This document shows positions 1 through 64,000 of a stretch of DNA of 64,000 nucleotides, one piece after another. Where the stretch lies: the NCBI GenBank assembly GCA_003165595.1, contig PLWQ01000020.1, forward strand, positions 83,335 through 147,334. Reading direction: 5' to 3'. Source of the stretch: Fibrobacterota bacterium. Lineage in GTDB: Bacteria > Fibrobacterota > Chitinivibrionia > Chitinivibrionales > FEN-1185. Below the pieces are notes generated by a model. It was not told the origin of the DNA. It did not search any database and saw only the letters and a program-made list of their open reading frames with translations. How positions within the stretch are numbered: position 1 is the stretch's first letter; every line of letters starts with the position of its first letter. The translations under genes were made by a program, and so were the position numbers.

Positions 1-2
1 AA

Positions 3-815
3 CGCGTCGCCCTTGCGAACAAGGAAAGTCTTGTTGTGGGCGGCGACTACATCACGTCGCTTCTCCAGAACGGCTCGGGGCGGCTCGTTCCGGTCGACAG
101 CGAGCACAGCGCCATTCTCCAGTGCCTCGGGGGCGAGAACCACAGCGCTGTCGAATCGATTATTCTCACTGCTTCTGGCGGACCGTTTCGGACCAGGCCG
201 CTTGACAGATTCGAGGACATCCGGCCCCGGGACGCGCTCAACCATCCTACGTGGAGCATGGGTAAGAAGATCACCATCGACTCTGCGACGCTCGTCAACA
301 AGGGGTTCGAGGTGATCGAGGCGCACCACTTGTTTGCCATGCCCTACGACCGGCTGCGCGTGGTGATCCATCCGCAGTCAATCGTGCACTCCATGGTGGA
401 ATTCCACGACGGTGCGATAATCGCCCAGATGGGCGTTCCCGACATGGAACTGCCGATCCAATTCGCCTTGTCGTACCCGCAGCGGCTGCCGCTTAGGACA
501 AAGCGGCTCAACCTTGCACAGCTGGGGGAACTCACGTTTTTCGAACCTGATTTCTCCCGGTTCCCCTGTCTCCGGCTGTGTCTTGACGCGGGGAGAAGCG
601 GCGGCACCATGCCGGCAGTGCTCAACGCGGCCAACGAGGTTGCGGTCGCCGCGTTCCTCGACGGGCGTCTCGGGTTCAACGGGATCGCCGACGTACTGCG
701 GCTTGCGCTCGACAATCACTCGCCTGTGCCGGTGAGCGGGATCGAGGTTGTGGAAGAAGCCGACCGCAAGACTCGCGAACTAGCAGGGAAATTCATTGCG
801 GGCATGAAGAAATAG
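3..815 (+). CDS. dxr: 1-deoxy-D-xylulose 5-phosphate reductoisomerase, C-terminal part (5' end outside window)
   Basis: Dxr converts 1-deoxy-D-xylulose 5-phosphate to 2-C-methylerythritol 4-phosphate with NADPH, the committed step of MEP isoprenoid synthesis in the cytosol. The reading frame is open from the window edge and begins inside the family motif ALANKESLV. It continues with the active-site stretch KKITIDSATLVNKGFEVIEA, then HPQSIVHSMVEF and MELPIQFALSYP, all typical of Dxr. About 270 residues are visible of a family length near 390, so the N-terminal NADPH-binding part is missing only because the window starts here. The stop is at 815 and rseP follows after 37 bases, the usual dxr-rseP order. 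An internal ATG at 36 is not the true start because the motif extends upstream of it. Confidence 0.95.
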   Translation, partial: RVALANKESLVVGGDYITSLLQNGSGRLVPVDSEHSAILQCLGGENHSAVESIILTASGGPFRTRPLDRFEDIRPRDALNHPTWSMGKKITIDSATLVNKGFEVIEAHHLFAMPYDRLRVVIHPQSIVHSMVEFHDGAIIAQMGVPDMELPIQFALSYPQRLPLRTKRLNLAQLGELTFFEPDFSRFPCLRLCLDAGRSGGTMPAVLNAANEVAVAAFLDGRLGFNGIADVLRLALDNHSPVPVSGIEVVEEADRKTRELAGKFIAGMKK

Positions 816-852
816 AAAGGCGCGCGCAGGCGCGAACAGGCTGTAGACTACT

Positions 853-2220
853 ATGATGCATTTCCTTCACTCCTCAGGGCTTGTTGTGCTGTTTCTCGCG
901 GTCGGCCTGGTGGTACTGGGTATTCTGGTGCTTGTTCACGAATTGGGACATTTTCTGGTGGCAAAGGGCTTCGGCATCCGGGTGCTGACGTTTTCCATCG
1001 GGTTCGGCAAGCCGTTGTGGAAGAAGACGGTGGGCGGCACGGAGTACCGGATAAGCGTTGTTCCCTTCGGCGGATTCGTCGCCATGTCCGGCGAGCACCC
1101 GGAAGACAAGCCCACCGTGGAGCCGGGAGATTTTACCTCCAAACCGAAATGGCAGCGCGCCGGAGTCGCGGTCGCCGGTCCCGCCGCTAATTATCTTTTT
1201 GCAATGATCTGCCTGTATGTGGCATTTGTCGCGGGCGTCAACGAGCCGGTGTATCTCAAACGGCCCGTGATAGGCGCGGTCGCCGACAGCTCCAGTGCGC
1301 AAAAGGCCGGTTTGCTGCCGGGCGACAGCATTGTCTCTATGAACGGCAAAGCCGTGCGAACCTGGGAAGACGTGGATCGAGAGCTTTCCCTGAGGGAATC
1401 TCCCTACTCAATAGCATATGTGCGCAACGGCGCCGCAGGAACTGCGATATTCACCCTGCCGCAATGGCGGGGCGGCGGGCTTCCAAAGGACCCGACCGGC
1501 GGGCTGTATCCCTTGTTTTCGCCGACAATCGGGTTTGTCAAGCAGGGAGCCCCGGCGGACGGGGCCGGATTCAAGGCGGGCGACACGGTTGTTTCGATCG
1601 ACGGCTGCTCCGTTGTCTCGTGGGGCCAGCTCACCGACAAGGTGACGCATTTCGAGGGCGCAAAAGGTCCTATGCATTTTGCGGTGAAGCGCGGCGCCGA
1701 CACCGTGGCGCTCACGGTGGTGCCCGCATTCCAGAAGGATGCGGGGTGCTTTCAAATCGGTGTGGGGCGCGGAAATCCCGCCTCGGTGAAAGTTCGTTAC
1801 GGCCCCCTGGGCTCGGCCCGGAAAATGCTTGCCGCGACCTGGGAAAACACCACTTTGGTGTTCAACATCGTCGGCATGCTTTCCACCCGGAAGGTATCCG
1901 CCAAGGAGCTTACGGGCCCGGTGGGCATCATTCAATGGATCGGGATCGTGGCGCTGGCCGGGCCGGTTGAGATTCTCAAGTTCATGGCGCTTATCGGCAT
2001 CAACCTGGCCATCCTCAACCTTTTCCCGCTTGTCATCACCGACGGAGGACTGCTCCTGTTCCTGCTGCTCGAGGCAATCCGCCGCAAGCCGCTTTCGATA
2101 CGCGCGCAGTCGATTATCAACCGAGGAGCCATCGCGTTCTTCTTTGTGCTGTTTATGTACGTTACGTACAACGACCTGGGCAGGCTGCCGGATCTTCTCA
2201 AAATAATGACGGGGCGATAA
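853..2220 (+). CDS. rseP: RIP-type site-2 zinc metalloprotease RseP
   Basis: This 455-residue membrane protein belongs to peptidase family M50B, which cuts membrane-spanning substrates such as anti-sigma factors. The zinc motif HELGH lies at residues 29-33 in the first membrane segment. Two PDZ-like regions follow at roughly 130-200 and 215-300, with the GxxPGD-type turns LLPGDSI and FKAGDTV. The third motif near residue 390 reads NLFPLVITDGG, a variant of the usual NLLPxPxLDGG that keeps the zinc-ligand Asp. Further hydrophobic segments close the C-terminus. It follows dxr by 37 bases and is probably co-transcribed. Two ATG codons (853 and 856) are adjacent; the first is used here. The length is normal for the family. 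Confidence 0.94.
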   Translation: MMHFLHSSGLVVLFLAVGLVVLGILVLVHELGHFLVAKGFGIRVLTFSIGFGKPLWKKTVGGTEYRISVVPFGGFVAMSGEHPEDKPTVEPGDFTSKPKWQRAGVAVAGPAANYLFAMICLYVAFVAGVNEPVYLKRPVIGAVADSSSAQKAGLLPGDSIVSMNGKAVRTWEDVDRELSLRESPYSIAYVRNGAAGTAIFTLPQWRGGGLPKDPTGGLYPLFSPTIGFVKQGAPADGAGFKAGDTVVSIDGCSVVSWGQLTDKVTHFEGAKGPMHFAVKRGADTVALTVVPAFQKDAGCFQIGVGRGNPASVKVRYGPLGSARKMLAATWENTTLVFNIVGMLSTRKVSAKELTGPVGIIQWIGIVALAGPVEILKFMALIGINLAILNLFPLVITDGGLLLFLLLEAIRRKPLSIRAQSIINRGAIAFFFVLFMYVTYNDLGRLPDLLKIMTGR

Positions 2221-2222
2221 TC

Positions 2223-3269
2223 ATGGCTATTCGCAACTTGTCAATCCCACAGCGAACGGATTCCCCGAAGGTTCGCTGTCGCGGCTACTCCTGTAGTGTT
2301 GTATGCAGTCGTAGTCGTGGTGCTTCGGGGTTAGCGAGCGAACGCAAATATTCTTTCTTCCATAGGCATGGAAGGATTGCAGGCTGCTCACTGGGGCGTA
2401 CATCCGGTCGTAATCGCGGTCCCCGCAGCTTGCTGCGGGGTCCTTCAATAATTGTCGCGGGGGTATGCGCTGTGACGCTGTGGCTCCCCGCACACGCGTA
2501 CGAACAGAAAACGCCTGTTCCCGATACGCTTTCTTCAGAGCAAATCCATCTTCTCGATTCAATCGAAAACGAAATTGCGGTGCCGCAATGCTGCAACGGT
2601 CCGCTCGCGACCTGCCTCGGCAGGAAGGTCCACTGCGCGCTTGCCGGCAGGCTTCATCAGTTTGTAAAGTGGCTTGTGGCGCGCGGCACCTCGCCGGCCA
2701 CCATCGTGCTGGAGACGCAAAAAAGGTACGAAAGTCTCGTCTCGACCCGTACAAACGTGGTGGATACCACCGTGTTCGCAATCGCGGGTGACAAGCACGC
2801 CCCGGTGCTCATCACCGGCTATGTGAGCGCCACCTGCCCCATCTGTCATTTTGTGACTCACGAGTTGTACGACGCCGTTACCGTCGGGGAACTCAAAGGC
2901 AAGGCGCGGCTGATGGTAAAGCCCCTCGGCTACGGGTTTGCCAACCGCTCGCTCGCCGCTGCAAACGAAATGGGCCGGTTCTGGGATTTCTTCATCGGTA
3001 TTGCCAAGACCAGGGGCCGGTTGACCGACGAACTCATCTACCATGTCGCCGACAGCCTCAGGATGTCCCTTGGAGAATTCAAGAGGCGCGTCAGCGCTCC
3101 GGAAGCAGACTCCTGCGTAAAGGCCTCCACCGCCGAGGCCAACGCCTGCGGCATCACCCTGGCCCCGTCCTATTTCATAAGCCGCGTGCGGTATCAAAGC
3201 TACAAAGACCCCATGTGGCTTATTGACGCGGTGGAATGCCGCTATGAGGCGCTGCAGAACGGGAAGTAG
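2223..3269 (+). CDS. Exported thioredoxin-fold (DsbA/DsbC-like) protein, start uncertain
   Basis: The C-terminal 200 residues look like a thioredoxin-fold protein: a beta strand VLITGYVSATCPICHF carries a CPIC redox motif (codons 2835-2846), followed by a helical stretch and a late APSYFI segment in the cis-proline position. This suggests a periplasmic thiol oxidoreductase, but the substrate is unknown. The only ATG is at 2223, right after rseP. The first 70 codons read through palindromic DNA (2249-2440) and encode low-quality Arg/Ser-rich sequence. A TTG at 2430 or GTG at 2472 would start just before a good signal peptide ending PAHA, so the true start may be there. Pairs of Cys near 2590-2640 (QCCNG, TCLGRKVHC) may be structural disulfides. 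The U32 gene follows 55 bases later. Confidence 0.6.
   Translation: MAIRNLSIPQRTDSPKVRCRGYSCSVVCSRSRGASGLASERKYSFFHRHGRIAGCSLGRTSGRNRGPRSLLRGPSIIVAGVCAVTLWLPAHAYEQKTPVPDTLSSEQIHLLDSIENEIAVPQCCNGPLATCLGRKVHCALAGRLHQFVKWLVARGTSPATIVLETQKRYESLVSTRTNVVDTTVFAIAGDKHAPVLITGYVSATCPICHFVTHELYDAVTVGELKGKARLMVKPLGYGFANRSLAAANEMGRFWDFFIGIAKTRGRLTDELIYHVADSLRMSLGEFKRRVSAPEADSCVKASTAEANACGITLAPSYFISRVRYQSYKDPMWLIDAVECRYEALQNGK
2249..2440. repeat. Palindrome-rich segment over the 5' end of the DsbA-like gene
   Basis: Two perfect inverted repeats are visible. ACAGCGAAC and GTTCGCTGT (2251-2280 area) flank a 13-base loop. CCCCGCAGC/GCTGCGGGG at 2421-2440 has a TT loop. The second resembles the GC-rich palindromes common in interspersed REP-like elements. 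The phrase AATCCCACAGCGA is repeated near 8271 and GTCGTAGTCGTGG near 63791, which supports an interspersed origin. Translation of this stretch gives poor protein sequence, so it is likely non-coding DNA between rseP and the real start of the next gene. Confidence 0.45.
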
Positions 3270-3324
3270 CGTGATTGGACCCCCACGCTCGGCACGGCAA
3301 AACAGGTTTCCAAAAGGGCACGGC

Positions 3325-4563
3325 ATGAAACTGAGCGTTGCCTACACATTTGAGCCCGGCATCATTCCCTTGCTTGCCGCATTTCCAGAAGTCAAAGAAC
3401 TGTACGGCAAGCTGTCGCGCGATATCATCGGCGGAGGGCGATCTACCATAACCCTTCGTCCCACGACACATCGGGCCCTTGCCTCCTCCGTTGCCCAGGC
3501 GCATCGTCATGGGCTTTCCTTTAATTATCTCATTAACGGCGCCTCCCTCTACGGAATGGAGCAAACCAGGCGGGGCCAGGCCGCAATCCGCCGCCAGCTC
3601 GACATGCTTGCCGGTATCGGCGTGGACGCGGTGACGGTCGCTTCGCCTTACCTGTTGCGTCTTGTCAAGAAGCAGTACCCCTCGTTCAAGGTGCGGGTGG
3701 GCGTTTTTGCGCTTGTGGATACGCCGCTCAAAGTTCGCCAGTGGGAAGCCATGGGCGCGGATACCATTTGCGTGAGCGCCATCGCATGCAACCGCGACTT
3801 TGAGAAGCTCGACAACCTCAAACGGGCATCGAAAGGTGAATTGCAGCTTATCGTGAATGCGAGCTGCCTGCTGGGATGCTGCTATGAACCCACGCACATG
3901 CACCTGCTTACGCAGAGTTCCATGCGCAGGGGAGGGAGGCGCGGGTTTTGTCTCGACTATTGCTTTCTCAATTGCTCGTCCGCCAAGCTGAAAGACCCTA
4001 CCCTTTTCCTCCGCGCAACGTGGATACGTCCCGAAGATCTTCACCTGTACGAAGAGATCGGATTTCACTCCTTCAAGATTGTGGAGCGATCGTGCCCCGG
4101 AGATTTGCTCCTCAAGCGCGTCGCCGCGTATGCACGCCGGTCGTTTAGCGGGAATCTCCTCGAAATTGCCGGACCTGTTGCGCAAATCAAGCGTGAGCAG
4201 GGAACTCCGATGAGTCAAAGGATGCGGATGATTGGGACGATGCTGCGGCCCTGGTACGTAAAGATTTCCACGCTTCTGGAAATGAAGCGGTACGCCGAAG
4301 CCGCCATCCCGCACGAGTACGATAAGGGAAAGGCGCCGGTGTATATCGAGAACGCCGCGCTTGAGGGATTCGTGGAAGGGATGCGCAATCGGAAATGTTC
4401 GGGGCTGGACTGCACGCTCTGCGGCTATTGTGAATCGAAGGCGAAAGAGGCGGTGAGCATTGATGAATCGTACCGGGCCGGCACCCTCGCGCGAGCGGAA
4501 AAGTTGGACAGGGGGCTTGTCACCAGCTCGCACTGGCTTTCCGGGAGACGGCCCCGATCCTGA
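3325..4563 (+). CDS. U32-family (UbiU/UbiV-like) Fe-S protein, putative O2-independent hydroxylase
   Basis: This 412-residue protein has the TIM-barrel-like layout of the U32 family, with alternating strands such as VDAVTVASPYLL and KVRVGVFALVDT. A Cys cluster lies at C181, C185/C186, C209, C213 and C217, in the region where UbiU/UbiV-type proteins bind a [4Fe-4S] cluster. A second cluster, C358, C363, C366 and C369 (CTLCGYC), sits near the C-terminus and resembles a ferredoxin-type site. Known U32 members (UbiU/UbiV, RlhA, TrhP) carry out oxygen-independent hydroxylations. Its position beside ketosynthase, ACP, type III PKS and UbiE-like genes suggests an aromatic-ring hydroxylase here; this is inference. 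ATG 3325 is chosen for its AAAAGGGC ribosome site. It runs convergently into the ketosynthase gene, with 17 bases between them. Confidence 0.7.
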   Translation: MKLSVAYTFEPGIIPLLAAFPEVKELYGKLSRDIIGGGRSTITLRPTTHRALASSVAQAHRHGLSFNYLINGASLYGMEQTRRGQAAIRRQLDMLAGIGVDAVTVASPYLLRLVKKQYPSFKVRVGVFALVDTPLKVRQWEAMGADTICVSAIACNRDFEKLDNLKRASKGELQLIVNASCLLGCCYEPTHMHLLTQSSMRRGGRRGFCLDYCFLNCSSAKLKDPTLFLRATWIRPEDLHLYEEIGFHSFKIVERSCPGDLLLKRVAAYARRSFSGNLLEIAGPVAQIKREQGTPMSQRMRMIGTMLRPWYVKISTLLEMKRYAEAAIPHEYDKGKAPVYIENAALEGFVEGMRNRKCSGLDCTLCGYCESKAKEAVSIDESYRAGTLARAEKLDRGLVTSSHWLSGRRPRS

Positions 4564-4580
4564 TCTCGTGCGGCGGCCTC

Positions 4581-5957
4581 CTATTCGTATTCCTCCAGCA
4601 CCAGCCCCGCATTGTGCCCTCCGAACGCAAACGACTGCGACACCGCTTTCTTAATCGGAAATGTTTCGACGTGCCGAACGAAGTTGAGGTCGGCGATGGG
4701 CTCGTCGAGGTTCTTGCAGGCATGGGTCGTCTTGTTCTTGATGCTGAGCGCCGTTACCGCCGCTTCTATGGCGCCGCCCGCGCCTATGGTATGACCGATC
4801 AGCGATTTGGTGGAATTGACAAGGGGCTTTTTACCGAAGCAGTCGAGAATGACCCGCGCTTCAATTTCGTCGTTTGCCGTGGTGCCGGTCCCATGGCTGT
4901 TTACATAGTCGATGTCCGATAAATCAAGCCCCGCGTTCTTCAAGAGCGTCCCGAGCATCCTGCGAATGTGCACGGCCGACGGGTCCATCATCATGATGTT
5001 GTGGCCGTCAAACGATTCGGCGAAGGCCGTAATCTCGGCGACAATGGGCGCCCCGCGGTTGCGCGCGTGGGACAGCTCTTCAACAACAAGAATCGCCGCC
5101 CCGCCTTCGGCAAAAAGAAATCCGGACCGCCGTTTGTCGAACGGCCTGTTCGCGCAATCCGGGTCGTTCCCCGGATTTACCAGCGTGTGCGCGATGTCGA
5201 ATCCGCGGAAAATCCCGCCGAAGTCGTCGCCGAGGAATTCGGCGCCGCCGCACAGCGCGCAGTCGGCCAGTCCCGCGCGCACCGCGGTAAACGCGTTGCC
5301 GATGGCCACGGTGCCTGCCGAGCACGCGCAGCAAACCGTGGTATTGGGTCCGAACAGCGAATACTTGATGCCGACATTTGCCGATATGGCGTTGGGCATC
5401 GTCATGGATACGATAAACGGGTTGAACCTCGGCGGCATGCGTATTGATTCTTCGGCGTCGGCCAGGACGGTTCGCGCCGGGGCGTGCGTGCCGTCTAAAG
5501 CGAGTTGCTGCTGCACAAGAGAGAATGCCTTTGCAAGCGGTGAAACGACGTGGTTGGCCTGCGCGGCAATAAGCGACGTGAGTCCGCCAATGCCGCTGCC
5601 GCAGTACACCGCGGTGCGCTCCGGGTTGATGCCCTCAAGAGCAAAGGTGTTCTTCTTTTCGTTTTTGACCGCACGGCCGATCCGCGCACTGTCGAGAGCT
5701 TGCTGCGCGGCGCACAGCGCAAGCATGGACGACGCATCGAGCTGCATCAGTTCCACACGGCTGAGGCCAAGCGCCGGATAATCGAGAACCGGCAACGGGG
5801 CCCATATCGTTGACGTAAACTCGGCGTAGTGTCGCCAGTGCGGCGGAATGGGAGAGACCGCGGCGCGGCCGGCCAGGCAGTTGTCCCAGAACGCCGCGGT
5901 GTCTTTGGCGCCGGGGGCAATGATGCCGATACCGGTGATGACGACGCGGCGGGTCAT
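4581..5957 (-). CDS. FabF-like beta-ketoacyl-ACP synthase (cluster ketosynthase)
   Basis: A 458-residue thiolase-fold condensing enzyme of the KAS II type. The catalytic triad is visible: Cys212 in CCACSAGTVAIG, His355 in NSHGTGTT and His389 in SLIGHTIGA. FDKRRSGFLFAEGG also matches the family. The sequence is longer and more diverged than housekeeping FabF and has an inserted charged stretch near residues 95-110. It overlaps the acyl carrier protein start by four bases (ATGA), so the two are translationally coupled. With the neighbouring type III PKS it probably makes or extends the acyl starter on the dedicated ACP rather than serving bulk fatty-acid synthesis. A beta-branching or chain-initiation KS role cannot be excluded. 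Confidence 0.9.
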   Translation of the reverse strand: MTRRVVITGIGIIAPGAKDTAAFWDNCLAGRAAVSPIPPHWRHYAEFTSTIWAPLPVLDYPALGLSRVELMQLDASSMLALCAAQQALDSARIGRAVKNEKKNTFALEGINPERTAVYCGSGIGGLTSLIAAQANHVVSPLAKAFSLVQQQLALDGTHAPARTVLADAEESIRMPPRFNPFIVSMTMPNAISANVGIKYSLFGPNTTVCCACSAGTVAIGNAFTAVRAGLADCALCGGAEFLGDDFGGIFRGFDIAHTLVNPGNDPDCANRPFDKRRSGFLFAEGGAAILVVEELSHARNRGAPIVAEITAFAESFDGHNIMMMDPSAVHIRRMLGTLLKNAGLDLSDIDYVNSHGTGTTANDEIEARVILDCFGKKPLVNSTKSLIGHTIGAGGAIEAAVTALSIKNKTTHACKNLDEPIADLNFVRHVETFPIKKAVSQSFAFGGHNAGLVLEEYE

Positions 5958-6220
5958 GATGCTTTCTGTGCGGCCTTAACCTTCACATAATCGAATGCGG
6001 CGCCGACCGTCGTGAATCGGGCCGCCTCCTCATCGGAAATCTGGGTATGGAATTCCTCTTCGAGGGCCATAAGCAGGGAGACGACGTCCAGGGAATCTGC
6101 GCCGAGATCCTCTTTGAAGCGTTTGTCAAGAGTTATCGGCTGGCTGCCCGGCTTGAGAACGTCGCTGATCACTTTTGTCATGCGCTCCATTATGAGCGCG
6201 TCGGTACCGGCGATTTCCAT
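5954..6220 (-). CDS. Acyl carrier protein dedicated to the PKS cluster
   Basis: An 88-residue acyl carrier protein. The phosphopantetheine attachment site is Ser43 in EDLGADSLDVVSLLMALEEE, and the surrounding acidic helix II is typical. A longer open frame exists upstream, but ATG 6220 is preceded by AGAAGGGAT at good spacing and gives the usual ACP length. The gene is upstream of and overlaps the ketosynthase by four bases, and is divergent from the type III PKS at 6399. The 178-base divergent gap probably holds promoters for both directions. The protein should carry acyl chains between the ketosynthase and the type III PKS. Confidence 0.93.
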   Translation of the reverse strand: MEIAGTDALIMERMTKVISDVLKPGSQPITLDKRFKEDLGADSLDVVSLLMALEEEFHTQISDEEAARFTTVGAAFDYVKVKAAQKAS

Positions 6221-6398
6221 GGCGGGATCCCTTCTGTTGGAATCGGAGAAAGAGCTCTCGTGGAATGGGTGCGACCATCCCGTGGTAATAGCTATATTAT
6301 TCCTTGTTGTATGCCGCGGCCGCACAAATGCTGGCCGTCCCAACACTCAAACTAAAATAGATATTCCACCTGTTTCGACAAGGATTATTCGAGGCGAG

Positions 6399-7487
6399 AT
6401 GAAAACCCGTACAGCTTCAACCGAGGACAACTTGCTTCCCCGCATTGCCGGAGTCGGCACGGCCGTGCCGCCGTTTGTGGTGCGGCAGGAGAGAGCCGAC
6501 GCGCTCATGGCCCGCTACTACAGCGGAATCCTCAAGCCGCGCACCATGGATGTGATGCACCAGGTGCTGTCGCACCCAAGCATCAAGACAAGGCACGTCG
6601 CTGTTGACAACGAAGAACAGCTTGTCGGGCTCAAGGGCGAGAACCCGGATGCGCGCATGGATCGTTTCACCCGCTGGGCCGTTGACCTCTCGGCACAGGC
6701 CTTGACTCGCTCTCTCGCCGCGGCCGGGCTCACCGCAGGCGACATTTGCGCGATTGCGGTGAACACCTGCACCGGGTACCTGTGTCCGGGCATTTCAACG
6801 TACCTCATTGAGCGGCTCGGGCTTTCGCCGGGCGTACGCGCATTCGACTTCGTGGGAAGCGGATGCGGCGGCGCAATTCCGTGCCTGCAGGCAGGTGCCC
6901 GGCTGCTCGACGGTCCGGATGACGGCGTCGTGGCCTGCGTTTCGGTGGAGATCTGCAGCGCCACCTACCAGATGGGCGACGACATCTCCCTTGTTATTTC
7001 CAACGCGATTTTCGGAGACGGCGCGGCCGCAACCGTGCTGTCACGCAAGGGTAACGGAGTTTCGCTTGTGTCAAGTATCGGCAGGTACGATCCCGCGCTG
7101 CGCGACGACGTTCGCTACGTTTACAAGAACGGCCAGCTCCACAACAGGCTTTCCCCGCAGCTCGCAAAGGTAGTGGGCGAGGCCGTGCCGCCCATGGTCC
7201 TGGAACTCCTGTCGCGCCACGGCCTTTCCGTTGCCGCCGTCAGGCACTGGGCGGTTCATCCGGGGGGAGACAGAATACTTGAGGCGCTCAAGAGCGGGCT
7301 GGGACTTTCCGAGGAACAACTTGGGGTTTCGCGGCAGGTGCTCCTGGAATTCGGCAACATGTCGTCGCCGACGGTGGTGTTCGAACTGGAACGGATCCTC
7401 TCGTCAGGAATTGCCAAAGGAGAATGGTGCGTAATGGTGGCGTTCGGCGCGGGGTTTTCGGCGCACGCCTACCTGTTGCGGGGATGA
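6399..7487 (+). CDS. Type III polyketide synthase (chalcone synthase-like)
   Basis: This 362-residue homodimeric-type condensing enzyme has the type III PKS catalytic triad: Cys156 in FVGSGCGGAIPCLQ, His287 in WAVHPGGDRIL and Asn320 in LEFGNMSSPTVVFEL. The length matches the family. Bacterial relatives extend an acyl starter with malonyl-CoA and cyclise it to alkylresorcinols or alkylpyrones. ATG 6399 has GAGGCGAG just upstream; the frame extends further 5' but without support. Neighbouring ACP, ketosynthase, U32 and methyltransferase genes suggest a long-chain acyl starter and a modified phenolic lipid product. Its 3' end overlaps the convergent UbiE-like gene by 19 bases. Confidence 0.93.
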   Translation: MKTRTASTEDNLLPRIAGVGTAVPPFVVRQERADALMARYYSGILKPRTMDVMHQVLSHPSIKTRHVAVDNEEQLVGLKGENPDARMDRFTRWAVDLSAQALTRSLAAAGLTAGDICAIAVNTCTGYLCPGISTYLIERLGLSPGVRAFDFVGSGCGGAIPCLQAGARLLDGPDDGVVACVSVEICSATYQMGDDISLVISNAIFGDGAAATVLSRKGNGVSLVSSIGRYDPALRDDVRYVYKNGQLHNRLSPQLAKVVGEAVPPMVLELLSRHGLSVAAVRHWAVHPGGDRILEALKSGLGLSEEQLGVSRQVLLEFGNMSSPTVVFELERILSSGIAKGEWCVMVAFGAGFSAHAYLLRG

Positions 7488-8236
7488 CTGCCGCGCGTTT
7501 CGGACAGCGGTTCTGCCGCCGTGCACACGATCGCCTCCATCACACCGAAAAAGAACAGTTTAGACTGTGTTACCGGAAGCCCGTGACTCGCCATGAGCGC
7601 GTGCAGCGAGGGCCGGTCCGGAAAAACGCGGAGACTTTCGGCAATGTAGGCGTAGATTTCGGGCCTGCCATGGAGCAGGAAGCCCCATAGCCCGCCCCAG
7701 AATTTCAACAGCGTGTATTCTGCAAACGCTGCAAAAGCGTCGGAGGGCTTCGAGAAGTCAAGAAATGCAGCAGTCCCTCCGGCCTTAAGGACACGCCTCA
7801 CTTCGCGGAGCGTTTTGTCGAGATCGGGCGCATTCCTAAGAGCGTAGCCGCCGGTGACGACATCAGCCTCGTTCGCCCTGAGCGCGAGGTGTTGCATGTC
7901 CTGCAGTGAGAAGGCAACGCAGACTGGCCCGTGTCTGCCGCGTCCGAGGGCGATCATGGCCGGCGTGAGGTCGGTGCCGGCGACAAGCGCATGGGGAAAT
8001 TTTTTCGCTAGTGCAAAAGCAAGATCGCCGTTGCCCGAAGCAATGTCGATCACGCGTGGCGAATCACAAACAGGAATCCGGGATACGAGCCATTTCTTCC
8101 ATGATGAGTCCCTGCCGAATGAAAGTACGTATGTCACGATGTTGTAGCGCTTTGCGACAATACCGAATAGCCAGCGGTTATACGATCTCTTGGCGACCGA
8201 ATCCTGCAGATAATTGGCTGTTTTTTCACTGCGCAT
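7469..8236 (-). CDS. UbiE/MenG-like SAM-dependent C-methyltransferase
   Basis: A 255-residue class I methyltransferase of the UbiE family. It shows the SAM motif VIDIASGNGDLAFALA, the acidic residue in VAGTDLTPAM, the UbiE-like segment VTGGYALRNAPDLDKTLREV and the post-motif RVLKAGGTAAFLDFSKP. The N-terminal KRSYNRWLFGIVAKRYNIVTYVLSFGRD also matches the family (the F..iA..YD..N..lS.g pattern). UbiE/MenG methylate the ring of prenylated quinols. Beside a type III PKS, the likely substrate is an alkylated resorcinol or hydroquinone; this is inference. ATG 8236 gives a normal N-terminus; a GTG at 8278 would add 14 residues. It converges with and overlaps the PKS gene. Confidence 0.85.
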   Translation of the reverse strand: MRSEKTANYLQDSVAKRSYNRWLFGIVAKRYNIVTYVLSFGRDSSWKKWLVSRIPVCDSPRVIDIASGNGDLAFALAKKFPHALVAGTDLTPAMIALGRGRHGPVCVAFSLQDMQHLALRANEADVVTGGYALRNAPDLDKTLREVRRVLKAGGTAAFLDFSKPSDAFAAFAEYTLLKFWGGLWGFLLHGRPEIYAYIAESLRVFPDRPSLHALMASHGLPVTQSKLFFFGVMEAIVCTAAEPLSETRGSHPRNR

Positions 8237-8366
8237 GGCGTGATTTTTGCAAAGAAATGGATAGTGCCTGAATCCCACAGCGAGCGACTATAAGTACGTT
8301 TTAGGTCTTTGCTTCCACTGGTATCGCAGGCTTCAGGGTACCCAAACAAATTACTATCGGGTCGGC

Positions 8367-9143
8367 ATGTTTCAAATTCCTGATATGTCCAACCGCTTCT
8401 TTGCGTCCGAGCTCATGGACGACATTCACGGGTCGCAGGAAGATCTCTTTCGGACGCTGTCGCAATTTCGGGCCATTAACGCCCTGTTTTCACGATCACG
8501 AACACTTGTCAAGCGATATCTGTTTCCTCACATGCTGCGACAGGGAGACAGGCACATCGTGTGCGCAGACCTCGGCGCCGGCGGAGCCGACTTTGCCTTG
8601 TGGTTCACGCGGTGGTGCCGGGGCAAAGGACTGCGGGTTAAAATGCTGTGCGTTGACCACGACCCGCGCGTTGTTCGATTCGCACAGGAGGCATGCTCCG
8701 GGCACGATGACATTGCCGTGGTGGAGGCCTCGGCAGAATCGATCGGCGTGATCAATGGTCCCATCGACTACATTTTTTGCAACCATTTCCTGCATCACAT
8801 CGAATCCGGAAAAATCCCCGGTCTCCTCAAAACAATCCACGACACCGCCCGGTGCGGCTTTCTTCTGAACGATTTGGCCAGAAGCAAAGCGGCCTATGCG
8901 GGCTTCGGCTCGTTTTGCCGCGTCTTCTTCCGGTCCACAATGTCCTGCCGTGACGGTCTGCTCTCCATCCGGAAAGGCTTTACTAAAAGAGAAATCGCCG
9001 GTCTTGCCGCTCAGGCGGCTTTTTCGACCCCCTTTGTTGCCGGAACACTGCATCCTGCACGGGTGTTCTTGTACTGCCTTAAAGAGACGACGGAGAAGCG
9101 GAAAGTGCCGTCCGTCAACGCGGTCGCCGGGACGGGGGCATGA
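8367..9143 (+). CDS. Class I methyltransferase of the type III-PKS-associated kind
   Basis: A 258-residue Rossmann-fold methyltransferase with the motif VCADLGAGGADFALW and an acidic residue after the second strand (MLCVDHDPRVV). The stretches IFCNHFLHHI and FLLNDLARSKAAYAGF, and DGLLSIRKGFTKREI near the C-terminus, resemble methyltransferases commonly found next to bacterial type III PKS genes. From memory these are annotated only as methyltransferase-domain proteins. It probably O- or C-methylates the PKS product. An internal ATG at 8385 is an alternative start. The gene diverges from the UbiE-like gene across about 130 bases and overlaps the TPR gene by four bases (ATGA), so they are coupled. 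Confidence 0.8.
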   Translation: MFQIPDMSNRFFASELMDDIHGSQEDLFRTLSQFRAINALFSRSRTLVKRYLFPHMLRQGDRHIVCADLGAGGADFALWFTRWCRGKGLRVKMLCVDHDPRVVRFAQEACSGHDDIAVVEASAESIGVINGPIDYIFCNHFLHHIESGKIPGLLKTIHDTARCGFLLNDLARSKAAYAGFGSFCRVFFRSTMSCRDGLLSIRKGFTKREIAGLAAQAAFSTPFVAGTLHPARVFLYCLKETTEKRKVPSVNAVAGTGA

Positions 9144-9913
9144 TTGCGTCGACGCGGCGCGTTTTCCTCTGCGCCTGCGCATGCGCATTGCTGCATTCCT
9201 GGCCCGTGCGCGGGGAACCGCCGTGCAAGAGCCTGCTTGATTCCGGGGACTCGGCCTATGCGCGTTTCGACAATGCAACGGCACTCGACCGGTTCTCCCG
9301 CGCCGCGAAAGAATGCCCGGACAGGTACGAGTCGATCATGAAGGCCGCCCGCGCGTTCATCGATGCGGGTGAGGATCTGTACTCAAAAAGAGCCGAGACC
9401 CTGTATGTTCGGGGGCTCTCCTATGCCGACACCTTGCGAAGACGGTACCCCGATTCCGGACAATCATATTTCCTCACTGCTGTTGCCGCGTCAAATATCG
9501 CACAAATCAAGACCGGCGTGCAGAGGTTGCCCTTGGCAAAGATCATCGATTCCAATATCAGAAGGTCGATTGAGAAAGATCCGCAATTCGCCCCGGCATA
9601 TGTTGTGTTGGGTGCCTATTACAGGGAAGTCGCGGAATCGAACCCGATCCTTCGCGCTGTGGGCGCGATATTGTACGGATGGGTTCCCCGCGGAACACTT
9701 GCGGAATCCGAGGGCTCGCTTCTCAAGGCAACCGATCTTGCACCCCAGAGCGTCTATGCCTCTTTGGAACTTGCCCGTACCTACGTCGCCATGGGGCGTC
9801 GGAAAGAAGCAATTGAAATTCTGGAACGCATGCGAACTTTCCCGCGCGCCTGGCATCAGGATGATACCCTTAAAGCAGAGGGCCGGCGGCTGATGGCCAT
9901 CCTGAAGAAGTAA
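9140..9913 (+). CDS. Exported TPR-type protein
   Basis: A 257-residue protein with an N-terminal signal peptide (hydrophobic stretch after RR, cleavage likely near RGEP). It is rich in helix-turn-helix TPR-like units: SAYARFDNATALDRFSRAAK, FAPAYVVLGAYYREVAE and SVYASLELARTYVAMGRRKEAIEILE. The function is unknown; TPR proteins scaffold complexes in the periplasm or at membranes. Its four-base overlap with the PKS-associated methyltransferase puts it in the cluster transcript, so a role in placing or exporting the lipid product is possible but unproven. A strong promoter for the histidine kinase gene begins 12 bases after its stop. Confidence 0.75.
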   Translation: MIASTRRVFLCACACALLHSWPVRGEPPCKSLLDSGDSAYARFDNATALDRFSRAAKECPDRYESIMKAARAFIDAGEDLYSKRAETLYVRGLSYADTLRRRYPDSGQSYFLTAVAASNIAQIKTGVQRLPLAKIIDSNIRRSIEKDPQFAPAYVVLGAYYREVAESNPILRAVGAILYGWVPRGTLAESEGSLLKATDLAPQSVYASLELARTYVAMGRRKEAIEILERMRTFPRAWHQDDTLKAEGRRLMAILKK

Positions 9914-9925
9914 CCCTTTCAACGA

Positions 9926-9954
9926 TGGACACTTTTTCCGAAACAGGGTATAAT
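9926..9954 (+). promoter_or_regulatory. Sigma70-type promoter of the PAS kinase gene
   Basis: TGGACA at 9926-9931 and a perfect TATAAT at 9949-9954 are separated by 17 bases. Transcription would start near 9961, giving a leader of about 55 bases before the ATG at 10016. This separates the kinase/regulator operon from the PKS cluster. Confidence 0.75.
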
Positions 9955-10015
9955 AAGGAATACTCGTTTCTGCGGTTTCCGGGCGCTTTTGTTCGCTGTG
10001 TGATAGCTGGAACCT

Positions 10016-11539
10016 ATGAACATCGCCAACATCCTGCTTGTCAACATCAATGTTCCGGACTTGAGCGACCAACTCCTGTCCCACGGGTATAACCCTGTCT
10101 TTGTGCCCGACATTCCATCCATCCTTGATGTCGATGTGCCGTTCGCCGTCGTACTTATCAACCAGGAAGCCATCGGCGATGCGATGGCGGAGGACATGGA
10201 GCGCCTGTATTTCGCGAGCAGCGGCGCGCCCATCGCGGTGTATATCGACGATTCGGCAGCCATTTTGCCCGGTCTCAAGCGTGCGCTTGACGAAGGAACA
10301 CTCGAACGCGTGTACCGGCACGAGGTGACAAACGGCCTGGCAACGAGCAGGATAGACCGGATATACCTCGGCGCCGGTCTCGACATCATTGTGCGCGCGT
10401 ATCAGCAGCAGGCCGACGAAAAAGACCTCCTGCACAAAGAGATAAATCTCCGCAACCGCATCCTCGAACACGAACGCGAGCTCAACGCGAACATTACCGG
10501 CTCGATTACCTCCGGTCTCGCGATCGTCGATACGGCGGGCAACATCTTCATTATCAACGAATACGCCCGCAGGCTCCTCAAGCTCACCCACAACGACTTT
10601 CTCGGCGCGGCCTACCGCCAGGTATTTCCGGAAAAAATATCGCGGTTCGTGGAGAACGCGCTCAAGAAGATCACGGGCCCGTGGAAGCGGCACGAGATGA
10701 AGAAGATAACCGTGGATGACGCCGTGCTCGAAATCGCCACCTACCGCATGAACGACTACGCGCACGAGCCTATAGGCCTGCTCATGATAATCAACGATAT
10801 CACCGACCAGGAAAACACCACGGCCCAGCTCTACAGATCGGAGAAGCTCGCCACCGTCGGCACCATGCTGTCGGGCATCGCCCACGAGCTGAGAAACCCG
10901 CTGTCCATCATCAGCGCGCGCTCGCAGATGGCGCTCAAGAAGGTCGAGTGGGACAGGGAATGGGCGATCAAGAACTTTGAATCCATAGACGGCCAGGTCA
11001 ACCGCTGCGCTACCATTATCAACAGCCTGCTCGATTACACACGCTACAGGGCCACCCAGCCGACTCTTCACAAAGTGGACGAGGTGCTCGACGAAACCCT
11101 CACCTACGTGGAATACCAGAACATTTTCGACGCAATCACGGTCGAAAAGGACTATCAGGGCGGGCTCGTTGTCTTCGGCGACCGTTCGCGTTTTGTGCAG
11201 ATATTTCTCAACATCGTCCTGAATGCAGCTGATGCGATGTCGGGAAGGGGCGTGCTCCGGCTTACCACCAAGGCCGAAGGCCAGGCTTCGGTGCTCGTGG
11301 AGATCCACGACACCGGAAGCGGCATCAATGCGGCCGCAAAAGACAGGATATTCGACCCGTTCTTTACAACAAAGGAACCGGGAAAGGGAACCGGCCTCGG
11401 CCTGGCCGTGGCCTATAAAATCATCCAGGATTCCGGCGGAGAAATCTGGTTTACCTCCGAACCGCACAACACGTCGTTTTTCGTGCGGCTCCCGTCCGGG
11501 AAGAGAAAGGCGTATGAACGAAAAACTGCTGCTCGTTGA
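10016..11539 (+). CDS. PAS-domain sensor histidine kinase, cytoplasmic
   Basis: A 507-residue kinase without membrane segments. Residues 1-125 look like a degenerate receiver-type fold. A short coiled linker (about 130-160) leads to a PAS domain (about 160-265: SGLAIVDTAGNIFIINEYARRLL). Then come a HisKA dimerisation helix with His290 in SGIAHELRNPL and a HATPase_c domain with N box NIVLNAADAM, G1 DTGSGI, F box FDPFFTT and G2 GKGTGLGLAV. All catalytic boxes are intact. It resembles NtrB-type kinases. The downstream regulator starts within its last 26 bases, so the two are coupled and form a cognate pair. The signal is unknown; the N-terminal receiver-like part suggests input from another protein. 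Confidence 0.92.
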   Translation: MNIANILLVNINVPDLSDQLLSHGYNPVFVPDIPSILDVDVPFAVVLINQEAIGDAMAEDMERLYFASSGAPIAVYIDDSAAILPGLKRALDEGTLERVYRHEVTNGLATSRIDRIYLGAGLDIIVRAYQQQADEKDLLHKEINLRNRILEHERELNANITGSITSGLAIVDTAGNIFIINEYARRLLKLTHNDFLGAAYRQVFPEKISRFVENALKKITGPWKRHEMKKITVDDAVLEIATYRMNDYAHEPIGLLMIINDITDQENTTAQLYRSEKLATVGTMLSGIAHELRNPLSIISARSQMALKKVEWDREWAIKNFESIDGQVNRCATIINSLLDYTRYRATQPTLHKVDEVLDETLTYVEYQNIFDAITVEKDYQGGLVVFGDRSRFVQIFLNIVLNAADAMSGRGVLRLTTKAEGQASVLVEIHDTGSGINAAAKDRIFDPFFTTKEPGKGTGLGLAVAYKIIQDSGGEIWFTSEPHNTSFFVRLPSGKRKAYERKTAAR

Positions 11540-12422
11540 CGACGAGGTCGATTTTCTCGACGTTCTGTCCGAATTCCTGATGGACGAGGGTTACAAGGTG
11601 AGCACCGCGCGCGACGCGAAAGAGGCGCTTGCGTTGCTGGGCAAGGAAACATTCGGCCTTCTCCTCTCGGATATCAATATGCCCGGCATGAAAGGGTTCG
11701 AGCTTATCAAGGAGGCGGGCCGCCTGTACCCGTCGCTCAAGAGCGCGCTTATCACCGCCTACGATGTTCGCGACTACCTGTACATGGCCAAGCACTACAA
11801 TATCGGCAACATCATCACCAAGACCACGCCATTTAATTTCGAGGAAGTACGGCTGCTTGTCAAGAACATACTGTCCGAGGACGTGTTCGGCCTCGACCAT
11901 TACATGCACGGACCGACGAAACAGACGATGGTGCGCAGCACCAACGAAATCGAGGGCGTCATTCAGAAAATCGTGGCCGACATGCCGGACGTGCGGCACA
12001 AGCGGAAGTTCCGCCAGGTGCTCAACGAAATCATCATCAACGCGGTGTACTACGGCGCAAAAAGCGAACGCGGCGACCAGAAAGAGCTGTGGCCGCTCGT
12101 GGTGAATCTCGCTTCGGACGAGGAAATTCTCATCGAGTGGGGCGCGGACGAGGAAAAGGCCGGCGTGGCGGTTTGCGACCAGAAAGGCGTGCTCAAGAAG
12201 GAAGAAGTGCTGTATTGGTTCGAGCGCAACGCCACAAAGGGAGACGACGGCATGTCCATCGGGCTCCTCGACGAGCACGGCAAGGGGTTGTTCATCTCCC
12301 GCGAAACCATAGACCGGTTCATCGTGAATATCAAGCGAGGCCGAAAGACGGAGATCGTGATGCTCAACTATGGAGAGGGCTTGTACGACGGGTACAGGCC
12401 GCTGTGGATTCAAGAGATGTGA
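11514..12422 (+). CDS. Response regulator with C-terminal GHKL/RsbW-like domain
   Basis: A 302-residue protein. Residues 1-120 are a complete receiver: acidic pair D9/D10, phospho-acceptor D53 in LLLSDINMPGMKG, a Thr in ITAYD and Lys103. The C-terminal part has no DNA-binding helix. It contains VLNEIIINAVYYGA, which resembles the N box of GHKL/anti-sigma kinases, and a late HGKGLFISRETIDRF segment like the ATP-lid/G2 region of RsbW-type proteins. The output may therefore be ATP binding, protein phosphorylation or partner switching rather than transcription; this is inference. ATG 11514 lies inside the kinase gene. No sigma factor or STAS antagonist gene is adjacent. Confidence 0.8.
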   Translation: MNEKLLLVDDEVDFLDVLSEFLMDEGYKVSTARDAKEALALLGKETFGLLLSDINMPGMKGFELIKEAGRLYPSLKSALITAYDVRDYLYMAKHYNIGNIITKTTPFNFEEVRLLVKNILSEDVFGLDHYMHGPTKQTMVRSTNEIEGVIQKIVADMPDVRHKRKFRQVLNEIIINAVYYGAKSERGDQKELWPLVVNLASDEEILIEWGADEEKAGVAVCDQKGVLKKEEVLYWFERNATKGDDGMSIGLLDEHGKGLFISRETIDRFIVNIKRGRKTEIVMLNYGEGLYDGYRPLWIQEM

Positions 12423-12444
12423 GTACCGGGTCTTTCCAGAGTTC

Positions 12445-12540
12445 AGAACAGGAGGTGGGTCGGGCGTTCCCCTCTTGCTGGCGCGGCTGTTCGCTTCGGT
12501 GCCGGTCCGCCCTATGCCTGCGGCCGCCGCGACGTCTTCT
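12445..12540 (-). repeat. Decayed copy of the 31/34/42 kb interspersed element
   Basis: On the minus strand this stretch reads GCGGCCGCAGGCATAGGGC, then GGCACCGAAGC, CAGCCG and finally GGGGAACGCCC. The same order appears in the intact copy at 42003-42185 (GGCCGCAGGCCATAGGGCT, GGCACCGAGGC, CAGCCGAG, GGGAAACGCCC). Both ends are missing or diverged. The rest of the 12423-12750 gap shows no gene. Confidence 0.55.
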
Positions 12541-12750
12541 GGACGATTTCGAATATCAAGGCGCTGTCGATGACTCGAAAGGTAAAAGAATGCTTTGAAG
12601 AACAGAAAATGCCCGCGCACCGCGTGAGGCTGGAGCTCGAACCCTTTGCGACGCAAGGCGGAGCGGGAATGAGGAGCTCGCTTCTGTTCTGAGGAAGTCT
12701 TTAACCAGAGTCTCTTGCTGTTTCTTTCTTAGTGCGATCTGCAATTCTTC

Positions 12751-13458
12751 TTATCCCCCCAGATACGCCTCGATCACCTTTGGGTTGTCCCGAATCTCGG
12801 CTGCGCTCCCGGAGAGCACAATCTTTCCCGATTCGATCACATACGCCGTATTCGCAATGGACAAGGCCTTGTGCGCGTTCTGTTCCACGAGCAGGATGGT
12901 GGCGCCTTCCTTGTTGATCCGCCGGATGGTTGCAAACATGTCCGATACCAGTGCCGGCGAGAGTCCCATAGACGGTTCGTCAAGCAGCAGCAGGTCTGGG
13001 CCCGCAACAAGCGCGCGGCCTACGGCGAGCATCTGCTGTTCCCCTCCGGAAAGTGTGCCCGCTATCTGTTGGCGCCGCTGGCCGAGCCTGGGGAACAGCT
13101 CAAACACATGGCCGAGGGCCCTGGCGAAACCCGCCCTGGATTGCCCCGCCGACGTCGCGACCTCCAGGTTCTCCATGACCGTGAGCGGGGCGAAAATGCC
13201 CCGGCCCTCGGGAACGTGCGCGATGCCTTTCCTGGCGATCCGGTGTGCGGCAAGCCCGCATAGATTGTCGCCTTTGTAAATAATGGACCCTGCCGACGGC
13301 TTGCGCAGGCCGGAGATCACGCGCAGGATGGTCGATTTCCCGGCTCCGTTGGCGCCCACAATCGCCACGATATGACCCTGCGCCACCGCAAAAGAAACGC
13401 CGTCGAGCGCGATGCTTTCGCCGTACCTGGCGCAGAGGTCCACCGCCTCAAGCAGCAT
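12751..13458 (-). CDS. livF: Branched-chain amino-acid ABC transporter ATP-binding protein LivF
   Basis: A 235-residue ABC ATPase with Walker A GANGAGKST, signature LSGGEQQMLAVGRAL and Walker B LLLLDEPSMGLSP. The C-terminal end VIEAYLGG is typical of LivF. It energises high-affinity uptake of branched-chain amino acids or related amides at the inner membrane with LivG, LivH, LivM and LivK. It is the last gene of the livKHMGF order on the minus strand and overlaps livG by 11 bases, indicating coupling. Length and motifs are normal. Confidence 0.94.
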   Translation of the reverse strand: MLLEAVDLCARYGESIALDGVSFAVAQGHIVAIVGANGAGKSTILRVISGLRKPSAGSIIYKGDNLCGLAAHRIARKGIAHVPEGRGIFAPLTVMENLEVATSAGQSRAGFARALGHVFELFPRLGQRRQQIAGTLSGGEQQMLAVGRALVAGPDLLLLDEPSMGLSPALVSDMFATIRRINKEGATILLVEQNAHKALSIANTAYVIESGKIVLSGSAAEIRDNPKVIEAYLGG

Positions 13459-14224
13459 GGGTGTCCTCCTTTCCCAGATACGCCTCGATCACCCGGGGGT
13501 CACTTCTAATGAGCGCGGGCGAGCCCTGCGCGATTGTTTCGCCAAAATCAAGTACGAGGATGCGCTGCGAGACCTTCATGATCACGCGCATGTTGTGTTC
13601 GATAATAAGGATGGTGAGATCGAAGCGCTCCTTAACCCACAGAATCGTGTCGATGAGCTCCTTTGCCTCGCTAAGATTCATGCCTGCTGCCGGCTCGTCG
13701 AGTAACAGCATCGACGGTTGCGTGGCAACGGCGCGCGTGATTTCCAGGCGTCGCTGCTGGCCGTAGGCCAGCGACGAGCTGCGGAGACCGGCCTTTGCAT
13801 CGAGGCCGAAAATGGCAAGCAGGTCGCGGCACCAGGCGTCGAGTTCATGTTCTTTTGTCCAGAACCTTGGCGGATGAAACAGCGATGAGGCCAGGCCGTA
13901 GCCCGTCCGGCTACGCGCCGCCACCTTGATATTGTCGATAATCGACATGTCGTGAAACAGGCGGATGTTCTGAAACGTTCTGGCAATGCCCCTGCGGTTT
14001 ACCGCGTGCGGAGCGAGTCCCGCAATGTGCTCGTCCCGGAAAACGATATCGCCCTGGCTCGGTGTGTAAATTCCCGAGATCAGATTGAATACCGTGGTCT
14101 TGCCCGCGCCGTTGGGACCGATGAGGCCGACCAGCTCGCCGTGCTCCATTGAAAGATTGAAATTCGACACCGCGCACAGGCCGCCAAAATGGTGGGTGAG
14201 ACCGCTTATCTTAAGAAGAGGCAT
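13448..14224 (-). CDS. livG: Branched-chain amino-acid ABC transporter ATP-binding protein LivG
   Basis: A 258-residue ABC ATPase with Walker A GPNGAGKTTVFNLISG, the LivG-typical RTFQNIRLF segment, signature LAYGQQRRLEITRA and Walker B MLLLDEPAAGMN. The end VIEAYLGKE is typical. It pairs with LivF as the second nucleotide-binding subunit. ATG 14224 gives the usual N-terminus (PLLKISGLTHHFGG); a GTG at 14251 would add nine residues without homology. It lies 78 bases downstream of livM and overlaps livF. Confidence 0.94.
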   Translation of the reverse strand: MPLLKISGLTHHFGGLCAVSNFNLSMEHGELVGLIGPNGAGKTTVFNLISGIYTPSQGDIVFRDEHIAGLAPHAVNRRGIARTFQNIRLFHDMSIIDNIKVAARSRTGYGLASSLFHPPRFWTKEHELDAWCRDLLAIFGLDAKAGLRSSSLAYGQQRRLEITRAVATQPSMLLLDEPAAGMNLSEAKELIDTILWVKERFDLTILIIEHNMRVIMKVSQRILVLDFGETIAQGSPALIRSDPRVIEAYLGKEDTHAA

Positions 14225-14302
14225 GGTGCTTCCGTCGAAAAAGGGGTTCACCGCAAAGGCGCACAGGCCGCAAAGAACACTTGAGTGTTGCGGGCCTTGC
14301 TC

Positions 14303-15343
14303 TTAATTGTCAACTGTCAACTTTGAACTTTCAACTCTTTTTTGCACCATCTCCTTGAATTTCCACGGCACCAGAAACGAGAATTCACGTTCGCCCATGA
14401 TGCCGTCTTTGAGAAACCGCATTACCAGAATGAGAATGAGCGGATACACAACCATCCGCCAACCTTCAAGATTTGCAAGGCGGAGACCTTCGGGCACCAG
14501 CGTGAAAATGCCCGCGCCAACGATGCTGCCGGCAATGGTATGCGGTCCGCCGATGTACAGGAAAATGAGGATGTCCAGGGTTTTAAGAAATCCGAAATTG
14601 TCGGGATTGATGTAACGGCTCATATGGGCGAACAGTCCTCCCGCGACGCCGGCAAAGCTTGCGCCAAGCGCAAACGCCCACACCTTCTGGAAGGTTGTGT
14701 TGATTCCCATGCACGATGCGGCGATTTCGTTGTCGCGCACGGCAATGCAGGCCCGGCCGTAATGCGAATAGACAAGGTTGCGCATCATCCAGAGCGAGAG
14801 GAGGAAAAATCCGCCGACGTAGAATGCGCTGGAGAAGGCAGGGATTCCCGGAATGCCGCGCGGTCCGCCCAGGAAATCGGCAAAACGAAGGCCGGCCCGG
14901 ATCACTTCGCCCGCGGCGAGCGTCACGATGGCAAGGTAGTCTCCGCGTAGCCGCAGCGACGGAAACCCGATGACAAACCCGAACAGGCCGGCCATGGCGC
15001 CGCCCGCAAAAACCGACAGGACAAACACCAGATGGCCCACCACGGACGACGTAACGAGCGGACTGCCAAAAAGCAATTTCGGCAGCAGCGTGGTTATGCC
15101 GGCCGACGTGTACGCGCCGATCGCCATGAATCCCGCGTGGCCAAGGGAAAACTGCCCCGCGTAGCCGTTGATAAGCGCGAGAGATGCGGTGAGAATAATG
15201 TTGATTTCGATGAGAAAGAAGATGCGCGAATAATATTGGAACTGGCGCTGGCCGGAAAGGATGCCGATAAGCGTCTGGAGGATGACAAATCCGCCCAGGA
15301 TGAGAATGAGTTGGGTGATATGGCTGCGTCTTGTTTGGGGCAT
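14303..15343 (-). CDS. livM: Branched-chain amino-acid ABC transporter permease LivM
   Basis: A 346-residue polytopic inner-membrane permease. It contains the LivM motif GYAGQFSLGHAGFMAIGAYTSA and the cytoplasmic loop AIRDNEIAA-like AVRDNEIAASCMGINTTFQKVWAF that contacts the ATPases. Several hydrophobic segments alternate along the length. ATG 15343 starts at a plausible N-terminus; a longer in-frame extension to 15430 runs through low-complexity intergenic DNA. It sits between livH and livG. The C-terminal region after residue 320 is charged and ends in low-complexity sequence. Confidence 0.92.
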   Translation of the reverse strand: MPQTRRSHITQLILILGGFVILQTLIGILSGQRQFQYYSRIFFLIEINIILTASLALINGYAGQFSLGHAGFMAIGAYTSAGITTLLPKLLFGSPLVTSSVVGHLVFVLSVFAGGAMAGLFGFVIGFPSLRLRGDYLAIVTLAAGEVIRAGLRFADFLGGPRGIPGIPAFSSAFYVGGFFLLSLWMMRNLVYSHYGRACIAVRDNEIAASCMGINTTFQKVWAFALGASFAGVAGGLFAHMSRYINPDNFGFLKTLDILIFLYIGGPHTIAGSIVGAGIFTLVPEGLRLANLEGWRMVVYPLILILVMRFLKDGIMGEREFSFLVPWKFKEMVQKRVESSKLTVDN

Positions 15344-15514
15344 AGTGAAAGGTTGCAAAGTAACAGATTTGCTGCTGTGGATTGTTGCTGCGTTACATTT
15401 TTCGACCTCACCCCCCGGCCCCTCTCCCACAGGGACAGGGGAAGCAGCGCTAAATTGACGATTGCAGGTTTTTGATTGGGTTGAATTTTACTCTAAATCC
15501 GCAATCTGCAATGT

Positions 15515-16663
15515 TTAAACTTTCTCCTGCTCGCTCTTCCCTAGTATTCCGTTCGGCTTCACAAGCAGTATAATCATAAGAATGATAAACGCTGCCGCAA
15601 AGCCTAAATTTGAATCGATCGAATTTGCAAACACCTCGGATATCCCCATAATGAGCGCGCCGACAACCGCGCCTGGCAGACTGCCGATGCCGCCGAGGAC
15701 CGCGGCTATAAACGCCTTCATGCCCGGAGAAAAGCCCAAAAACGGCGATTGGAGAACGCCGTAGTTCATGGCATACAAAATGCCGGACGCGCCCGCCAGC
15801 GCAGGGCCTATTACAAAGGTGAGGGAGATAATTCCATTGACGTCAATTCCCATAAGCGCGGCAGCGTCGCGGTCGAAGGCAACCGCACGCATCTGTTTGC
15901 CCACCAGCGTCTTCTCCACCAGGAACCACAGAAGAAACAGCAGTATGCCGCATACCGCACAATTGATGACGAACATGTTGGAGATCGACACGTCGAGCCC
16001 GGGAATTCGCAAGATGTCGGAGCGCTTCATCAGGTCGGGGAACGCCCGGTACTTGCTTTCGAATACCATGGGCAGAGAACAGAAATTCTCCAGAAAATAC
16101 GAAACGCCGAGCGCGGTAATGAGTACAGAAAGCCTCTGTCTTCTGCGTAGCGGCCGATAGGCGATGCGTTCCATGGTGATTCCCAGAAGTGCGCATATTG
16201 CCATTACGTAAAGAACCAGTACGGGAAAGAAGAACGGACCCATGGACGCGGAGAACAGCGTGCGCGACAGAGCGAGCATGGCAGGCGCCAACGCGCAGGT
16301 AAGGCCGGCCATAACGATCAGTTTGGCCGCGTTTTCGGCTATGGCGCGCGTCACCGCACCGCGCCCAAGGCCCAGACGGGCGATACGGCTGCCCACCTGA
16401 AGCCTTTCGAAGATCTCTGCCGTTATCAGGTACGAGGCCGCCAGCGCAACCAGCAGGCAGAGCTGCGGAGGAAACGCGGCCGAGCCCGCGCAAAAAGAAA
16501 CAACGAAAAAGGCGACGTAAGCGCCAACCATGAATATGTCGGCGTGCGCGAAATTGATAAGCTTGATCACGCCGTAGACAAGCGTGTAACCAAGTGCAAT
16601 AAGCGCGTAGATGGAGCCGAGCTGTATGCCGTTGATGAGCTGCTGAAGGAGGTAGGAGGACAT
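15515..16663 (-). CDS. livH: Branched-chain amino-acid ABC transporter permease LivH, with internal insertion
   Basis: A 382-residue permease with the LivH start LLQQLINGIQLGSIYALIALGYTLVYG and the later motifs RMRAVAFD-like QMRAVAFDRDAAALMGI and GSLPGAVVGALIMGISE. Typical LivH proteins are nearer 300 residues. Here an insertion of roughly 80 residues (about 55-140) with extra hydrophobic stretches lies between the second membrane segment and MERIAYRPLRRRQR. The start has GGAGGTAGGAGG upstream. The gene is second in the liv operon after livK. Length variants of LivH are known, so the insertion need not impair transport. Confidence 0.9.
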   Translation of the reverse strand: MSSYLLQQLINGIQLGSIYALIALGYTLVYGVIKLINFAHADIFMVGAYVAFFVVSFCAGSAAFPPQLCLLVALAASYLITAEIFERLQVGSRIARLGLGRGAVTRAIAENAAKLIVMAGLTCALAPAMLALSRTLFSASMGPFFFPVLVLYVMAICALLGITMERIAYRPLRRRQRLSVLITALGVSYFLENFCSLPMVFESKYRAFPDLMKRSDILRIPGLDVSISNMFVINCAVCGILLFLLWFLVEKTLVGKQMRAVAFDRDAAALMGIDVNGIISLTFVIGPALAGASGILYAMNYGVLQSPFLGFSPGMKAFIAAVLGGIGSLPGAVVGALIMGISEVFANSIDSNLGFAAAFIILMIILLVKPNGILGKSEQEKV

Positions 16664-16689
16664 GATGCCTGAATATCCTGCGGTGGTTT

Positions 16690-16802
16690 CTCGTCACATT
16701 GACTGTCAACTGCAAACTGTCAACTTTTGCCCCTGTATCTTCTTTGCGGGGAATCCTTTCTTGTCTTCTCAACATTTCAACAATTCAACTTTTCAACTTC
16801 TT
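16690..16802. repeat. Low-complexity CAACTTT-type tandem motif in the livK-livH gap
   Basis: The 139-base gap between livK and livH contains repeated short words: GTCAACTGCAAACTGTCAAC and CAACATTTCAACAATTCAAC followed by TTTTCAACTTC. Similar words occur at 14304-14340 (livM end) and 42285-42320 (Mur ligase end). No gene or clear terminator is visible. Confidence 0.55.
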
Positions 16803-17936
16803 CTAAGGCCCCACGCGTTCCACAAATTCCTGTTTCCCGTTGTTGATCCTCAGAATCACCGCCGACTTGATCGGATTTCTCTTTTCGTCAAAGGTGATGT
16901 TGCCCGACACTCCGGCCACGGTGCTCGTGCGGATCGCCTCTTTCACCGCGTCCGGGTCCGTGCTGTGGGCGGTTCTCAATGCCGAAAGCAGAATCATGGC
17001 CGCATCGTAGGCAAGGGAAGCGAGCGCGTCCGGTTCCGCGCCGTAGGCTTGTTTGTATTTCCGGACAAAGTTCTTTACCGCCGCGCTTGTATCGTCTTTG
17101 GAAAAATGGTTCGAGAACACGCAGCCTTCCACGGCAGCACCGCCGATCTTCACAAGCTCCGGCGAGTCCCACCCGTCGCCGCCGCCGGTCGGCACGGATA
17201 AACCGATTTCTTTTGACTGCTTCATGATCATTGCGTCAGCCGTGTAGTAATTGGGGCAATAGAGGAAATCGGGAGAAGCGGCCTTGATATTGGTGAGCTG
17301 TGCCTTGAAATCGACCGTATTGGCCTCGTCGGTAAACGCTTCGCGCGCGACAATAGCGCCGCCGTACTCCGCGAACTTCTTTGCAAAGACCTCGGCCAGG
17401 CCCTTGTTGTAATCGTTCCCGTTGTCGAACAGGATCGCGGCCTTTTTGGCCTTGAGCGTAAACGCGGCGTACTTTGCCATCACCATGCCCTGAAAAGGGT
17501 CTATAAAACATGCGCGAAAAACAAAGTCGCCAGCTTCGGTGACCTTCTCGTTTGTTGAGGCCGAAGAAATCATGGGAACGCGCGATTCCTGGCAGATGGG
17601 CGCAATTGCCAGCGAATTCTTGGAAGCCACGGCGCCGATAATGGCCGCAATCTTGTCGCGGGAGATAAGCTTCTGGCACGCGTTGGCCGCTTTTTCCGAC
17701 TGGCCTTCGTCGTCTTCGTAAACGGCGCGCACGGGCATGCGGGTTCCCGCGATTTCGATGCCGCTGTCCCTGTTGACCTCCGCTACCGCAAGGTCCATTG
17801 CCTGCTTTGACGACTGACCATAGGTGGCGGTATTGCCCGTGAGCGGGAACAGCCCGCCGATGACAATTTCCTTTTTTGACGGGGAGCATGCGGCAAGCAG
17901 AAGGAGCGCGGTTCCGAGAGCGATCAATTTTCCCAT
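16803..17936 (-). CDS. livK: Branched-chain amino-acid binding lipoprotein LivK
   Basis: A 377-residue periplasmic-binding protein of the Leu/Ile/Val class (type I fold). A lipoprotein signal with lipobox LAAC lies about 20 residues from the ATG at 17936. The mature part has the family features IVIGGLFPLTGNTATYG, AVEAVAE-like MDLAVAEVN, PMISSASTNEKV and FRACFIDPFQGMVMA. It captures the amino acid and delivers it to LivHM. It is the first gene of the minus-strand liv operon. An upstream in-frame GTG at 18002 would add a non-hydrophobic leader and is rejected because the lipobox would fall too far inside. Confidence 0.92.
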   Translation of the reverse strand: MGKLIALGTALLLLAACSPSKKEIVIGGLFPLTGNTATYGQSSKQAMDLAVAEVNRDSGIEIAGTRMPVRAVYEDDEGQSEKAANACQKLISRDKIAAIIGAVASKNSLAIAPICQESRVPMISSASTNEKVTEAGDFVFRACFIDPFQGMVMAKYAAFTLKAKKAAILFDNGNDYNKGLAEVFAKKFAEYGGAIVAREAFTDEANTVDFKAQLTNIKAASPDFLYCPNYYTADAMIMKQSKEIGLSVPTGGGDGWDSPELVKIGGAAVEGCVFSNHFSKDDTSAAVKNFVRKYKQAYGAEPDALASLAYDAAMILLSALRTAHSTDPDAVKEAIRTSTVAGVSGNITFDEKRNPIKSAVILRINNGKQEFVERVGP

Positions 17937-18002
17937 GAGATGCGCCTTTAGTGAAAAGTGATGGGGAAAAGGGAGCGTCACAAGCCTCTTGCCCATGGAC
18001 AA

Positions 18003-18358
18003 AAATAGATTTACCGGTATAAGCGGCGCATTAAAAAACGGTTTACAAGTATGTTAGTACCGGGCGCCCCGCCGCTACACAGCAGCGGGGCGCCCATATT
18101 CATGTCCCAATTCTCCAACAGGCGACCAAAGTATTCATCTTCATGCCAATGGGGGTAACGCCAAGACCTTTATCCTATTTTGGATCTGACAAGAATATCC
18201 ATCCTTTCTTGAACTTCTTCGCTGGTTTTATCGACTATGTTTATGAACTAATCCATGGGATGCGAACGGAAGACGGTTGTGCCATATTTCATAACCGGCC
18301 AGGTTCATGAAAATTCTTCGGCATACCACCGGTAACCATTAAGACAAAGGGGAACGCC
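18003..18358. other. Intergenic region between divergent livK and the 18359 gene
   Basis: The 356-base gap holds a strong palindrome (18062-18095) and must contain the promoters of two divergent genes. A minus-strand fragment near 18185-18235 reads as a short helical peptide (TSEEVQERMDILVRSKIG then stop) without a start, possibly a gene remnant. No tRNA or complete ORF is seen. Confidence 0.5.
18062..18095. repeat. Perfect 11-bp inverted repeat, GGGCGCCCCGC type
   Basis: GGGCGCCCCGC at 18062-18072 and its exact complement GCGGGGCGCCC at 18085-18095 flank a 12-base loop. The GGGGCGCCC end is the same word that closes the interspersed elements at 34443-34454 and 42003-42012. No T-tract follows on either strand, so it is not a classic terminator. 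Confidence 0.7.
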
Positions 18359-18898
18359 ATGCTCTGCAATGTGGTGAGAACTGTAACGCCGGTTGTGATA
18401 TTTGTGATCATGGGAGCCCAGTTGCTGTTTGGCCAGCAGGTTGTCGATAATTGGAAAATCACTCCCAACGCCGACGGCAGATCCGCTGTCATGATCTTTG
18501 AAAATCCTTCAACATACCTGAAAATAGAATCCGACCTCGAAATAGCCGTTGATGCAGCCGGGACAGCAACCAGGGGTACCATTCATTTTACGAATGGTTT
18601 TCAACGCGCGATGACGCCGCAGGAAGTGGCATATTACCTTTTCAACTTTGACGGAGATAATGCCTATTGGGACTTCAGGGAAAAGCAGGGAAGCATCGTG
18701 AGCTTTGCGTCCGGTTCCGACCCTATCCCGCAGGACATTGTGGGCAAACAGGTGCGGGCCATTTCTGAAGCGGGGAAGTTCTATATTGGAATCCTCAGCC
18801 TGGTTCCGAATTCACCGGATCATTTTTCATTGAATATTAGAAACAACCAGGTGGTTTTTTTCAGAAACGCCGTGAAAGAAATACAGCGGCTTAAATAG
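18359..18898 (+). CDS. Hypothetical secreted protein
   Basis: A 179-residue protein with an N-terminal signal peptide (TPVVIFVIMGAQLLFGQQ), likely cleaved after FGQ. ATG 18359 has AAAGGGGA upstream. The rest is beta-rich with regularly spaced polar strands (SAVMIFENPSTYLKIESDLEIAVD, GTIHFTNGF, HFSLNIRNNQVVFF), compatible with a small beta-sandwich domain. I do not recognise the family. It is convergent with the HDOD gene, so it is probably monocistronic. Confidence 0.6.
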   Translation: MLCNVVRTVTPVVIFVIMGAQLLFGQQVVDNWKITPNADGRSAVMIFENPSTYLKIESDLEIAVDAAGTATRGTIHFTNGFQRAMTPQEVAYYLFNFDGDNAYWDFREKQGSIVSFASGSDPIPQDIVGKQVRAISEAGKFYIGILSLVPNSPDHFSLNIRNNQVVFFRNAVKEIQRLK

Positions 18899-18971
18899 GA
18901 CACAAAGTATTCCGTGTCTCCGGTCGCTCCAAGGGGAGTTCGCTGCACTTCGTTAGGGTGCGTTTCGCCAC

Positions 18972-20831
18972 TTATGCCTTCTCCTTCGCCCCCTCAGCCT
19001 CATCCTCCGGAATTTCCAAATCTTCTTTTTCCGGCGTCACCACGGTCCCGAGGAACCGGTCGAGCGTGTGCAGAACGTAGCGCATGTCGAGGTTTTTCCT
19101 GTCGAGAAATATGATGTCCGGCCCGGCGGATCCCGGAACCCCGCGCTTTTCGGGCAGGGTGTCGAGCAGGAACATCTTGAGCGTTGACGGCTGCGCCGCT
19201 GTCGCCGGGTCGTCGTCGTAGAACATGATGTCGAGCGGAAATCCCTTGTCGGGAATGAAGACGACCACCTTTATCTGATGGTATGCGTCGGGCGCAATCT
19301 GCGTGGTTGTCCGAACCATGAATCCGTTGTTGCGTAGCGCGGTCACCAGCGGGTGATACGAGAACTTCTTGTTGAACACCACCATGATGTCGGCATGCTG
19401 GTCTTCCGGCCGTTCCTTGGCAACGGCAAGGTTCTTGGGTGAAATCCCGAGGTACTTGCACAGCACATACAAATCGCGGACGATGGAGGCGAAAAAGGAT
19501 TCGGCGGGCCCGTTGGGCATGTGCAGGTGCCGCAGCATTTCCTGCGGGATCTCCTCAAGAATCTCGTCGCAGCTGTGGCCCAGGCTCATGGCCTTTGCAA
19601 GGATGTCGGCGACAAACACCGATTCCTGGACTATTCTGTCGTTCGGCGTGGGCGTTTCGAGTATCAGGTTCGGTTTGTGATGATACAGTATCGCCATGGA
19701 AATTGACGAAGGGAAATTCCACTTGCTGGTGAGATAGTGGCCGATCTCCGCGTGCGAGAAGCCGAGCAGGCGCTGCTCGGTATGGTAAAACGACGACATC
19801 GACGAGGTGGTTTCTTCCATCAGCCGCGGGAAGAGGTGCTCGAAATTGTTGTCGAGCGGGATTTTTCCGAGATCGTGGATGAGCCCCGCGATAAAGGCAA
19901 GCTCCGGCTTGACGTGCCCGGCATCCTTGGACAGCTTTTCCGCGATAAGGGCGCACGATAGGGAATGGAGCCAGAATTCGTCCCTGGTGAACCCGTGGGT
20001 GCCGCGGCGTTCGGGCGACAGGTCGATAAGCGCGAGGCAGGCAAGAAGGTTGCTGGTTTCCCTGAACCCGAGCCGGACCACCGCCTCCTTGACATCCGTG
20101 ACGCGGCTTCCGCGCTTGGCGTAGTAAACAGCATTTGCAACCTTGAGGATTGCCGTGGAAGCGGCAAGGTCCGTTTCTATGCACTTGGCAAGCTCGGCCG
20201 TGCAGCTTGCGTCCGATCCGATGATATCCATCGCCTTGATCACCGTAAACGGGAACGCCCATTGACGGTGAATAGCGCTCTCCACGGCACGAAGTTTTAC
20301 CTCGAGGGGGACGTTGCGGTCGTACAGCTTGGGAGCTATGATCTTGTCGGCATTGGCAGTGTCGATTTCCTTGTCGCCCGTAAAGGGCACTGCCTGCTGC
20401 GCCGAGGTCAGGAGCGACTCGATCTTCTTGAGAAGGTCCGCGAAATTGAACGGGTATTCCAGTACAACAACGGCGCCCTCTCCGGCAGGTGCGCCGGCGG
20501 TTTCCTTTTGCAAAGGCTCCACCACATGGCGCACCGCTGCGGGGACCACCACCAGCACGGGAATACGCTTGGTGCGCATCGATTTCTGGAGCCTCGATAT
20601 GAGCAGCGTATCCGTGGTGTTGTTCGGCGTTACGTCGGCGATCACGAGGTCGGGGAGAAACTGGTTCGCCTTGATCATTGCCAAATAGGAAGTACTTGCC
20701 AGTATTATCCGGTAATTGCATTGCATGAGGGCGACGTTGAGGACGTCGCCGATCCGCTCCCGGGTTGAAAACAGGAGGATAACAGGTTTGTCCGGACCTT
20801 TGGGCTCGGGCGCAGCGGATTGTTTTTCCAT
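18972..20831 (-). CDS. Receiver-HDOD regulatory protein
   Basis: A 619-residue cytoplasmic protein. Residues about 15-140 form a receiver-like domain (ILLFSTRERIGDVLN, LVIADVTPNN, IPVLVVVPAA). The central region about 180-400 is an HDOD domain: WAFPFTVIKAMDIIGSDASC, KCIETDLAASTAILKVANAVYY, VVRLGFRETSNLLA and AGLIHDLGKIPL, with an HD pair kept. The C-terminal 150 residues form an additional alpha/beta domain of unknown type, ending in an acidic tail. HDOD proteins act in signalling, often with two-component systems or chemotaxis. ATG 20831 is used; a TTG lies 33 bases upstream. It is convergent with the 18359 gene. Confidence 0.82.
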   Translation of the reverse strand: MEKQSAAPEPKGPDKPVILLFSTRERIGDVLNVALMQCNYRIILASTSYLAMIKANQFLPDLVIADVTPNNTTDTLLISRLQKSMRTKRIPVLVVVPAAVRHVVEPLQKETAGAPAGEGAVVVLEYPFNFADLLKKIESLLTSAQQAVPFTGDKEIDTANADKIIAPKLYDRNVPLEVKLRAVESAIHRQWAFPFTVIKAMDIIGSDASCTAELAKCIETDLAASTAILKVANAVYYAKRGSRVTDVKEAVVRLGFRETSNLLACLALIDLSPERRGTHGFTRDEFWLHSLSCALIAEKLSKDAGHVKPELAFIAGLIHDLGKIPLDNNFEHLFPRLMEETTSSMSSFYHTEQRLLGFSHAEIGHYLTSKWNFPSSISMAILYHHKPNLILETPTPNDRIVQESVFVADILAKAMSLGHSCDEILEEIPQEMLRHLHMPNGPAESFFASIVRDLYVLCKYLGISPKNLAVAKERPEDQHADIMVVFNKKFSYHPLVTALRNNGFMVRTTTQIAPDAYHQIKVVVFIPDKGFPLDIMFYDDDPATAAQPSTLKMFLLDTLPEKRGVPGSAGPDIIFLDRKNLDMRYVLHTLDRFLGTVVTPEKEDLEIPEDEAEGAKEKA

Positions 20832-20948
20832 AGGGTTTTGCCGGGCAGATGAGACAACAAGCAAATGGTAGCATGGAAATGGGGAGGAGTCAAGGAGGGC
20901 GGTATATGTGCGGGAATATCTCGATCGACAGATAAAAGATGAGAGTAT

Positions 20949-20976
20949 GGGCGCCCCGCCTTCGGCGGCGGCGCCC
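20949..20976. repeat. GGGCGCC palindrome between trxB and the HDOD gene
   Basis: GGGCGCCCCGCC at 20949-20960 pairs with GGCGGCGGCGCCC ending at 20976, around a TTC turn. It repeats the GGGGCGCCCA word seen at the end of the interspersed elements, in minus-strand orientation. It lies 32 bases beyond the trxB stop and could also slow transcription, but no T-run follows. Confidence 0.6.
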
Positions 20977-21007
20977 AGCTCTATATTTTAATTTTCGTTG
21001 CACACGC

Positions 21008-21955
21008 TCAGCAAAATCCCCGTTCCGTCAACCATTTCTGCGCATCCAGCGCGGCCATGCACCCGCTCCCTGCCGCGGTAATCGCCTGCCTGTACCGGAA
21101 GTCCTGCACGTCGCCCGCGGCGAAAACGCCTTCAACCGAGGTCTGCGTGGTGCCGGGATGCGTAAAGATGTAGCCCGCCTCGGTGAGCCTGAGTTGCCCG
21201 CCCAGAAAGGCGGTGTTGGGCCGGTGCCCGATGGCCTCGAAAGCTCCCGCCACTTCGAGTAGCGACGTCTCGCCGGTGCGCGTGTCCTTGAGCCGTATGC
21301 CGCCGAGCAGTTTGTCGCCCACGAATTCCTCCACGACCTTGTTCCAGAGGATCTCAATTTTTTGGTGCGCGAGGGCGCGCTGTTGCATGATGGTGCTTGC
21401 GCGAAGCGAATCACGCCGGTGAATTATATGAATTTTTGAGCCGAATTTGGAAAGGTGGAGCGCCTCTTCGACCGCGGTATCGCCGCCGCCGATAACGGCA
21501 ATGGGTTTGTTGCGGAACACGGGAAGAGCGCCGTCGCAAACGGCGCACGCGGATATGCCCCGGCCGAAGAATTTCTTTTCCGATTCGATCGGAAGGCGGC
21601 GCGCGGTCGCGCCGGTGGAAATAATGAGCGAACATGCCTCGTAGGTATCGCCGCCGGTCGATGTCACGGTAAAAGGACGCGCGGCCAGGTTGACCGATTC
21701 GACATCCTCCATGAGCATGCGGGTCCCGAACCGGAGCGCCTGCTCACGCATGCCGGCCATGAGTTCCTGGCCGCTTACGCCGTCTTTGAAACCGGGAAAG
21801 TTCTCGATGGTGGTGGTGATCATGAGTTGGCCGCCCGGAATTCCGCCTGCCTGGAAGCCTTCGAAAAGCAGGGGAGCCAGGTTTGCCCTTGCCGCATAGA
21901 TCGCCGCAGTGAGCCCGGATGGCCCGGAGCCGATTATGATAAGCCTTTCGGACAT
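21008..21955 (-). CDS. trxB: Thioredoxin reductase
   Basis: A 315-residue FAD/NADPH flavoprotein that reduces thioredoxin. The FAD motif [16 protein letters not shown] is at residues 9-24 and the redox-active pair is C137/C140 in SACAVCDG, slightly different from the common CATCDG. The NADPH motif [19 protein letters not shown] and the C-terminal FAD contact [22 protein letters not shown] are intact. Length is standard. It stands alone on the minus strand, between the HDOD gene and the divergent giant secreted protein gene. Confidence 0.95.
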
Positions 21956-22276
21956 CTTTCCCTCCGCAAAAGGATTCGATCACGGGTCCCGCGCTTGGGC
22001 GACCGAAAACAATCATGCCGCTTGAAAATACTCCACGTGTTCGGTATAATAATATCGAATAATCATAAGTAATCCCGCAACAAAAAAGCCGCAAATGTGA
22101 TGCTGGTCACGGTCGAATCCGTGAAAAAGGGATATCATTGTGCTGCACGCATAAGCGCGAGAGAGAAGCCTGCGGCGTCTTCTTGAAAAACCCTTTGGGA
22201 TTTTCCGGGCAGCGTCCGAGGCGCGGTACAGGCACACGTGCGCGGGTTCTTTCGCTCTTTGAGGGGAGGGGACGGC

Positions 22277-25200
22277 ATGAGCCGCTTCGGGAGGAGTACA
22301 CACCCAACAGGCGCGTTCTTGTGCGTTTTCCCGCTGCTCGTTTTTGCGGGGACCACGAGCGCGGTAGTTCCCTTGACAGGAATCGTGGTCGACAATGTGT
22401 CATTTACCCTCATTGCGGGGGCGAAGGTCGTTTTTAGCGACACGTCGTCAAGCTATTTTGAAACGCAAACCGATGCGGCGGGCGTGTTTGCGCTCACCCC
22501 ACCGAAAGGCGTGTACACCGTTCGCGTCGTGGCAAATGGGTATCCGCTTCAATATTACAACCCGAATGGCAATACGGAGATGTCGAACTACCGGGTGGCT
22601 TACGACGGTTCCTCCGTTTCCAATTTGACAATACCCCTTACTCAGAATCCGACTGCGCTGATACCGCTTCACGGGTACGTGTCGGGGGTTGTCCTGGATT
22701 CGGCCGGACAAGCAATTGCAAATGTCGAGATCGACCTGATGGCGAAGAATACGGGCGACGTCACGGCCGATATCTTTACCGACGCAAGCGGCAGATTCGC
22801 AGCCCGCGTGCCGTCGCTCCCGCACGTGCTCTGGGCGTCGGGCGGGAAGCGTGCGTATCCGAAGCAGTACTGGAGTCTTTCCGGGACCACGGTTTCCATG
22901 GATAACGCGGCGGTGTTCAACGTGCCGGTGAGCGACACGTTTCAGGTTCTGGTGAGAATGCAGATTTCTCCACAGTCGTCTCCCGCCCCAACCGTCAGCG
23001 GTGCAACGGGTGGCGTGTCGGGCAAAGTGTTTTACAAAAGCACAAACATGCCGGTCGCGGGCATGATCGTCGTTGCCGTGCCGGACTCAGGCGCGGGCGC
23101 CGTGCTCTATGCCGGCCAGTACTATACGCCGTATACCGATACCGCACACAGCGACGGGACCTATGCCATCAAGAATCTGCCGGCGGGAGACTACTGGATT
23201 TACGCTCGGGGAGGCGGCAACGTGATGCAGTTTTACCCGCAAAGCGATTATCCCGGAAATGCGGCCGCCGTTCATGTGGACACCACGGTGAAATCGGGCA
23301 TAGACTTCCTCGCGCGCCCGGGCGGCACGCTGCAGGGCCGGGTGCAGTCGAGCGCAGGCAAGCCAATTGCCGGGATCGCCGTTTTCGCGAACTTTCCGAA
23401 TTACTTCGTGCTACCGCAGGCAATAACCGATTCCACCGGACAATTTATCTTCTCTGGACTGCCGGGCGGGATTTGGAACTTGTCGGTGAACGATCAGACG
23501 TACTTCCTGGATTACAACGCGAACACAACGAAATATGTTGTGCAGGAAGGCCAAACCCTGTCGGGCGCGGTTCTCATCTTGCAACGAGGCGGATTTTTGG
23601 CCGGAACCCTGGGATCGTCGTCGCAGGACACCGCTGCCCTCTCGCCGTTCGAAATAGCGCTGTTCCCCGACACGATATTTTCGCATTCGCCAACATCGGG
23701 CGAAGCGTACCTGTACGAGTCGTCCACGGCACAGGGCATACCGGCCGGACCGGGGCGGTTTGTCTCAACCCTCTGCCCGGCAGGGAAGTGGTTTACGCTC
23801 CTGCGGCCCGCGCAACCGGCGTTGTCGCGATCGTCAAGTGTACCCTTCGTGGCATGCCCGGCATACCAGCTGGGTCCCCAACCGACCGGTGCGTCGTCGG
23901 TGAGCGCGACGCAGGCCGTCACCGTTGTCGAGGGCGAAACCACGGGGACCCTGGGGGCGGCATTCCGGTCCAACGGGTTCTCGTTCCTGGGCATCCTCCG
24001 GTACGCCGATACCGCGAGACCCTCGTGGGCGCGGGTTGACGCATGCATCAAAGACGGCCGGTTTCTGGTTCCGGTCTCCCACGGATACGTCGGCTCGGGT
24101 GATTCGGTTTTCCAGCTTGCCGGGCTCATGGAGGGAACGCCGTACGTTATTACGGCGCAGGCCGACGGGTATCCGACGCAATACTGGTCGCCCGACGGCA
24201 GCATTTCGGCCCAGCCCGGCGGAACGTTCACCTTCAATTCCGGGAGCTTTACTCGCCCAATTGTCAACATGCAACGGACGCCGGCCGGCTACTACGCCAA
24301 CTACACCCCGCTCTGGGTGAACCTGTCGGTCGATGCGAATGGTCACCTGGCGATTCAAATGAACGTGGACATGTCGCTTGCGGTCGATTCCCTCTTGTTG
24401 TACTCGAAAGACAGAAGTGGCGTCGTCACCCTTCTTGCCACGATGCCCAGGCTCGCCTCGCAGAGCCAGTATTCGTGGACGGATACCAGAGACTGGCTCC
24501 TTGGCGGATACACGTACACGGTCGTCGCCAAAGGCGCCGCATACGTGATTCGTTCCATTCCCATGGGGTCAAGCATGGCCGCACCGGCGCTTTCCGCCGA
24601 CTCGCTCTGGCTCAACGTGTACAGCGATCATTTTGGTATTATGATAAGTTGGAACGCGGGGTCGTCGTATACCCCGAGCAGCCGGGACAGCGTGGCATGT
24701 TACAGGAGCGTTACGGGCGGAGCCTGGACGCTGGTGGTCAAACAATCGAGCGTTTCCACCATGTTCTCCGACAATTCGTGGGACAAAACCGCGGATGCAG
24801 GCAAGACATTCATGTACAAAGTACAGCTCCTGCGGGGAGGTGCGGCGGTGCGGACGTCCCCGCAGCGCACCTTCACACTGTCAACGGCTTTTATCAATCA
24901 GCTCGCCAGGCATCTTGCGGTTGGGACGGCCGAACCCTATAAAACCATCCAGCAGGCCGTGGACGCGGCGGGCGCGTACGACGAAATCGACGTGGACCCC
25001 GGCGTCTACGGCGAAAACATAAACCTCAAGGGAAAATTTCTCTCCATTAGCGGCAATTGGACCAGCGGCCTGCCGCCGGTGATCGACGGCATGGGCGCAA
25101 CGGCAATTACCATACCTTACCATGCGCCCGCGGGCCCGGACGACGGGGCGAACATAAGCGGGCTGGAAATCCGCAACGCGCTCACAGGCATCGTTTCCGC

Positions 25201-27760
25201 CGTGGACGTTCAGGTGAATCAATGCCTCTTTGTCAACATCACGAAGCAATGCGTGGCAGCCTCGTTCGACAGCGCCGCCATGACCGCCGCGGCGCAGGCG
25301 GACCCGTTCTGCAGGTACGCGGTGAGCCTGCACTGCTGGCAGTGCACGTTTGCAGGCACGGCAGCCTCGGGGGCGGCCGCGTTCGCCGCGTCGACCGGCA
25401 CGTACGAATCCGGCAGCGGGCTGTCGTACGGCGGGCTGGAACAATACTTCCTGCAGCCGCCGGCGTCGTTTTCCGCAAATGCAATGGTCGACAACAGCAT
25501 TCTCTACGGTTTCGCAACAGCGCCCATCGTTGTGTCGGGCAAGGCCGCGTCCGCCTCGGTTTCCAATTGCGATGTTTGGAATTCGGCCTTCGATTCAGCC
25601 GCATCGCCGCGCGTCACGGTGAACGGCGGGCTGTACCGGATCGATCCCGCGTTTAACAACCTCCAGTATTATTTCCTGCCGGACAGTTCTCCTTTGTATA
25701 AGGTCGCCTCCAACGGTTCCACCATAGGCTACGACGACCGCCGGAAATACTCCTCCGGGTCGTCGGAATCCGGGCCTTCCGCGGTGCAGAACCTGAAGGT
25801 TGTGGTGGCCGGACCCAAGAAGATCGTCCTTTCGTGGAGCAGGCTCCCCGCAGACCAGAATGCGGCTTCCTATCTGGTCCTGCGGGCGCCCGGCGTCGAC
25901 AGCCTCTTTTACGTTGACGCCCAGTCGTCGCAGTGGCAGATCAGGATCGCTCAGGATTCGATATTCCGGGTGCTGGATACCGCCTCGACGACCGACACGT
26001 TCTTTGCAGACACGAACGTCCGGATGAATGTACCGTATATTTACGTTGTCGCGGGGCATACCGCGTCGGGAGCCATGGGCAGGGTAAACATGCCGTACCC
26101 GCCGGCGCTGTCGTCCTACATAACCATCATTCCACTGCCCGCGCATGTCACGTCGGTCGGGTCATCGCTTCTCAATTTCACTACCGCGCTTCTTTCCTGG
26201 CCGCCGGCGCAGGGAACGGGAATCTACCGCGTGTACCGGTTCCTCACGAAGGCCGGACAGTTCGCCGCGGCGCCCGATTCGGGCGCGGTGCGAACCATGA
26301 TTCGCACCGGCGCCTACGCCGCCGCAGACACCTTCCGTGTCCGCGACACGTCTCTGGTCGACAGCTCGCTGGCGCTGGGCAGGGAGTATATCTATGCGGT
26401 CTCTGCAATTGACACAACAGGAATAGGCTACTCGCTCGACCAGACACCCCTGGTATTCTCGTATGTTTCCAACACGTCACAGCGGTTTACCGACGCCGTG
26501 TCGATGCATGTTCGGGGACGCACGTGGAGCATGATCGGTCCGTGGGGAAGCGGATCGCTCAGTTTTGCGGCCGCACCCGATGTTTCGGTATTCCACTGGG
26601 ACGATGCCATGCAGCCCGACAAGTTGCTCTCCCAGTATGCGACGACGCAGGAAATGAGTGCTGGAAGCGGCTACTGGTTTTACTCGGACACCGACACAAC
26701 CGTGAGCGTCCCCGCCGACAGCCAATTGTATGCTGCGCTTGCGGCTTCCCAGGCTTCGCAGACGATTCGCCTTCAGAAGGGACCAACCGGCTGGAACCAG
26801 GTGGCGTCGGTGTTTCCGTTTAGTGTGGCGCCGCAATGGCTCGCCGCCTACGACGCGTACGAATGGGACGCGGATTTGAACCAGTACACGCGCGCGACCC
26901 TGATCAGGCCGTGGAAGGCATATTGGATCCAGTCGGACGTCGATACCGCCCTTCCCCTTGCCGGACTGCCGATGCCGGGGGCCGTGCTTGCGAAGCGTGC
27001 ATCGGGCCTGCAGTGGGATCTCAAGGTCTCGCTTGCCGGCGCCGCCAGCCGCGACCCGGACAATTATTGCGGCGTGGTATCCCAATCCGGCGCCCGCCCG
27101 TCTGCGCTTGCCCGTCCAAAGCCGCCGCAGGCGTTCAACTTTCCGCAGTTGTTCTTTGCGCAGTCGGCGCAAGGTGCGCGGCTTGCCAAGCTATACAAAT
27201 GCGCATCCGATCCGGTGGGTGCGCGGTTTGAATGGATGGTGGGGTTGTCACCGGCAAAGGAGAACATGACCGTTACGGTAAAGGGCGTCGAATCAATCCC
27301 CAAGGAAGCATTTGTGTTCTGGGTCCGCGGCGGGGTTGCATGCGACCTGCGCAAGGCGGCCATGGCGCCCATTCCCCCGCACAAGGAAACCCAGTACGGC
27401 TACATTGTTGTCACGCGCGACAGCCGCGACGTTGCGCTGTACACGGGAAGATTCGAACTCCGCAAGACGTATCCGAATCCGTTTGTGAGCATCGCGACAA
27501 TCGAGTTTCTGGTACCGTACAGCTTCGCCGACAACGGCGCAAAGCTCGAAGGCGAGCGGCGAAGCGTAACCCTTGACGTATACAACATTGCCGGCAGGCG
27601 CGTCCGAAGCCTGGCCGCCAGGGCCATGGACGTGGGTTTCCACCGCGTTATGTGGAACGGAACAAACGACGGGGGAGCGCCTGCGGCGAGCGGGTTCTAC
27701 GTGGTGAGGCTGGCGGGAAGGAATGTGCAGAGCGTGGTGAGGTTGATCAAGATGAGATAG
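22277..27760 (+). CDS. Giant secreted multidomain protein with C-terminal FlgD-Ig/type IX-like sorting domain
   Basis: A 1827-residue exported protein; ATG 22277 follows GAGGGGAGGGG and starts a signal peptide (FLCVFPLLVFAGTTSA). Four carboxypeptidase-regulatory-like beta-sandwiches occur in the N-terminal third (GIVVDN, SGVVLDSAGQAIANVEI, GKVFYKSTNMPVAGM, GRVQSSAGKPIAGIAV). Fn3-like domains follow. A parallel beta-helix region begins at LAVGTAEPYKTIQQAVDAAG, then more Fn3-like segments (KIVLSWSRLPADQNAASYLV). The last 90 residues, from YPNPFVSIATIEF to SGFYVVRLAGRNVQSVVRLIKM, form an FlgD-Ig-like domain used for type IX sorting in FCB bacteria. No catalytic site is recognised; adhesion or polysaccharide contact is likely. 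A GTG at 22238 is a less likely start. Confidence 0.85.
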   Translation: MSRFGRSTHPTGAFLCVFPLLVFAGTTSAVVPLTGIVVDNVSFTLIAGAKVVFSDTSSSYFETQTDAAGVFALTPPKGVYTVRVVANGYPLQYYNPNGNTEMSNYRVAYDGSSVSNLTIPLTQNPTALIPLHGYVSGVVLDSAGQAIANVEIDLMAKNTGDVTADIFTDASGRFAARVPSLPHVLWASGGKRAYPKQYWSLSGTTVSMDNAAVFNVPVSDTFQVLVRMQISPQSSPAPTVSGATGGVSGKVFYKSTNMPVAGMIVVAVPDSGAGAVLYAGQYYTPYTDTAHSDGTYAIKNLPAGDYWIYARGGGNVMQFYPQSDYPGNAAAVHVDTTVKSGIDFLARPGGTLQGRVQSSAGKPIAGIAVFANFPNYFVLPQAITDSTGQFIFSGLPGGIWNLSVNDQTYFLDYNANTTKYVVQEGQTLSGAVLILQRGGFLAGTLGSSSQDTAALSPFEIALFPDTIFSHSPTSGEAYLYESSTAQGIPAGPGRFVSTLCPAGKWFTLLRPAQPALSRSSSVPFVACPAYQLGPQPTGASSVSATQAVTVVEGETTGTLGAAFRSNGFSFLGILRYADTARPSWARVDACIKDGRFLVPVSHGYVGSGDSVFQLAGLMEGTPYVITAQADGYPTQYWSPDGSISAQPGGTFTFNSGSFTRPIVNMQRTPAGYYANYTPLWVNLSVDANGHLAIQMNVDMSLAVDSLLLYSKDRSGVVTLLATMPRLASQSQYSWTDTRDWLLGGYTYTVVAKGAAYVIRSIPMGSSMAAPALSADSLWLNVYSDHFGIMISWNAGSSYTPSSRDSVACYRSVTGGAWTLVVKQSSVSTMFSDNSWDKTADAGKTFMYKVQLLRGGAAVRTSPQRTFTLSTAFINQLARHLAVGTAEPYKTIQQAVDAAGAYDEIDVDPGVYGENINLKGKFLSISGNWTSGLPPVIDGMGATAITIPYHAPAGPDDGANISGLEIRNALTGIVSAVDVQVNQCLFVNITKQCVAASFDSAAMTAAAQADPFCRYAVSLHCWQCTFAGTAASGAAAFAASTGTYESGSGLSYGGLEQYFLQPPASFSANAMVDNSILYGFATAPIVVSGKAASASVSNCDVWNSAFDSAASPRVTVNGGLYRIDPAFNNLQYYFLPDSSPLYKVASNGSTIGYDDRRKYSSGSSESGPSAVQNLKVVVAGPKKIVLSWSRLPADQNAASYLVLRAPGVDSLFYVDAQSSQWQIRIAQDSIFRVLDTASTTDTFFADTNVRMNVPYIYVVAGHTASGAMGRVNMPYPPALSSYITIIPLPAHVTSVGSSLLNFTTALLSWPPAQGTGIYRVYRFLTKAGQFAAAPDSGAVRTMIRTGAYAAADTFRVRDTSLVDSSLALGREYIYAVSAIDTTGIGYSLDQTPLVFSYVSNTSQRFTDAVSMHVRGRTWSMIGPWGSGSLSFAAAPDVSVFHWDDAMQPDKLLSQYATTQEMSAGSGYWFYSDTDTTVSVPADSQLYAALAASQASQTIRLQKGPTGWNQVASVFPFSVAPQWLAAYDAYEWDADLNQYTRATLIRPWKAYWIQSDVDTALPLAGLPMPGAVLAKRASGLQWDLKVSLAGAASRDPDNYCGVVSQSGARPSALARPKPPQAFNFPQLFFAQSAQGARLAKLYKCASDPVGARFEWMVGLSPAKENMTVTVKGVESIPKEAFVFWVRGGVACDLRKAAMAPIPPHKETQYGYIVVTRDSRDVALYTGRFELRKTYPNPFVSIATIEFLVPYSFADNGAKLEGERRSVTLDVYNIAGRRVRSLAARAMDVGFHRVMWNGTNDGGAPAASGFYVVRLAGRNVQSVVRLIKMR

Positions 27761-28181
27761 GAGGGTTTAGGGTAAGAAAAGGGAGCGGAGCGGTTGATCT
27801 TGTGCAGCGCGAACAAGCATCAGAGAGGCCTGTGGCGTTTTCTCGAAAACTGACCACGCCCTATGGCCGTGGTTCTTTGCTCTCCTGAAATGATGATTGC
27901 GTCGAAATCCCCCCTAACCCCCCAAGGGGCACCAGAACGGCGGGCCTTCAGCTCTTCCCACAGGGAGATGGAGGGGGTTGCTTCAATACACAATCATAAT
28001 TGATCCTTTTTCGCGAATCCTGCGACAATACCGGTATAAGGCCCAAACGAATAAAATTTCGTATACTGATGTATAGATGCGGCAAAGGCATTCCGAGTCC
28101 GCTTGTTGACTTGCCGCACAGAAGAGTTGTATACTCCTAATAGCGAACCGGTCCACACAACCCCAGCAAAGGACGAACTCT
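27761..28181. other. Intergenic region with promoter for the 28182 gene
   Basis: The 421-base gap shows no gene. Near 27815 the words AGAGAGG, CCTGTGGCGT, TTTCTCGAAAAC resemble 22159-22190 (AGAGAGAAG, CCTGCGGCGT, CTTCTTGAAAAA) upstream of the giant gene. A CCCCCTAACCCCCC run and a CCCACAGGGAGATGG stretch lie near 27910-27970. A promoter occupies 28106-28135. Confidence 0.5.
28106..28135 (+). promoter_or_regulatory. Sigma70-type promoter of the 28182 gene
   Basis: TTGACT at 28106-28111 and TATACT at 28130-28135 are 18 bases apart. Transcription would start near 28142, leaving a leader of about 40 bases with AAAGGAC before the ATG. Confidence 0.65.
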
Positions 28182-29573
28182 ATGAAAAACGTCAGGAAAG
28201 TTCTTTCCTTCGCATGCGTCTTGACAATCATTGCTTCTTCATCTGCAACCACTCTCTTCTCAGACGATTTCTCCGACACCTCAACTGCGGAAAAAGTGAA
28301 ATGGAACACTGATTATACGCCGTCTGGTTTTTCCGTAACCTATTCGAACGGGGCGATCACCCTCAAGAACGCCGACACCGTTTATACCGCTTTCTACATC
28401 CACCCCTTCGCCTCCAAGCCAGCCACGTTCACTCTATCGGCAACTTTCACGATTGCTGACACTTCAGTTAACGGTGCTGGTCTTATGTATTGCCTCAACA
28501 GCTCTAGCGGAATCAAGGGATACACCCTTCAATTGGGGACTTCCCAGTATTTATTCTGCATCAAGTATACAGGCTCCGCATCTCCCGTACTTAAGAGTCA
28601 GTTTAGCCCCTTTGTCAAACAGCTTCCAAGCACCAATGTCCTCAAAATAAGTAAATCGGGAAACACGTTTAACATCTTCTGCAACGACCATTACGTCGGT
28701 AGATTTAGTGACACTGATTTTTTGAGCGGTGACATCGCTATCCTTGTACCCCCTAAGGCGAAAATTACGGTTGACGATGTGCTAGTTACCGATCAACCGG
28801 AGAACCCGCCCGCTTCCACTTGCTACGCTGACTCATTTCTCACAACAGCAAGCGATGCGTGGTCGAACCCCTCGGAAGGCGAAGCAACGTTCGGCGGCGG
28901 ACAGCTTGTTCTCAATAATACTAGTAACAAATACTCAAGCGCCATCTTTGTGGATGCCATTTCCAACACTGCATCTATCAAAGCGGTCGTTTCGCACAAG
29001 TCCGGCGTGGGCGCATATGGCGTCGCATTTGTAGAAGTTGACACGACGGCTGTGATCCCGTTTGCTTTTGCGGTGGATTCCGCCAGGAGACTCTATGTTG
29101 TGAATCCAGACAGCTCAACAATAAGTTCGCTGTCAGGCATAGGCATCTTTGGCGGGCTCGGGGCAGACACAATAGAAGTTCTTCGATTCGCCACCAAATG
29201 TGTTTTCAAGGTGAATGGCATTGCGCAGGACACTGCTGCGATTCCTTCTGATTTTCGGATTGATGGCGCTGGTTTGTATGCCGGTACAAATACTGCCCTT
29301 GCATGCAGCCCGTTTGTCGCAGGCGGGGATTCGACGGGGGCGCGATGTTTACCTGCCGCTGTCTTCAGCCCTTCGCTCGCACGCGTTGAACCTGTGCGGC
29401 CTGTGTTTGGGAAAGGGAGCGTCGTCTATGACATGCTGGGCCGAAAAATCGGGGTGTTTGACCGAGTGTCGTTCGAAAGATCAAATTTGGTCAATGGTTT
29501 ATACGTTGTCTTGCCGGCAGTGCAGAAGGTAGGAAGCGCTCGTGCGTTTCCAGTGATGAAGGTAAAGAACTGA
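28182..29573 (+). CDS. Secreted beta-sandwich protein with C-terminal sorting-like domain
   Basis: A 463-residue protein with a signal peptide (VLSFACVLTIIASSSA). Two similar beta-rich domains of about 180 residues follow: FSDDFSDTSTAEKVKWN to FSGDIAILVPPKAKITVDDVLV, and YADSFLTTASDAWSNPSEG to DGAGLYAGTNTALACSPF. Both look like LamG/concanavalin-type or 3-keto-glycoside-hydrolase-like jelly rolls, by pattern only. The last 55 residues (SVVYDMLGRKIGVFD, NLVNGLYVVLP, FPVMKVKN) resemble the short sorting domain of FCB secreted proteins. No catalytic residues can be assigned; glycan binding is plausible. Base composition is lower in GC than the giant gene upstream. Confidence 0.7.
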   Translation: MKNVRKVLSFACVLTIIASSSATTLFSDDFSDTSTAEKVKWNTDYTPSGFSVTYSNGAITLKNADTVYTAFYIHPFASKPATFTLSATFTIADTSVNGAGLMYCLNSSSGIKGYTLQLGTSQYLFCIKYTGSASPVLKSQFSPFVKQLPSTNVLKISKSGNTFNIFCNDHYVGRFSDTDFLSGDIAILVPPKAKITVDDVLVTDQPENPPASTCYADSFLTTASDAWSNPSEGEATFGGGQLVLNNTSNKYSSAIFVDAISNTASIKAVVSHKSGVGAYGVAFVEVDTTAVIPFAFAVDSARRLYVVNPDSSTISSLSGIGIFGGLGADTIEVLRFATKCVFKVNGIAQDTAAIPSDFRIDGAGLYAGTNTALACSPFVAGGDSTGARCLPAAVFSPSLARVEPVRPVFGKGSVVYDMLGRKIGVFDRVSFERSNLVNGLYVVLPAVQKVGSARAFPVMKVKN

Positions 29574-29595
29574 AATATCCTCTCTAGACACTTGT

Positions 29596-29624
29596 GTAGC
29601 TCCGGGTTCCTCAACCGGAGCTAC
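29596..29624. terminator. Hairpin between convergent genes, possible bidirectional terminator
   Basis: GTAGCTCCGG at 29596-29605 pairs with CCGGAGCTAC at 29615-29624 around a nine-base loop, with extra GTT/AAC pairing possible inside. It lies between the convergent stops at 29573 and 29637. The following T content is weak, so intrinsic termination is only probable. Confidence 0.5.
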
Positions 29625-29636
29625 TCGATTACTAGC

Positions 29637-31163
29637 CTATTTTAGTATTTTCTTGACAGCCGGCAGGTGCCTCCGATTGGGTGTTTTTATTTTAGGAATA
29701 TCCCTTAGGCCCAGATTCGGGAAAGTAGGCCGGGCCTCCGCGCCCGACAGAGCTTTTTGCAACATGCCGGTTTGCGCCAGCTGAATATAATTGCATTGCC
29801 AATCATTGTTAGCTAGTACGAAACCAAAACCAATTCCGAGAGAAGAATAATCGTAGTAGTAAACCGTGCTGTCTGTTGAAAATGCATTGCTGTAATTAGT
29901 GCCGTACGTGGCAAGAATAAAGGCCCGCGAAGTACCAATAGTTACGCCCCAGAAATCGTGAAAGGACGGCAAGTAGTACTTGCTATATTCTGTGCTAATA
30001 TTCCCGATTAATATTGACCACACGTTGTCTATCGTTGATGATTGCTTTAGAAACTCAAGGAGATATGAACAAGAGTCCGTGCAATAAATAGAACCATCGG
30101 AAAGTGACATAAATGCTGCCGAATCAACACCGACGTTCGTATTTAGCAATTTGTAGGCATTAGCTTTTGCAACGGCTATTGTTGTTCCAAGACTAACAGG
30201 TTTAGTGCCGTCTTTCAAGCAAATTCTGCTGCCCGGATAGTACATGTACATATTGGGGATGTACTGTTTACTTAAGGTATCTCTATAAATATTGTTTTGG
30301 GCAAACATATCATTGACAACGTCTGCCCTGATGCCATAGCCTATTGACCCAACAGGAATTTCTGAAAAGCTTCCGGTTGCGTCGTTCCAAATGTTTTGCA
30401 TTTCACCACTGTTGTGCACAGCGATTAGTCTTGAGGATATATCAAATATTGGACTCCCCGATGTGCCAGGAGTATTATTAAAATTGTGTTGAACAACGTA
30501 CGTATTGTAAGCGGTGGGGGCAACCGAAGAATTGAAAGGTTCTAATGCGGAAATTATTCCATCCTTAAATGTGGCTGTGACTATTTCCGTCAATCTGTCC
30601 GATGTTTCTCCTGGGAAGCCAATCGTGCCAATATCTTCTCCAACTTCAATATTTCTAATTGTGTCGTCTGTTGGCAGTGTAAAGTAGTGGGGTAGTGTTT
30701 TTGTGGTTGTAAAGTAGCCAACGTCATACGTGAAAACCGTGGTATCTGAGTAATCATTATGTTCACCACCAGCATCCAATACATAAACGCCACTGCCATA
30801 TGCGCTTGAGCCATTTTGCACTGCAACAGGTGTAACGTTCATTCCGGATTGCTTATAAAGAATGTACTGATTAATTTCACCCTCGAAAACATGAGCATTT
30901 GTTAAAAGTTGATTTTTCGAAATAGCTGAACCGCTTGCTAGAAGAATTAGTTCTCCATTTGTTTCGTTTCTAAATCCGATCATGTAAGAACGCAAGCTAA
31001 CAGAATCCAGTATTTTTGCCCAATTGCTAGAAGTGTACAACGTGTCGTAAATTACTGGGCCTGTCAGACCGCGCGGGCCTTGAGGACCAGTGCATCCAGT
31101 TAATGCACCTAATACAATAATCAGAATACCGAAAAGTGAAAGTGGGGGAGTTTTGCGTTTCAT
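29637..31163 (-). CDS. Trypsin-like serine protease lipoprotein, AT-rich
   Basis: A 508-residue lipoprotein; ATG 31163 has AGGAGGCGAGA upstream. The signal ends in lipobox ALTGC, followed by a short collagen-like GPQGPRGLTGP. The catalytic triad can be placed as His in LLTNAHVF, Asp in FTYDVGYF and Ser in NTPGTSGSPIFD, giving a chymotrypsin-fold (trypsin_2-like) domain in the first 300 residues. The C-terminal 200 residues are Tyr/Ser-rich with no known domain. The gene is strikingly AT-rich: bases 30841-30900 contain 20 G/C of 60, against 39 of 60 at 26221-26280. This suggests recent acquisition. It probably acts at the cell surface; the substrate is unknown. Confidence 0.75.
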   Translation of the reverse strand: MKRKTPPLSLFGILIIVLGALTGCTGPQGPRGLTGPVIYDTLYTSSNWAKILDSVSLRSYMIGFRNETNGELILLASGSAISKNQLLTNAHVFEGEINQYILYKQSGMNVTPVAVQNGSSAYGSGVYVLDAGGEHNDYSDTTVFTYDVGYFTTTKTLPHYFTLPTDDTIRNIEVGEDIGTIGFPGETSDRLTEIVTATFKDGIISALEPFNSSVAPTAYNTYVVQHNFNNTPGTSGSPIFDISSRLIAVHNSGEMQNIWNDATGSFSEIPVGSIGYGIRADVVNDMFAQNNIYRDTLSKQYIPNMYMYYPGSRICLKDGTKPVSLGTTIAVAKANAYKLLNTNVGVDSAAFMSLSDGSIYCTDSCSYLLEFLKQSSTIDNVWSILIGNISTEYSKYYLPSFHDFWGVTIGTSRAFILATYGTNYSNAFSTDSTVYYYDYSSLGIGFGFVLANNDWQCNYIQLAQTGMLQKALSGAEARPTFPNLGLRDIPKIKTPNRRHLPAVKKILK

Positions 31164-31415
31164 TCTCGCCTCCTGGAAGTTCCCGTTAGATACTCTTGGT
31201 TGGCATAAGGACGAACAGGGTGCCGAGCAATAACTCAACGGATGACTACTCCTATCCCGCCAAAGGTGTGCCGGTCAGTACATGGTTATAAATCAATACA
31301 TGCGTTTTGCCAAGGCAAGAAGATAACTATCAGGGGTAAAGCGTCCTATCTGCCGTGAACGAGTTTCGTACTTCGCCAACACCAGCATTGAGACCTTTGG
31401 AATTCCCCTCTGCCA

Positions 31416-31721
31416 AGCGTTAGGTGGACCGCAGGGTTTGCAAAAGCAAAGTGCCGCCTGACCGCTGCCCGAGCCGAAGCACAGGATGTGCAGAGAGCAC
31501 GCACGAAGCCAGCCCGAAGGGCGCGTAGCTGGACGCGGAGCGTGAACAAAGGGCCCTTGCGGCAGGCAGCACCGAGGCGAGCCGGAGCACATGGATGTGC
31601 GGAGGCCACTGGCGAAGCCAGCCCGAAGGGCGCGTAGCTGGATGCAAAGCGTGAACGGAGACCGACCCGGCCTTTGGCCGGGGAACGCCCACGGCATTTT
31701 CATGTTGCAGCGGTGCGCCCA
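31416..31721 (+). repeat. Interspersed structured element, copy A (long form with internal duplication)
   Basis: It starts with AGCGTTAGGTGGACCG (31416) and ends with GCGGTGCGCCCA (31721). Twelve bases after the AGCGTTAGG word is hairpin TTTGC-AAAA-GCAAA (31437-31450). A long-range pairing GTGCCGCCTG (31451-31460) with CAGGCAGCAC (31563-31572) follows, then CCGAGG, and a stem CCCGGCC-TTT-GGCCGGG near 31667-31683. Two directly repeated blocks of about 77 bases (31471-31547 and 31579-31656) are present only in this copy. No ORF is convincing. Confidence 0.7.
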
Positions 31722-31753
31722 GATCTTGTCCTATTATTCAGGATCGCAAGAAA

Positions 31754-31787
31754 TAAAAAAAGCCCCGATCTTCTCCGACCGGGGCTT
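31754..31787 (-). terminator. Intrinsic terminator of rpmB
   Basis: On the minus strand AGCCCCGGTC-GGAGAA-GATCGGGGCT forms a ten-base stem with one mismatch, followed by TTTTTTTATTTC. It lies 30 bases beyond the rpmB stop. Confidence 0.88.
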
Positions 31788-31819
31788 CGCCATTTCCTGA
31801 TTCCAGAATAATGAAATGC

Positions 31820-32002
31820 CTACGTCTTTGCCATTGCCTTGAGGCATTTCATGCAGACCTTCATGCGTTTTGATGTTCCATTGACTTTGGTCTTGATCGT
31901 GCGCAGGTTGGGGAAGAATATTCTCTTGGTTTTGTTGTGCGCGTGCGATACGGTTGCTCCGGAAGCCGGGCTTTTTCCGCACACTTCGCATGTCTTGGAC
32001 AT
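31820..32002 (-). CDS. rpmB: 50S ribosomal protein L28
   Basis: A 60-residue protein matching L28: the start [23 protein letters not shown], then [13 protein letters not shown] and the C-terminal [11 protein letters not shown]. The two Cys pairs (CEVC, CMKC) form the zinc-ribbon version of L28. ATG 32002 has AGGAGGTTCT upstream. A promoter and an intrinsic terminator surround it, so it is a single-gene transcript. It assembles into the large ribosomal subunit. Confidence 0.95.
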
Positions 32003-32047
32003 AGAACCTCCTGAAGATTACTGCTTGCTCTTGTTTTGCAGGTGACT

Positions 32048-32077
32048 AATATAGATCATCCTCGTTTTATTTTTCAA
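32048..32077 (-). promoter_or_regulatory. Promoter of rpmB
   Basis: On the minus strand TTGAAA (32077-32072) and TATATT (32053-32048) are separated by 18 bases. The start would fall near 32041, about 40 bases before the rpmB ATG at 32002. Confidence 0.65.
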
Positions 32078-32163
32078 GGAAATTACGTCGAGGTATTATT
32101 TTAGAATACCGGCATGGCCCGGCTGACCAGGAACGTTCGATCTCAAGAATCGGCGCGGCACGT

Positions 32164-32766
32164 ATGATAGAAGGCCTCAAACCGTTGTACAACGCCGCAT
32201 TGCGGCCCGTGGCCCTTCTTTTCGCAAAAATCAACATTCATCCCGATGCTATAACCGCTATGGGCGTCGCGGTGTCCCTCGCGGCGGGATGGGCGTGCGC
32301 GGCCGGGCTCTGGCTTGTCGCCGCGCTTCTGGTTTTTGCAGGATCGTGCATGGACGGGCTCGACGGACTTGTCGCGCGGCAAACAGGCACGCAGACCCGA
32401 TTCGGCGCGGTGCTCGATTCCGCGGGCGACAGGATCACCGAAGCCGCCTGGTGCTTTGGACTGCTTGCATTTTATGCCTGGCATCCGGTTTACGGGCTTG
32501 CCGGGATCCTGCTCGCATTTCTTGCTCAGGCCGGGTCACAAATGGTAAGCTATGTGAGGGCGCGCGCCGAAGGGGCCGGCATTTCGTGCAAGGCCGGAAT
32601 CCTCCAGAGGCCCGAACGGATCATCATTATACTTGTTTGCCTTCTTCTGGGCCCCCGGGTGATGTTGTGGGGGCTGGGCGTGATTTCGGCTCTTGCGTTT
32701 GTGACGGCGGGTGAACGGCTTTTCGCGGTGTACCGCGCCGATCGCAACTACAGGCAACCATCCTGA
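32164..32766 (+). CDS. CDP-alcohol phosphatidyltransferase family protein
   Basis: A 200-residue polytopic membrane enzyme with the complete CDP-alcohol phosphotransferase signature: DGLDGLVARQ, then RFGAVLDSAGDR (DxxDGxxAR...GxxxDxxxD). About six hydrophobic segments are visible. The family joins a CDP-diacylglycerol or CDP-alcohol to an acceptor alcohol to form phospholipids such as PGP, PIP or archaetidyl-type lipids. The substrate cannot be set from sequence here. It precedes the YihY-family gene by 20 bases and both are probably membrane-lipid or envelope related. The ribosome site is weak. Confidence 0.85.
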   Translation: MIEGLKPLYNAALRPVALLFAKINIHPDAITAMGVAVSLAAGWACAAGLWLVAALLVFAGSCMDGLDGLVARQTGTQTRFGAVLDSAGDRITEAAWCFGLLAFYAWHPVYGLAGILLAFLAQAGSQMVSYVRARAEGAGISCKAGILQRPERIIIILVCLLLGPRVMLWGLGVISALAFVTAGERLFAVYRADRNYRQPS

Positions 32767-32786
32767 TTTCGGAGGAACCGTCAACC

Positions 32787-34133
32787 GTGCTGCTCTTGTC
32801 GCCCAAATTCTGGCGAGAATTTATCACCAATCCGAAAGAAGCGTTGGAGACTCTCCGCCGTGCAAGGCACAGGATTGCGCATCCTATCCTCAAGTCCGTC
32901 GTGTTTGTGAGGATTACTTTTGCCGAATACCTGCAGAACCACTGCATAACGCGCGCCTCGGCGCTCGCGTTCGCGCTCCTGCTCACGCTCATCCCGCTTC
33001 TGGTGTGCATTTCGCTGATGATGACCAAAGTGATGGAAGTCCCGCTTCCGGCGGTGGAAAAAGTGGTGGCCTTCTTCCTGCCGTTCGCGCCGCAATCCGT
33101 TCTTGCGCAGCTCAGCGTTTTCTTCGCAAACGCGCAAAAGATAAAAGGTCTGGGCATCGCGGTGCTGATTATTGTTACCTTGAGCCTCTTCGGCACGGTG
33201 GAAGAAGCGCTCAACACCATCTGGAAAGTGGCCCGGTCCCGCTCGTTTTTCGTGAGGCTCCGCACGTTCACCATGGTCATGGTGTACAGCCCCATATTCT
33301 TTTTCGCGTCCTTCGAGGTGCGGCGCAGCGTAATGCCTGATGTCAAGCTGGTCTATATCTTCTCGCTCGATATCCTGTCGTTGCTGCTTATCGTTCTGGC
33401 GTTTACGGTTTTTATCTGGGTTGTGCCCAACACCAAAGTCAGGTTCAAGAAGGCCGCGATAGGCGGGCTGGTGGCGGGCGTGCTGTTTGAGCTGGAACGG
33501 TATTGGTTCTCCACATACATAACCCTCAATGCGCAAACGGTCACCATCTACGGCGCGTTCGGCAATTTTCTGTTCTTTCTTATTTCGCTGTTTTTTGCCT
33601 CGTGTTTCATTCTGTTCGGCGCCGAAGTAGCCTTCGTTGCCCAGAACTTCCGGCCGCTGTTGCGAGCCAAGAAACGGTGGGACCGCCGGATAAGCGATTA
33701 CAAGACCTACATCTGCCTCCGGGTGATGATCGACGTCGTGGGCGCATTTCTTTCCCGGAAAAAGCCACCCGCGCTGTCGCAGTTCATGAAGAAATACGAA
33801 ATGACCGAGACGCAGGCGCTGGGCATCGTGAACTCGCTTATCCGGTCCGGGTTTTTGCATGTTGTCAACAGCAACGGCGGCGGCAAGGACGCGTACGTTC
33901 CCACGCGCGATTTCGCGTCGGTGCGGCTCCGCGAGGTTTTGGACGTCATCGAAGACGAGAACCGCGGCGTTCCCTCCACTCCCGACGATTTCGCCAAGAA
34001 CTACGTGGCGGGCCTCATTGCCGGGGTGCGTCAGCGGCCCGCGTCGCAGACCGACGACCTGACCTTCGAAAAACTGGTTACCGAAATCGACGAAGGGGAG
34101 AAACGTTTGCAGAAGATAAGTCTGGGGATCTAG
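32787..34133 (+). CDS. YihY/virulence factor BrkB family membrane protein
   Basis: A 448-residue inner-membrane protein with about six hydrophobic segments and YihY-family motifs: ITRASALAFALLLTLIPLLVC, SLFGTVEEALNTIWKVARSRSF and IYGAFGNFLFFLISLFFASCFILFGAEVAFVAQN. The C-terminal 150 cytoplasmic residues contain a winged-helix-like region (MTETQALGIVNSLIRSGFLHVV), a fusion also seen in some family members. GTG 32787 follows GGAGGAACC. Function is unproven; the old RNase BN label for the family is not supported. It is co-oriented with the CDP-alcohol transferase 20 bases upstream. Confidence 0.85.
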   Translation: MLLLSPKFWREFITNPKEALETLRRARHRIAHPILKSVVFVRITFAEYLQNHCITRASALAFALLLTLIPLLVCISLMMTKVMEVPLPAVEKVVAFFLPFAPQSVLAQLSVFFANAQKIKGLGIAVLIIVTLSLFGTVEEALNTIWKVARSRSFFVRLRTFTMVMVYSPIFFFASFEVRRSVMPDVKLVYIFSLDILSLLLIVLAFTVFIWVVPNTKVRFKKAAIGGLVAGVLFELERYWFSTYITLNAQTVTIYGAFGNFLFFLISLFFASCFILFGAEVAFVAQNFRPLLRAKKRWDRRISDYKTYICLRVMIDVVGAFLSRKKPPALSQFMKKYEMTETQALGIVNSLIRSGFLHVVNSNGGGKDAYVPTRDFASVRLREVLDVIEDENRGVPSTPDDFAKNYVAGLIAGVRQRPASQTDDLTFEKLVTEIDEGEKRLQKISLGI

Positions 34134-34282
34134 AACTTTCCTGTTTACGCCCGCGGCTATTCCTTGGCGACGATCGAACCGCTCCCGCGCCATCGCTATG
34201 AAAACAACCCCGCGAATCCGGACGAGCTTTGTCCAACGGTGCGAGTACGAAACTTTACGCCTGTGGAATGGACCTTCTGCTC

Positions 34283-34454
34283 AGCGTTAGGTGGACCGGC
34301 GGGTGCGCGAGAGCGCAGGGCCGCCAGACCCAGGCCGCAGGGGCCCTAGGGCTGGCGGCACCGAGGCCGGCTGGCCGAGCCCAAAGGGAGACCGGCCCGA
34401 GCGCAGCGAGGGAAACGCCCAGGCCTTTTTCTTTCTACTACAGCGGGGCGCCCA
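34283..34454 (+). repeat. Interspersed structured element, copy B (compact form)
   Basis: AGCGTTAGGTGGACCG starts at 34283. Hairpin TGCGC-GAGA-GCGCA lies at 34304-34317, exactly 12 bases after the opening word as in the other copies. GCCGCCAG pairs with CTGGCGGC (34321-34359), CCGAGG follows, then GGGAGACCGGCCCG, GGGAAACGCCCAGGCC and the end GCGGGGCGCCCA at 34443-34454. The flank 34134-34282 holds no gene. Confidence 0.72.
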
Positions 34455-34473
34455 ACCTTTTCTTCTCCGGTAT

Positions 34474-35778
34474 TTAGTGTCCGTAAACCTCAAAGTTGTA
34501 CAGCGAGTAGCCGTAGCCCGTGGCGCGCTTGATTCCCAGCATGCGCACGTAGCGTCCCTGTGAGCTCTGCTTGAGGAGGAGCGTGTTCTGTCCGGTGGTA
34601 TTTGTCACCGTATTGAACGTGGTCCAACACTTCGCGTCCTGCGATAGCTGCATTGCAAAGTTTGAGGCATAGGCATTTTCCCATTCCAGGTAGATTCCGG
34701 TGACGGTCTTGACAGATCCGAGGTCGACGTAAATCCATTCGTTGTCGGTCCAGTTGCTTGCCCAGCGCGTGTCCGGATACAGGTCAAACGCGTTTGCGGG
34801 AACGTAACATGCCTGCGTGCTGGATGCGCATGACGCGCTTGTGGGCGCGGAAAGTTTTGCGTCGAGCGTTCCGGTTGCGGCATATCCGAGAACCTGAATT
34901 TCGTACAGGGAATAGCCGTACTGCGTGGAACGCTTGACGCCCTGCATCTTTACGAATCTGCCCGACGCCGTGAGATTGGGGAAACTGTCGGTGCGCGCGC
35001 CGCAGGCGAAGCCGGATTTCGATCCGATGGTGGTATAGGCGACACCGTCGGATGAAACCTGGAGGTTGTACGAGGCGGCAGCGGAATTTTCCCAGTACAA
35101 CTTGACCGTGGAGAGTTTCTGGACGTTGCCCAAATCGACCACGAGCCATTCGTTATCGGTGAACTTGGAGCCCCAGCGCTTGCACATGTCGCCGTCCACC
35201 GCGTTGGCTGCGGTGTAGCACGAAGATTCCGCGCTTGATCCGAATGCCGGCTTGCCCTGCGAAAGAAGTTGCGGCGCCTGTACGGTCTGGATGTTGAGCA
35301 GGATGTAGTAATACGTCTGGCCGATAGTGCTGCAATCGCTGTTGACGTAGTCGCAGTACAACCCATTATAGCCCGTGAATGACCAGGTAATGAGTCCGGT
35401 CGATTGATTGTAATTTACCGCGAGGTCGGCTAGCGCATAGTGCGGGTCGTAAACGCCTCTGGTGGCGCCGGGAGGAAAATAGGTGTGAAGCACATAGAAT
35501 CCCAGGTCGGCCAATGTGGACGAGGCGTTTGGAAACATGAAATCCGCGGAAGGTCCGGCCTGGCACGGCGTGAGGTAATCGGTCCATGCGAACCCCGAAT
35601 TGGTATTGATGAGGTGTTCGTTGGGGTTGAGCTGTATGGTCCCGCTGTACGTTTTTGTGAGCGGAGCGTACTGGCCGTATGCGATCTGGCCGCACGTTGG
35701 AATCCGATAATAGGTAGAGGCATTTGCGGCTGCAACAAGGGCGAAAACCCCAAATAACGAGCAGAGAACCTGTTTCAT
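34474..35778 (-). CDS. Secreted protein with two discoidin (F5/8 type C) domains
   Basis: A 434-residue protein with a signal peptide (VLCSLFGVFALVAAANA). The first 150 residues are a beta-rich domain of unknown family (YYRIPTCGQIAYGQYAP). Two tandem F5/8 type C domains follow. The first has YTAANAVDGDMCKRWGS, DNEWLVVDLGNVQKLSTVKLYWE and GRFVKMQGVKRSTQYGYSLYEIQVLG. The second has YVPANAFDLYPDTRWAS, DNEWIYVDLGSVKTVTGIYLEWE and GRYVRMLGIKRATGYGYSLYNFEVYG. Such domains bind carbohydrates at the cell surface. No sorting domain follows the second module. ATG 35778 is chosen because it begins the signal peptide. Confidence 0.82.
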   Translation of the reverse strand: MKQVLCSLFGVFALVAAANASTYYRIPTCGQIAYGQYAPLTKTYSGTIQLNPNEHLINTNSGFAWTDYLTPCQAGPSADFMFPNASSTLADLGFYVLHTYFPPGATRGVYDPHYALADLAVNYNQSTGLITWSFTGYNGLYCDYVNSDCSTIGQTYYYILLNIQTVQAPQLLSQGKPAFGSSAESSCYTAANAVDGDMCKRWGSKFTDNEWLVVDLGNVQKLSTVKLYWENSAAASYNLQVSSDGVAYTTIGSKSGFACGARTDSFPNLTASGRFVKMQGVKRSTQYGYSLYEIQVLGYAATGTLDAKLSAPTSASCASSTQACYVPANAFDLYPDTRWASNWTDNEWIYVDLGSVKTVTGIYLEWENAYASNFAMQLSQDAKCWTTFNTVTNTTGQNTLLLKQSSQGRYVRMLGIKRATGYGYSLYNFEVYGH

Positions 35779-35990
35779 GAGAGATCCTTTCGCACAGGGT
35801 GATGTGTTATCGTTCCTTGAGAAAACGAACCAAGAAAATAGTGATCGACTGCTGGCCGGGACAACAACTTTCTTGAAAGCAAAGAGGTGCGATCGTGCGG
35901 GCCGGCGCGCCCCCAACTTGCGTCCGGAGGCGTCGGGGCCAATTATACGATTCCATTCCAGCACAAACTATTTTGGTCTTTGAGGATATT

Positions 35991-36290
35991 ATGACGTCAA
36001 AAGAAGCTATCCTGGAATTCATCCGAAAGAACAGACGGATGCTTGAAAACCGATACTGCGTTGAGAAGATCGCCGTTTTCGGATCGTATGCCAGAGACAA
36101 GCAAACAGCAAATAGCGACATTGATCTTCTCGTCACCCTGGCGAAAAATACCCCGGACATTTACGAGATCAAACAGGGGCTTCGCGACCTGTTTTCCCGG
36201 CAGTTCAATTGCAACGTCGACATCGCCTCCGAGAAATACCTAAAGCCCTATGTTCGCGACGAGATACTTCGAGAGGCGGTTTATGCCTAA
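35991..36290 (+). CDS. MNT-type nucleotidyltransferase (antitoxin of a HEPN/MNT pair)
   Basis: A 99-residue minimal nucleotidyltransferase with the motif VFGSYARDKQTANSDIDLLV (GSxAR...SDxDL), which binds ATP and metal. In HEPN/MNT toxin-antitoxin modules the MNT protein adds AMP to a Tyr of the HEPN RNase and silences it. ATG 35991 is preceded by GAGGATATT. The HEPN partner starts inside the last eight bases but is frameshifted. A longer frame upstream is not supported. Confidence 0.85.
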   Translation: MTSKEAILEFIRKNRRMLENRYCVEKIAVFGSYARDKQTANSDIDLLVTLAKNTPDIYEIKQGLRDLFSRQFNCNVDIASEKYLKPYVRDEILREAVYA

Positions 36291-36623
36291 CGACAAGGTT
36301 TCACTGATGGGACTTGCGGAAGCAATCAGTTCAATCGTGCAATACACCGCCCCGTTTGCCAGCGCGGATGCCTTGCATGAAGACAAGGTTCACTCGATGC
36401 AACCATGATGAACTTTGTGGTCATCGGCGAAATGGTCGACAGGATTTCGGAAGAATTCAAGAACAATCACCCTGAAGTGGATTGGAAAAATATCAAAGGG
36501 TTACGCAACATTATCGCTCATGACTATTTCGGAGTCGACGCGGAAGAAATTTGGCAGATAATCAGGAACCGCATTCCCGTTTTGAAGAAAGCCGTCGACG
36601 CCGTGCTGCATTCCTGTTTGTAA
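36283..36623 (+). pseudogene. HEPN (DUF86) toxin, frameshifted
   Basis: From ATG 36283 the reading frame gives MPNDKVSLMGLAEAISSIV and continues to HEDKVHSMQP, then stops at 36406-36408. The next frame carries the rest of a DUF86 HEPN domain: MMNFVVIGEMVDRISEEF, VDWKNIKGLRNIIAHDYFGVD and EEIWQIIRNRIPVLKKAV. One extra base near 36402 would join the two into a normal HEPN protein of about 113 residues. The RNase/AMPylation motif Rx4HxY is intact (RNIIAHDY). The toxin is therefore inactivated by a single-base deletion, or the assembly has an error. Confidence 0.82.
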
Positions 36624-36850
36624 GGCATGCGTCGGGGGTATTGCTGGCTGCTCACTTTGGCATACTGCCGATCGAAATCGAAGCCCTCGCATCTTGCCGC
36701 GCAGTTCCTTCGTCCGCCTTATCCTCGTCCTCTCGGAAGCGGCATCACTTATGCGATTTACGCGGGAGAAAGAGGCACCTCCTGGGGAAAGTTGATTGGG
36801 TTGGGAACTCTGCGAGCCCCGGCGATGGGGTAAGCGGGGGCGAACCCTTG

Positions 36851-37666
36851 TTAGCGGGAAGGCGGCCTCTTCGTCGCCTTCTTGAACGCCGCAATTGCCT
36901 TTGACAGCTGTTTGATCATGGAAGGTTTGCTCGCGAGATTGTCCTCGATGATCTTTACCAGTGCGCTTCCCACAATGGCGCCGTCCGCGCCGGCCGCAGC
37001 CATGTGTCTCACGTGCCCGGGTGTGGAAATGCCGAACCCGACGCACAGCGGTTTGCCGGTGACTTTGCGGAGACGCTTGAGCGTGGCATCAACCGTCACG
37101 TTCACCTTTGTCTGGACACCCGTGCTTCCCAGGCGCGAGACGACATACACGAAGCCGGTAACCTTGCTGCAGATGTACTTCATGCGATTGGGCGGGGTAA
37201 GCTCGGACACGATGTAAACCGTTTGCAAACCGTTCGCGGTCATGGCGGCGGCAAGTTCTTCCGATTCCTCGGGCGGCATGTCGGCCACGAGCAGACTGTC
37301 TATTCCCGCGTCGGAAGCGCGTTTGCAAAACGTGGAATATCCCGGGTGCCGCGCTGAATTCGCATAAAGCAATATGCCGATCGGAACGTCGGTGTACGAG
37401 CGGATATTCCCGATGAGCCGGAAGAAGGCGGCATGAGTGAGCCCGGCGCTTATGGAGCGGATCGCGGCACGCTGGTTGATGGGTCCGTCGGCAATGGGGT
37501 CCGAGAACGGGTAGCCGATTTCCAGAACATCCGCGCCGCTGTCGACATAGGACTTGAAAATCGACTCGCTGGCGCGCAGATCTGGGTCGCCGGCCTCGGC
37601 GAAAGGAATAAAGGCAATCTCATTGCGCATACGAAGTGCTGCAAAGGTGCTTGAGTATCGGTCCAT
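36851..37666 (-). CDS. trpA: Tryptophan synthase alpha subunit
   Basis: A 271-residue TIM-barrel enzyme that cleaves indole-3-glycerol phosphate to indole, which passes to TrpB. The catalytic Glu and Asp are visible in VLEIGYPFSDPIADGP. The phosphate-binding strands VGFGISTPGHV and GADGAIVGSALVKIIEDN match. It lies 252 bases downstream of trpB on the same strand; the gap contains four strong hairpins. No other trp genes are in the window. Confidence 0.95.
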   Translation of the reverse strand: MDRYSSTFAALRMRNEIAFIPFAEAGDPDLRASESIFKSYVDSGADVLEIGYPFSDPIADGPINQRAAIRSISAGLTHAAFFRLIGNIRSYTDVPIGILLYANSARHPGYSTFCKRASDAGIDSLLVADMPPEESEELAAAMTANGLQTVYIVSELTPPNRMKYICSKVTGFVYVVSRLGSTGVQTKVNVTVDATLKRLRKVTGKPLCVGFGISTPGHVRHMAAAGADGAIVGSALVKIIEDNLASKPSMIKQLSKAIAAFKKATKRPPSR

Positions 37667-37713
37667 AGTTCACAACGTCCAATCTTGCTATCGGAAAGGC
37701 TTCGCTTTTCTTC

Positions 37714-37887
37714 ATGCCGCGAAGCGGCATACCTTGACGAAGGCGTTGCGGAAACGTGACGAGCGCAATGCGTTAGCGTTGCGCCTCTCGCACGTTTCCG
37801 CTGGAAGGGGTGTGCTCCAAGACCCCGCAGACGCGCCCGGCGCGGCGAGGAGGCTTGGAGCCAGGGGAAACCGCCAGCGGTTTCCCC
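37714..37887. repeat. Cluster of four hairpins between trpB and trpA
   Basis: Four inverted repeats follow each other: ATGCCGC/GCGGCAT (37714-37730, loop GAA); GCGGAAACGTG/CACGTTTCCGC (37748-37801) with further inner pairing CGAG/CTCG and CGCAA/TTGCG; GCTCCAAG/CTTGGAGC (37814-37861); and a perfect GGGGAAACCGC/GCGGTTTCCCC (37864-37887). No ORF is convincing. It could be a structured RNA, a palindromic mobile repeat or an attenuating element ahead of trpA. Confidence 0.6.
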
Positions 37888-37918
37888 ACCAAATTGTTTC
37901 CTTCTTGTCCTACGTATC

Positions 37919-39109
37919 CTAAATCTTTTTCCCCAAATACTCAGCCACGTGATAGATGTCTTTGTCACCCCGGCCCGATAAGTTTATCACCATGATTTTG
38001 TTCCTGGCCATTTTCGGCGCGGCCTTTATTGCATAGGCCACCGCGTGCGACGATTCCAGCGCCGGGATGATGCCTTCGCATTCGCACAGGAGCTGAAACG
38101 CGGCCACCGCTTCCTTGTCGGTTGCATAGGTATACCGTGCACGACCGCTGGTATATAAATGGGAATGCTGCGGCCCAACGCCCGAATAGTCGAGCCCGGC
38201 CGACACCGAATGGGTCGTGGCTATCTGACCGTTTTCGTCCTGAAGCACATAGGACAGCGATCCGTGCAATATGCCGGGACGCGACAGCGCCGTCGGCGTG
38301 AGACGCGTGGCATGCTTCTTTGTCGCAAGGCCCAACCCGCCGGCCTCGACGCCGGTGAGCCGCACCTTCTTGTCTTTAAGGAACGCGGAGAATATTCCGA
38401 TGGCATTTGAACCGCCGCCGACGCATGCCACGATTTCATCCGGCAGCCGGCCTTCCTCGGCGAGAATCTGCCGCCTGGTCTCAGTGCCGATCACCGATTG
38501 GAAATCGCGCACGATGGTGGGGAACGGGTGCGGCCCGAGCGCCGACCCGAACACGTAGTGGGTGTACGGGCACGACATGGTCCAGTCGCGAAGCGCCTCG
38601 TTCACCGCGTCCTTGAGCGTCTTGTTTCCGCTTTCGACCGGATTCACCTTGGCGCCGAGAAGGTTCATGCGGAATACATTGGGCCGCTGTCGCGCCATGT
38701 CAACCGTTCCCATGTAGATGTCGCACGATAGTCCAAGGAGTGCGGCCGAGGTGGCGGTGGCAACGCCGTGCTGGCCCGCGCCCGTCTCGGCGATCACACG
38801 GGTCTTACCCATGTACTTGCCCAGGAGTGTCTGGCCCAGCGAATTGGTGATTTTATGCGCGCCGGTGTGATTGAGGTCTTCGCGTTTGATATAGATGCGC
38901 GCCCCGCCGAGCTTCCCGGTGAGGCGCTTTGCAAAGTAGAGCGCGGTGGGACGCCCGCAATAGGTGTGCAGAAGCGATGCGAATTCGCGCATGAACGACG
39001 AGTCCTTGCGCGCGCGGTGGTACGCCCGTTCTATCTCGGCAAGGGCGGGCATCAGCGTCTCGGGCGCGTACCGGCCGCCGAACGAGCCAAAATATCCTTT
39101 TGAATTCAT
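37919..39109 (-). CDS. trpB: Tryptophan synthase beta subunit
   Basis: A 396-residue PLP enzyme that condenses indole with serine. The PLP Lys is in [15 protein letters not shown], the phosphate-binding loop is [10 protein letters not shown], and [13 protein letters not shown] matches the TrpB1 family. ATG 39109 begins [19 protein letters not shown], the standard N-terminus. A much longer in-frame extension runs antisense into the LepB-like gene and is not real. It starts 11 bases after the LepB-like stop, so it is probably in the lepA transcript. Confidence 0.96.
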
Positions 39110-39120
39110 GCTGTAATTAC

Positions 39121-40080
39121 TCACCGGATAATTCTGAACAGCCGGCCCATTCTCAGGCGCGGCCCGCCGGAACCGGGCGGCGCTACGGACCATAGAACGC
39201 CCATCACCCGTCCCTTGACGCACGACGAAAGCACCGGGCCAAAATACCGTGAATCGAACCCTTTTTGCCAATCGTCGGCAAGCAAAAATATACATGATTT
39301 TGAAAAGGTGTACCCGTACATCCTGGTGCCTCCCCGCAGGAGGGAAAACGTGAGCGTGACGTCTTTTCCCTCTTGTGAATGTACGAAATAATCCTGCATC
39401 CTGTTCCAGAAAAACCAGTCGAATTCGTACTTCGCCGGCACCGAATCGAGCCTGCCCTTGTAAAGCAGGAAGTCTCTGGTGCGCAGGGTGTCGGCCGGCC
39501 GGCCGTCTACATACACCACGGGCCGGATTGAAAAATGCTCGCGCGGGTTTTCCTGCCGGATCAGCGACGCCGCGAAAAAGAAGTCGCGCAGAGATAGTGA
39601 ATCCAGCGCAACGCTCGCACCGCGCCGCGGCAGCCGGTAGGGAGGCACGGAATCGCGGGGGGAAAATGCCGGCGGAAGGATGTCCGCCGTGTCGGGCAGT
39701 GACGAGCGTGCAACGCGGTTCTTGTTGACGACATAACACACGCCGCGGCTGATAACGATGCTGTCGCCCGAAAGGGCGGCGACGCGCAGGCACGAGGTGC
39801 TGCCGGAGAGCGTCGGATTGTCGAACACAACCGGACTGTTGCGCAACGGCAGGACCAATTCGGAAAGCGGCCACGCGTGGGTGAGCTTGAAAATAACCGC
39901 GCGGTCGCCGTCGGCAAGCGTGGGCGCCATCTGGTCGGTACGAACGGATACGGTGTCGAGCACCAGGAGTTTTACGGCAGCGGCGCACACAAGAACCAGA
40001 ACCGCAAACTTTACGATGCGGTACGCGATCACTCGTCCGTCGGGTGGCGCGGACGCGGTCTGATCGTTGCCGGGCGCCAC
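39121..40080 (-). CDS. Signal peptidase I-like membrane protein lacking both catalytic residues
   Basis: A 319-residue protein with one N-terminal membrane segment ([21 protein letters not shown]). It aligns by motif with type I signal peptidase (S26). Box B, normally SGSMxPTL, is [13 protein letters not shown] with Gln50 where the nucleophilic Ser should be. Box D, normally KRVVGLPGD, is [13 protein letters not shown] with Leu98 in place of the catalytic Lys. Box E is [18 protein letters not shown] (normally GDN..NSxDSRxxG). A long insertion separates boxes D and E. The GTG start is two bases after the lepA stop, the classic lepA-lepB order. It is likely a pseudo-peptidase with a binding or chaperone role; an active LepB must be elsewhere. 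Confidence 0.8.
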
Positions 40081-40082
40081 CG

Positions 40083-41882
40083 TTACTCCCTCGAAAGGAC
40101 CGCGAGGAACGCTTCCTGCGGTATCTCCACGTTTCCCACCTGCTTCATGCGCTTCTTGCCTTCCTTCTGCTTCTCCAGGAGTTTACGCTTGCGAGTGATG
40201 TCGCCGCCGTAGCATTTGGACGTCACGTCTTTTCGGTAGGCTTTTACCGTGGTCCTCGCGATGATGCGGCCGCCGATTGCGGCCTGGATTGCGACCTCGT
40301 ACTGCTGCCGCGGAATGAGTTCTTTGAGCTTGGACGTTATCATCTGGCCGTAGGAGTACGATTTTTCCTTGTGAATGATGGTGGAGAACGCGTCCACGGG
40401 CGCGCCGTTGATGAGGATGTCGAGCTTGACAAGATCGTTTTCCTGGAACGAGTCGAACTCGTAGTCCATGGAGGCATAGCCCTTGGAGATGCTCTTGAGC
40501 GTGTCGAAAAAATCGATGATGATTTCCGAGAGCGGAATCTTGTAGTTCATGCACACGCGCGTGGGCTCCAGGTATTCCATGGTGCCCATCACGCCCCGTT
40601 TCTCCTCGCACAGCTTCATGATGGCGCCCACGAACGCGGTGGGGGTGATGATCTGCACTTTGTCGATAGGTTCCGACACGGATTCCAGGTAGTTGGGGGG
40701 CGGGAGCTTTGCCGGGCTCTCGATGTACAGTTCTTCTTTGTTGCGCGTGAGTATCTTGTACCTGACGTTCGGCACGGTGGTGATGATGTTCACATTGTAT
40801 TCGCGGAACAGCCGCTCCTGCACCACTTCCATGTGCAAGAGCCCCAGAAAGCCGGCCCGGAAGCCGAAACCGAGAGCCTCCGAAGTTTCCGGCACGTAGG
40901 TAAGCGAGGAGTCGTTGAGTGTGAGTTTTTCCAGAGACGAACGCAGGTTCTCGTAATCGTCCTTGTCGACAGGATAGATTCCCGAGAACACCATGGGCTT
41001 CACGTCCTTGTACCCCGCAACCGGTGAATCTGCGCCGCCCGTCTTGGAGGTAATCGTATCGCCGATCTTGAGTTCGGAAACTGCCTTGATATTTGCGATA
41101 ACGTAACCTACCTGACCGGGGGTAAGTTCGTCTTCGACGGTTCTCCCGAGGCGGAAGTAGCCCACTTCCATGACCTCGTGCTCACTGCCCGAGATAAAGA
41201 ATCGCACCATGTCGCGCGCTTTGATTCGTCCGTCAAACACCCGGACGTAGGCGACCGCGCCCCGGAACGCATCGAACTTCGAGTCGAACACGAGCGCCTT
41301 GAGCGGCTTGTCGGCAAAGCCGGCGGGCGGCGGGATCGCCACAACGATGCGTTCGAGAATCGCGTCCGCGCCCAGACCGGATTTCGCGCTACAGTGCAGG
41401 ATGGAGGCCGGCTCCACGCCGAGCAGGTCGCCGACCTGTTTCGCAACGTCGTCCGGATGCGCGGACGGCAGGTCCACTTTGTTCAGGACCGGGATTATTT
41501 CAAGATTGTTCTCAAGCGCAAGGTACGTGTTGGTAAGCGTTTGCGCCTCAATACCCTGGCTTGCGTCGACCACGAGAACGGCGCCTTCGCATGCCGCAAG
41601 CGAACGCGACACTTCGTACGAAAAGTCAACATGGCCGGGCGTATCGATCAGGTTGAAGCAATAGTCCGTGCCGTCCAGAGCGTGGTAGTTCATGCGCACC
41701 GGGTGCGACTTGATGGTTATGCCGCGCTCGCGTTCGAGGTCCATGTCGTCGAGAATCTGATCCTGCATCCTGTCTTTTGCCACGGTTCCCGTGAGTTCGA
41801 GGAAACGGTCGGCGAGCGTGGATTTGCCGTGGTCGATGTGGGCGATGATGCAGAAATTGCGGATGAGCTTGGGATCTTGCAA
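40083..41882 (-). CDS. lepA: Translation elongation factor 4 (LepA)
   Basis: A 599-residue ribosome-associated GTPase. G1 is [10 protein letters not shown]2 lies in [14 protein letters not shown]3 DTPGH and G4 NKVDLP, and the LepA-specific C-terminus ends in [24 protein letters not shown]. The start is assigned to TTG 41882: it has CCGGAGAACC nine bases upstream and gives the standard LepA N-terminus [18 protein letters not shown], while no ATG is near. A longer frame to 42014 reads through intergenic sequence. Length is exactly typical. It leads the group lepA, LepB-like, trpB. Confidence 0.96.
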
Positions 41883-42002
41883 AGACTGGTTCTCCGGACT
41901 ATTATTATGGGAATAACACGAACAAAAAAGGCGATTTGCCAGATGTTGAAAAATACAACGTGGGAAGGCGATGAATATTGCATTGGTATAAAGTTTAAGA
42001 TG

Positions 42003-42185
42003 TGGGCGCCCCACCGCAAAATCCGGGTAAAGGCTTGGGCGTTTCCCGTCATGGGAGGCGCGCCTCCCATGACGGGTCGGTCTCCCTGCAGGCTCGGCTG
42101 ATAGCCTCGGTGCCGCCAGCCCTATGGCCTGCGGCCGGGTCAGGCGGCACTGCTCTCTGGAGCACCTTGCGGTCCACCTAACGCT
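42003..42185 (-). repeat. Interspersed structured element, copy C
   Basis: Read on the minus strand it opens with AGCGTTAGGTGGACCG (from 42185). Hairpin TGCTC-CAGA-GAGCA follows after the same 12-base spacer (42164-42151). GTGCCGCC pairs with GGCGGCAC, then CCGAGG, a GGCT/AGCC hairpin, GGGAGACCGACCCG, and a perfect 32-base palindrome with arms CCCGTCATGGGAGGCG and its complement. GGGAAACGCCCAAGCC and the end GGGGCGCCCA complete it at 42003. The flank 42186-42302 holds low-complexity CAACTT words and no gene. Confidence 0.72.
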
Positions 42186-42302
42186 GGGCAGAGGAAGATT
42201 GCCACAATTATTGCCTTTTGCGGACTACCGGCAACATCCTCTACTTGCGGGAAGGGGGAGAGGGTGTCCGCGCCTTCATCTACTTTTCAACTTCTAAACT
42301 TT

Positions 42303-43673
42303 TCAACTTTCCAACTTCTTCTTAATTTCCTCAACCAGCCTCGGCAGCGACGGATCGCGGGCGCCCATCATAAGCACCGTGTCCCCGGGCGCGGCGTGCT
42401 GCTTGATAAGGGCAACAAGCTCGCCGCGATCGTGCGGCGCAATTACCGTCCTGCCCGCGGTTCGTACGAGGCCCGCGATCTCGTCGGAGGAAATGTCCTT
42501 TTGCGCCGTGCCGCCCGCGTAATAAATGGGAAGGAGAAACAGCACATCTCCTTTTGTCAATTCCCTGGCAAACATGGCGACAAATTCGTCCTTGAGGAAT
42601 CGGGTGGGTCCGAACCCGTGCGGCTGAAACACGGCAAGGACGCGTCCGGAGAACAGATGCGCGGCCGCAAGCGCGGCCCGTATCTTTTCCGGATTGTGAG
42701 CGTAATCGTCGATCACGCGGATGCCGCATGCCAATTGTGCAACCGAGAATCTGCGCTGCACACCCAGATAGCCGGCTGCGGCGCGGGAAAGGCCCGGTCC
42801 GTCGCAGCCCAGCAGGTCGCACACGCACAGCGCCGCGAGCAGGTTCGACAAATTGTGAACGCCCGGCAGGGGAAGGGAATAGGTGACGCCCGCGCGCAAG
42901 AACGAAACGTCGGGCGCCACGGACAATACCTTGTCGGGAGCGAAATCGCCCGCCATGCCGAAGGACCGGGCCGCACCGAGCGGAAGGAGCAGCGGGTCGT
43001 CGGCGTTTGTCACCGCGACGCTCGATTGCCGGGCGAGCGTAGAAAACAGCGCGAGGGTCTCCGCAACCGGCTTGTGGTCTTTGGAAACATTGAGGAACAC
43101 GGTGAGATACGGTTTGTACTTTGCGCAGGTGCCGTCGCTTTCGTCGGCTTCGATGACAAGAATATCGGAGTCTCCCTTGAATGCGTTGCCGATGAGCCCT
43201 CGTTTTTCAAGGCGCACGAGCCCGGCGCCGGAAATGAGCGACGGCGACTTCCCGCATGCGTCAAGAAACTCCCAGATCATGGCGGTCACTGTCGATTTTC
43301 CGCTGGTGCCGGCGACCGCGACGGTCGTCTTCGATTCGACCGCGGCGGCCAGCACGTCGGAACGATGAACAATCGGCACGCCTGCCGAACGCGCGGCCGC
43401 AACGTCGGGGTTTGTTTCTTCGATGGCGGTGGAGACCACAAGCGCGTCGGTTCCGCGCCGGACGGCCGAGCCGTCTTGCGCAAAAAGCAAGCAGCCGAGG
43501 GCCGCGAGCTTGTCCCTGGCGTCCCGGACGTCGGGGGAATCGAGAAGGCGGTCGGACCCCGTTACGGCAATGCCGTTCCATGCGCAGTACTGGGCTATGG
43601 CGCTCATGCCCGAGCCCAGGATGCCCGCAAAATGCAGCCGGGAGCACGCAGTGCCGTTAATCAATAAAGACAA
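42303..43673 (-). CDS. murC: Mur ligase of the MurC/Mpl type
   Basis: A 456-residue ATP-dependent ligase that joins an amino acid or peptide to UDP-MurNAc. The N-terminal nucleotide fold is LHFAGILGSGMSAIAQY. The P-loop is AGTSGKSTVTAM (MurC normally GTHGKTTT), the Mg/ATP motif is VIEADESDGTCAKYKP, then NVSKDHKPVAE (the usual DH is kept), GVHNLSNLLAAL and VQRRFSV, IDDYAHNPEKIRAAL. EADESDG favours MurC, but length and gene context fit Mpl, the murein-peptide recycling ligase, equally well. It overlaps the YkuD gene by 17 bases. If no other murC exists in the genome, it is the essential MurC. Confidence 0.75.
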   Translation of the reverse strand: MSLLINGTACSRLHFAGILGSGMSAIAQYCAWNGIAVTGSDRLLDSPDVRDARDKLAALGCLLFAQDGSAVRRGTDALVVSTAIEETNPDVAAARSAGVPIVHRSDVLAAAVESKTTVAVAGTSGKSTVTAMIWEFLDACGKSPSLISGAGLVRLEKRGLIGNAFKGDSDILVIEADESDGTCAKYKPYLTVFLNVSKDHKPVAETLALFSTLARQSSVAVTNADDPLLLPLGAARSFGMAGDFAPDKVLSVAPDVSFLRAGVTYSLPLPGVHNLSNLLAALCVCDLLGCDGPGLSRAAAGYLGVQRRFSVAQLACGIRVIDDYAHNPEKIRAALAAAHLFSGRVLAVFQPHGFGPTRFLKDEFVAMFARELTKGDVLFLLPIYYAGGTAQKDISSDEIAGLVRTAGRTVIAPHDRGELVALIKQHAAPGDTVLMMGARDPSLPRLVEEIKKKLES

Positions 43674-44187
43674 GGGTGCCCTCCAAAACAGTGTCGAACA
43701 ATCTCACGATGTCGTCGTTCTTCATGCACACGCACCCGTGCGACGCCGGGGAGCCGATCGCCTGTTCGTTGTTGGTACCGTGTATGTAGATGTACCGATC
43801 GTACGAATCGATGCCCTGCCCGCGATTGATGCCGTTTTCGCATCCCTCGAGGCGCAATATCCGGGTGAGGATCAGGTTCTCGCCGGGAAGGCCCACCGGC
43901 CAATCTTCGCCTGTGTCAATGCGGTCCCGGAACACCCTGCCGACGGGGGCGCCGTCGCCGTATTTCTCCCTGACCCGGTGCACGCCGGGCGGCGTCTTGA
44001 GAGAACCGTCCTCGTTGCCGACGCCGTATTTCGACGTCGAGACGGGATACTCGCAGGTGACGGCGTCGCCGTCGATACAAAAAAGCCGTTGCAGCGGAAT
44101 GTCGACAAACAGGAACTTCTGCGGGGATGTTCCGCTTACTTGCCGAAGCCGCTCACGGGCGTCACGCAAACGCAATGGATTGATCAT
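43657..44187 (-). CDS. YkuD (L,D-transpeptidase) domain protein without signal peptide
   Basis: A 176-residue YkuD-fold protein. The catalytic motif is IHGTNNEQAIGSPASHGCVCM, with His in HGTNN and nucleophilic Cys in SHGCVCM. PPGVHRVREKYGDG is the other family segment. No signal peptide or membrane segment is present, unusual because most L,D-transpeptidases act in the periplasm. ATG 44187 is chosen; a GTG at 44208 is possible. It is upstream of and overlaps the Mur ligase gene by 17 bases, implying a common role in cytoplasmic peptidoglycan-precursor or peptide recycling (inference). Confidence 0.82.
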   Translation of the reverse strand: MINPLRLRDARERLRQVSGTSPQKFLFVDIPLQRLFCIDGDAVTCEYPVSTSKYGVGNEDGSLKTPPGVHRVREKYGDGAPVGRVFRDRIDTGEDWPVGLPGENLILTRILRLEGCENGINRGQGIDSYDRYIYIHGTNNEQAIGSPASHGCVCMKNDDIVRLFDTVLEGTLVFID

Positions 44188-44230
44188 GGAGGTACGCTGG
44201 GGCGTCACCGGACGCCGCGGTAACTTGTTC

Positions 44231-44259
44231 TAGACACGACACTCGTCATAAAATATAAT
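44231..44259 (+). promoter_or_regulatory. Sigma70-type promoter of the LOG-family gene
   Basis: TAGACA at 44231-44236 and TATAAT at 44254-44259 are separated by 17 bases. The start would be near 44266, about 39 bases before the ATG at 44305. Confidence 0.72.
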
Positions 44260-44304
44260 CTATATCTGCGGAGGATCTTACTCATCACCAGAAAGGCAAC
44301 ACGC

Positions 44305-44985
44305 ATGAACGGAAAAGCAATGCAGCAACTTCAGCCTCAATCAACCGACGATACCTGGAGGCTCTTTCGCATCATGGCCGAATTCGTGGAAGGCTTCGAG
44401 ACATTGTCGAAGATCGGTCCGTGCATCACGATCTTCGGGTCGGCCCGCACGCCCGCGGGCGATCCGTACTACGAGATGGCACGCGGCGTGGCTTCGCTTG
44501 CCGTCAAGAACGGCTTCGGCGTTATTACGGGGGGCGGCGGCGGCATCATGGAGGGCGCCAACAAGGGTGCCTACGAAGCCAACGGAAAATCGGTGGGCCT
44601 CAATATTCAATTGCCGTTCGAGCAATTACCCAACAAGTTCATAAAGACGCTGCTGTCGTTCCGTCATTTCTTTTGCAGAAAAGTGATGTTTCTCAAGTAT
44701 ACCTCGGCCGTTGTGGTCCTGCCGGGCGGGTTCGGCACCATGGACGAACTGTTCGAGGCGCTCACTCTCATTCAGACGCAGAAGAGCGAAACGCTGCCTC
44801 TTGTCATGATGGGAAAGGAATACTGGCAGGGTCTCATTGATTGGCTCCACACGAGCATGCTTGCCAAGAACTACATCCTGCCGGCCGATTTCGAACTCAT
44901 CCGGCTCACCGACGATCCGCAGGAAACAATCGACATAATCAACGCGTTTACCACCAAGCGAAGCACCCCCGTGAATTTCGCCTGA
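44305..44985 (+). CDS. LOG/TIGR00730 family Rossmann-fold protein
   Basis: A 226-residue protein with the LOG family signature: ITIFGSARTPAGDPYYEMARGVA, GVITGGGGGIMEGANKGAYEA and VVVLPGGFGTMDELFEALT (PGGxGTxxE). These proteins are nucleoside 5'-monophosphate phosphoribohydrolases related to cytokinin-activating LOG, formerly mislabelled lysine decarboxylases. The full catalytic motif is present. It has a strong promoter just upstream and stands alone. The bacterial substrate is probably AMP or a related nucleotide. Confidence 0.9.
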   Translation: MNGKAMQQLQPQSTDDTWRLFRIMAEFVEGFETLSKIGPCITIFGSARTPAGDPYYEMARGVASLAVKNGFGVITGGGGGIMEGANKGAYEANGKSVGLNIQLPFEQLPNKFIKTLLSFRHFFCRKVMFLKYTSAVVVLPGGFGTMDELFEALTLIQTQKSETLPLVMMGKEYWQGLIDWLHTSMLAKNYILPADFELIRLTDDPQETIDIINAFTTKRSTPVNFA

Positions 44986-45017
44986 GCGCGAAAAGTGCGA
45001 AAAATAGAAAGTTTTTG

Positions 45018-45046
45018 TTGACAAATTATTTTTTGGAGGTTATTAT
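45018..45046 (+). promoter_or_regulatory. Strong promoter of the 22-codon Lys-rich gene
   Basis: A perfect TTGACA at 45018-45023 and TATTAT at 45041-45046 are separated by exactly 17 bases. Transcription would start near 45053, giving a leader of about 140 bases. The leader contains the hairpin GCCGGCC-CGGA-GGCCGGC near 45131-45149. Confidence 0.78.
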
Positions 45047-45190
45047 TTATATGGAAGCAGGCAAGGATCAATAGCCTCTTCCGACAAGTAAATAAAGAAA
45101 ATGGAGCTTGTTGGTCTGATGTGTCAACAGCCGGCCCGGAGGCCGGCGCAAGTGTCCAGGGTCCCATTCTCATCCAAAAGGAGGTGCTGC

Positions 45191-45259
45191 GTGGCAGCAA
45201 AGAAAAAGGCCAAAGCGAAAGTTGCGAAGAAAAAAGTTGCGAAGAAAAGGAAGAAATAA
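45191..45259 (+). CDS. 22-residue Lys-rich basic peptide
   Basis: GTG 45191 is preceded by a near-perfect AAAGGAGGTG at five bases spacing and opens a 22-codon frame ending TAA at 45257. The product is almost only Lys, Ala, Val and Arg, with KKKAKAKVAKKK and KKRKK blocks, resembling the Lys-rich tails of histone H1-like bacterial proteins. It would bind nucleic acid non-specifically or associate with ribosomes; this is inference. A strong promoter (45018-45046) and an intrinsic terminator (45291-45324) frame it as a separate transcript of about 270 bases. The alternative is that the transcript is a structured RNA and the frame is incidental, but the ribosome site argues for translation. Confidence 0.68.
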   Translation: MAAKKKAKAKVAKKKVAKKRKK

Positions 45260-45290
45260 GTTTCCTTCTTCTGACCACTTCTCGTAAGCA

Positions 45291-45324
45291 AAGCGGGTGG
45301 GCACAGTGCACACCCGCTTTTGTT
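45291..45324 (+). terminator. Intrinsic terminator after the Lys-rich gene
   Basis: AAGCGGGTG (45291-45299) pairs with CACCCGCTT (45311-45319); inner GCAC/GTGC pairing extends the stem. TTTTGTTTTG follows. The rest of the gap to 45604 shows no gene. Confidence 0.85.
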
Positions 45325-45604
45325 TTGTGCGCCGCTCCCTGATCCGTTCCGAAGAAACCGCGAACAGTCGCATCTCCGCTCATGCGGAGTTGGCGGGCCC
45401 GACAACCCGCTCGCAATTCTCCTCACCATTCCAGTTGCCTCTTTGCCTGGCATCGTTTAATTTTATTCGGCGTCGCACAAGCAGCCCTTGGTGCGAGTGC
45501 AGCGGGAATCCGACCCGCACCGCCGCTACCATCGATTGCCGCACCTTTGCGCGCACACCGCTTGAGAGCGAACACTTCAGGGCACAGTACCTTTTGTAAA
45601 GGTC

Positions 45605-47788
45605 ATGAAAGAATACTCCAAACACATTTCCGACACGTGGAACATCTCCGAGCCCGTCGCCAGAGAACTGTGCGAATGCTATGAGAAGGGATATTCCCCG
45701 TACTACTGCGCCGACTACCGGCCGCTAATCGCGGTTGAGCTTGACGCCGCGGGTATCTGGCCCATTTACGATTTTCTCCGGAAGATGGCCGACTTGTCAC
45801 CCAAGAAGAAGCGGCTCCTCAATGCGCTCAAGAAGAGCGGCAAACTCACGGGTGATCTCGAAAAAAGAATCGTGCACGGCACGAATTCCTTTGAACTCGA
45901 CGACATGCTCCTGCCTGAGCGGCTTAATCCCCGGAGCAAGGGACAGCTCGCGCTCAAGAAAGGCCTCGCCGAGTGCGCCGACGCGGTTCTTGCGCAGCAG
46001 GATGCCGCGACCCTCGACGACATTATCGCTCCGTATGTGGGCCGGGATCCATCGCTGGCAACGCCGGACGATGTTATTGAAAATGTCAAGGATATAATCG
46101 CGGAGAGGTTCGCCTACGACGAAACCGCGCGCACCATGGTGCGCGAATTCATGTACGACGACGGGTTTTTCGACGTGGTGACAAAGTCGAAAACCAGCGA
46201 TACCCTCTCGCGTTTCGTGGGCAAATCGGTGCCGGTCAAGGAGGTTTCGAAGGAAGAGCTCCTGATGCTCCTTTCGGCGGAAGACAAGAAGCTCGCCCGT
46301 GTCAAGCTGACGGTGCAGCTGTTCCGAATCACCGAATTGCTCAAACACCACTTTGTGGTGAATCCCGATTCTCCGGGGTTCCCCCTCATCAGCGAAGCAA
46401 TCGACGACGGCTGGGTGCGTCTTTTGCAGCCAATTGCCGAACGCGACATCAAGGAACGTCTGCGCGACGAAGCCGAAGGCTGGGCCATCGGCGTTATCCT
46501 GCGGGATCTGCAAAAGCGACTCTCGGTGGAAGGCGAGGAGAAATCGTGCGTCGCCTGCGGCATCCCCGACAAAAAGAATTTCGCGGTTATCGCATGTAAC
46601 GACAAGGGACGCTTGTACGGTGCGGCGCTGGAGAAGAAGATCCCGCTCGACAAGCCGGTCGTGAGCGAACGCCTCAGGCAATTTGTACTGCGGTACCGGC
46701 CCGAACGCATTCTCGTGGCCGACAACGAAAACGTCGCGCTTGCCGAAGCGATTATTACGAAGTCGCTCGAAGGAATTACGGTGCATCCAGAGACTGTGCG
46801 CGTCACGCGTGCCCAAGGCACTCCCGATATCGCCCTGTCCGCGTGGATGAAGAGTGAATGCGCCGATCTCGAAGAGCCCATGCAGCACGTGTTCGCCGCG
46901 GCATTGGCGTATGTTCACCCGCTCAGGCTTCTGCCCAAAATAGGCGCGGAATACTTCTCGCTTCATCCGCTGCAGTCGTGTGTTACGCCGGCCCGCCTTT
47001 CCGAATGCGTCGATCGAATCGTAACGGGCATGAGTCTGGCGCGCGGCCTTCCCTCGCACGAGCTTGGCGAAACGCTCGCCGCAATCAATCTGGAGCCGTT
47101 TGTGGGCGAGGCCCTCAAGAAAGAAATTATCCTCCGGGGGCAAAAAGAGCCCTTCACCTCAAAGGACGACCTGCTCAAGGTGCCGACGATGTCCGAAAGC
47201 TCATTTCGCAGTCTTGCGGGCTACGTCATCGTGCCGACGGCCGACTTCGCCCTCGATCGCACCACGGTGCACCCGGACCATTTTTCGTGGATCGCCGAAA
47301 TCTGCGGCCAGCTGCAGCTTCCTCCGGAAGCGCTTGTCAATGACTCCGAGGCGGTGCGATCGTATCCGGAACCCGACTTCGCCAAGAAGCTCTTCATCGA
47401 GAAGAAACTCATCGGCCAGCTCGGGGTGGGACAGCGTTTCGGCGCCGCCGCGTTTGCAAAGCCAAAACGAAAGTGCAAGCTCACCGAACTCGAAGAAGGG
47501 TCCGTGGCGAGCGGCCGGGTGACCAATATAACGCCGTTCGGCGTGTTTGTCAATATCAACGCGGTGTGCGACGGCCTCATTCACATTTCGCAACTCGCCG
47601 ATACCTATGTCGAATCGGCCGACCAGGTGGTGAACGTCGGCGATGTCGTGAACGTCCGTATCCTCAAGGTTGACGTCAAGAAACGCCGCATCTCCCTTTC
47701 GATGAAAGGCCTTGGCCATCAAGGCCCGAAGGTTTCTCCCTCCAAGCGGCAACTCACGGACCTTGCCTCGCATTTTGAGAATCGCTGA
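45605..47788 (+). CDS. tex: Tex/YhgF-family RNA-binding protein
   Basis: A 727-residue cytoplasmic protein with the Tex layout. It has an N-terminal helical region, a central YqgF/RNase H-like domain around residues 315-420 (NFAVIACNDKGRLYGAAL, PERILVADNENVALAEAI), helix-hairpin-helix segments near 490-560 (INLEPFVGEALKKEIILRGQKEPFTSKDDLLKVPTMSESSF shortened here) and a C-terminal S1 domain (about 640-710: GSVASGRVTNITPFGVFVNI, DGLIHISQLAD, KRRISLSMKG). Tex binds RNA and affects transcription and rRNA processing. Sequence is clearly diverged from classical Tex in the N-terminal half. AAAGG lies two bases before the ATG, a short spacing. It stands alone on the plus strand. Confidence 0.83.
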   Translation: MKEYSKHISDTWNISEPVARELCECYEKGYSPYYCADYRPLIAVELDAAGIWPIYDFLRKMADLSPKKKRLLNALKKSGKLTGDLEKRIVHGTNSFELDDMLLPERLNPRSKGQLALKKGLAECADAVLAQQDAATLDDIIAPYVGRDPSLATPDDVIENVKDIIAERFAYDETARTMVREFMYDDGFFDVVTKSKTSDTLSRFVGKSVPVKEVSKEELLMLLSAEDKKLARVKLTVQLFRITELLKHHFVVNPDSPGFPLISEAIDDGWVRLLQPIAERDIKERLRDEAEGWAIGVILRDLQKRLSVEGEEKSCVACGIPDKKNFAVIACNDKGRLYGAALEKKIPLDKPVVSERLRQFVLRYRPERILVADNENVALAEAIITKSLEGITVHPETVRVTRAQGTPDIALSAWMKSECADLEEPMQHVFAAALAYVHPLRLLPKIGAEYFSLHPLQSCVTPARLSECVDRIVTGMSLARGLPSHELGETLAAINLEPFVGEALKKEIILRGQKEPFTSKDDLLKVPTMSESSFRSLAGYVIVPTADFALDRTTVHPDHFSWIAEICGQLQLPPEALVNDSEAVRSYPEPDFAKKLFIEKKLIGQLGVGQRFGAAAFAKPKRKCKLTELEEGSVASGRVTNITPFGVFVNINAVCDGLIHISQLADTYVESADQVVNVGDVVNVRILKVDVKKRRISLSMKGLGHQGPKVSPSKRQLTDLASHFENR

Positions 47789-47967
47789 AATTTCGTTTCT
47801 TTTTCCTGATTTTAAATGAGCTTTTTGTGTGGGAAGCGCGCTTTCCGCCCTTCGTGTCGGGCGCGATCCCGCGTAATCGCCAACGATGGACGTTCATGGT
47901 TCGACATGCTCATCACGAACGGATATTTGTTCTTATGTAAATTTGGTTGCCGGAGTAATATTTAGGA

Positions 47968-49644
47968 CTACATTCTCTCCGGCGCGGAAACCCCGAGCAG
48001 ATCAAGCCCAAGCCTGATGACATTCCGCACGCCGCAGGTGAGCAGGAGCCTCGCGCACGAAAGGGGCCTGTTATCGGTGACGATGCGGTGTTTCTGGTAG
48101 AACACGTGGAAATCGGAAGCAAAGGTTTCGAGGTAGGTGGTGATGCGTTGCGGCTCCACGTAGTGCGCGGTCTGCACGAGCAAGGTGGGGAATTCGGCGA
48201 TGCGCCGCAGGAGCGCGAACTCTTCGGCCTCGGAAAGCATGCCGGGCGAAGCCGCGGCAATTTCGTCGTTTGCAAATCCTTGCTGCTGCGCATGGACCAG
48301 AAGGCTGCACGTTCGCGCGTGCGCATACTGGACGTAGTACACGGGATTGTCGTCGCTTTTTTTGGTGGCAAGAGTCATGTCGAAATCGAAATGGCTCGAC
48401 AGCCTGCGCATGAGAAAGAAATAGCGCATCGCGTCGACGCCCACCTCGCCGAGCAGGTCGGCCATGGTGATGAAGTCGCCCTTGCGTTTTGACATGCGGA
48501 AGGGCTGGCCGTCCCGGATGAGATTCACCTGCTGGATGATGAAATTCTTGAACACCGTTGTGGACAACCCCAGCGCTTTCACCGCGCCTTCGAGCCGGGG
48601 AAGGTAGCCGTGATGGTCCGGTCCCCAGAATGTGTAGGATTCGTCGAACCCGCGCGTCGCTTTGTGCATGTGATAGGAAAGGTCGGCCAGAAAGTAGGTG
48701 GGCGACGAGTCCTGCCGCACCAGCACGCGATCTTTCTCGTCTCCAAACTGGGATGAGGTGAACCAGACCGCCCCATCCTTCTCGTAGACCAGGCCCCTGC
48801 CTCGCAACAAGGCCAGCACTTTTGCGGGGGCATCCGATTTGTGAAGGTCGCTTTCGCGGAACCAGCGGTCGTAGCGCACGCCGTAGGCGGCGAGGATTTC
48901 CTTCTGCTGCGCCATGATGCGGGCCAGCGCTTCGGCCGTAAACAGCTCTTCGGCTTGTGCCGGGGCCATCGATGCCACCTCGGGAAGCGCTGCCGAGATC
49001 TCGGCAGCCAGGTCGCGGATGTATTCCCCTTCGTACCCGCCCTCCGGAATGGCGCCGTCGCGCCCCAGGCTCTGGTAATAACGGCAGGCAATGGATTTTC
49101 CCAGCAGGTTGACCTGATTGCCGTAGTCGTTGACGTAGTATTCTCGCTCCACCGAATGCCCCAGCCATGCATTGACACGCGCGACAGTGTCGCCGATGGC
49201 GGCGGCTCGTCCGTTGACAACGACCATCGGGCCGGTCGGATTTGCGCTCACGAATTCGAACAGGATGCGTTTGGCCGGCATTGCCTGGTTACGGCCGAAG
49301 GTCCGGGGAGACTGCACCGAGGCAATGAGCGCTTTCTGCAAATAGGCCGAACTCAAACGAAAATTAATGAACCCGCCCGCAACGGTTCGCTCCAGGCCGG
49401 GGTCGGACGACACGTAGCGCTCGTCCCAGGGAAACCCTGCCATGAGGCGGTTTGCAACCGCCACGGGATTTTGCTTGAGCGTTTTTGCCAGGGCGAGCGC
49501 CACGGGCGACGAAATGTCCCCGTGTGAAGCATGCTTGGGCTTTTCGATTGCGATGTCCACGGTCGCGGCGGTTTGTTCGCCAAAGGCAGCGATAGCGGCG
49601 CTCCGCAAAGACGTCGACAGGTAGGCATAGACCGAATCAGGCAT
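47968..49644 (-). CDS. argS: Arginyl-tRNA synthetase with altered HIGH motif
   Basis: A 558-residue class I synthetase that charges tRNA-Arg. The N-terminal Add1-like domain, FVSANPTGPM, YYVNDYGNQVNLLGKS, FWGPDHHGYLPRLEGAVKAL and KMSK-type RMSKRKGDFITMADLL identify ArgRS, and the helical anticodon-binding end (ALLRRIAEFPTLL) is present. The HIGH motif, normally LHxGH after NPTGP, reads MVVVN, so both His are replaced. Similar variants exist in some bacterial ArgRS lineages, to my recollection. ATG 49644 with GAAAGGCC upstream is preferred to TTG 49674. It overlaps rsfS by eight bases, in an operon with rsfS and two more genes. Confidence 0.93.
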   Translation of the reverse strand: MPDSVYAYLSTSLRSAAIAAFGEQTAATVDIAIEKPKHASHGDISSPVALALAKTLKQNPVAVANRLMAGFPWDERYVSSDPGLERTVAGGFINFRLSSAYLQKALIASVQSPRTFGRNQAMPAKRILFEFVSANPTGPMVVVNGRAAAIGDTVARVNAWLGHSVEREYYVNDYGNQVNLLGKSIACRYYQSLGRDGAIPEGGYEGEYIRDLAAEISAALPEVASMAPAQAEELFTAEALARIMAQQKEILAAYGVRYDRWFRESDLHKSDAPAKVLALLRGRGLVYEKDGAVWFTSSQFGDEKDRVLVRQDSSPTYFLADLSYHMHKATRGFDESYTFWGPDHHGYLPRLEGAVKALGLSTTVFKNFIIQQVNLIRDGQPFRMSKRKGDFITMADLLGEVGVDAMRYFFLMRRLSSHFDFDMTLATKKSDDNPVYYVQYAHARTCSLLVHAQQQGFANDEIAAASPGMLSEAEEFALLRRIAEFPTLLVQTAHYVEPQRITTYLETFASDFHVFYQKHRIVTDNRPLSCARLLLTCGVRNVIRLGLDLLGVSAPERM

Positions 49645-50014
49645 GCGTCCGGCCTTTCGGACCGCTTTTGTCAAGAGGTTCCCACAGCTCTTCGAGGCCG
49701 TAATAATCGCGTACCTGCGGCGTCATGATGTGGACGACCACGTCGGAATAGTCGATGAGGATCCACCGGCCGTCCTGCTCGCCTTCGGAATGCCACGGCG
49801 TCGTGCCGCGCGCGGTAAGGGCGTCCACGATGCTGTCGCGCACCGCGCGGGTGTGGTGCTCGTTGTCACCGGAGCACACCACAAAATAATCGGCGATGCC
49901 CGTCTCCTGTTTCAAATTAAGGACTACGACGTCTTCTGCTTTCTTATCAAGTGCGGCCTCGGTTATCAGAGCAAGCAGATCGGCCCCGCGCAGTCCGGAC
50001 TTTCGTGCTGTCAT
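49637..50014 (-). CDS. rsfS: Ribosome silencing factor RsfS
   Basis: A 125-residue protein of the RsfS/Iojap family, which binds ribosomal protein L14 and blocks subunit joining in starvation. Motifs DVVVLNLKQETGIADYFVVCSG, HTRAVRDSIVDAL and GRWILIDYSDVVVHIM are characteristic. ATG 50014 overlaps the upstream stop (ATGA) and its own stop overlaps argS, so the genes are coupled. Confidence 0.95.
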   Translation of the reverse strand: MTARKSGLRGADLLALITEAALDKKAEDVVVLNLKQETGIADYFVVCSGDNEHHTRAVRDSIVDALTARGTTPWHSEGEQDGRWILIDYSDVVVHIMTPQVRDYYGLEELWEPLDKSGPKGRTHA

Positions 50015-50436
50015 CGTACCCGCTCCTGGAAATCGGAACCCACGAACACCGTTACATCGTACATGTCTTCTCCGTTGCGCATGAGAACAACCGAGTGAAT
50101 GTTGAGCGTCTGGGCAACCTGCTGCGCAATAGTCTTATCCTTGTTGCGCGACACAACCATGGTTGTGTCGTAATTGTCGGACTTTGCATTGCCTTCGTCT
50201 TTGACGTCGAATTTTTTCGAACGCAGGAAATCGGCCACCGTCTTTGCCGCGCCCACGGCGCCGCATCCGTTAAGCACCTGGATTCTCCCGATATGCGGAT
50301 ACGGAATCTTCTGGCGGGCGTCTTCGGATTTCTGCGGCGCGCCCGCTTCCGCCTCGGCTGGCGGCGTGCGCATCCCCGCGGCCAGGGCCGCACAAAGCAC
50401 GGTGCAGGTGACGATCATGACGACGACGTTCTTCAC
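50011..50436 (-). CDS. Secreted LytR C-terminal-domain protein
   Basis: A 141-residue protein with an N-terminal hydrophobic signal or anchor (VVVMIVTCTVLCAALAA) and a LytR_C domain: IGRIQVLNGCGAVGAAKTVADFLRSKKFDV and TIAQQVAQTLNIHSVVLM. LytR_C domains occur beside envelope-maintenance genes, often next to rsfS, as here. The function is unproven; binding of cell-wall polymers is suggested. The start is GTG 50436, two bases after the panD stop. Confidence 0.8.
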   Translation of the reverse strand: MKNVVVMIVTCTVLCAALAAGMRTPPAEAEAGAPQKSEDARQKIPYPHIGRIQVLNGCGAVGAAKTVADFLRSKKFDVKDEGNAKSDNYDTTMVVSRNKDKTIAQQVAQTLNIHSVVLMRNGEDMYDVTVFVGSDFQERVR

Positions 50437-50437
50437 C

Positions 50438-50770
50438 CTACTTGTTCCCGCTTACCACCCGCGGCGCATGGGCGGCGATCTCGTTTTCGGCAAGATACGC
50501 AAATGTCAAAACCATGATCCGGTCGCCCACCACCCCCATGCGGGCGGCAGGGCCGTTCAATTCCACGATGCCCGAGCCCCGTTTGCCTTTGATGACATAG
50601 GTGTTGAACCGGTTGCCGTTTTCGATGTTGAGCACCTGGACCTCCTCGTACGGGAGTATGCCCGCCTGCTCGATAAAGTTCTCGTCAAGGGTGATGCTTC
50701 CCTCGTATTCCAGGTGGGCGCCGGTAACCTTGATATCACGGATTTTCGCTTTTAGAAAGCTTCGCAACAT
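50438..50770 (-). CDS. panD: Aspartate 1-decarboxylase, pyruvoyl-type
   Basis: A 110-residue enzyme producing beta-alanine for pantothenate and coenzyme A synthesis. It self-cleaves at the Gly-Ser bond in YEGSITLDENF to form the pyruvoyl group. IENGNRFNTYVIKGKRGSGIVELNGPAARMGVVGD matches the family in order (shown in parts: NGNRFNTYVI, GKRGSG, NGPAARMG). ATG 50770 begins MLRSFLKAKI and has GGAG seven bases upstream; ATG 50782 is a less likely start. It is first of the panD, LytR_C, rsfS, argS transcript. Confidence 0.94.
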   Translation of the reverse strand: MLRSFLKAKIRDIKVTGAHLEYEGSITLDENFIEQAGILPYEEVQVLNIENGNRFNTYVIKGKRGSGIVELNGPAARMGVVGDRIMVLTFAYLAENEIAAHAPRVVSGNK

Positions 50771-50910
50771 ATAAGACTCCATGCTTTAGATTCTCTATCC
50801 GGATCATATACGCTGCCAGCGCATATGGTCCGGATAAGATATTGAAATTAGAACTCTTCTTCCAAAGTAGAAATCAGGGTAATCCTGTGCTTTTTTCAGG
50901 AGAATCCTGG

Positions 50911-51528
50911 TTAGAATGAGAAACACACATGCATGCCGCCCGAGCCGCCGAAAATCTCCGTGGACGGGCCGTTTCTCCGGTCTGCCGTAATCGCAATGCT
51001 CATGTCGATGCCGCTCCACAGCATGTCGGACGCAAGGAGGCACACTCCGAGCGGCTGGAACCTGCGACTTCGGGCGCTGCAACAGACGCACAATCCCGCG
51101 CAACCAACGGCGGTGGCAACCATTATCCAGCCACGTACTTTGTGGCGGCGGATCTGGTTACAGCCGGGCAGCAAGAAACTCTGCGCCGCTGTCCACTCGT
51201 TCGCACCGTGTTTCGGCATGTGCATGGACCGCACGTCTGCATCGGAATGTCCAGCCCGCCGGAGCCGGATGTACTCGTCTTCCGATATAGAAAGCTCCTG
51301 CCAGGGCTTGCGACAGTACTCCGCTATCGAGATGCCGCTTTCGAGCAGCCGATGAACCTTCGACAGCGGCAGGTTCATCTCCTGTATCTTGTTCCACTCG
51401 GTCTCCGAGAGGCCGAGTTTTTCATACGTTTCCTTGTCTGCGGGCGATGAGGCCCACAAAACACAAAGCAAACCGTTCACCAGCAGCCACGGCAGGCCGC
51501 GCCTGCTGGCTGATACCACAAAACGCAT
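50911..51528 (-). CDS. Hypothetical membrane-associated protein
   Basis: A 205-residue protein with an N-terminal hydrophobic segment (PWLLVNGLLCVLWA), a helical middle part (KLGLSETEWNKIQEMNLPLSKVHRLLESGISI and SISEDEYIRLRRAGHSDADV, shown as examples) and two short hydrophobic stretches near the C-terminus (IMVATAVGCAGLCVCC, LGVCLLASDMLW). I do not recognise the family. The middle part has a repeated short motif with acidic and Leu residues, perhaps two copies of a small three-helix unit. It stands alone between panD and the BFN gene. Confidence 0.55.
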   Translation of the reverse strand: MRFVVSASRRGLPWLLVNGLLCVLWASSPADKETYEKLGLSETEWNKIQEMNLPLSKVHRLLESGISIAEYCRKPWQELSISEDEYIRLRRAGHSDADVRSMHMPKHGANEWTAAQSFLLPGCNQIRRHKVRGWIMVATAVGCAGLCVCCSARSRRFQPLGVCLLASDMLWSGIDMSIAITADRRNGPSTEIFGGSGGMHVCFSF

Positions 51529-51663
51529 GGGGTTTTCCCCCGGAAATGCTCTGAACGCGGATTTGTGCTGCCGGATCGAAACTTCAAAAATACTTCATTT
51601 GCAGGATTCCGGAAAGGCGGAAAGGAAAAGATTTGTTATGCACCCGCCGGGCGGGTGCGGTGA

Positions 51664-52239
51664 TCAGTTAGATCTTGTCAACTTTTTGAGCTCATCCCGG
51701 AGCTTTGCCGCGTCTTCGTACCGTTCTTCTTCGACGGCGGCATCGAGTTTCTGCTTGAGTGCGTCCAGGGGCGAGATCTCGGGGGCGGCGCTCGCGGTTT
51801 CTTCCCGCTCCGCTGGAGGCTGCTGCTGCGGTTCGCCCGTTTCCTCCGAGATGATTATTCCCGCTTTGTCCAGAATTTTTTCGTCGACGTACATGGGCGC
51901 GCCGAACCGAAGCGCAAGGCAGATGGCATCGCTGGGCCGCGCGTCGAAATCCAAAATCTTTCCCTTAAAATCCAGCACGAGCCTGGCGTAAAACGTGTCG
52001 TCGATGAGGTCCGACACTTCAACACGAACCATCTCGCATCCGAGGGAGTCGAGCACCGATTTGAAAAGGTCGTGGGTGAGCGGGCGCGGGATATCCACTT
52101 TGTTAATCTGAATCACGATCGACTGCGCCTGCTGGTCGTCGATAAAAATGGGCAGCGCCCGCTTGTCGGTTGCGCCCTTGAGAAAAATTACGAAGCGCTT
52201 GTTGAGCAGCGCGACATTGACGATTTCCACGGGGATCAT
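51664..52239 (-). CDS. Bifunctional nuclease (BFN/DUF151) with C-terminal UVR motif
   Basis: A 191-residue protein. Residues 1-130 are a BFN/DUF151 domain: VIFLKGATDKRALPIFIDDQQAQSI, RPLTHDLFKSVLDSLG, FYARLVLDFKG and DARPSDAICLALRFGAPMYV. The last 35 residues form a UVR motif (LKQKLDAAVEEERYEDAAKLRDELK), which in UvrB/UvrC and McsA mediates protein contact. The two together are common in this family. ATG 52239 starts at IPVEIVNVALLN; a longer upstream frame lacks homology. Nuclease activity was reported for a plant homologue; the bacterial role is unclear. Confidence 0.88.
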   Translation of the reverse strand: MIPVEIVNVALLNKRFVIFLKGATDKRALPIFIDDQQAQSIVIQINKVDIPRPLTHDLFKSVLDSLGCEMVRVEVSDLIDDTFYARLVLDFKGKILDFDARPSDAICLALRFGAPMYVDEKILDKAGIIISEETGEPQQQPPAEREETASAAPEISPLDALKQKLDAAVEEERYEDAAKLRDELKKLTRSN

Positions 52240-52434
52240 GGTGAGGCGCTCGGTTCCTGGTGAGTGTGCTGTGTCCTGGCTGCAAAATACTTCATGGCAC
52301 AAGTGGGCCATGACCGGCAAGAAGGCGCGGGCCGCCGTTCCGTTCCCGGTGCGGGGTCTTTTTCCTCTTCCTTTTTGCTCCAATGGGTGGTATCATTAAA
52401 AGCTGGTCGTCTCGTCACCCTTTCAAGAAATCAC

Positions 52435-53547
52435 ATGAACAAATTTGCCTTACTGCTTCCCGTATTTGCGTCCCTGGCTCTTGCCCAGGGCGGGAAATAT
52501 ACCCTTGCCGTTTCCGATCTTGTCGGTGAGGGAATCGATCAGTCCACAGCGGCAATCCTTTCGGACCGGCTGCGCACCGAATTGTTTAAGACAGGCCGCG
52601 TAACGGTCCTCGAACGCGGCGTCATGCAGGACATATTAAAGGAACAGGGATTTCAGCAGTCGGCGTGTTCGTCGGACTCCTGCATGGTTGAGGTGGGGCA
52701 GCTCCTCGGCGTTTCGCACATTGTGGCGGGCACCTTGGGGAAGCTCGACAGATTGTACACCCTCGATATCCGTATGGTGGAAGTCTCATCGGGAAAGATC
52801 ATCTATTCGGAAAGCGTGGATTGTCAAGGTTCCATTGAGAACGTGATAACCGTATCGATCCCGCTGGTTGCACAGAAAGTGAGCCGCCATATCACGGGAT
52901 CTCCCGCAGATACGGTGACTGCGCTTGCTCCCCAGGTACCGTCGCCGCCGTCCCCTCGCTACGGAGGGCTCACGATCCAAAGCAATCCTCCCGGCGCCGG
53001 GGTGCTTCTCAACGGATCTGCCTCGGGCGCAACGCCGTTTCGCACGGAAAGACTGGAGCCGGGCCGGTATCTTCTTCGCCTCGACATGCCGACCTACAAA
53101 TTTGTGGATGATTCCATTGCCGTTACAGCGGGACAAGTTGAAAAGAGGGAATACTCGCTCGAACATACGGTTTCGTGGCGCGATTCGGTTGCCGCGGCCC
53201 GCCGGGACTCCCTGAGAACCGGGCTTTCCCAAAAACCGGCGGCGCGTCCCGAGAGCGGCACCAAGCCGCGCAAAAGCCCTGCGGCAAAAATCACGTTTTG
53301 CGTGCTGTCGCTGGTATCCGGTGCTGCCGGCATCTACTGTGATTGCATCGTGCAGGACAGGATCGGGAAGAACAACAGTCTCAAGGCTCACTATGCCTCG
53401 TTTCCCGACAATGCCAACTATGCCGACTATTCGTCGCGGATATCCCACAACGCAAGCGACGCGCATTCGTACCAACTTGCGGAATACATATTGTATGGCT
53501 GCGCCGGCCTGTGCGCGGCCGGGTTCGTGATATCATTCGCGTTTTGA
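52435..53547 (+). CDS. Secreted CsgG/LpoB-like domain and PEGA-domain protein
   Basis: A 370-residue exported protein; the ATG at 52435 opens a signal peptide (FALLLPVFASLALAQG). Residues about 20-160 resemble the CsgG/FlgO family fold (LAVSDLVGEGIDQSTAAILSDR, VTVLERGVMQDILKEQ, VSHIVAGTLGKLDRLYTLDIRMV). A PEGA domain follows (LTIQSNPPGAGVLLNGSASG, LEPGRYLLRL), then a Pro/Ser/Lys linker and two C-terminal hydrophobic segments. Such proteins are thought to help envelope assembly; the exact role is unknown. It precedes the FGE/Kelch lipoprotein gene by 57 bases and may be co-transcribed with it. Confidence 0.75.
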   Translation: MNKFALLLPVFASLALAQGGKYTLAVSDLVGEGIDQSTAAILSDRLRTELFKTGRVTVLERGVMQDILKEQGFQQSACSSDSCMVEVGQLLGVSHIVAGTLGKLDRLYTLDIRMVEVSSGKIIYSESVDCQGSIENVITVSIPLVAQKVSRHITGSPADTVTALAPQVPSPPSPRYGGLTIQSNPPGAGVLLNGSASGATPFRTERLEPGRYLLRLDMPTYKFVDDSIAVTAGQVEKREYSLEHTVSWRDSVAAARRDSLRTGLSQKPAARPESGTKPRKSPAAKITFCVLSLVSGAAGIYCDCIVQDRIGKNNSLKAHYASFPDNANYADYSSRISHNASDAHSYQLAEYILYGCAGLCAAGFVISFAF

Positions 53548-53604
53548 GCAGGCCCCCGCCGCCGGCGGGAAACCCGTTCTTCCTTTTTGCAAAGATGGTC
53601 ACCC

Positions 53605-56600
53605 ATGAAGAATAATGCTCGCACAACTTTCTCGTACTCAGCCATGGCACTGCTGCTCTTTGCAGCCTGCACCCGCGTGCCGAACGACGTAGGCACGCTC
53701 AAGTACAACACGGTGACCGGAAAAATGGTGTATGTGGGTGGCGGCACGTTTCAAATGGGCCAGACCGGGGTCGCGACACCGGTGCGGCAGGTGACCGTCT
53801 CATCGTTTCTCATTGACAACACCGATGTGACGCAGGGTGATTACCTCTCCGTCATGGGCGTGAATCCATCGTACTTTATCGGCGATTCCCTTGTGCCGGT
53901 GGACCAGGAGACATGGAATGACGCGGTCCTGTACTGCAATGCAAGGAGCAAACGGGCCGGGCTTGACACGGTATACTCCTTCACCTCGCTCGTCGGCATT
54001 GCCGGCAATGGGTGCGATAGCCTGGGCGGCCTCACCATCGATTATTCGAAGAAAGGGTTCAGGCTTCCCACCGAGGCGGAATGGGAATACGCGTGCCGCG
54101 CAGGGAGCACAACGCTGTACTACTGGGGCGATAATCCGGACCGGGATTATTGCTGGGACACGATCAACAGCGGTTTGGGGCCGCAGCCCGTAGCGAGGAA
54201 AATAGCCAACCGGTATGGCCTTTATGACATGAGCGGCGAAGTCTGGCAATGGTGCAACGACTGGTATGGCGTTTACCCCTCAACGAACCAGACCGACCCG
54301 ACCGGCCCTGTTTCCGGAACCAAACGCATTCTTCGCGGAGGCGCTTGGTACAGTCACGACTACCTCTTGTACTCCGCGTACCGTTCGGGCAACGTTTCCG
54401 GCAAACAATTCTTCGACGTCGGGTTTCGGTGCGTTTTGCAGCAATCGGTGCAGACGCCGGTGCCCATTTCGCCGGCCAATGGCGCCACTCAGCAGGCGCA
54501 AACACTCACGCTGGTGTGGCAATCGGTGAACTTTGCAACAACTTATCACGTTCAGGTGTCCACCAACAACCGGTTCGACACAATCGTCGTCGAAGACTCG
54601 ACACTCACCGCCTCATCAAGAACAATCGGCGCATTGGCTGCCGGCACTACCTATTATTGGCGCGTGCTGGCGAAAAACGGCGACGGCGCGAGCACGTGGA
54701 GCCAGGCGTGGAGCTTCACCACGGCGGCGCCTCTGGTGCGTGAAATGGTTCTTGTAAAGGGCGGAACCTTTCAAATGGGTCAAACCGGGATAGCAACGCC
54801 CGTCCGTCAAGTGACGGTCTCGTCGTTCCAAATTGACAATACAGAAATGACTCAAGGGGATTACCTGGCGATCATGAGGGTCAATCCGTCGTATTTCGGC
54901 GGCGATTCCCTTATGCCGGTGGTGTCGGTGACGTGGTTCGATGCGGTCCTGTGCTGCAATGCCAGGAGCAAACGGGCCGGGTTCGACACGGTCTATGCGT
55001 ACACGTTTATGAGCGGGCTTGCCGGCGACGGCTGCGACAGCCTCGGAAACCTGGTGATTGATTACACGAAGAAGGGATACAGACTGCCCACCGAGGCAGA
55101 ATGGGAATTTGCCTGCCGCGCAGGGAGTACCACGCGGTATTTCTGGGGCGATACCATGGACCGTACCTACTGCTGGGACACCGTCAACAGCGGTCTGGGT
55201 CCTCAACCGGTTGGCGAAAAGATCCAAAATGCCCTTGGTCTGTACGACATGAGCGGCAATGTCTGGCAGTGGTGCAACGACTGGTACGGTGCTTATCCTT
55301 CGGCGAGCCAGACTGATCCCACCGGGCCGACGCTCGGGACCAAACGCATATTGCGTGGAGGTTCCTGGTATTCCCGCGATAATGCGCTGTATTCGGCGTA
55401 TCGAGCCGAAAACGTCTTGGGCAAGCAATTCTTCGACGTCGGATTCCGCTGCGTGTTGCAGGAAATGGTGCAGGTGCCCGAGCCTGTTTCCCCTGCCTAC
55501 GGGGCCATCGGCCAGGCGCTGGCATCTACCTTGACATGGTCAACCGTGGACAATTCGACGGGTTATCGCGTCCAGATCTCGGTCGACAGTTCGTTTATCG
55601 CCCCGCCCATAAAGGATTCAACGCTCACCTCCGCGACAATGACGGTGTCCGGACTTACAGGAGGCGTCACCTATTACTGGAGGGTCCGGGCGACGGTCGC
55701 GGGCGGCGCAAGCGCGTACTGCGCCGCATGGAAGTTCACCACGCTCGGCACGTCTTTACAGATGCCAACCCTGCTGTCGCCCGGCAACGCCTCGACGGGC
55801 CAGTCCTCATCACCCGTACTCACGTGGACAACGGTAAGCGGCGCAAGCGCCTATCATGTGCAGATATCATCGAGCAGTACGTTTGGCGTCATCACCGCCG
55901 AAGATTCGACGCTCACCGCCGTTTCCTGGACCGCGGAAAGCCTTGCGTCCGGAACCACCTATTACTGGCGTGTCGAAGCAAGAAGCGCCGGAAGCTGGAG
56001 CGCATGGTCGTCGGCATGGAGCTTCACAACCGCCGGTACATTGAAGCCTCCCTCCCTGACGTCTCCTGCCACCGGGGCGACAGGGGTGTCCGTGACGCCC
56101 ACGCTTGCCTGGTCGGCCGTGACCGGCGCGACCTCGTATCGTGTTCAGGTGTCAACCGACAGTTCGTTTGCAAAGCTGCTCGCCAAAGACTCAACCTTGA
56201 CATCAGCTACGATGTTGGTGTCCGGCCTTGCCGGCGGCACAACCTATTACTGGCATGCCCAGGCGAAGAATGGGAGCGGCACGAGCGCGTGGTCGTCGGC
56301 GTGGAGCTTCACAACTGCGAGCACACTCCTGCCTCCATCTCCGACATCGCCGGCCAACGGGGCCAACGCGCAGCCGCTGACGCTCACGCTTACGTGGTCC
56401 CCGGTGAGCGGCGCGACGTCGTACCACGTCCAGTTGTGCGCCGACAGCCTTTTCCTTCCGGGAACCTCTGAAGATTCGACATCGACGTCGGCGGCGCTCA
56501 CCGTCTCCGGCCGTGGGAGCGGCGTCACCTATTACTGGCACGTGCAAGCGAGGTCTTTGGCCGCCACGAGTGCCTGGTCGTCGGCGTGGAGCTTTACAAT

Positions 56601-57756
56601 CGCGGGCGGACTCGCCATGCCCGTATTGGCCGCGCCGGCCAATGGGGCCAAAGTCGTGCCGCTACGGCCCACGCTTGTCTGGTCTTCGGTGAGCGGCGCA
56701 ACGTCGTACCATGTTCAAGTGTCAACGGTCAATACATTTGCAACGGTCGTTGCCCGGGACTCCACGATTACCGTTGCGACAAAGACCCTTGACGCCGTTC
56801 TTTCGGCCGGCACGGTTTACTACTGGCGAGTCCAGGCAAAGTTTTCAAGCAGCGTGAGCGCGTGGACAACCGCATGGAGTTTCACCACAACCACCGCCAC
56901 CGGTCCGTGGCTCGAAAAATCCGCCATGCCCACTGCGCGGTCGGGACAGCAGCTTGCCGCCGTTGTGAACGGCAAGATTTATGTGATTGGAGGAGCCAAC
57001 AGCAGCGGCACCGCCCTTGCGACGGTAGAGGTGTACGACCCCGCCATGGATTCCTGGTCCTCGCTATCCAACATGCCCGGCGCAAGAATCCCCAGCGCCG
57101 CAACGGTCAACAACAAGATTTACCTGGTCGGAGGCGGCGACATTGGGACAGTCCAGGCATACGACCCGGCGGCCAATACCTGGTCCGACAAGTCGGCCAT
57201 GCCCACGGTGCGAGGTCCCTATTTGGCGGTAGTCGGCCAGATAATCTACGCGCTTGGCGGATACAACAGCATCACCGGTTCGCTCAACACCAACGAAGCA
57301 TACGATCCGTCGCTCGACTCATGGACTTCTCTGGACGGCATGCCCACCTACAGAAACGGCGCACCGGCCGCGGCCGCACTCAACAAGGTCTATGTCGTCG
57401 GCGGCGAGTATATGCCCAATAGTCCGTATGCGACGGTGGAGGAATACGACCCGTCCACCGGCTCCTGGGCGACGAAGACGTCCATGCCTACGGCCAGAAG
57501 GTCGCCGTCGGCGGCGACGGTAAACGATAAGGTCTATGTGATGGGCGGCGGTCTTGACAATAGCGGAGCCCTTGCGATTGTGGAAATGTACGATCCTTCG
57601 GCCGACACGTGGACCGCAAAGACCCCCATGCCCGGCCCTCGGTGGGGTCCGTCGCTGGCTGTTGTCAATGGGAAGATTTACGCCATCGGCGGAGCGAACG
57701 ACAGCTCTGCGGCGCTGTCCACCGTGGAGGAGTACGATCCGGCGCTCGACCCGTAG
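53605..57756 (+). CDS. Lipoprotein with duplicated FGE-Fn3 modules, Fn3 array and six-blade Kelch propeller
   Basis: A 1383-residue lipoprotein with lipobox FAAC. Residues about 35-285 and 385-630 are two formylglycine-generating-enzyme/SUMF1-type domains (MVYVGGGTFQMGQTG, GFRLPTEAEWEYACRAGS, YDMSGEVWQWCNDWYG, FFDVGFRCVL; second copy nearly the same). Each is followed by an Fn3-like domain (TLVWQSVNFATTYHVQVS). At least five more Fn3-like repeats with TYYWRV signatures continue to about 1110. Six Kelch repeats (LAAVVNGKIYVIGG, VEVYDP and similar) close the protein as a complete beta-propeller. GFRC keeps one Cys of the FGE region; enzyme activity is uncertain. The architecture suggests a surface-binding protein; the partner is unknown. 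Confidence 0.8.
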   Translation: MKNNARTTFSYSAMALLLFAACTRVPNDVGTLKYNTVTGKMVYVGGGTFQMGQTGVATPVRQVTVSSFLIDNTDVTQGDYLSVMGVNPSYFIGDSLVPVDQETWNDAVLYCNARSKRAGLDTVYSFTSLVGIAGNGCDSLGGLTIDYSKKGFRLPTEAEWEYACRAGSTTLYYWGDNPDRDYCWDTINSGLGPQPVARKIANRYGLYDMSGEVWQWCNDWYGVYPSTNQTDPTGPVSGTKRILRGGAWYSHDYLLYSAYRSGNVSGKQFFDVGFRCVLQQSVQTPVPISPANGATQQAQTLTLVWQSVNFATTYHVQVSTNNRFDTIVVEDSTLTASSRTIGALAAGTTYYWRVLAKNGDGASTWSQAWSFTTAAPLVREMVLVKGGTFQMGQTGIATPVRQVTVSSFQIDNTEMTQGDYLAIMRVNPSYFGGDSLMPVVSVTWFDAVLCCNARSKRAGFDTVYAYTFMSGLAGDGCDSLGNLVIDYTKKGYRLPTEAEWEFACRAGSTTRYFWGDTMDRTYCWDTVNSGLGPQPVGEKIQNALGLYDMSGNVWQWCNDWYGAYPSASQTDPTGPTLGTKRILRGGSWYSRDNALYSAYRAENVLGKQFFDVGFRCVLQEMVQVPEPVSPAYGAIGQALASTLTWSTVDNSTGYRVQISVDSSFIAPPIKDSTLTSATMTVSGLTGGVTYYWRVRATVAGGASAYCAAWKFTTLGTSLQMPTLLSPGNASTGQSSSPVLTWTTVSGASAYHVQISSSSTFGVITAEDSTLTAVSWTAESLASGTTYYWRVEARSAGSWSAWSSAWSFTTAGTLKPPSLTSPATGATGVSVTPTLAWSAVTGATSYRVQVSTDSSFAKLLAKDSTLTSATMLVSGLAGGTTYYWHAQAKNGSGTSAWSSAWSFTTASTLLPPSPTSPANGANAQPLTLTLTWSPVSGATSYHVQLCADSLFLPGTSEDSTSTSAALTVSGRGSGVTYYWHVQARSLAATSAWSSAWSFTIAGGLAMPVLAAPANGAKVVPLRPTLVWSSVSGATSYHVQVSTVNTFATVVARDSTITVATKTLDAVLSAGTVYYWRVQAKFSSSVSAWTTAWSFTTTTATGPWLEKSAMPTARSGQQLAAVVNGKIYVIGGANSSGTALATVEVYDPAMDSWSSLSNMPGARIPSAATVNNKIYLVGGGDIGTVQAYDPAANTWSDKSAMPTVRGPYLAVVGQIIYALGGYNSITGSLNTNEAYDPSLDSWTSLDGMPTYRNGAPAAAALNKVYVVGGEYMPNSPYATVEEYDPSTGSWATKTSMPTARRSPSAATVNDKVYVMGGGLDNSGALAIVEMYDPSADTWTAKTPMPGPRWGPSLAVVNGKIYAIGGANDSSAALSTVEEYDPALDP

Positions 57757-57773
57757 CGGAAAGTGACGAGGCC

Positions 57774-58235
57774 TCAGTTGGGCAGAAGGCAGATCTTCTG
57801 TGACGCATGAGTCAACTGGATCTTCCACCTGCCCTTTTCTTTTTTGTAAATTTCGGTAATGATGAGGTCGTTCTTGGTTATGTTCCTGCTGTCCTGGGCG
57901 ACTTCCTCTTCTATCTCGAACGTGGCAAAAGCCATCGACTCGTCCTCGGCAATATACGGCTGGTAGGAGAGGATCGTGCTCAGCTTGACCGGAGTCTCGG
58001 CATCGACCACGGCCTTCTTCATTTGCATAATGTTCATTTCGACGCCGGCAGCGCTTATAAACTGATAATTCTTTGTGCAAATCCTGGTGAGCGCATTGGT
58101 GTCTTTCTTGGAAATCGCGTCAATCCTTTCCTTGAGCAGGGCTTTGAGGGTTGCCGGCAGGTCTACTTGGCAAAATGCGGTGCCGGGGAGAGACAGCATC
58201 AGCAGGAAGACGAAAAGCCTGGCGCGACCGGGCAT
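57774..58235 (-). CDS. Secreted SnoaL/DUF4440-like (NTF2-fold) protein
   Basis: A 153-residue protein with a signal peptide (LFVFLLMLSLPGTAFC) and an NTF2-like fold: LKERIDAISKKDTNALTRIC, YQFISAAGVEMNIMQMKKAV, MAFATFEIEEEV and GRWKIQLTHASQ. This pattern fits DUF4440/SnoaL-like proteins, small cone-shaped dimers with ligand-binding or enzymatic roles. ATG 58235 has GGAGGTGTTC upstream. It is convergent with the FGE/Kelch gene, 17 bases apart. Confidence 0.7.
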   Translation of the reverse strand: MPGRARLFVFLLMLSLPGTAFCQVDLPATLKALLKERIDAISKKDTNALTRICTKNYQFISAAGVEMNIMQMKKAVVDAETPVKLSTILSYQPYIAEDESMAFATFEIEEEVAQDSRNITKNDLIITEIYKKEKGRWKIQLTHASQKICLLPN

Positions 58236-58481
58236 GAACACCTCCAATTTGTCGAAAATATACTTGAGCGCAAGTTCTTCGGGAAAGGCGGTTGTCCATC
58301 GGAATACCCGCGGCCTTTGAGGGCGCGAGCTATTTTCGAGCCGGGGTCTGCAAGAAGCGCTTTTCCCATGAAGCCGGGCGCACGGGGCGCACCACTACAC
58401 ACGGGAAGAAATAATGCAAGCGGCATGTATCTTTCCGCGCCTTTGCCTGGTCTAATCAAGACAAGAGGAAGGAGCCGTAGT

Positions 58482-59033
58482 ATGAAGACACACGCCATTG
58501 GCAAATCCAGAGCGTCGATGATCGGCACATTTATATGGATTGGAATTTTGTGTGTGGGCGCTTTTGCCTGGAATTCGTCGGGCAGCCGCAATGGCTCCGC
58601 TGCACATTCGGGCGGATCCGCGAGAGGATACTCAGGCGGACATTCGGGCGGATCGCATTCCTATGGCGGACACTACGACCGCGGCGGTCATTACGGCCGT
58701 TCCGGGATTGACGTAACAGTTGTGGAACCGCCGCCATATTACTATTATGACGACTACGGTTATCCGCCCGATTACACGGCAGTCGCTCCGGCGCCGGTGG
58801 TGCAAGTGGTTGAATCAGCTCAACAGGGAGCCGAGGAGAGCGCAGGTCCGGTGCAGATTAACTCATACCAGCCGGCCACGGCCGACACGGTGATCATCGG
58901 CGTCCCGAATTCAAAAGGCGGATTCATTTCCGTCAAGCTCACAAGATGCGCAAACGGGTATATCGGCCCGCAGGGCGAATTCTATGCCGGACATCCGACC
59001 ATCGAGCAACTTAAGGTGCTGTACGGAAGCTGA
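58482..59033 (+). CDS. Hypothetical Gly/Ser/His-rich secreted or anchored protein
   Basis: A 183-residue protein with an N-terminal hydrophobic segment (MIGTFIWIGILCVGAFAW), a Gly/Ser/His/Tyr-rich low-complexity part (GGHSGGSHSYGGHYDRGGHYG) and a Tyr-rich stretch. The C-terminal 60 residues form a small conserved-looking domain: ADTVIIGVPNSKGGFISVKLTRCANGYIGPQGEFY, ending PTIEQLKVLYG. ATG 58482 has AGGAAGGAG upstream. A DUF6515-like family is possible from memory, but not sure. No operon partner. Confidence 0.6.
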   Translation: MKTHAIGKSRASMIGTFIWIGILCVGAFAWNSSGSRNGSAAHSGGSARGYSGGHSGGSHSYGGHYDRGGHYGRSGIDVTVVEPPPYYYYDDYGYPPDYTAVAPAPVVQVVESAQQGAEESAGPVQINSYQPATADTVIIGVPNSKGGFISVKLTRCANGYIGPQGEFYAGHPTIEQLKVLYGS

Positions 59034-59165
59034 CCAATCGATCGTTTCCATGTTGGACCTTTGACTGCCCCTTCTCGAATTGCATTTCCTATGTCTGTTC
59101 CCGATAATACCCCGAGCTCGCACCCCGTATTCTAGGTGTCCGAAGGATTTGGAAAGGAGAACGCT

Positions 59166-59630
59166 ATGAAAATCTTATCATACGCGGGTTTGGCTGTAGT
59201 TATTATGATCGCAATCGCGGGAGCCGCGACCGTGCAGGATCGATACGCCGCGCCTGTTGCAAACGGCACCGAAGTATATGCCGACAACCCGAAACCCCTT
59301 GACGCTCAGCCTGCCTTTACGGTTGGTACCGGTGACAGGCTTCTGATTCTGGACAGGCGGGACAACAAGTACAAGGTGAGCGACCTGAAGGGAGATGTGG
59401 GCTGGGTGAACGCCGATCTTGTCAAATCTCTTGGGTCCAACGAATCGTTGGTATTCGGCGATGCGGACGTACGCGCGTATCTCGACAATCCGGAGCCTGT
59501 CTACATCATGGACGCGGACAACAATGTGGACAAGAGTATTCTTCTTAACCGATCGTTCGCCGGTGAACTCGCGGAGAACACCGACCGCATGACATTCGAA
59601 AGGATGGCCGGAGAAAACCTGCCCAAATAG
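59166..59630 (+). CDS. Small secreted SH3-like protein
   Basis: A 154-residue protein with a signal peptide (ILSYAGLAVVIMIAIAGAAT). Residues about 35-95 look like a bacterial SH3 domain (PAFTVGTGDRLLILDRRDNKYKVSDLKGDVGWVNADLV). The rest is acidic, with YIMDADNNVDKSILLNRSF. Bacterial SH3 domains bind cell-wall material or proteins. GGAAAGGAGAACGCT precedes the ATG at 59166. It is convergent with the beta-helix gene. Confidence 0.68.
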   Translation: MKILSYAGLAVVIMIAIAGAATVQDRYAAPVANGTEVYADNPKPLDAQPAFTVGTGDRLLILDRRDNKYKVSDLKGDVGWVNADLVKSLGSNESLVFGDADVRAYLDNPEPVYIMDADNNVDKSILLNRSFAGELAENTDRMTFERMAGENLPK

Positions 59631-59660
59631 GCCGATGCGGCGGATGCATCCGGCGTTACG

Positions 59661-61898
59661 CTACGGGTAATCCAGCACACTCGATGATGCGGTGCCGCCC
59701 GTGCCGTTGATCACGTGGCTTATGGTTCCGCCGCCCAGCTTTTCGGTCACCATGTGATGCACCTTGACTCCCGCGACATTCGCGGGGACCTCGATCGCAT
59801 TGGTCGCGGTGACCCCGTTTCTGAACACGGAATACACGCCGAGGCCGCGGGCCTCATGGGTCTTTACTCCGTCGGACACCTTGTAAGAAGGATAGCCCAG
59901 GTCGGTGCTGCTGCTCGACCAGCTTGTATTGTCCGGAGGATCGTAGGGCATTTCGGACTGGTAGAAGTAGGTGCGGCCGTTGTTACCGTTCCACCAGGTC
60001 TGGTACGCCTGGGTGTGCTCGACGAACAGGCCGTACACTGTTACGTTGTTGCCGTTTACAATAAGGCCGTGCGCGTTCAGGTTGGATGTCCAACCCGCGC
60101 CCGCGCCGTGATCGGCCCGCCACAGCCACGTGTGGTCGAAAATCACGTCGTTGCTGTTGATAATCACGAAACTCGTGGCGAGGCCGTTGAATTGTCCGCC
60201 TGCCCTGCAGAAAATGTCGAACAGGCATATCGGGTTCCTGGCATGGTCGACCGTGGTGCCGGAATCGCCGATCTGCAGCAGAACCGGCGAGTTCTGCGTG
60301 CTTGCTTCAAAGAGAAAGCCGGCGACCTTGATGCCGTCGACATCGGAGACTTTCATGGCCGCGTTCCCGTTGGTGGGAATGAGCGACGGGTAGCCGATGC
60401 CGAGAACAACCGTGCCCGGCCGCGTCACCTGTATTGCGCTTTCCAAATTATAATTCCCCGGGGTGAACAGGATGTTTTTCCCCTGGACAAGCGCGGCATT
60501 GATGCTTGCCGCATTGTCGGAGGACTTGGTAATGTAAAAGAGGTCGATGGGCAGCTGCGCGCCGGGCGTGCCGCCATTTGCCCACGTGATCCCCAGTGTG
60601 CTGTCGCGACGCAGGTCCGGGACCATTACAAAGTAGTTTCCGTTTTTGTCAATTGCAAGGAACGGCTTTTCGGCCACCAGAGGGGTCTTGGCGACCACCG
60701 TGCGGTTAACTCCCGATTCCGAGGGCGCCCCGGTCACGCCGACAAAGACCATGTTCCATCCGCCGCCGCCCCAGCCGCCGTAGACGTCGTTCCTCGAAAA
60801 GTATTGTTGTTGCGATCCCGAGTTCACCGATCCGTCCACCTTGCAATCCGCGAGAAAGCCGCCGCTGGACCACCCGCCGTCGTCGAGCGCCATGTTGCCT
60901 TTTACGTGCATGCGGCGAACCGGAGCGCCCTGAGAAGCCGCCCAGGTGTTGGTGCCGCCCGTGGGCGTCACGCAGATGCCGGCGCATGCCTTCCAGAAGG
61001 TGCAGGTGGCATTGTAGTTCATCCATGCCGCCGAAGACTGCACCAGTCCGGTTATTTGGACGCTGTCCGGCGACAGGCCGAGCCCCAATGCCTCGGTGTA
61101 GAAGCCGACGTTGACATCAAGAGAATACGAGCCCGGCTTGAACAGCCACGCGTACCTGCCGGTGCCGAACTGCGCGGCCTGCTGCTGGCTGGAAATGGCG
61201 GAGATCTGGCTTTGCACCGTGGAGGTACTCATTGACGGATCGAAAATAAGCACGTTGGGGCCGAAATCCGGGGCTGCGCCCGCCGGGTTCATGGTGATGT
61301 TTACCGTGCCGGAGGCGATTGTTAATTGCTCCAGGTACGAGGCGTACCCTGCCTTGGTCGCCTGCAGCCAATCGAGGGCGGCCGACCTCTTGGGCGAGGC
61401 GGCGGCCGCAGGTGTTTTGCTGAAGACCGCTTCAGTTTCTCTCGCCGCCGGGATGATGGTGCCAGCCCACACGTCGCTACCGACCCTCACCCGCAGCAGA
61501 TACACGGAGCAGCCCAACCGGTCCAAATCGAAGGCTACCCGCGTATTGCCCGGGCACAGGTATCCATCGTAGATTGACGCAATGCGCACCCCGCGCATGT
61601 TGTAAAGAGCCGCGTTTACCCATGCGGCGCGCGCCATGGCAATTACGAACGATTTGTTTTTATACCCGATGCTGTTGACGACCGATGGTTGCGCGGCCGG
61701 AACATGGGTTGAGACCGTGCCCGACAGCGAATAGATGCCGTTTGGATCCGTGGTGTCGGCGGCGCCGGCGCCGACCAGTCGCACGATCACGCCCTCAAGA
61801 GCCTGACCTGCGGACGAACTAACTTTTCCGGAGATGGAAATGGTCTGGGAAGATGCGAGCGAAATCATGAGGAACACGAATGATAAAAACCGCTTCAC
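59661..61898 (-). CDS. Secreted right-handed beta-helix protein with N-terminal CarboxypepD-like and sorting-like domains
   Basis: A 745-residue exported protein; GTG start after AAAGGGG with signal peptide LSFVFLMISLASSQ. It begins with a carboxypeptidase-regulatory-like sandwich (ISGKVSSSAGQALEGVIVRLVG). Residues about 95-150 (AALYNMRGVRIASIYDG, RLGCSVYLLRVRVGS) resemble the FlgD-Ig/sorting domain that usually sits at the C-terminus. The remaining 540 residues match, by recollection, actinobacterial proteins labelled adenylyl cyclase or coagulation-factor-domain protein. Motifs are LFKPGSYSLDVNVGFYTEALGLG, NILFTPGNYNLESAIQVTRPG, VLGIGYPSLIPTNG, FDHTWLWRADHGAGAGW and PYDPPDN. This looks like a pectate-lyase-type beta-helix, perhaps a glycosidase; the substrate is unknown. 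Confidence 0.75.
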   Translation of the reverse strand: MKRFLSFVFLMISLASSQTISISGKVSSSAGQALEGVIVRLVGAGAADTTDPNGIYSLSGTVSTHVPAAQPSVVNSIGYKNKSFVIAMARAAWVNAALYNMRGVRIASIYDGYLCPGNTRVAFDLDRLGCSVYLLRVRVGSDVWAGTIIPAARETEAVFSKTPAAAASPKRSAALDWLQATKAGYASYLEQLTIASGTVNITMNPAGAAPDFGPNVLIFDPSMSTSTVQSQISAISSQQQAAQFGTGRYAWLFKPGSYSLDVNVGFYTEALGLGLSPDSVQITGLVQSSAAWMNYNATCTFWKACAGICVTPTGGTNTWAASQGAPVRRMHVKGNMALDDGGWSSGGFLADCKVDGSVNSGSQQQYFSRNDVYGGWGGGGWNMVFVGVTGAPSESGVNRTVVAKTPLVAEKPFLAIDKNGNYFVMVPDLRRDSTLGITWANGGTPGAQLPIDLFYITKSSDNAASINAALVQGKNILFTPGNYNLESAIQVTRPGTVVLGIGYPSLIPTNGNAAMKVSDVDGIKVAGFLFEASTQNSPVLLQIGDSGTTVDHARNPICLFDIFCRAGGQFNGLATSFVIINSNDVIFDHTWLWRADHGAGAGWTSNLNAHGLIVNGNNVTVYGLFVEHTQAYQTWWNGNNGRTYFYQSEMPYDPPDNTSWSSSSTDLGYPSYKVSDGVKTHEARGLGVYSVFRNGVTATNAIEVPANVAGVKVHHMVTEKLGGGTISHVINGTGGTASSSVLDYP

Positions 61899-62322
61899 GA
61901 AAGACCCCTTTCTTTGCCCCTGTCTTGGTTTTTGTCAACCGCTTAAACATCACGTGCCCCCCCCCAAAGTTTCGGTGTGTCGAGCTTCTGTTTCACGTTC
62001 CACCGCTTTTGCAAAGGATCAAATGCAGTGGTCGCTACTCAACGAAAAGTCCGGCCGCCTCGACACAGCCGGGTTCGAAGGGAAATATACCGAAATAGGA
62101 GCAAAATGCAGGAACTTTCTTTGCGGTGACTTTGTATCTTGCGAACAAATTCTCGCATAAACGATTGATATTGCAGGGAAACCAATCGCTTGCAGAGCTG
62201 TGGTGCCGATATTTTTGCGAACAAGATTTACAAATGGCCTGGCCTCAGGCCGGCTGCACGGGAATGTGCGGCAGAAAGGAGGGCGCCCATCGCCTCAGAT
62301 TTTTTCAACCCTTCAACTCTTC
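61899..62322. other. Intergenic region with a nine-C run and element fragment
   Basis: The 424-base gap shows no convincing gene. A run of nine C lies near 61957-61965. At 62222-62289 the words GGCCTGGCCTCAGGCCGGCTG and GGAGGGCGCCCA (split here) look like a decayed 3' end of the interspersed element in plus orientation. Low-complexity CAACCCTTCAACTC words precede the next stop. Confidence 0.45.
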
Positions 62323-62628
62323 TTAATGCATTTTCCCCGCAAATGCAAAAGACAGCTGAATGCTGATGGCTGCTATTCCTGCGAAGAACACAATCAGCCC
62401 GTAAATGTTTGCTTTTGAAAGCCTGCCAACGCGCGCCAGGATAAATCCAACCACGAGGTTGCCCAGCCCCCACAGAACATTGACAAGCGGAGATGACAAT
62501 CCTCTGCCGGGCGGGTTTGCAAACGGGCTGGGGAAGCTGTCGCCTGAGACTCCGTGGATATAGTGCGGGACGAAATTCGCCAGGAACAGGCCCGCGAAAA
62601 AGCACGCGACATAGTGATACCATTTCAT
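62323..62628 (-). CDS. Small hypothetical membrane protein
   Basis: A 101-residue protein with about three hydrophobic segments (YVACFFAGLFLANFVPHYIHG, LVNVLWGLGNLVVGFILA and IYGLIVFFAGIAAISIQLSF). ATG 62628 has AAGGAGGTCTTT upstream. The family is not recognised with confidence; similar short proteins are annotated as hypothetical membrane proteins in many bacteria. It stands alone. Confidence 0.7.
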   Translation of the reverse strand: MKWYHYVACFFAGLFLANFVPHYIHGVSGDSFPSPFANPPGRGLSSPLVNVLWGLGNLVVGFILARVGRLSKANIYGLIVFFAGIAAISIQLSFAFAGKMH

Positions 62629-63090
62629 AAAGACCTCCTTGGTTGAAGAAGAAAAAGCAGCAAAGTGACAAAGTTGAAAGAAATATGGATTGTTGCGGGA
62701 TGATTGCCAAGCAGATAATGTCCGGATCGAGTACCTTCAAGGCCCCTGTTCCAAGATATGTGTAAGATGAGAATCGAGATATGGAAAGGGCTCTGCCCTT
62801 TAAATCCCGTAGGGAAAATGCTTATTGTAAATCGCCCCTCCAAACCTCCCCTCGCCGGGGAGGCTTCCTACCGATGACTTGTCACAATATCCCGCCGATG
62901 AGCATTTCTAACGGGTGCCCGATGTTGCACTGCCGAGGCGGCGGGGCGCCCAATTTCTTCCTGTCTTGTGGAAAGTTCGGCAGGAAACACGCATTGCGCC
63001 ATGCACTATTTTAGATATGCGGAATGTGCATCGACATTGTCCGATTGCGCGGCAAATGCGGGCAAACGGAAGAACCAAAGGAGAAACGCA
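62629..63090. other. Intergenic region with element-end fragment
   Basis: No gene is convincing in this 462-base gap. GAGGCGGCGGGGCGCCCAA at about 62935-62953 repeats the GCGGGGCGCCCA word that closes the interspersed element (plus orientation). Palindromic CTCCCCTCGCCGGGGAG lies near 62847-62865. The ribosome site of the next gene is at its end. Confidence 0.45.
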
Positions 63091-63777
63091 ATGAAAGAAG
63101 TCCGGTCTGCTTCAACTCGCAGATTTTTGATCACGGCATTGCTGGCGACCTCGTCGATTTTTGCCCAAGCCCCCACAACCGCCAACACTCACAAGGAGGC
63201 GAATATGAAGAAGTCCATCGGAGCCAAGACCTTTGTTTTTCCCACTCCCGTTTTTGTCGTAGGATCGTACGACAAAGCCGATAAGCCGGATGCAATGGTC
63301 GTTGCCTGGGGTGGAATTTGTTGTTCCAAACCGCCGTGTGTTGCCATCTCAATAAGGGAAGCCACCTACACCTACGGCAATATCATGGCGCGCAAGGCGT
63401 TTACAATCAGCATTCCTTCCGAGAAATACATCCAGGAAGCCGATTACTTCGGGATGGTTTCCGGCCGCACGGAGGACAAATTCGCCGCCACGAAGCTCAC
63501 GCCCGTCAAGAGCGATCTGGTGGATGCGCCGTATGTAAAGGAGTTCCCTTTTGTCGTTGAATGCTCCGTAATCCAGACTGTCAAGATCGGATCACATACG
63601 ATGTTCGTGGGCGAAATCAAGGACGTAAAGGCCGACGAGGCGGTGCTGGGGAAGGACGACGCGCCGGACATCGAGAAGATAAAGCCCATGATTTTCGACC
63701 CGGTTGACCGCGCCTATTACGGCATCGGCAGCTATCTGGGCGATGCATTTGCGGAGGGAAAGAAGTTGCAGAAATAG
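63091..63777 (+). CDS. Flavin reductase-like protein with signal peptide; second start at 63205
   Basis: A 228-residue protein of the flavin reductase-like (FMN-binding split-barrel) family: [35 protein letters not shown] (in part), [14 protein letters not shown] and [24 protein letters not shown] are characteristic. The ATG at 63091 has AAAGGAG and opens a signal peptide ([18 protein letters not shown]), unusual for this normally cytosolic family. A second in-frame ATG at 63205 has AAGGAGGCGAAT and would give the standard 190-residue cytosolic form. Both starts have good ribosome sites. The double-Cys [10 protein letters not shown] is a feature of a subgroup. Partner enzyme unknown. Confidence 0.78.
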
Positions 63778-63921
63778 GAGTATGTGCCGAGGTCGTAGTC
63801 GTGGCATTCCGTCAATGGGGCCGGCTTGCGCGGTCCTGCTTTTTCTTGCTTGCGTGCGCGCTCCGGTGGTATACTAAGGGGAGTGCGGGGAAATTTGTTT
63901 CACCTGAACCCGGACCTTCCC

Positions 63922-64000
63922 ATGCCGCAAATCGCTTCCCGAATTCTATCTGCTGCAATTTTCTCTCTCTGCATTTTCTCTTTTTCACAGGCCGCCAATC
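63922..64000 (+). CDS. Start of a secreted protein, cut by the window end
   Basis: ATG 63922 opens a frame that stays open to the window edge. The 26 visible residues form a signal peptide: RILSAAIFSLCIFSFS, with likely cleavage after SQA. No clear ribosome site is seen, but a TATACT near 63870-63875 with TTGCTT 18 bases upstream could be its promoter. The function cannot be told. Confidence 0.5.
   Translation, partial: MPQIASRILSAAIFSLCIFSFSQAAN

Follow-up and report, generated by a model that had tools for sequence, protein, structure and literature searches.

Operons in which a type III polyketide synthase (PKS) gene is accompanied by genes for a methyltransferase and a FAD oxidoreductase are known from Planctomycetota and, as hidABC, from cyanobacteria (PMC10896814; PMC8086630), and in Mycobacterium and Streptomyces polyketide quinones serve to carry electrons (PMC9927152). 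Characterised U32 families share the cysteine motif CX6CX15CX3/4C (PMC6747719; PMC11574389), and the oxygen donor reported for UbiUV is prephenate (PMC11574389). The Fibrobacterota locus described here has a type III PKS and a U32 protein together; in open-licence PMC literature we found no earlier description of this combination, nor of a U32 peptidase in a biosynthetic gene cluster. It resembles the Srs, Hid (hierridin) and planctomycetal operons in having a type III PKS, one or more adjacent SAM methyltransferases and a slot for an oxidising enzyme (here, putatively, the U32 protein), but differs from them in that the U32 replaces the flavin oxidoreductase, a UbiE-like methyltransferase is added, and several members have an MMPL transporter. 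With the polyketide quinone (PkQ) systems of Mycobacterium and Streptomyces it shares a type III PKS, a methyltransferase and a hydroxylase (here putative), expected to give alkyl benzoquinones; unlike those, it holds a predicted Fe-S U32 in the hydroxylase position and belongs to another phylum, and its quinone is putative. Our favoured reading, which we hold to be somewhat probable, is that this cluster serves the O2-free synthesis of a methylated phenolic lipid, of the alkylresorcinol or alkyl(hydro)quinone kind, the U32 protein hydroxylating the ring.

The window, i.e., the whole stretch of 64,000 nucleotides that was analysed, comes from a genome of 5.39 Mb (G000; 98% complete, 42 contigs), which its relatives, Chitinivibrionales/Chitinispirillaceae and Fibrobacteres MAGs, place in Fibrobacterota. 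The cluster begins with the gene for the U32-family protein, a candidate O2-independent lipid hydroxylase (3325-4563, + strand; 412 aa, PF01136 E=1.4e-9) with eight conserved cysteines and two predicted Fe-S clusters. On the minus strand follow a cluster-specific FabF-like ketosynthase (KS; 4581-5957; PF00109/PF02801), scoring under the housekeeping FabF cut-off, and an acyl carrier protein (ACP; 5954-6220; PF00550, TIGR00517 86.7 bits, DSL motif). Next come the type III PKS (6399-7487, +; PF02797, PF00195), a UbiE/MenG-like C-methyltransferase (7469-8236, -; PF01209 E=2.9e-32) and a second SAM methyltransferase (MT2) of the PRK06202 family (8367-9143, +; NF004851 144.5 bits). A TPR protein whose N terminus is signal-like (9140-9913, +) overlaps MT2 by four bases; it is an uncertain member, as only one relative (L031/L050, 48%) has a homologue adjoining the cluster. 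Domain matches and coordinates thus bear out the gene content given in an earlier, sequence-only reading of this DNA (U32, KS, ACP, type III PKS, UbiE-like and second methyltransferases), along with two details that it had claimed: the four-base overlap of the ACP and KS genes (5954-5957; ATGA), and an intact Cys-His-Asn triad in the PKS, identified by alignment to PKS18 (1ted) as C156, H287 and N320. The strands of the cluster genes alternate (+ - - + - +), so that the genes here form a conserved neighbourhood rather than one operon. No flavin hydroxylase or oxidoreductase was found within the window's cluster, the U32 standing in that place.

An orthologue of the U32 gene was found in 18 of 168 Fibrobacterota genomes and a PKS orthologue (46% identity or more, with one partial sequence) in 19, and all 18 U32 carriers have both (Fisher p ~3e-23, uncorrected for phylogeny). 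Within genera, too, U32 and PKS are jointly present or jointly lacking, in the contrasts G000/G001, G022/G028 and G027+G039/G031. The two genes lie no more than ~2 kb apart in 15 of the 18 carriers; elsewhere they are separated by the end of a contig, which falls within the ketosynthase gene (G019), by short contigs (G005), or by ~124 kb of a single contig (G013), where MT2 is found ~3 kb from the U32, and UbiE, MMPL, ACP, KS and AMP-binding ligase genes adjoin the PKS. The U32 gene is therefore tied to the type III PKS gene; had it been found mostly away from such genes, the pathway model of the sequence-only reading would have failed.

Gene order within the neighbourhood is variable: U32-ACP-KS-PKS-MT2, all co-directional, in one relative (L059), a divergent PKS/U32-MT2 arrangement in another (L055), U32-PKS-UbiE-MT2 without KS in a third (L049), and, on a Muiribacteriota contig (L066), a tight operon of U32-MT-PKS nearly end to end. 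The gene set is kept across many genera at 45-61% identity, and the genes flanking it in the window are mostly not kept. KS orthologues adjoin the U32 or type III PKS gene in most carriers; in some carriers no UbiE or no KS was detected. An MMPL transporter gene, absent from the window's cluster, lies near type III PKS/UbiE genes in L051, L052, L058, L033 and L163. Conservation of the neighbourhood together with co-occurrence rules out chance adjacency of U32 and PKS. Their distances also correlate (Mantel r 0.67, 15 genomes), as common ancestry alone could bring about.

The U32 protein has PF01136 as its sole Pfam domain. Alignment of 16 Fibrobacterota orthologues confirmed the two cysteine clusters noticed from the sequence: C181, C185, C213 and C217 are invariant, and the C-terminal C358, C363, C366 and C369 invariant or near-invariant. 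In domain, conserved cysteines and predicted Fe-S content the protein is like the UbiU/UbiV and TrhP/RlhA oxidases, but its spacing, a CX3C-X27-CX3C core plus a C-terminal CX4CX2CX2C, is not theirs, and the canonical motif of the characterised oxidases is absent from its clade. An AF2 prediction from the 16 orthologues (pLDDT 88.4, pTM 0.89) had as its top PDB fold match the archaeal U32 structure MK0906 (5d88; E 4.5e-11), at 21% identity, a protein itself uncharacterised. Our tree unites the cluster U32s (100/100), including one long-branched row (L072), within a wider clade whose members come from Omnitrophota, Elusimicrobiota, Myxococcota, Nitrospirota and others; this wider clade is split (98/98) from UbiU, UbiV (on a long branch), TrhP, RlhA and two other long U32s of the window's genome. 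The cluster U32 is thus, by sequence, a member of an uncharacterised U32 clade. The UbiU/UbiV-type label that it had been given does not hold, as the tree rules out orthology; moreover the U32 here is single, the cluster showing neither a UbiU-UbiV pair nor a UbiT partner. The label being wrong at the level of subfamily, the protein may nonetheless be an Fe-S oxidase.

Characterised U32 proteins mostly modify RNA, and there is a weak TrhP match in the N-terminal part of the cluster U32, so one could propose an RNA hydroxylase or peptidase that merely adjoins a polyketide cluster. We regard this as very improbable, and set it aside on the tree, the cysteine motif and the co-occurrence: the protein does not group with the RNA hydroxylases, as the sequence-only reading needed it not to, and has other cysteine spacing; the genome has separate U32 proteins (L001, L002) that group with TrhP/RlhA/UbiUV; and all 18 carriers have the PKS. 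A defence role was likewise rejected, there being no PADLOC match to the U32.

Members of the wider clade occur in several other settings. The window's genome encodes a paralogue (~38-40% identical; G000:C6:2177-6548, L048) beside genes for a FAD oxidoreductase, a squalene-hopene cyclase and a DUF1295 protein, a possible lipid-modifying, hopanoid setting judging from these neighbours; a Myxococcota MAG (L060, U32 68% identical) has the U32-FAD pair as well. In Thermodesulfobacteriota and other MAGs (L069, L070, L071, L073) a clade U32 belongs to a conserved series of genes, for HMGL-like/homocitrate-synthase, aconitase halves, FAD protein, LuxE, LuxC, the U32 itself and a VTT-domain protein. 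In Omnitrophota, Elusimicrobiota and one Fibrobacterota MAG (L062, L063, L064, L068, L205) the neighbours of clade U32 genes, which are sometimes several in tandem, are B12-binding radical SAM genes.

The task of the U32 within the pathway can be approached through relatives in which a flavin enzyme takes its place. In one Fibrobacterota genome (G020), where no cluster-type U32 orthologue was found, a contig has MT2 and UbiE (38% and 47% identical to the window's), along with a type III PKS that is more distant and a PF01494 (FAD_binding_3) monooxygenase of the UbiH/phenol-hydroxylase kind, i.e., a FAD aromatic hydroxylase, which shares 37% identity with the flavin enzyme that accompanies a type III PKS in a Deinococcus cassette; the genome is a 69% complete MAG and the 15 kb contig is possibly misbinned, its GC agreeing with that of another G020 contig. 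The U32 genomes have no orthologue of this monooxygenase, save for one weak match in G002. The Caballeronia plasmid pSBC2-3 carries the order PKS-MT-FAD oxidoreductase-ACP-KS, a version of the Srs/Hid-type cassette that shares ACP and KS with the window's cluster (PKS 36% identical, KS 31%); the hydroxylase role of its FAD enzyme is putative. A methyltransferase and a flavin oxidoreductase adjoin the PKS in five of the six plasmid records examined, and in the comparison of cassettes a PRK06202-family methyltransferase was also found adjoining FAD-type type III PKS genes. The PKS tree, in which several branches are long, places Fibrobacterota, Muiribacteriota and Caballeronia together (100/99) and the G020 PKS with Deinococcus opposite them. 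The only one of the 168 genomes with a PKS orthologue but without this U32 (G030) has ACP and KS, no adjacent methyltransferase, and a UbiE elsewhere in the genome. Since the G020 and Caballeronia cassettes have a flavin enzyme in the slot that the U32 occupies here, the replacement previously suggested gains the backing of a place-for-place swap, and the simplest reading of the sequences is that the U32 stands where a flavin enzyme otherwise would.

The U32 might instead act in the same pathway at another task, modifying the acyl starter or chain or carrying out some other redox step on the polyketide, a reading that we find doubtful but deserving of weight. Its relatives in the wider clade occupy non-aromatic lipid settings: the paralogue in its own genome adjoins squalene-hopene cyclase and FAD oxidoreductase genes, and others accompany LuxC/LuxE, homocitrate- and aconitase-like genes or lie in B12-radical SAM arrays. 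Set against these are the same two methyltransferases in G020, where an aromatic FAD hydroxylase replaces the U32, and the fact that UbiE-type methyltransferases generally act on hydroxylated rings. The cluster's UbiE-like gene is the only UbiE-family match above 65 bits in the window's genome, and within its order every genome that has a UbiE-family match above 120 bits also has a type III PKS.

What ring the PKS closes bears on the product. Among type III PKSs of solved structure, PKS18 and PKS11, both alpha-pyrone synthases, come closest in sequence, and the best NCBIfam model for the window's PKS is DpgA, at 160 bits under a cut-off of 425; a ring other than resorcinol may therefore be formed. 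On these grounds the PKS product could be an alkylpyrone or DpgA-like, and the end product a methylated pyrone lipid and no quinone. We think this unlikely: the ranking of PDB matches mirrors which bacterial enzymes have been solved, and the UbiE-like and PRK06202 methyltransferases and the swap with a FAD hydroxylase fit resorcinol/quinone cassettes.

Independence from O2 was expected to suit an anaerobic host, and here the genome of the window gave another answer, as COX1, for which CtaD is the best-scoring model (aa3-type oxidase), is present there in the company of COX2 and CtaB. A strict anaerobe is accordingly unsupported; the host may, from these genes, respire O2, and O2 independence of the pathway need not be physiologically required. 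More widely, COX1 is present in G000, G001, G011, G030 and the f11 genomes, with a fragment in G002, and CydA in G011, G030, G043, G020 and the f11 genomes, with a partial gene in G005; in 13 of the 18 U32 carriers neither was seen, several of these MAGs being incomplete. Oxidases are encoded both by the only genome with the flavin hydroxylase (G020) and by the one with the PKS orthologue but without this U32 (G030); these two cases fit the model.

The respiratory quinones of these organisms are of interest in the same connection. The futalosine genes MqnA/D are absent from the window's order (the 19 genomes searched from families f8 and f11 do have them) and G000 has no strong UbiE match besides the cluster gene, and for these reasons we considered the cluster lipid as the sole membrane quinone. 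A MenA-like prenyltransferase gene, however, directly adjoins nuoL, nuoM and nuoN in the window's genome (G000:C37:199848-206212; L202:6848-13212), and we therefore do not claim that role.

In the pathway that we propose, the FabF-like KS and the ACP would prepare an acyl starter, which the type III PKS would extend with malonyl units before closing the ring. The U32 Fe-S protein would then hydroxylate the ring, a step corresponding to that of the flavin monooxygenase in the aerobic Srs, Hid and polyketide-quinone cassettes, with the oxygen atom coming probably from prephenate, by analogy with UbiUV. C- and/or O-methylation would fall to the UbiE-like and PRK06202-like methyltransferases, and the MMPL transporter of several relatives would move the product. 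The chemistry, the order of steps, the oxygen donor, the product and any quinone role are what we infer from the genes and their neighbourhoods.

More tentatively, the cluster U32s could represent a third functional class of U32 proteins, O2-independent hydroxylases of polyketide lipids, through which polyketide (hydro)quinones would be formed under anaerobic or hypoxic conditions as membrane electron carriers, and the wider clade may hydroxylate other lipids, e.g., hopanoids. If the pathway is as proposed, phenolic lipids and polyketide quinones, for which the known pathways use flavin hydroxylases, could be made without O2, and the reach of U32 oxidases would extend beyond ubiquinone and RNA. 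It would also offer a short pathway, PKS plus U32, for reconstitution in E. coli and the study of O2-independent hydroxylation.
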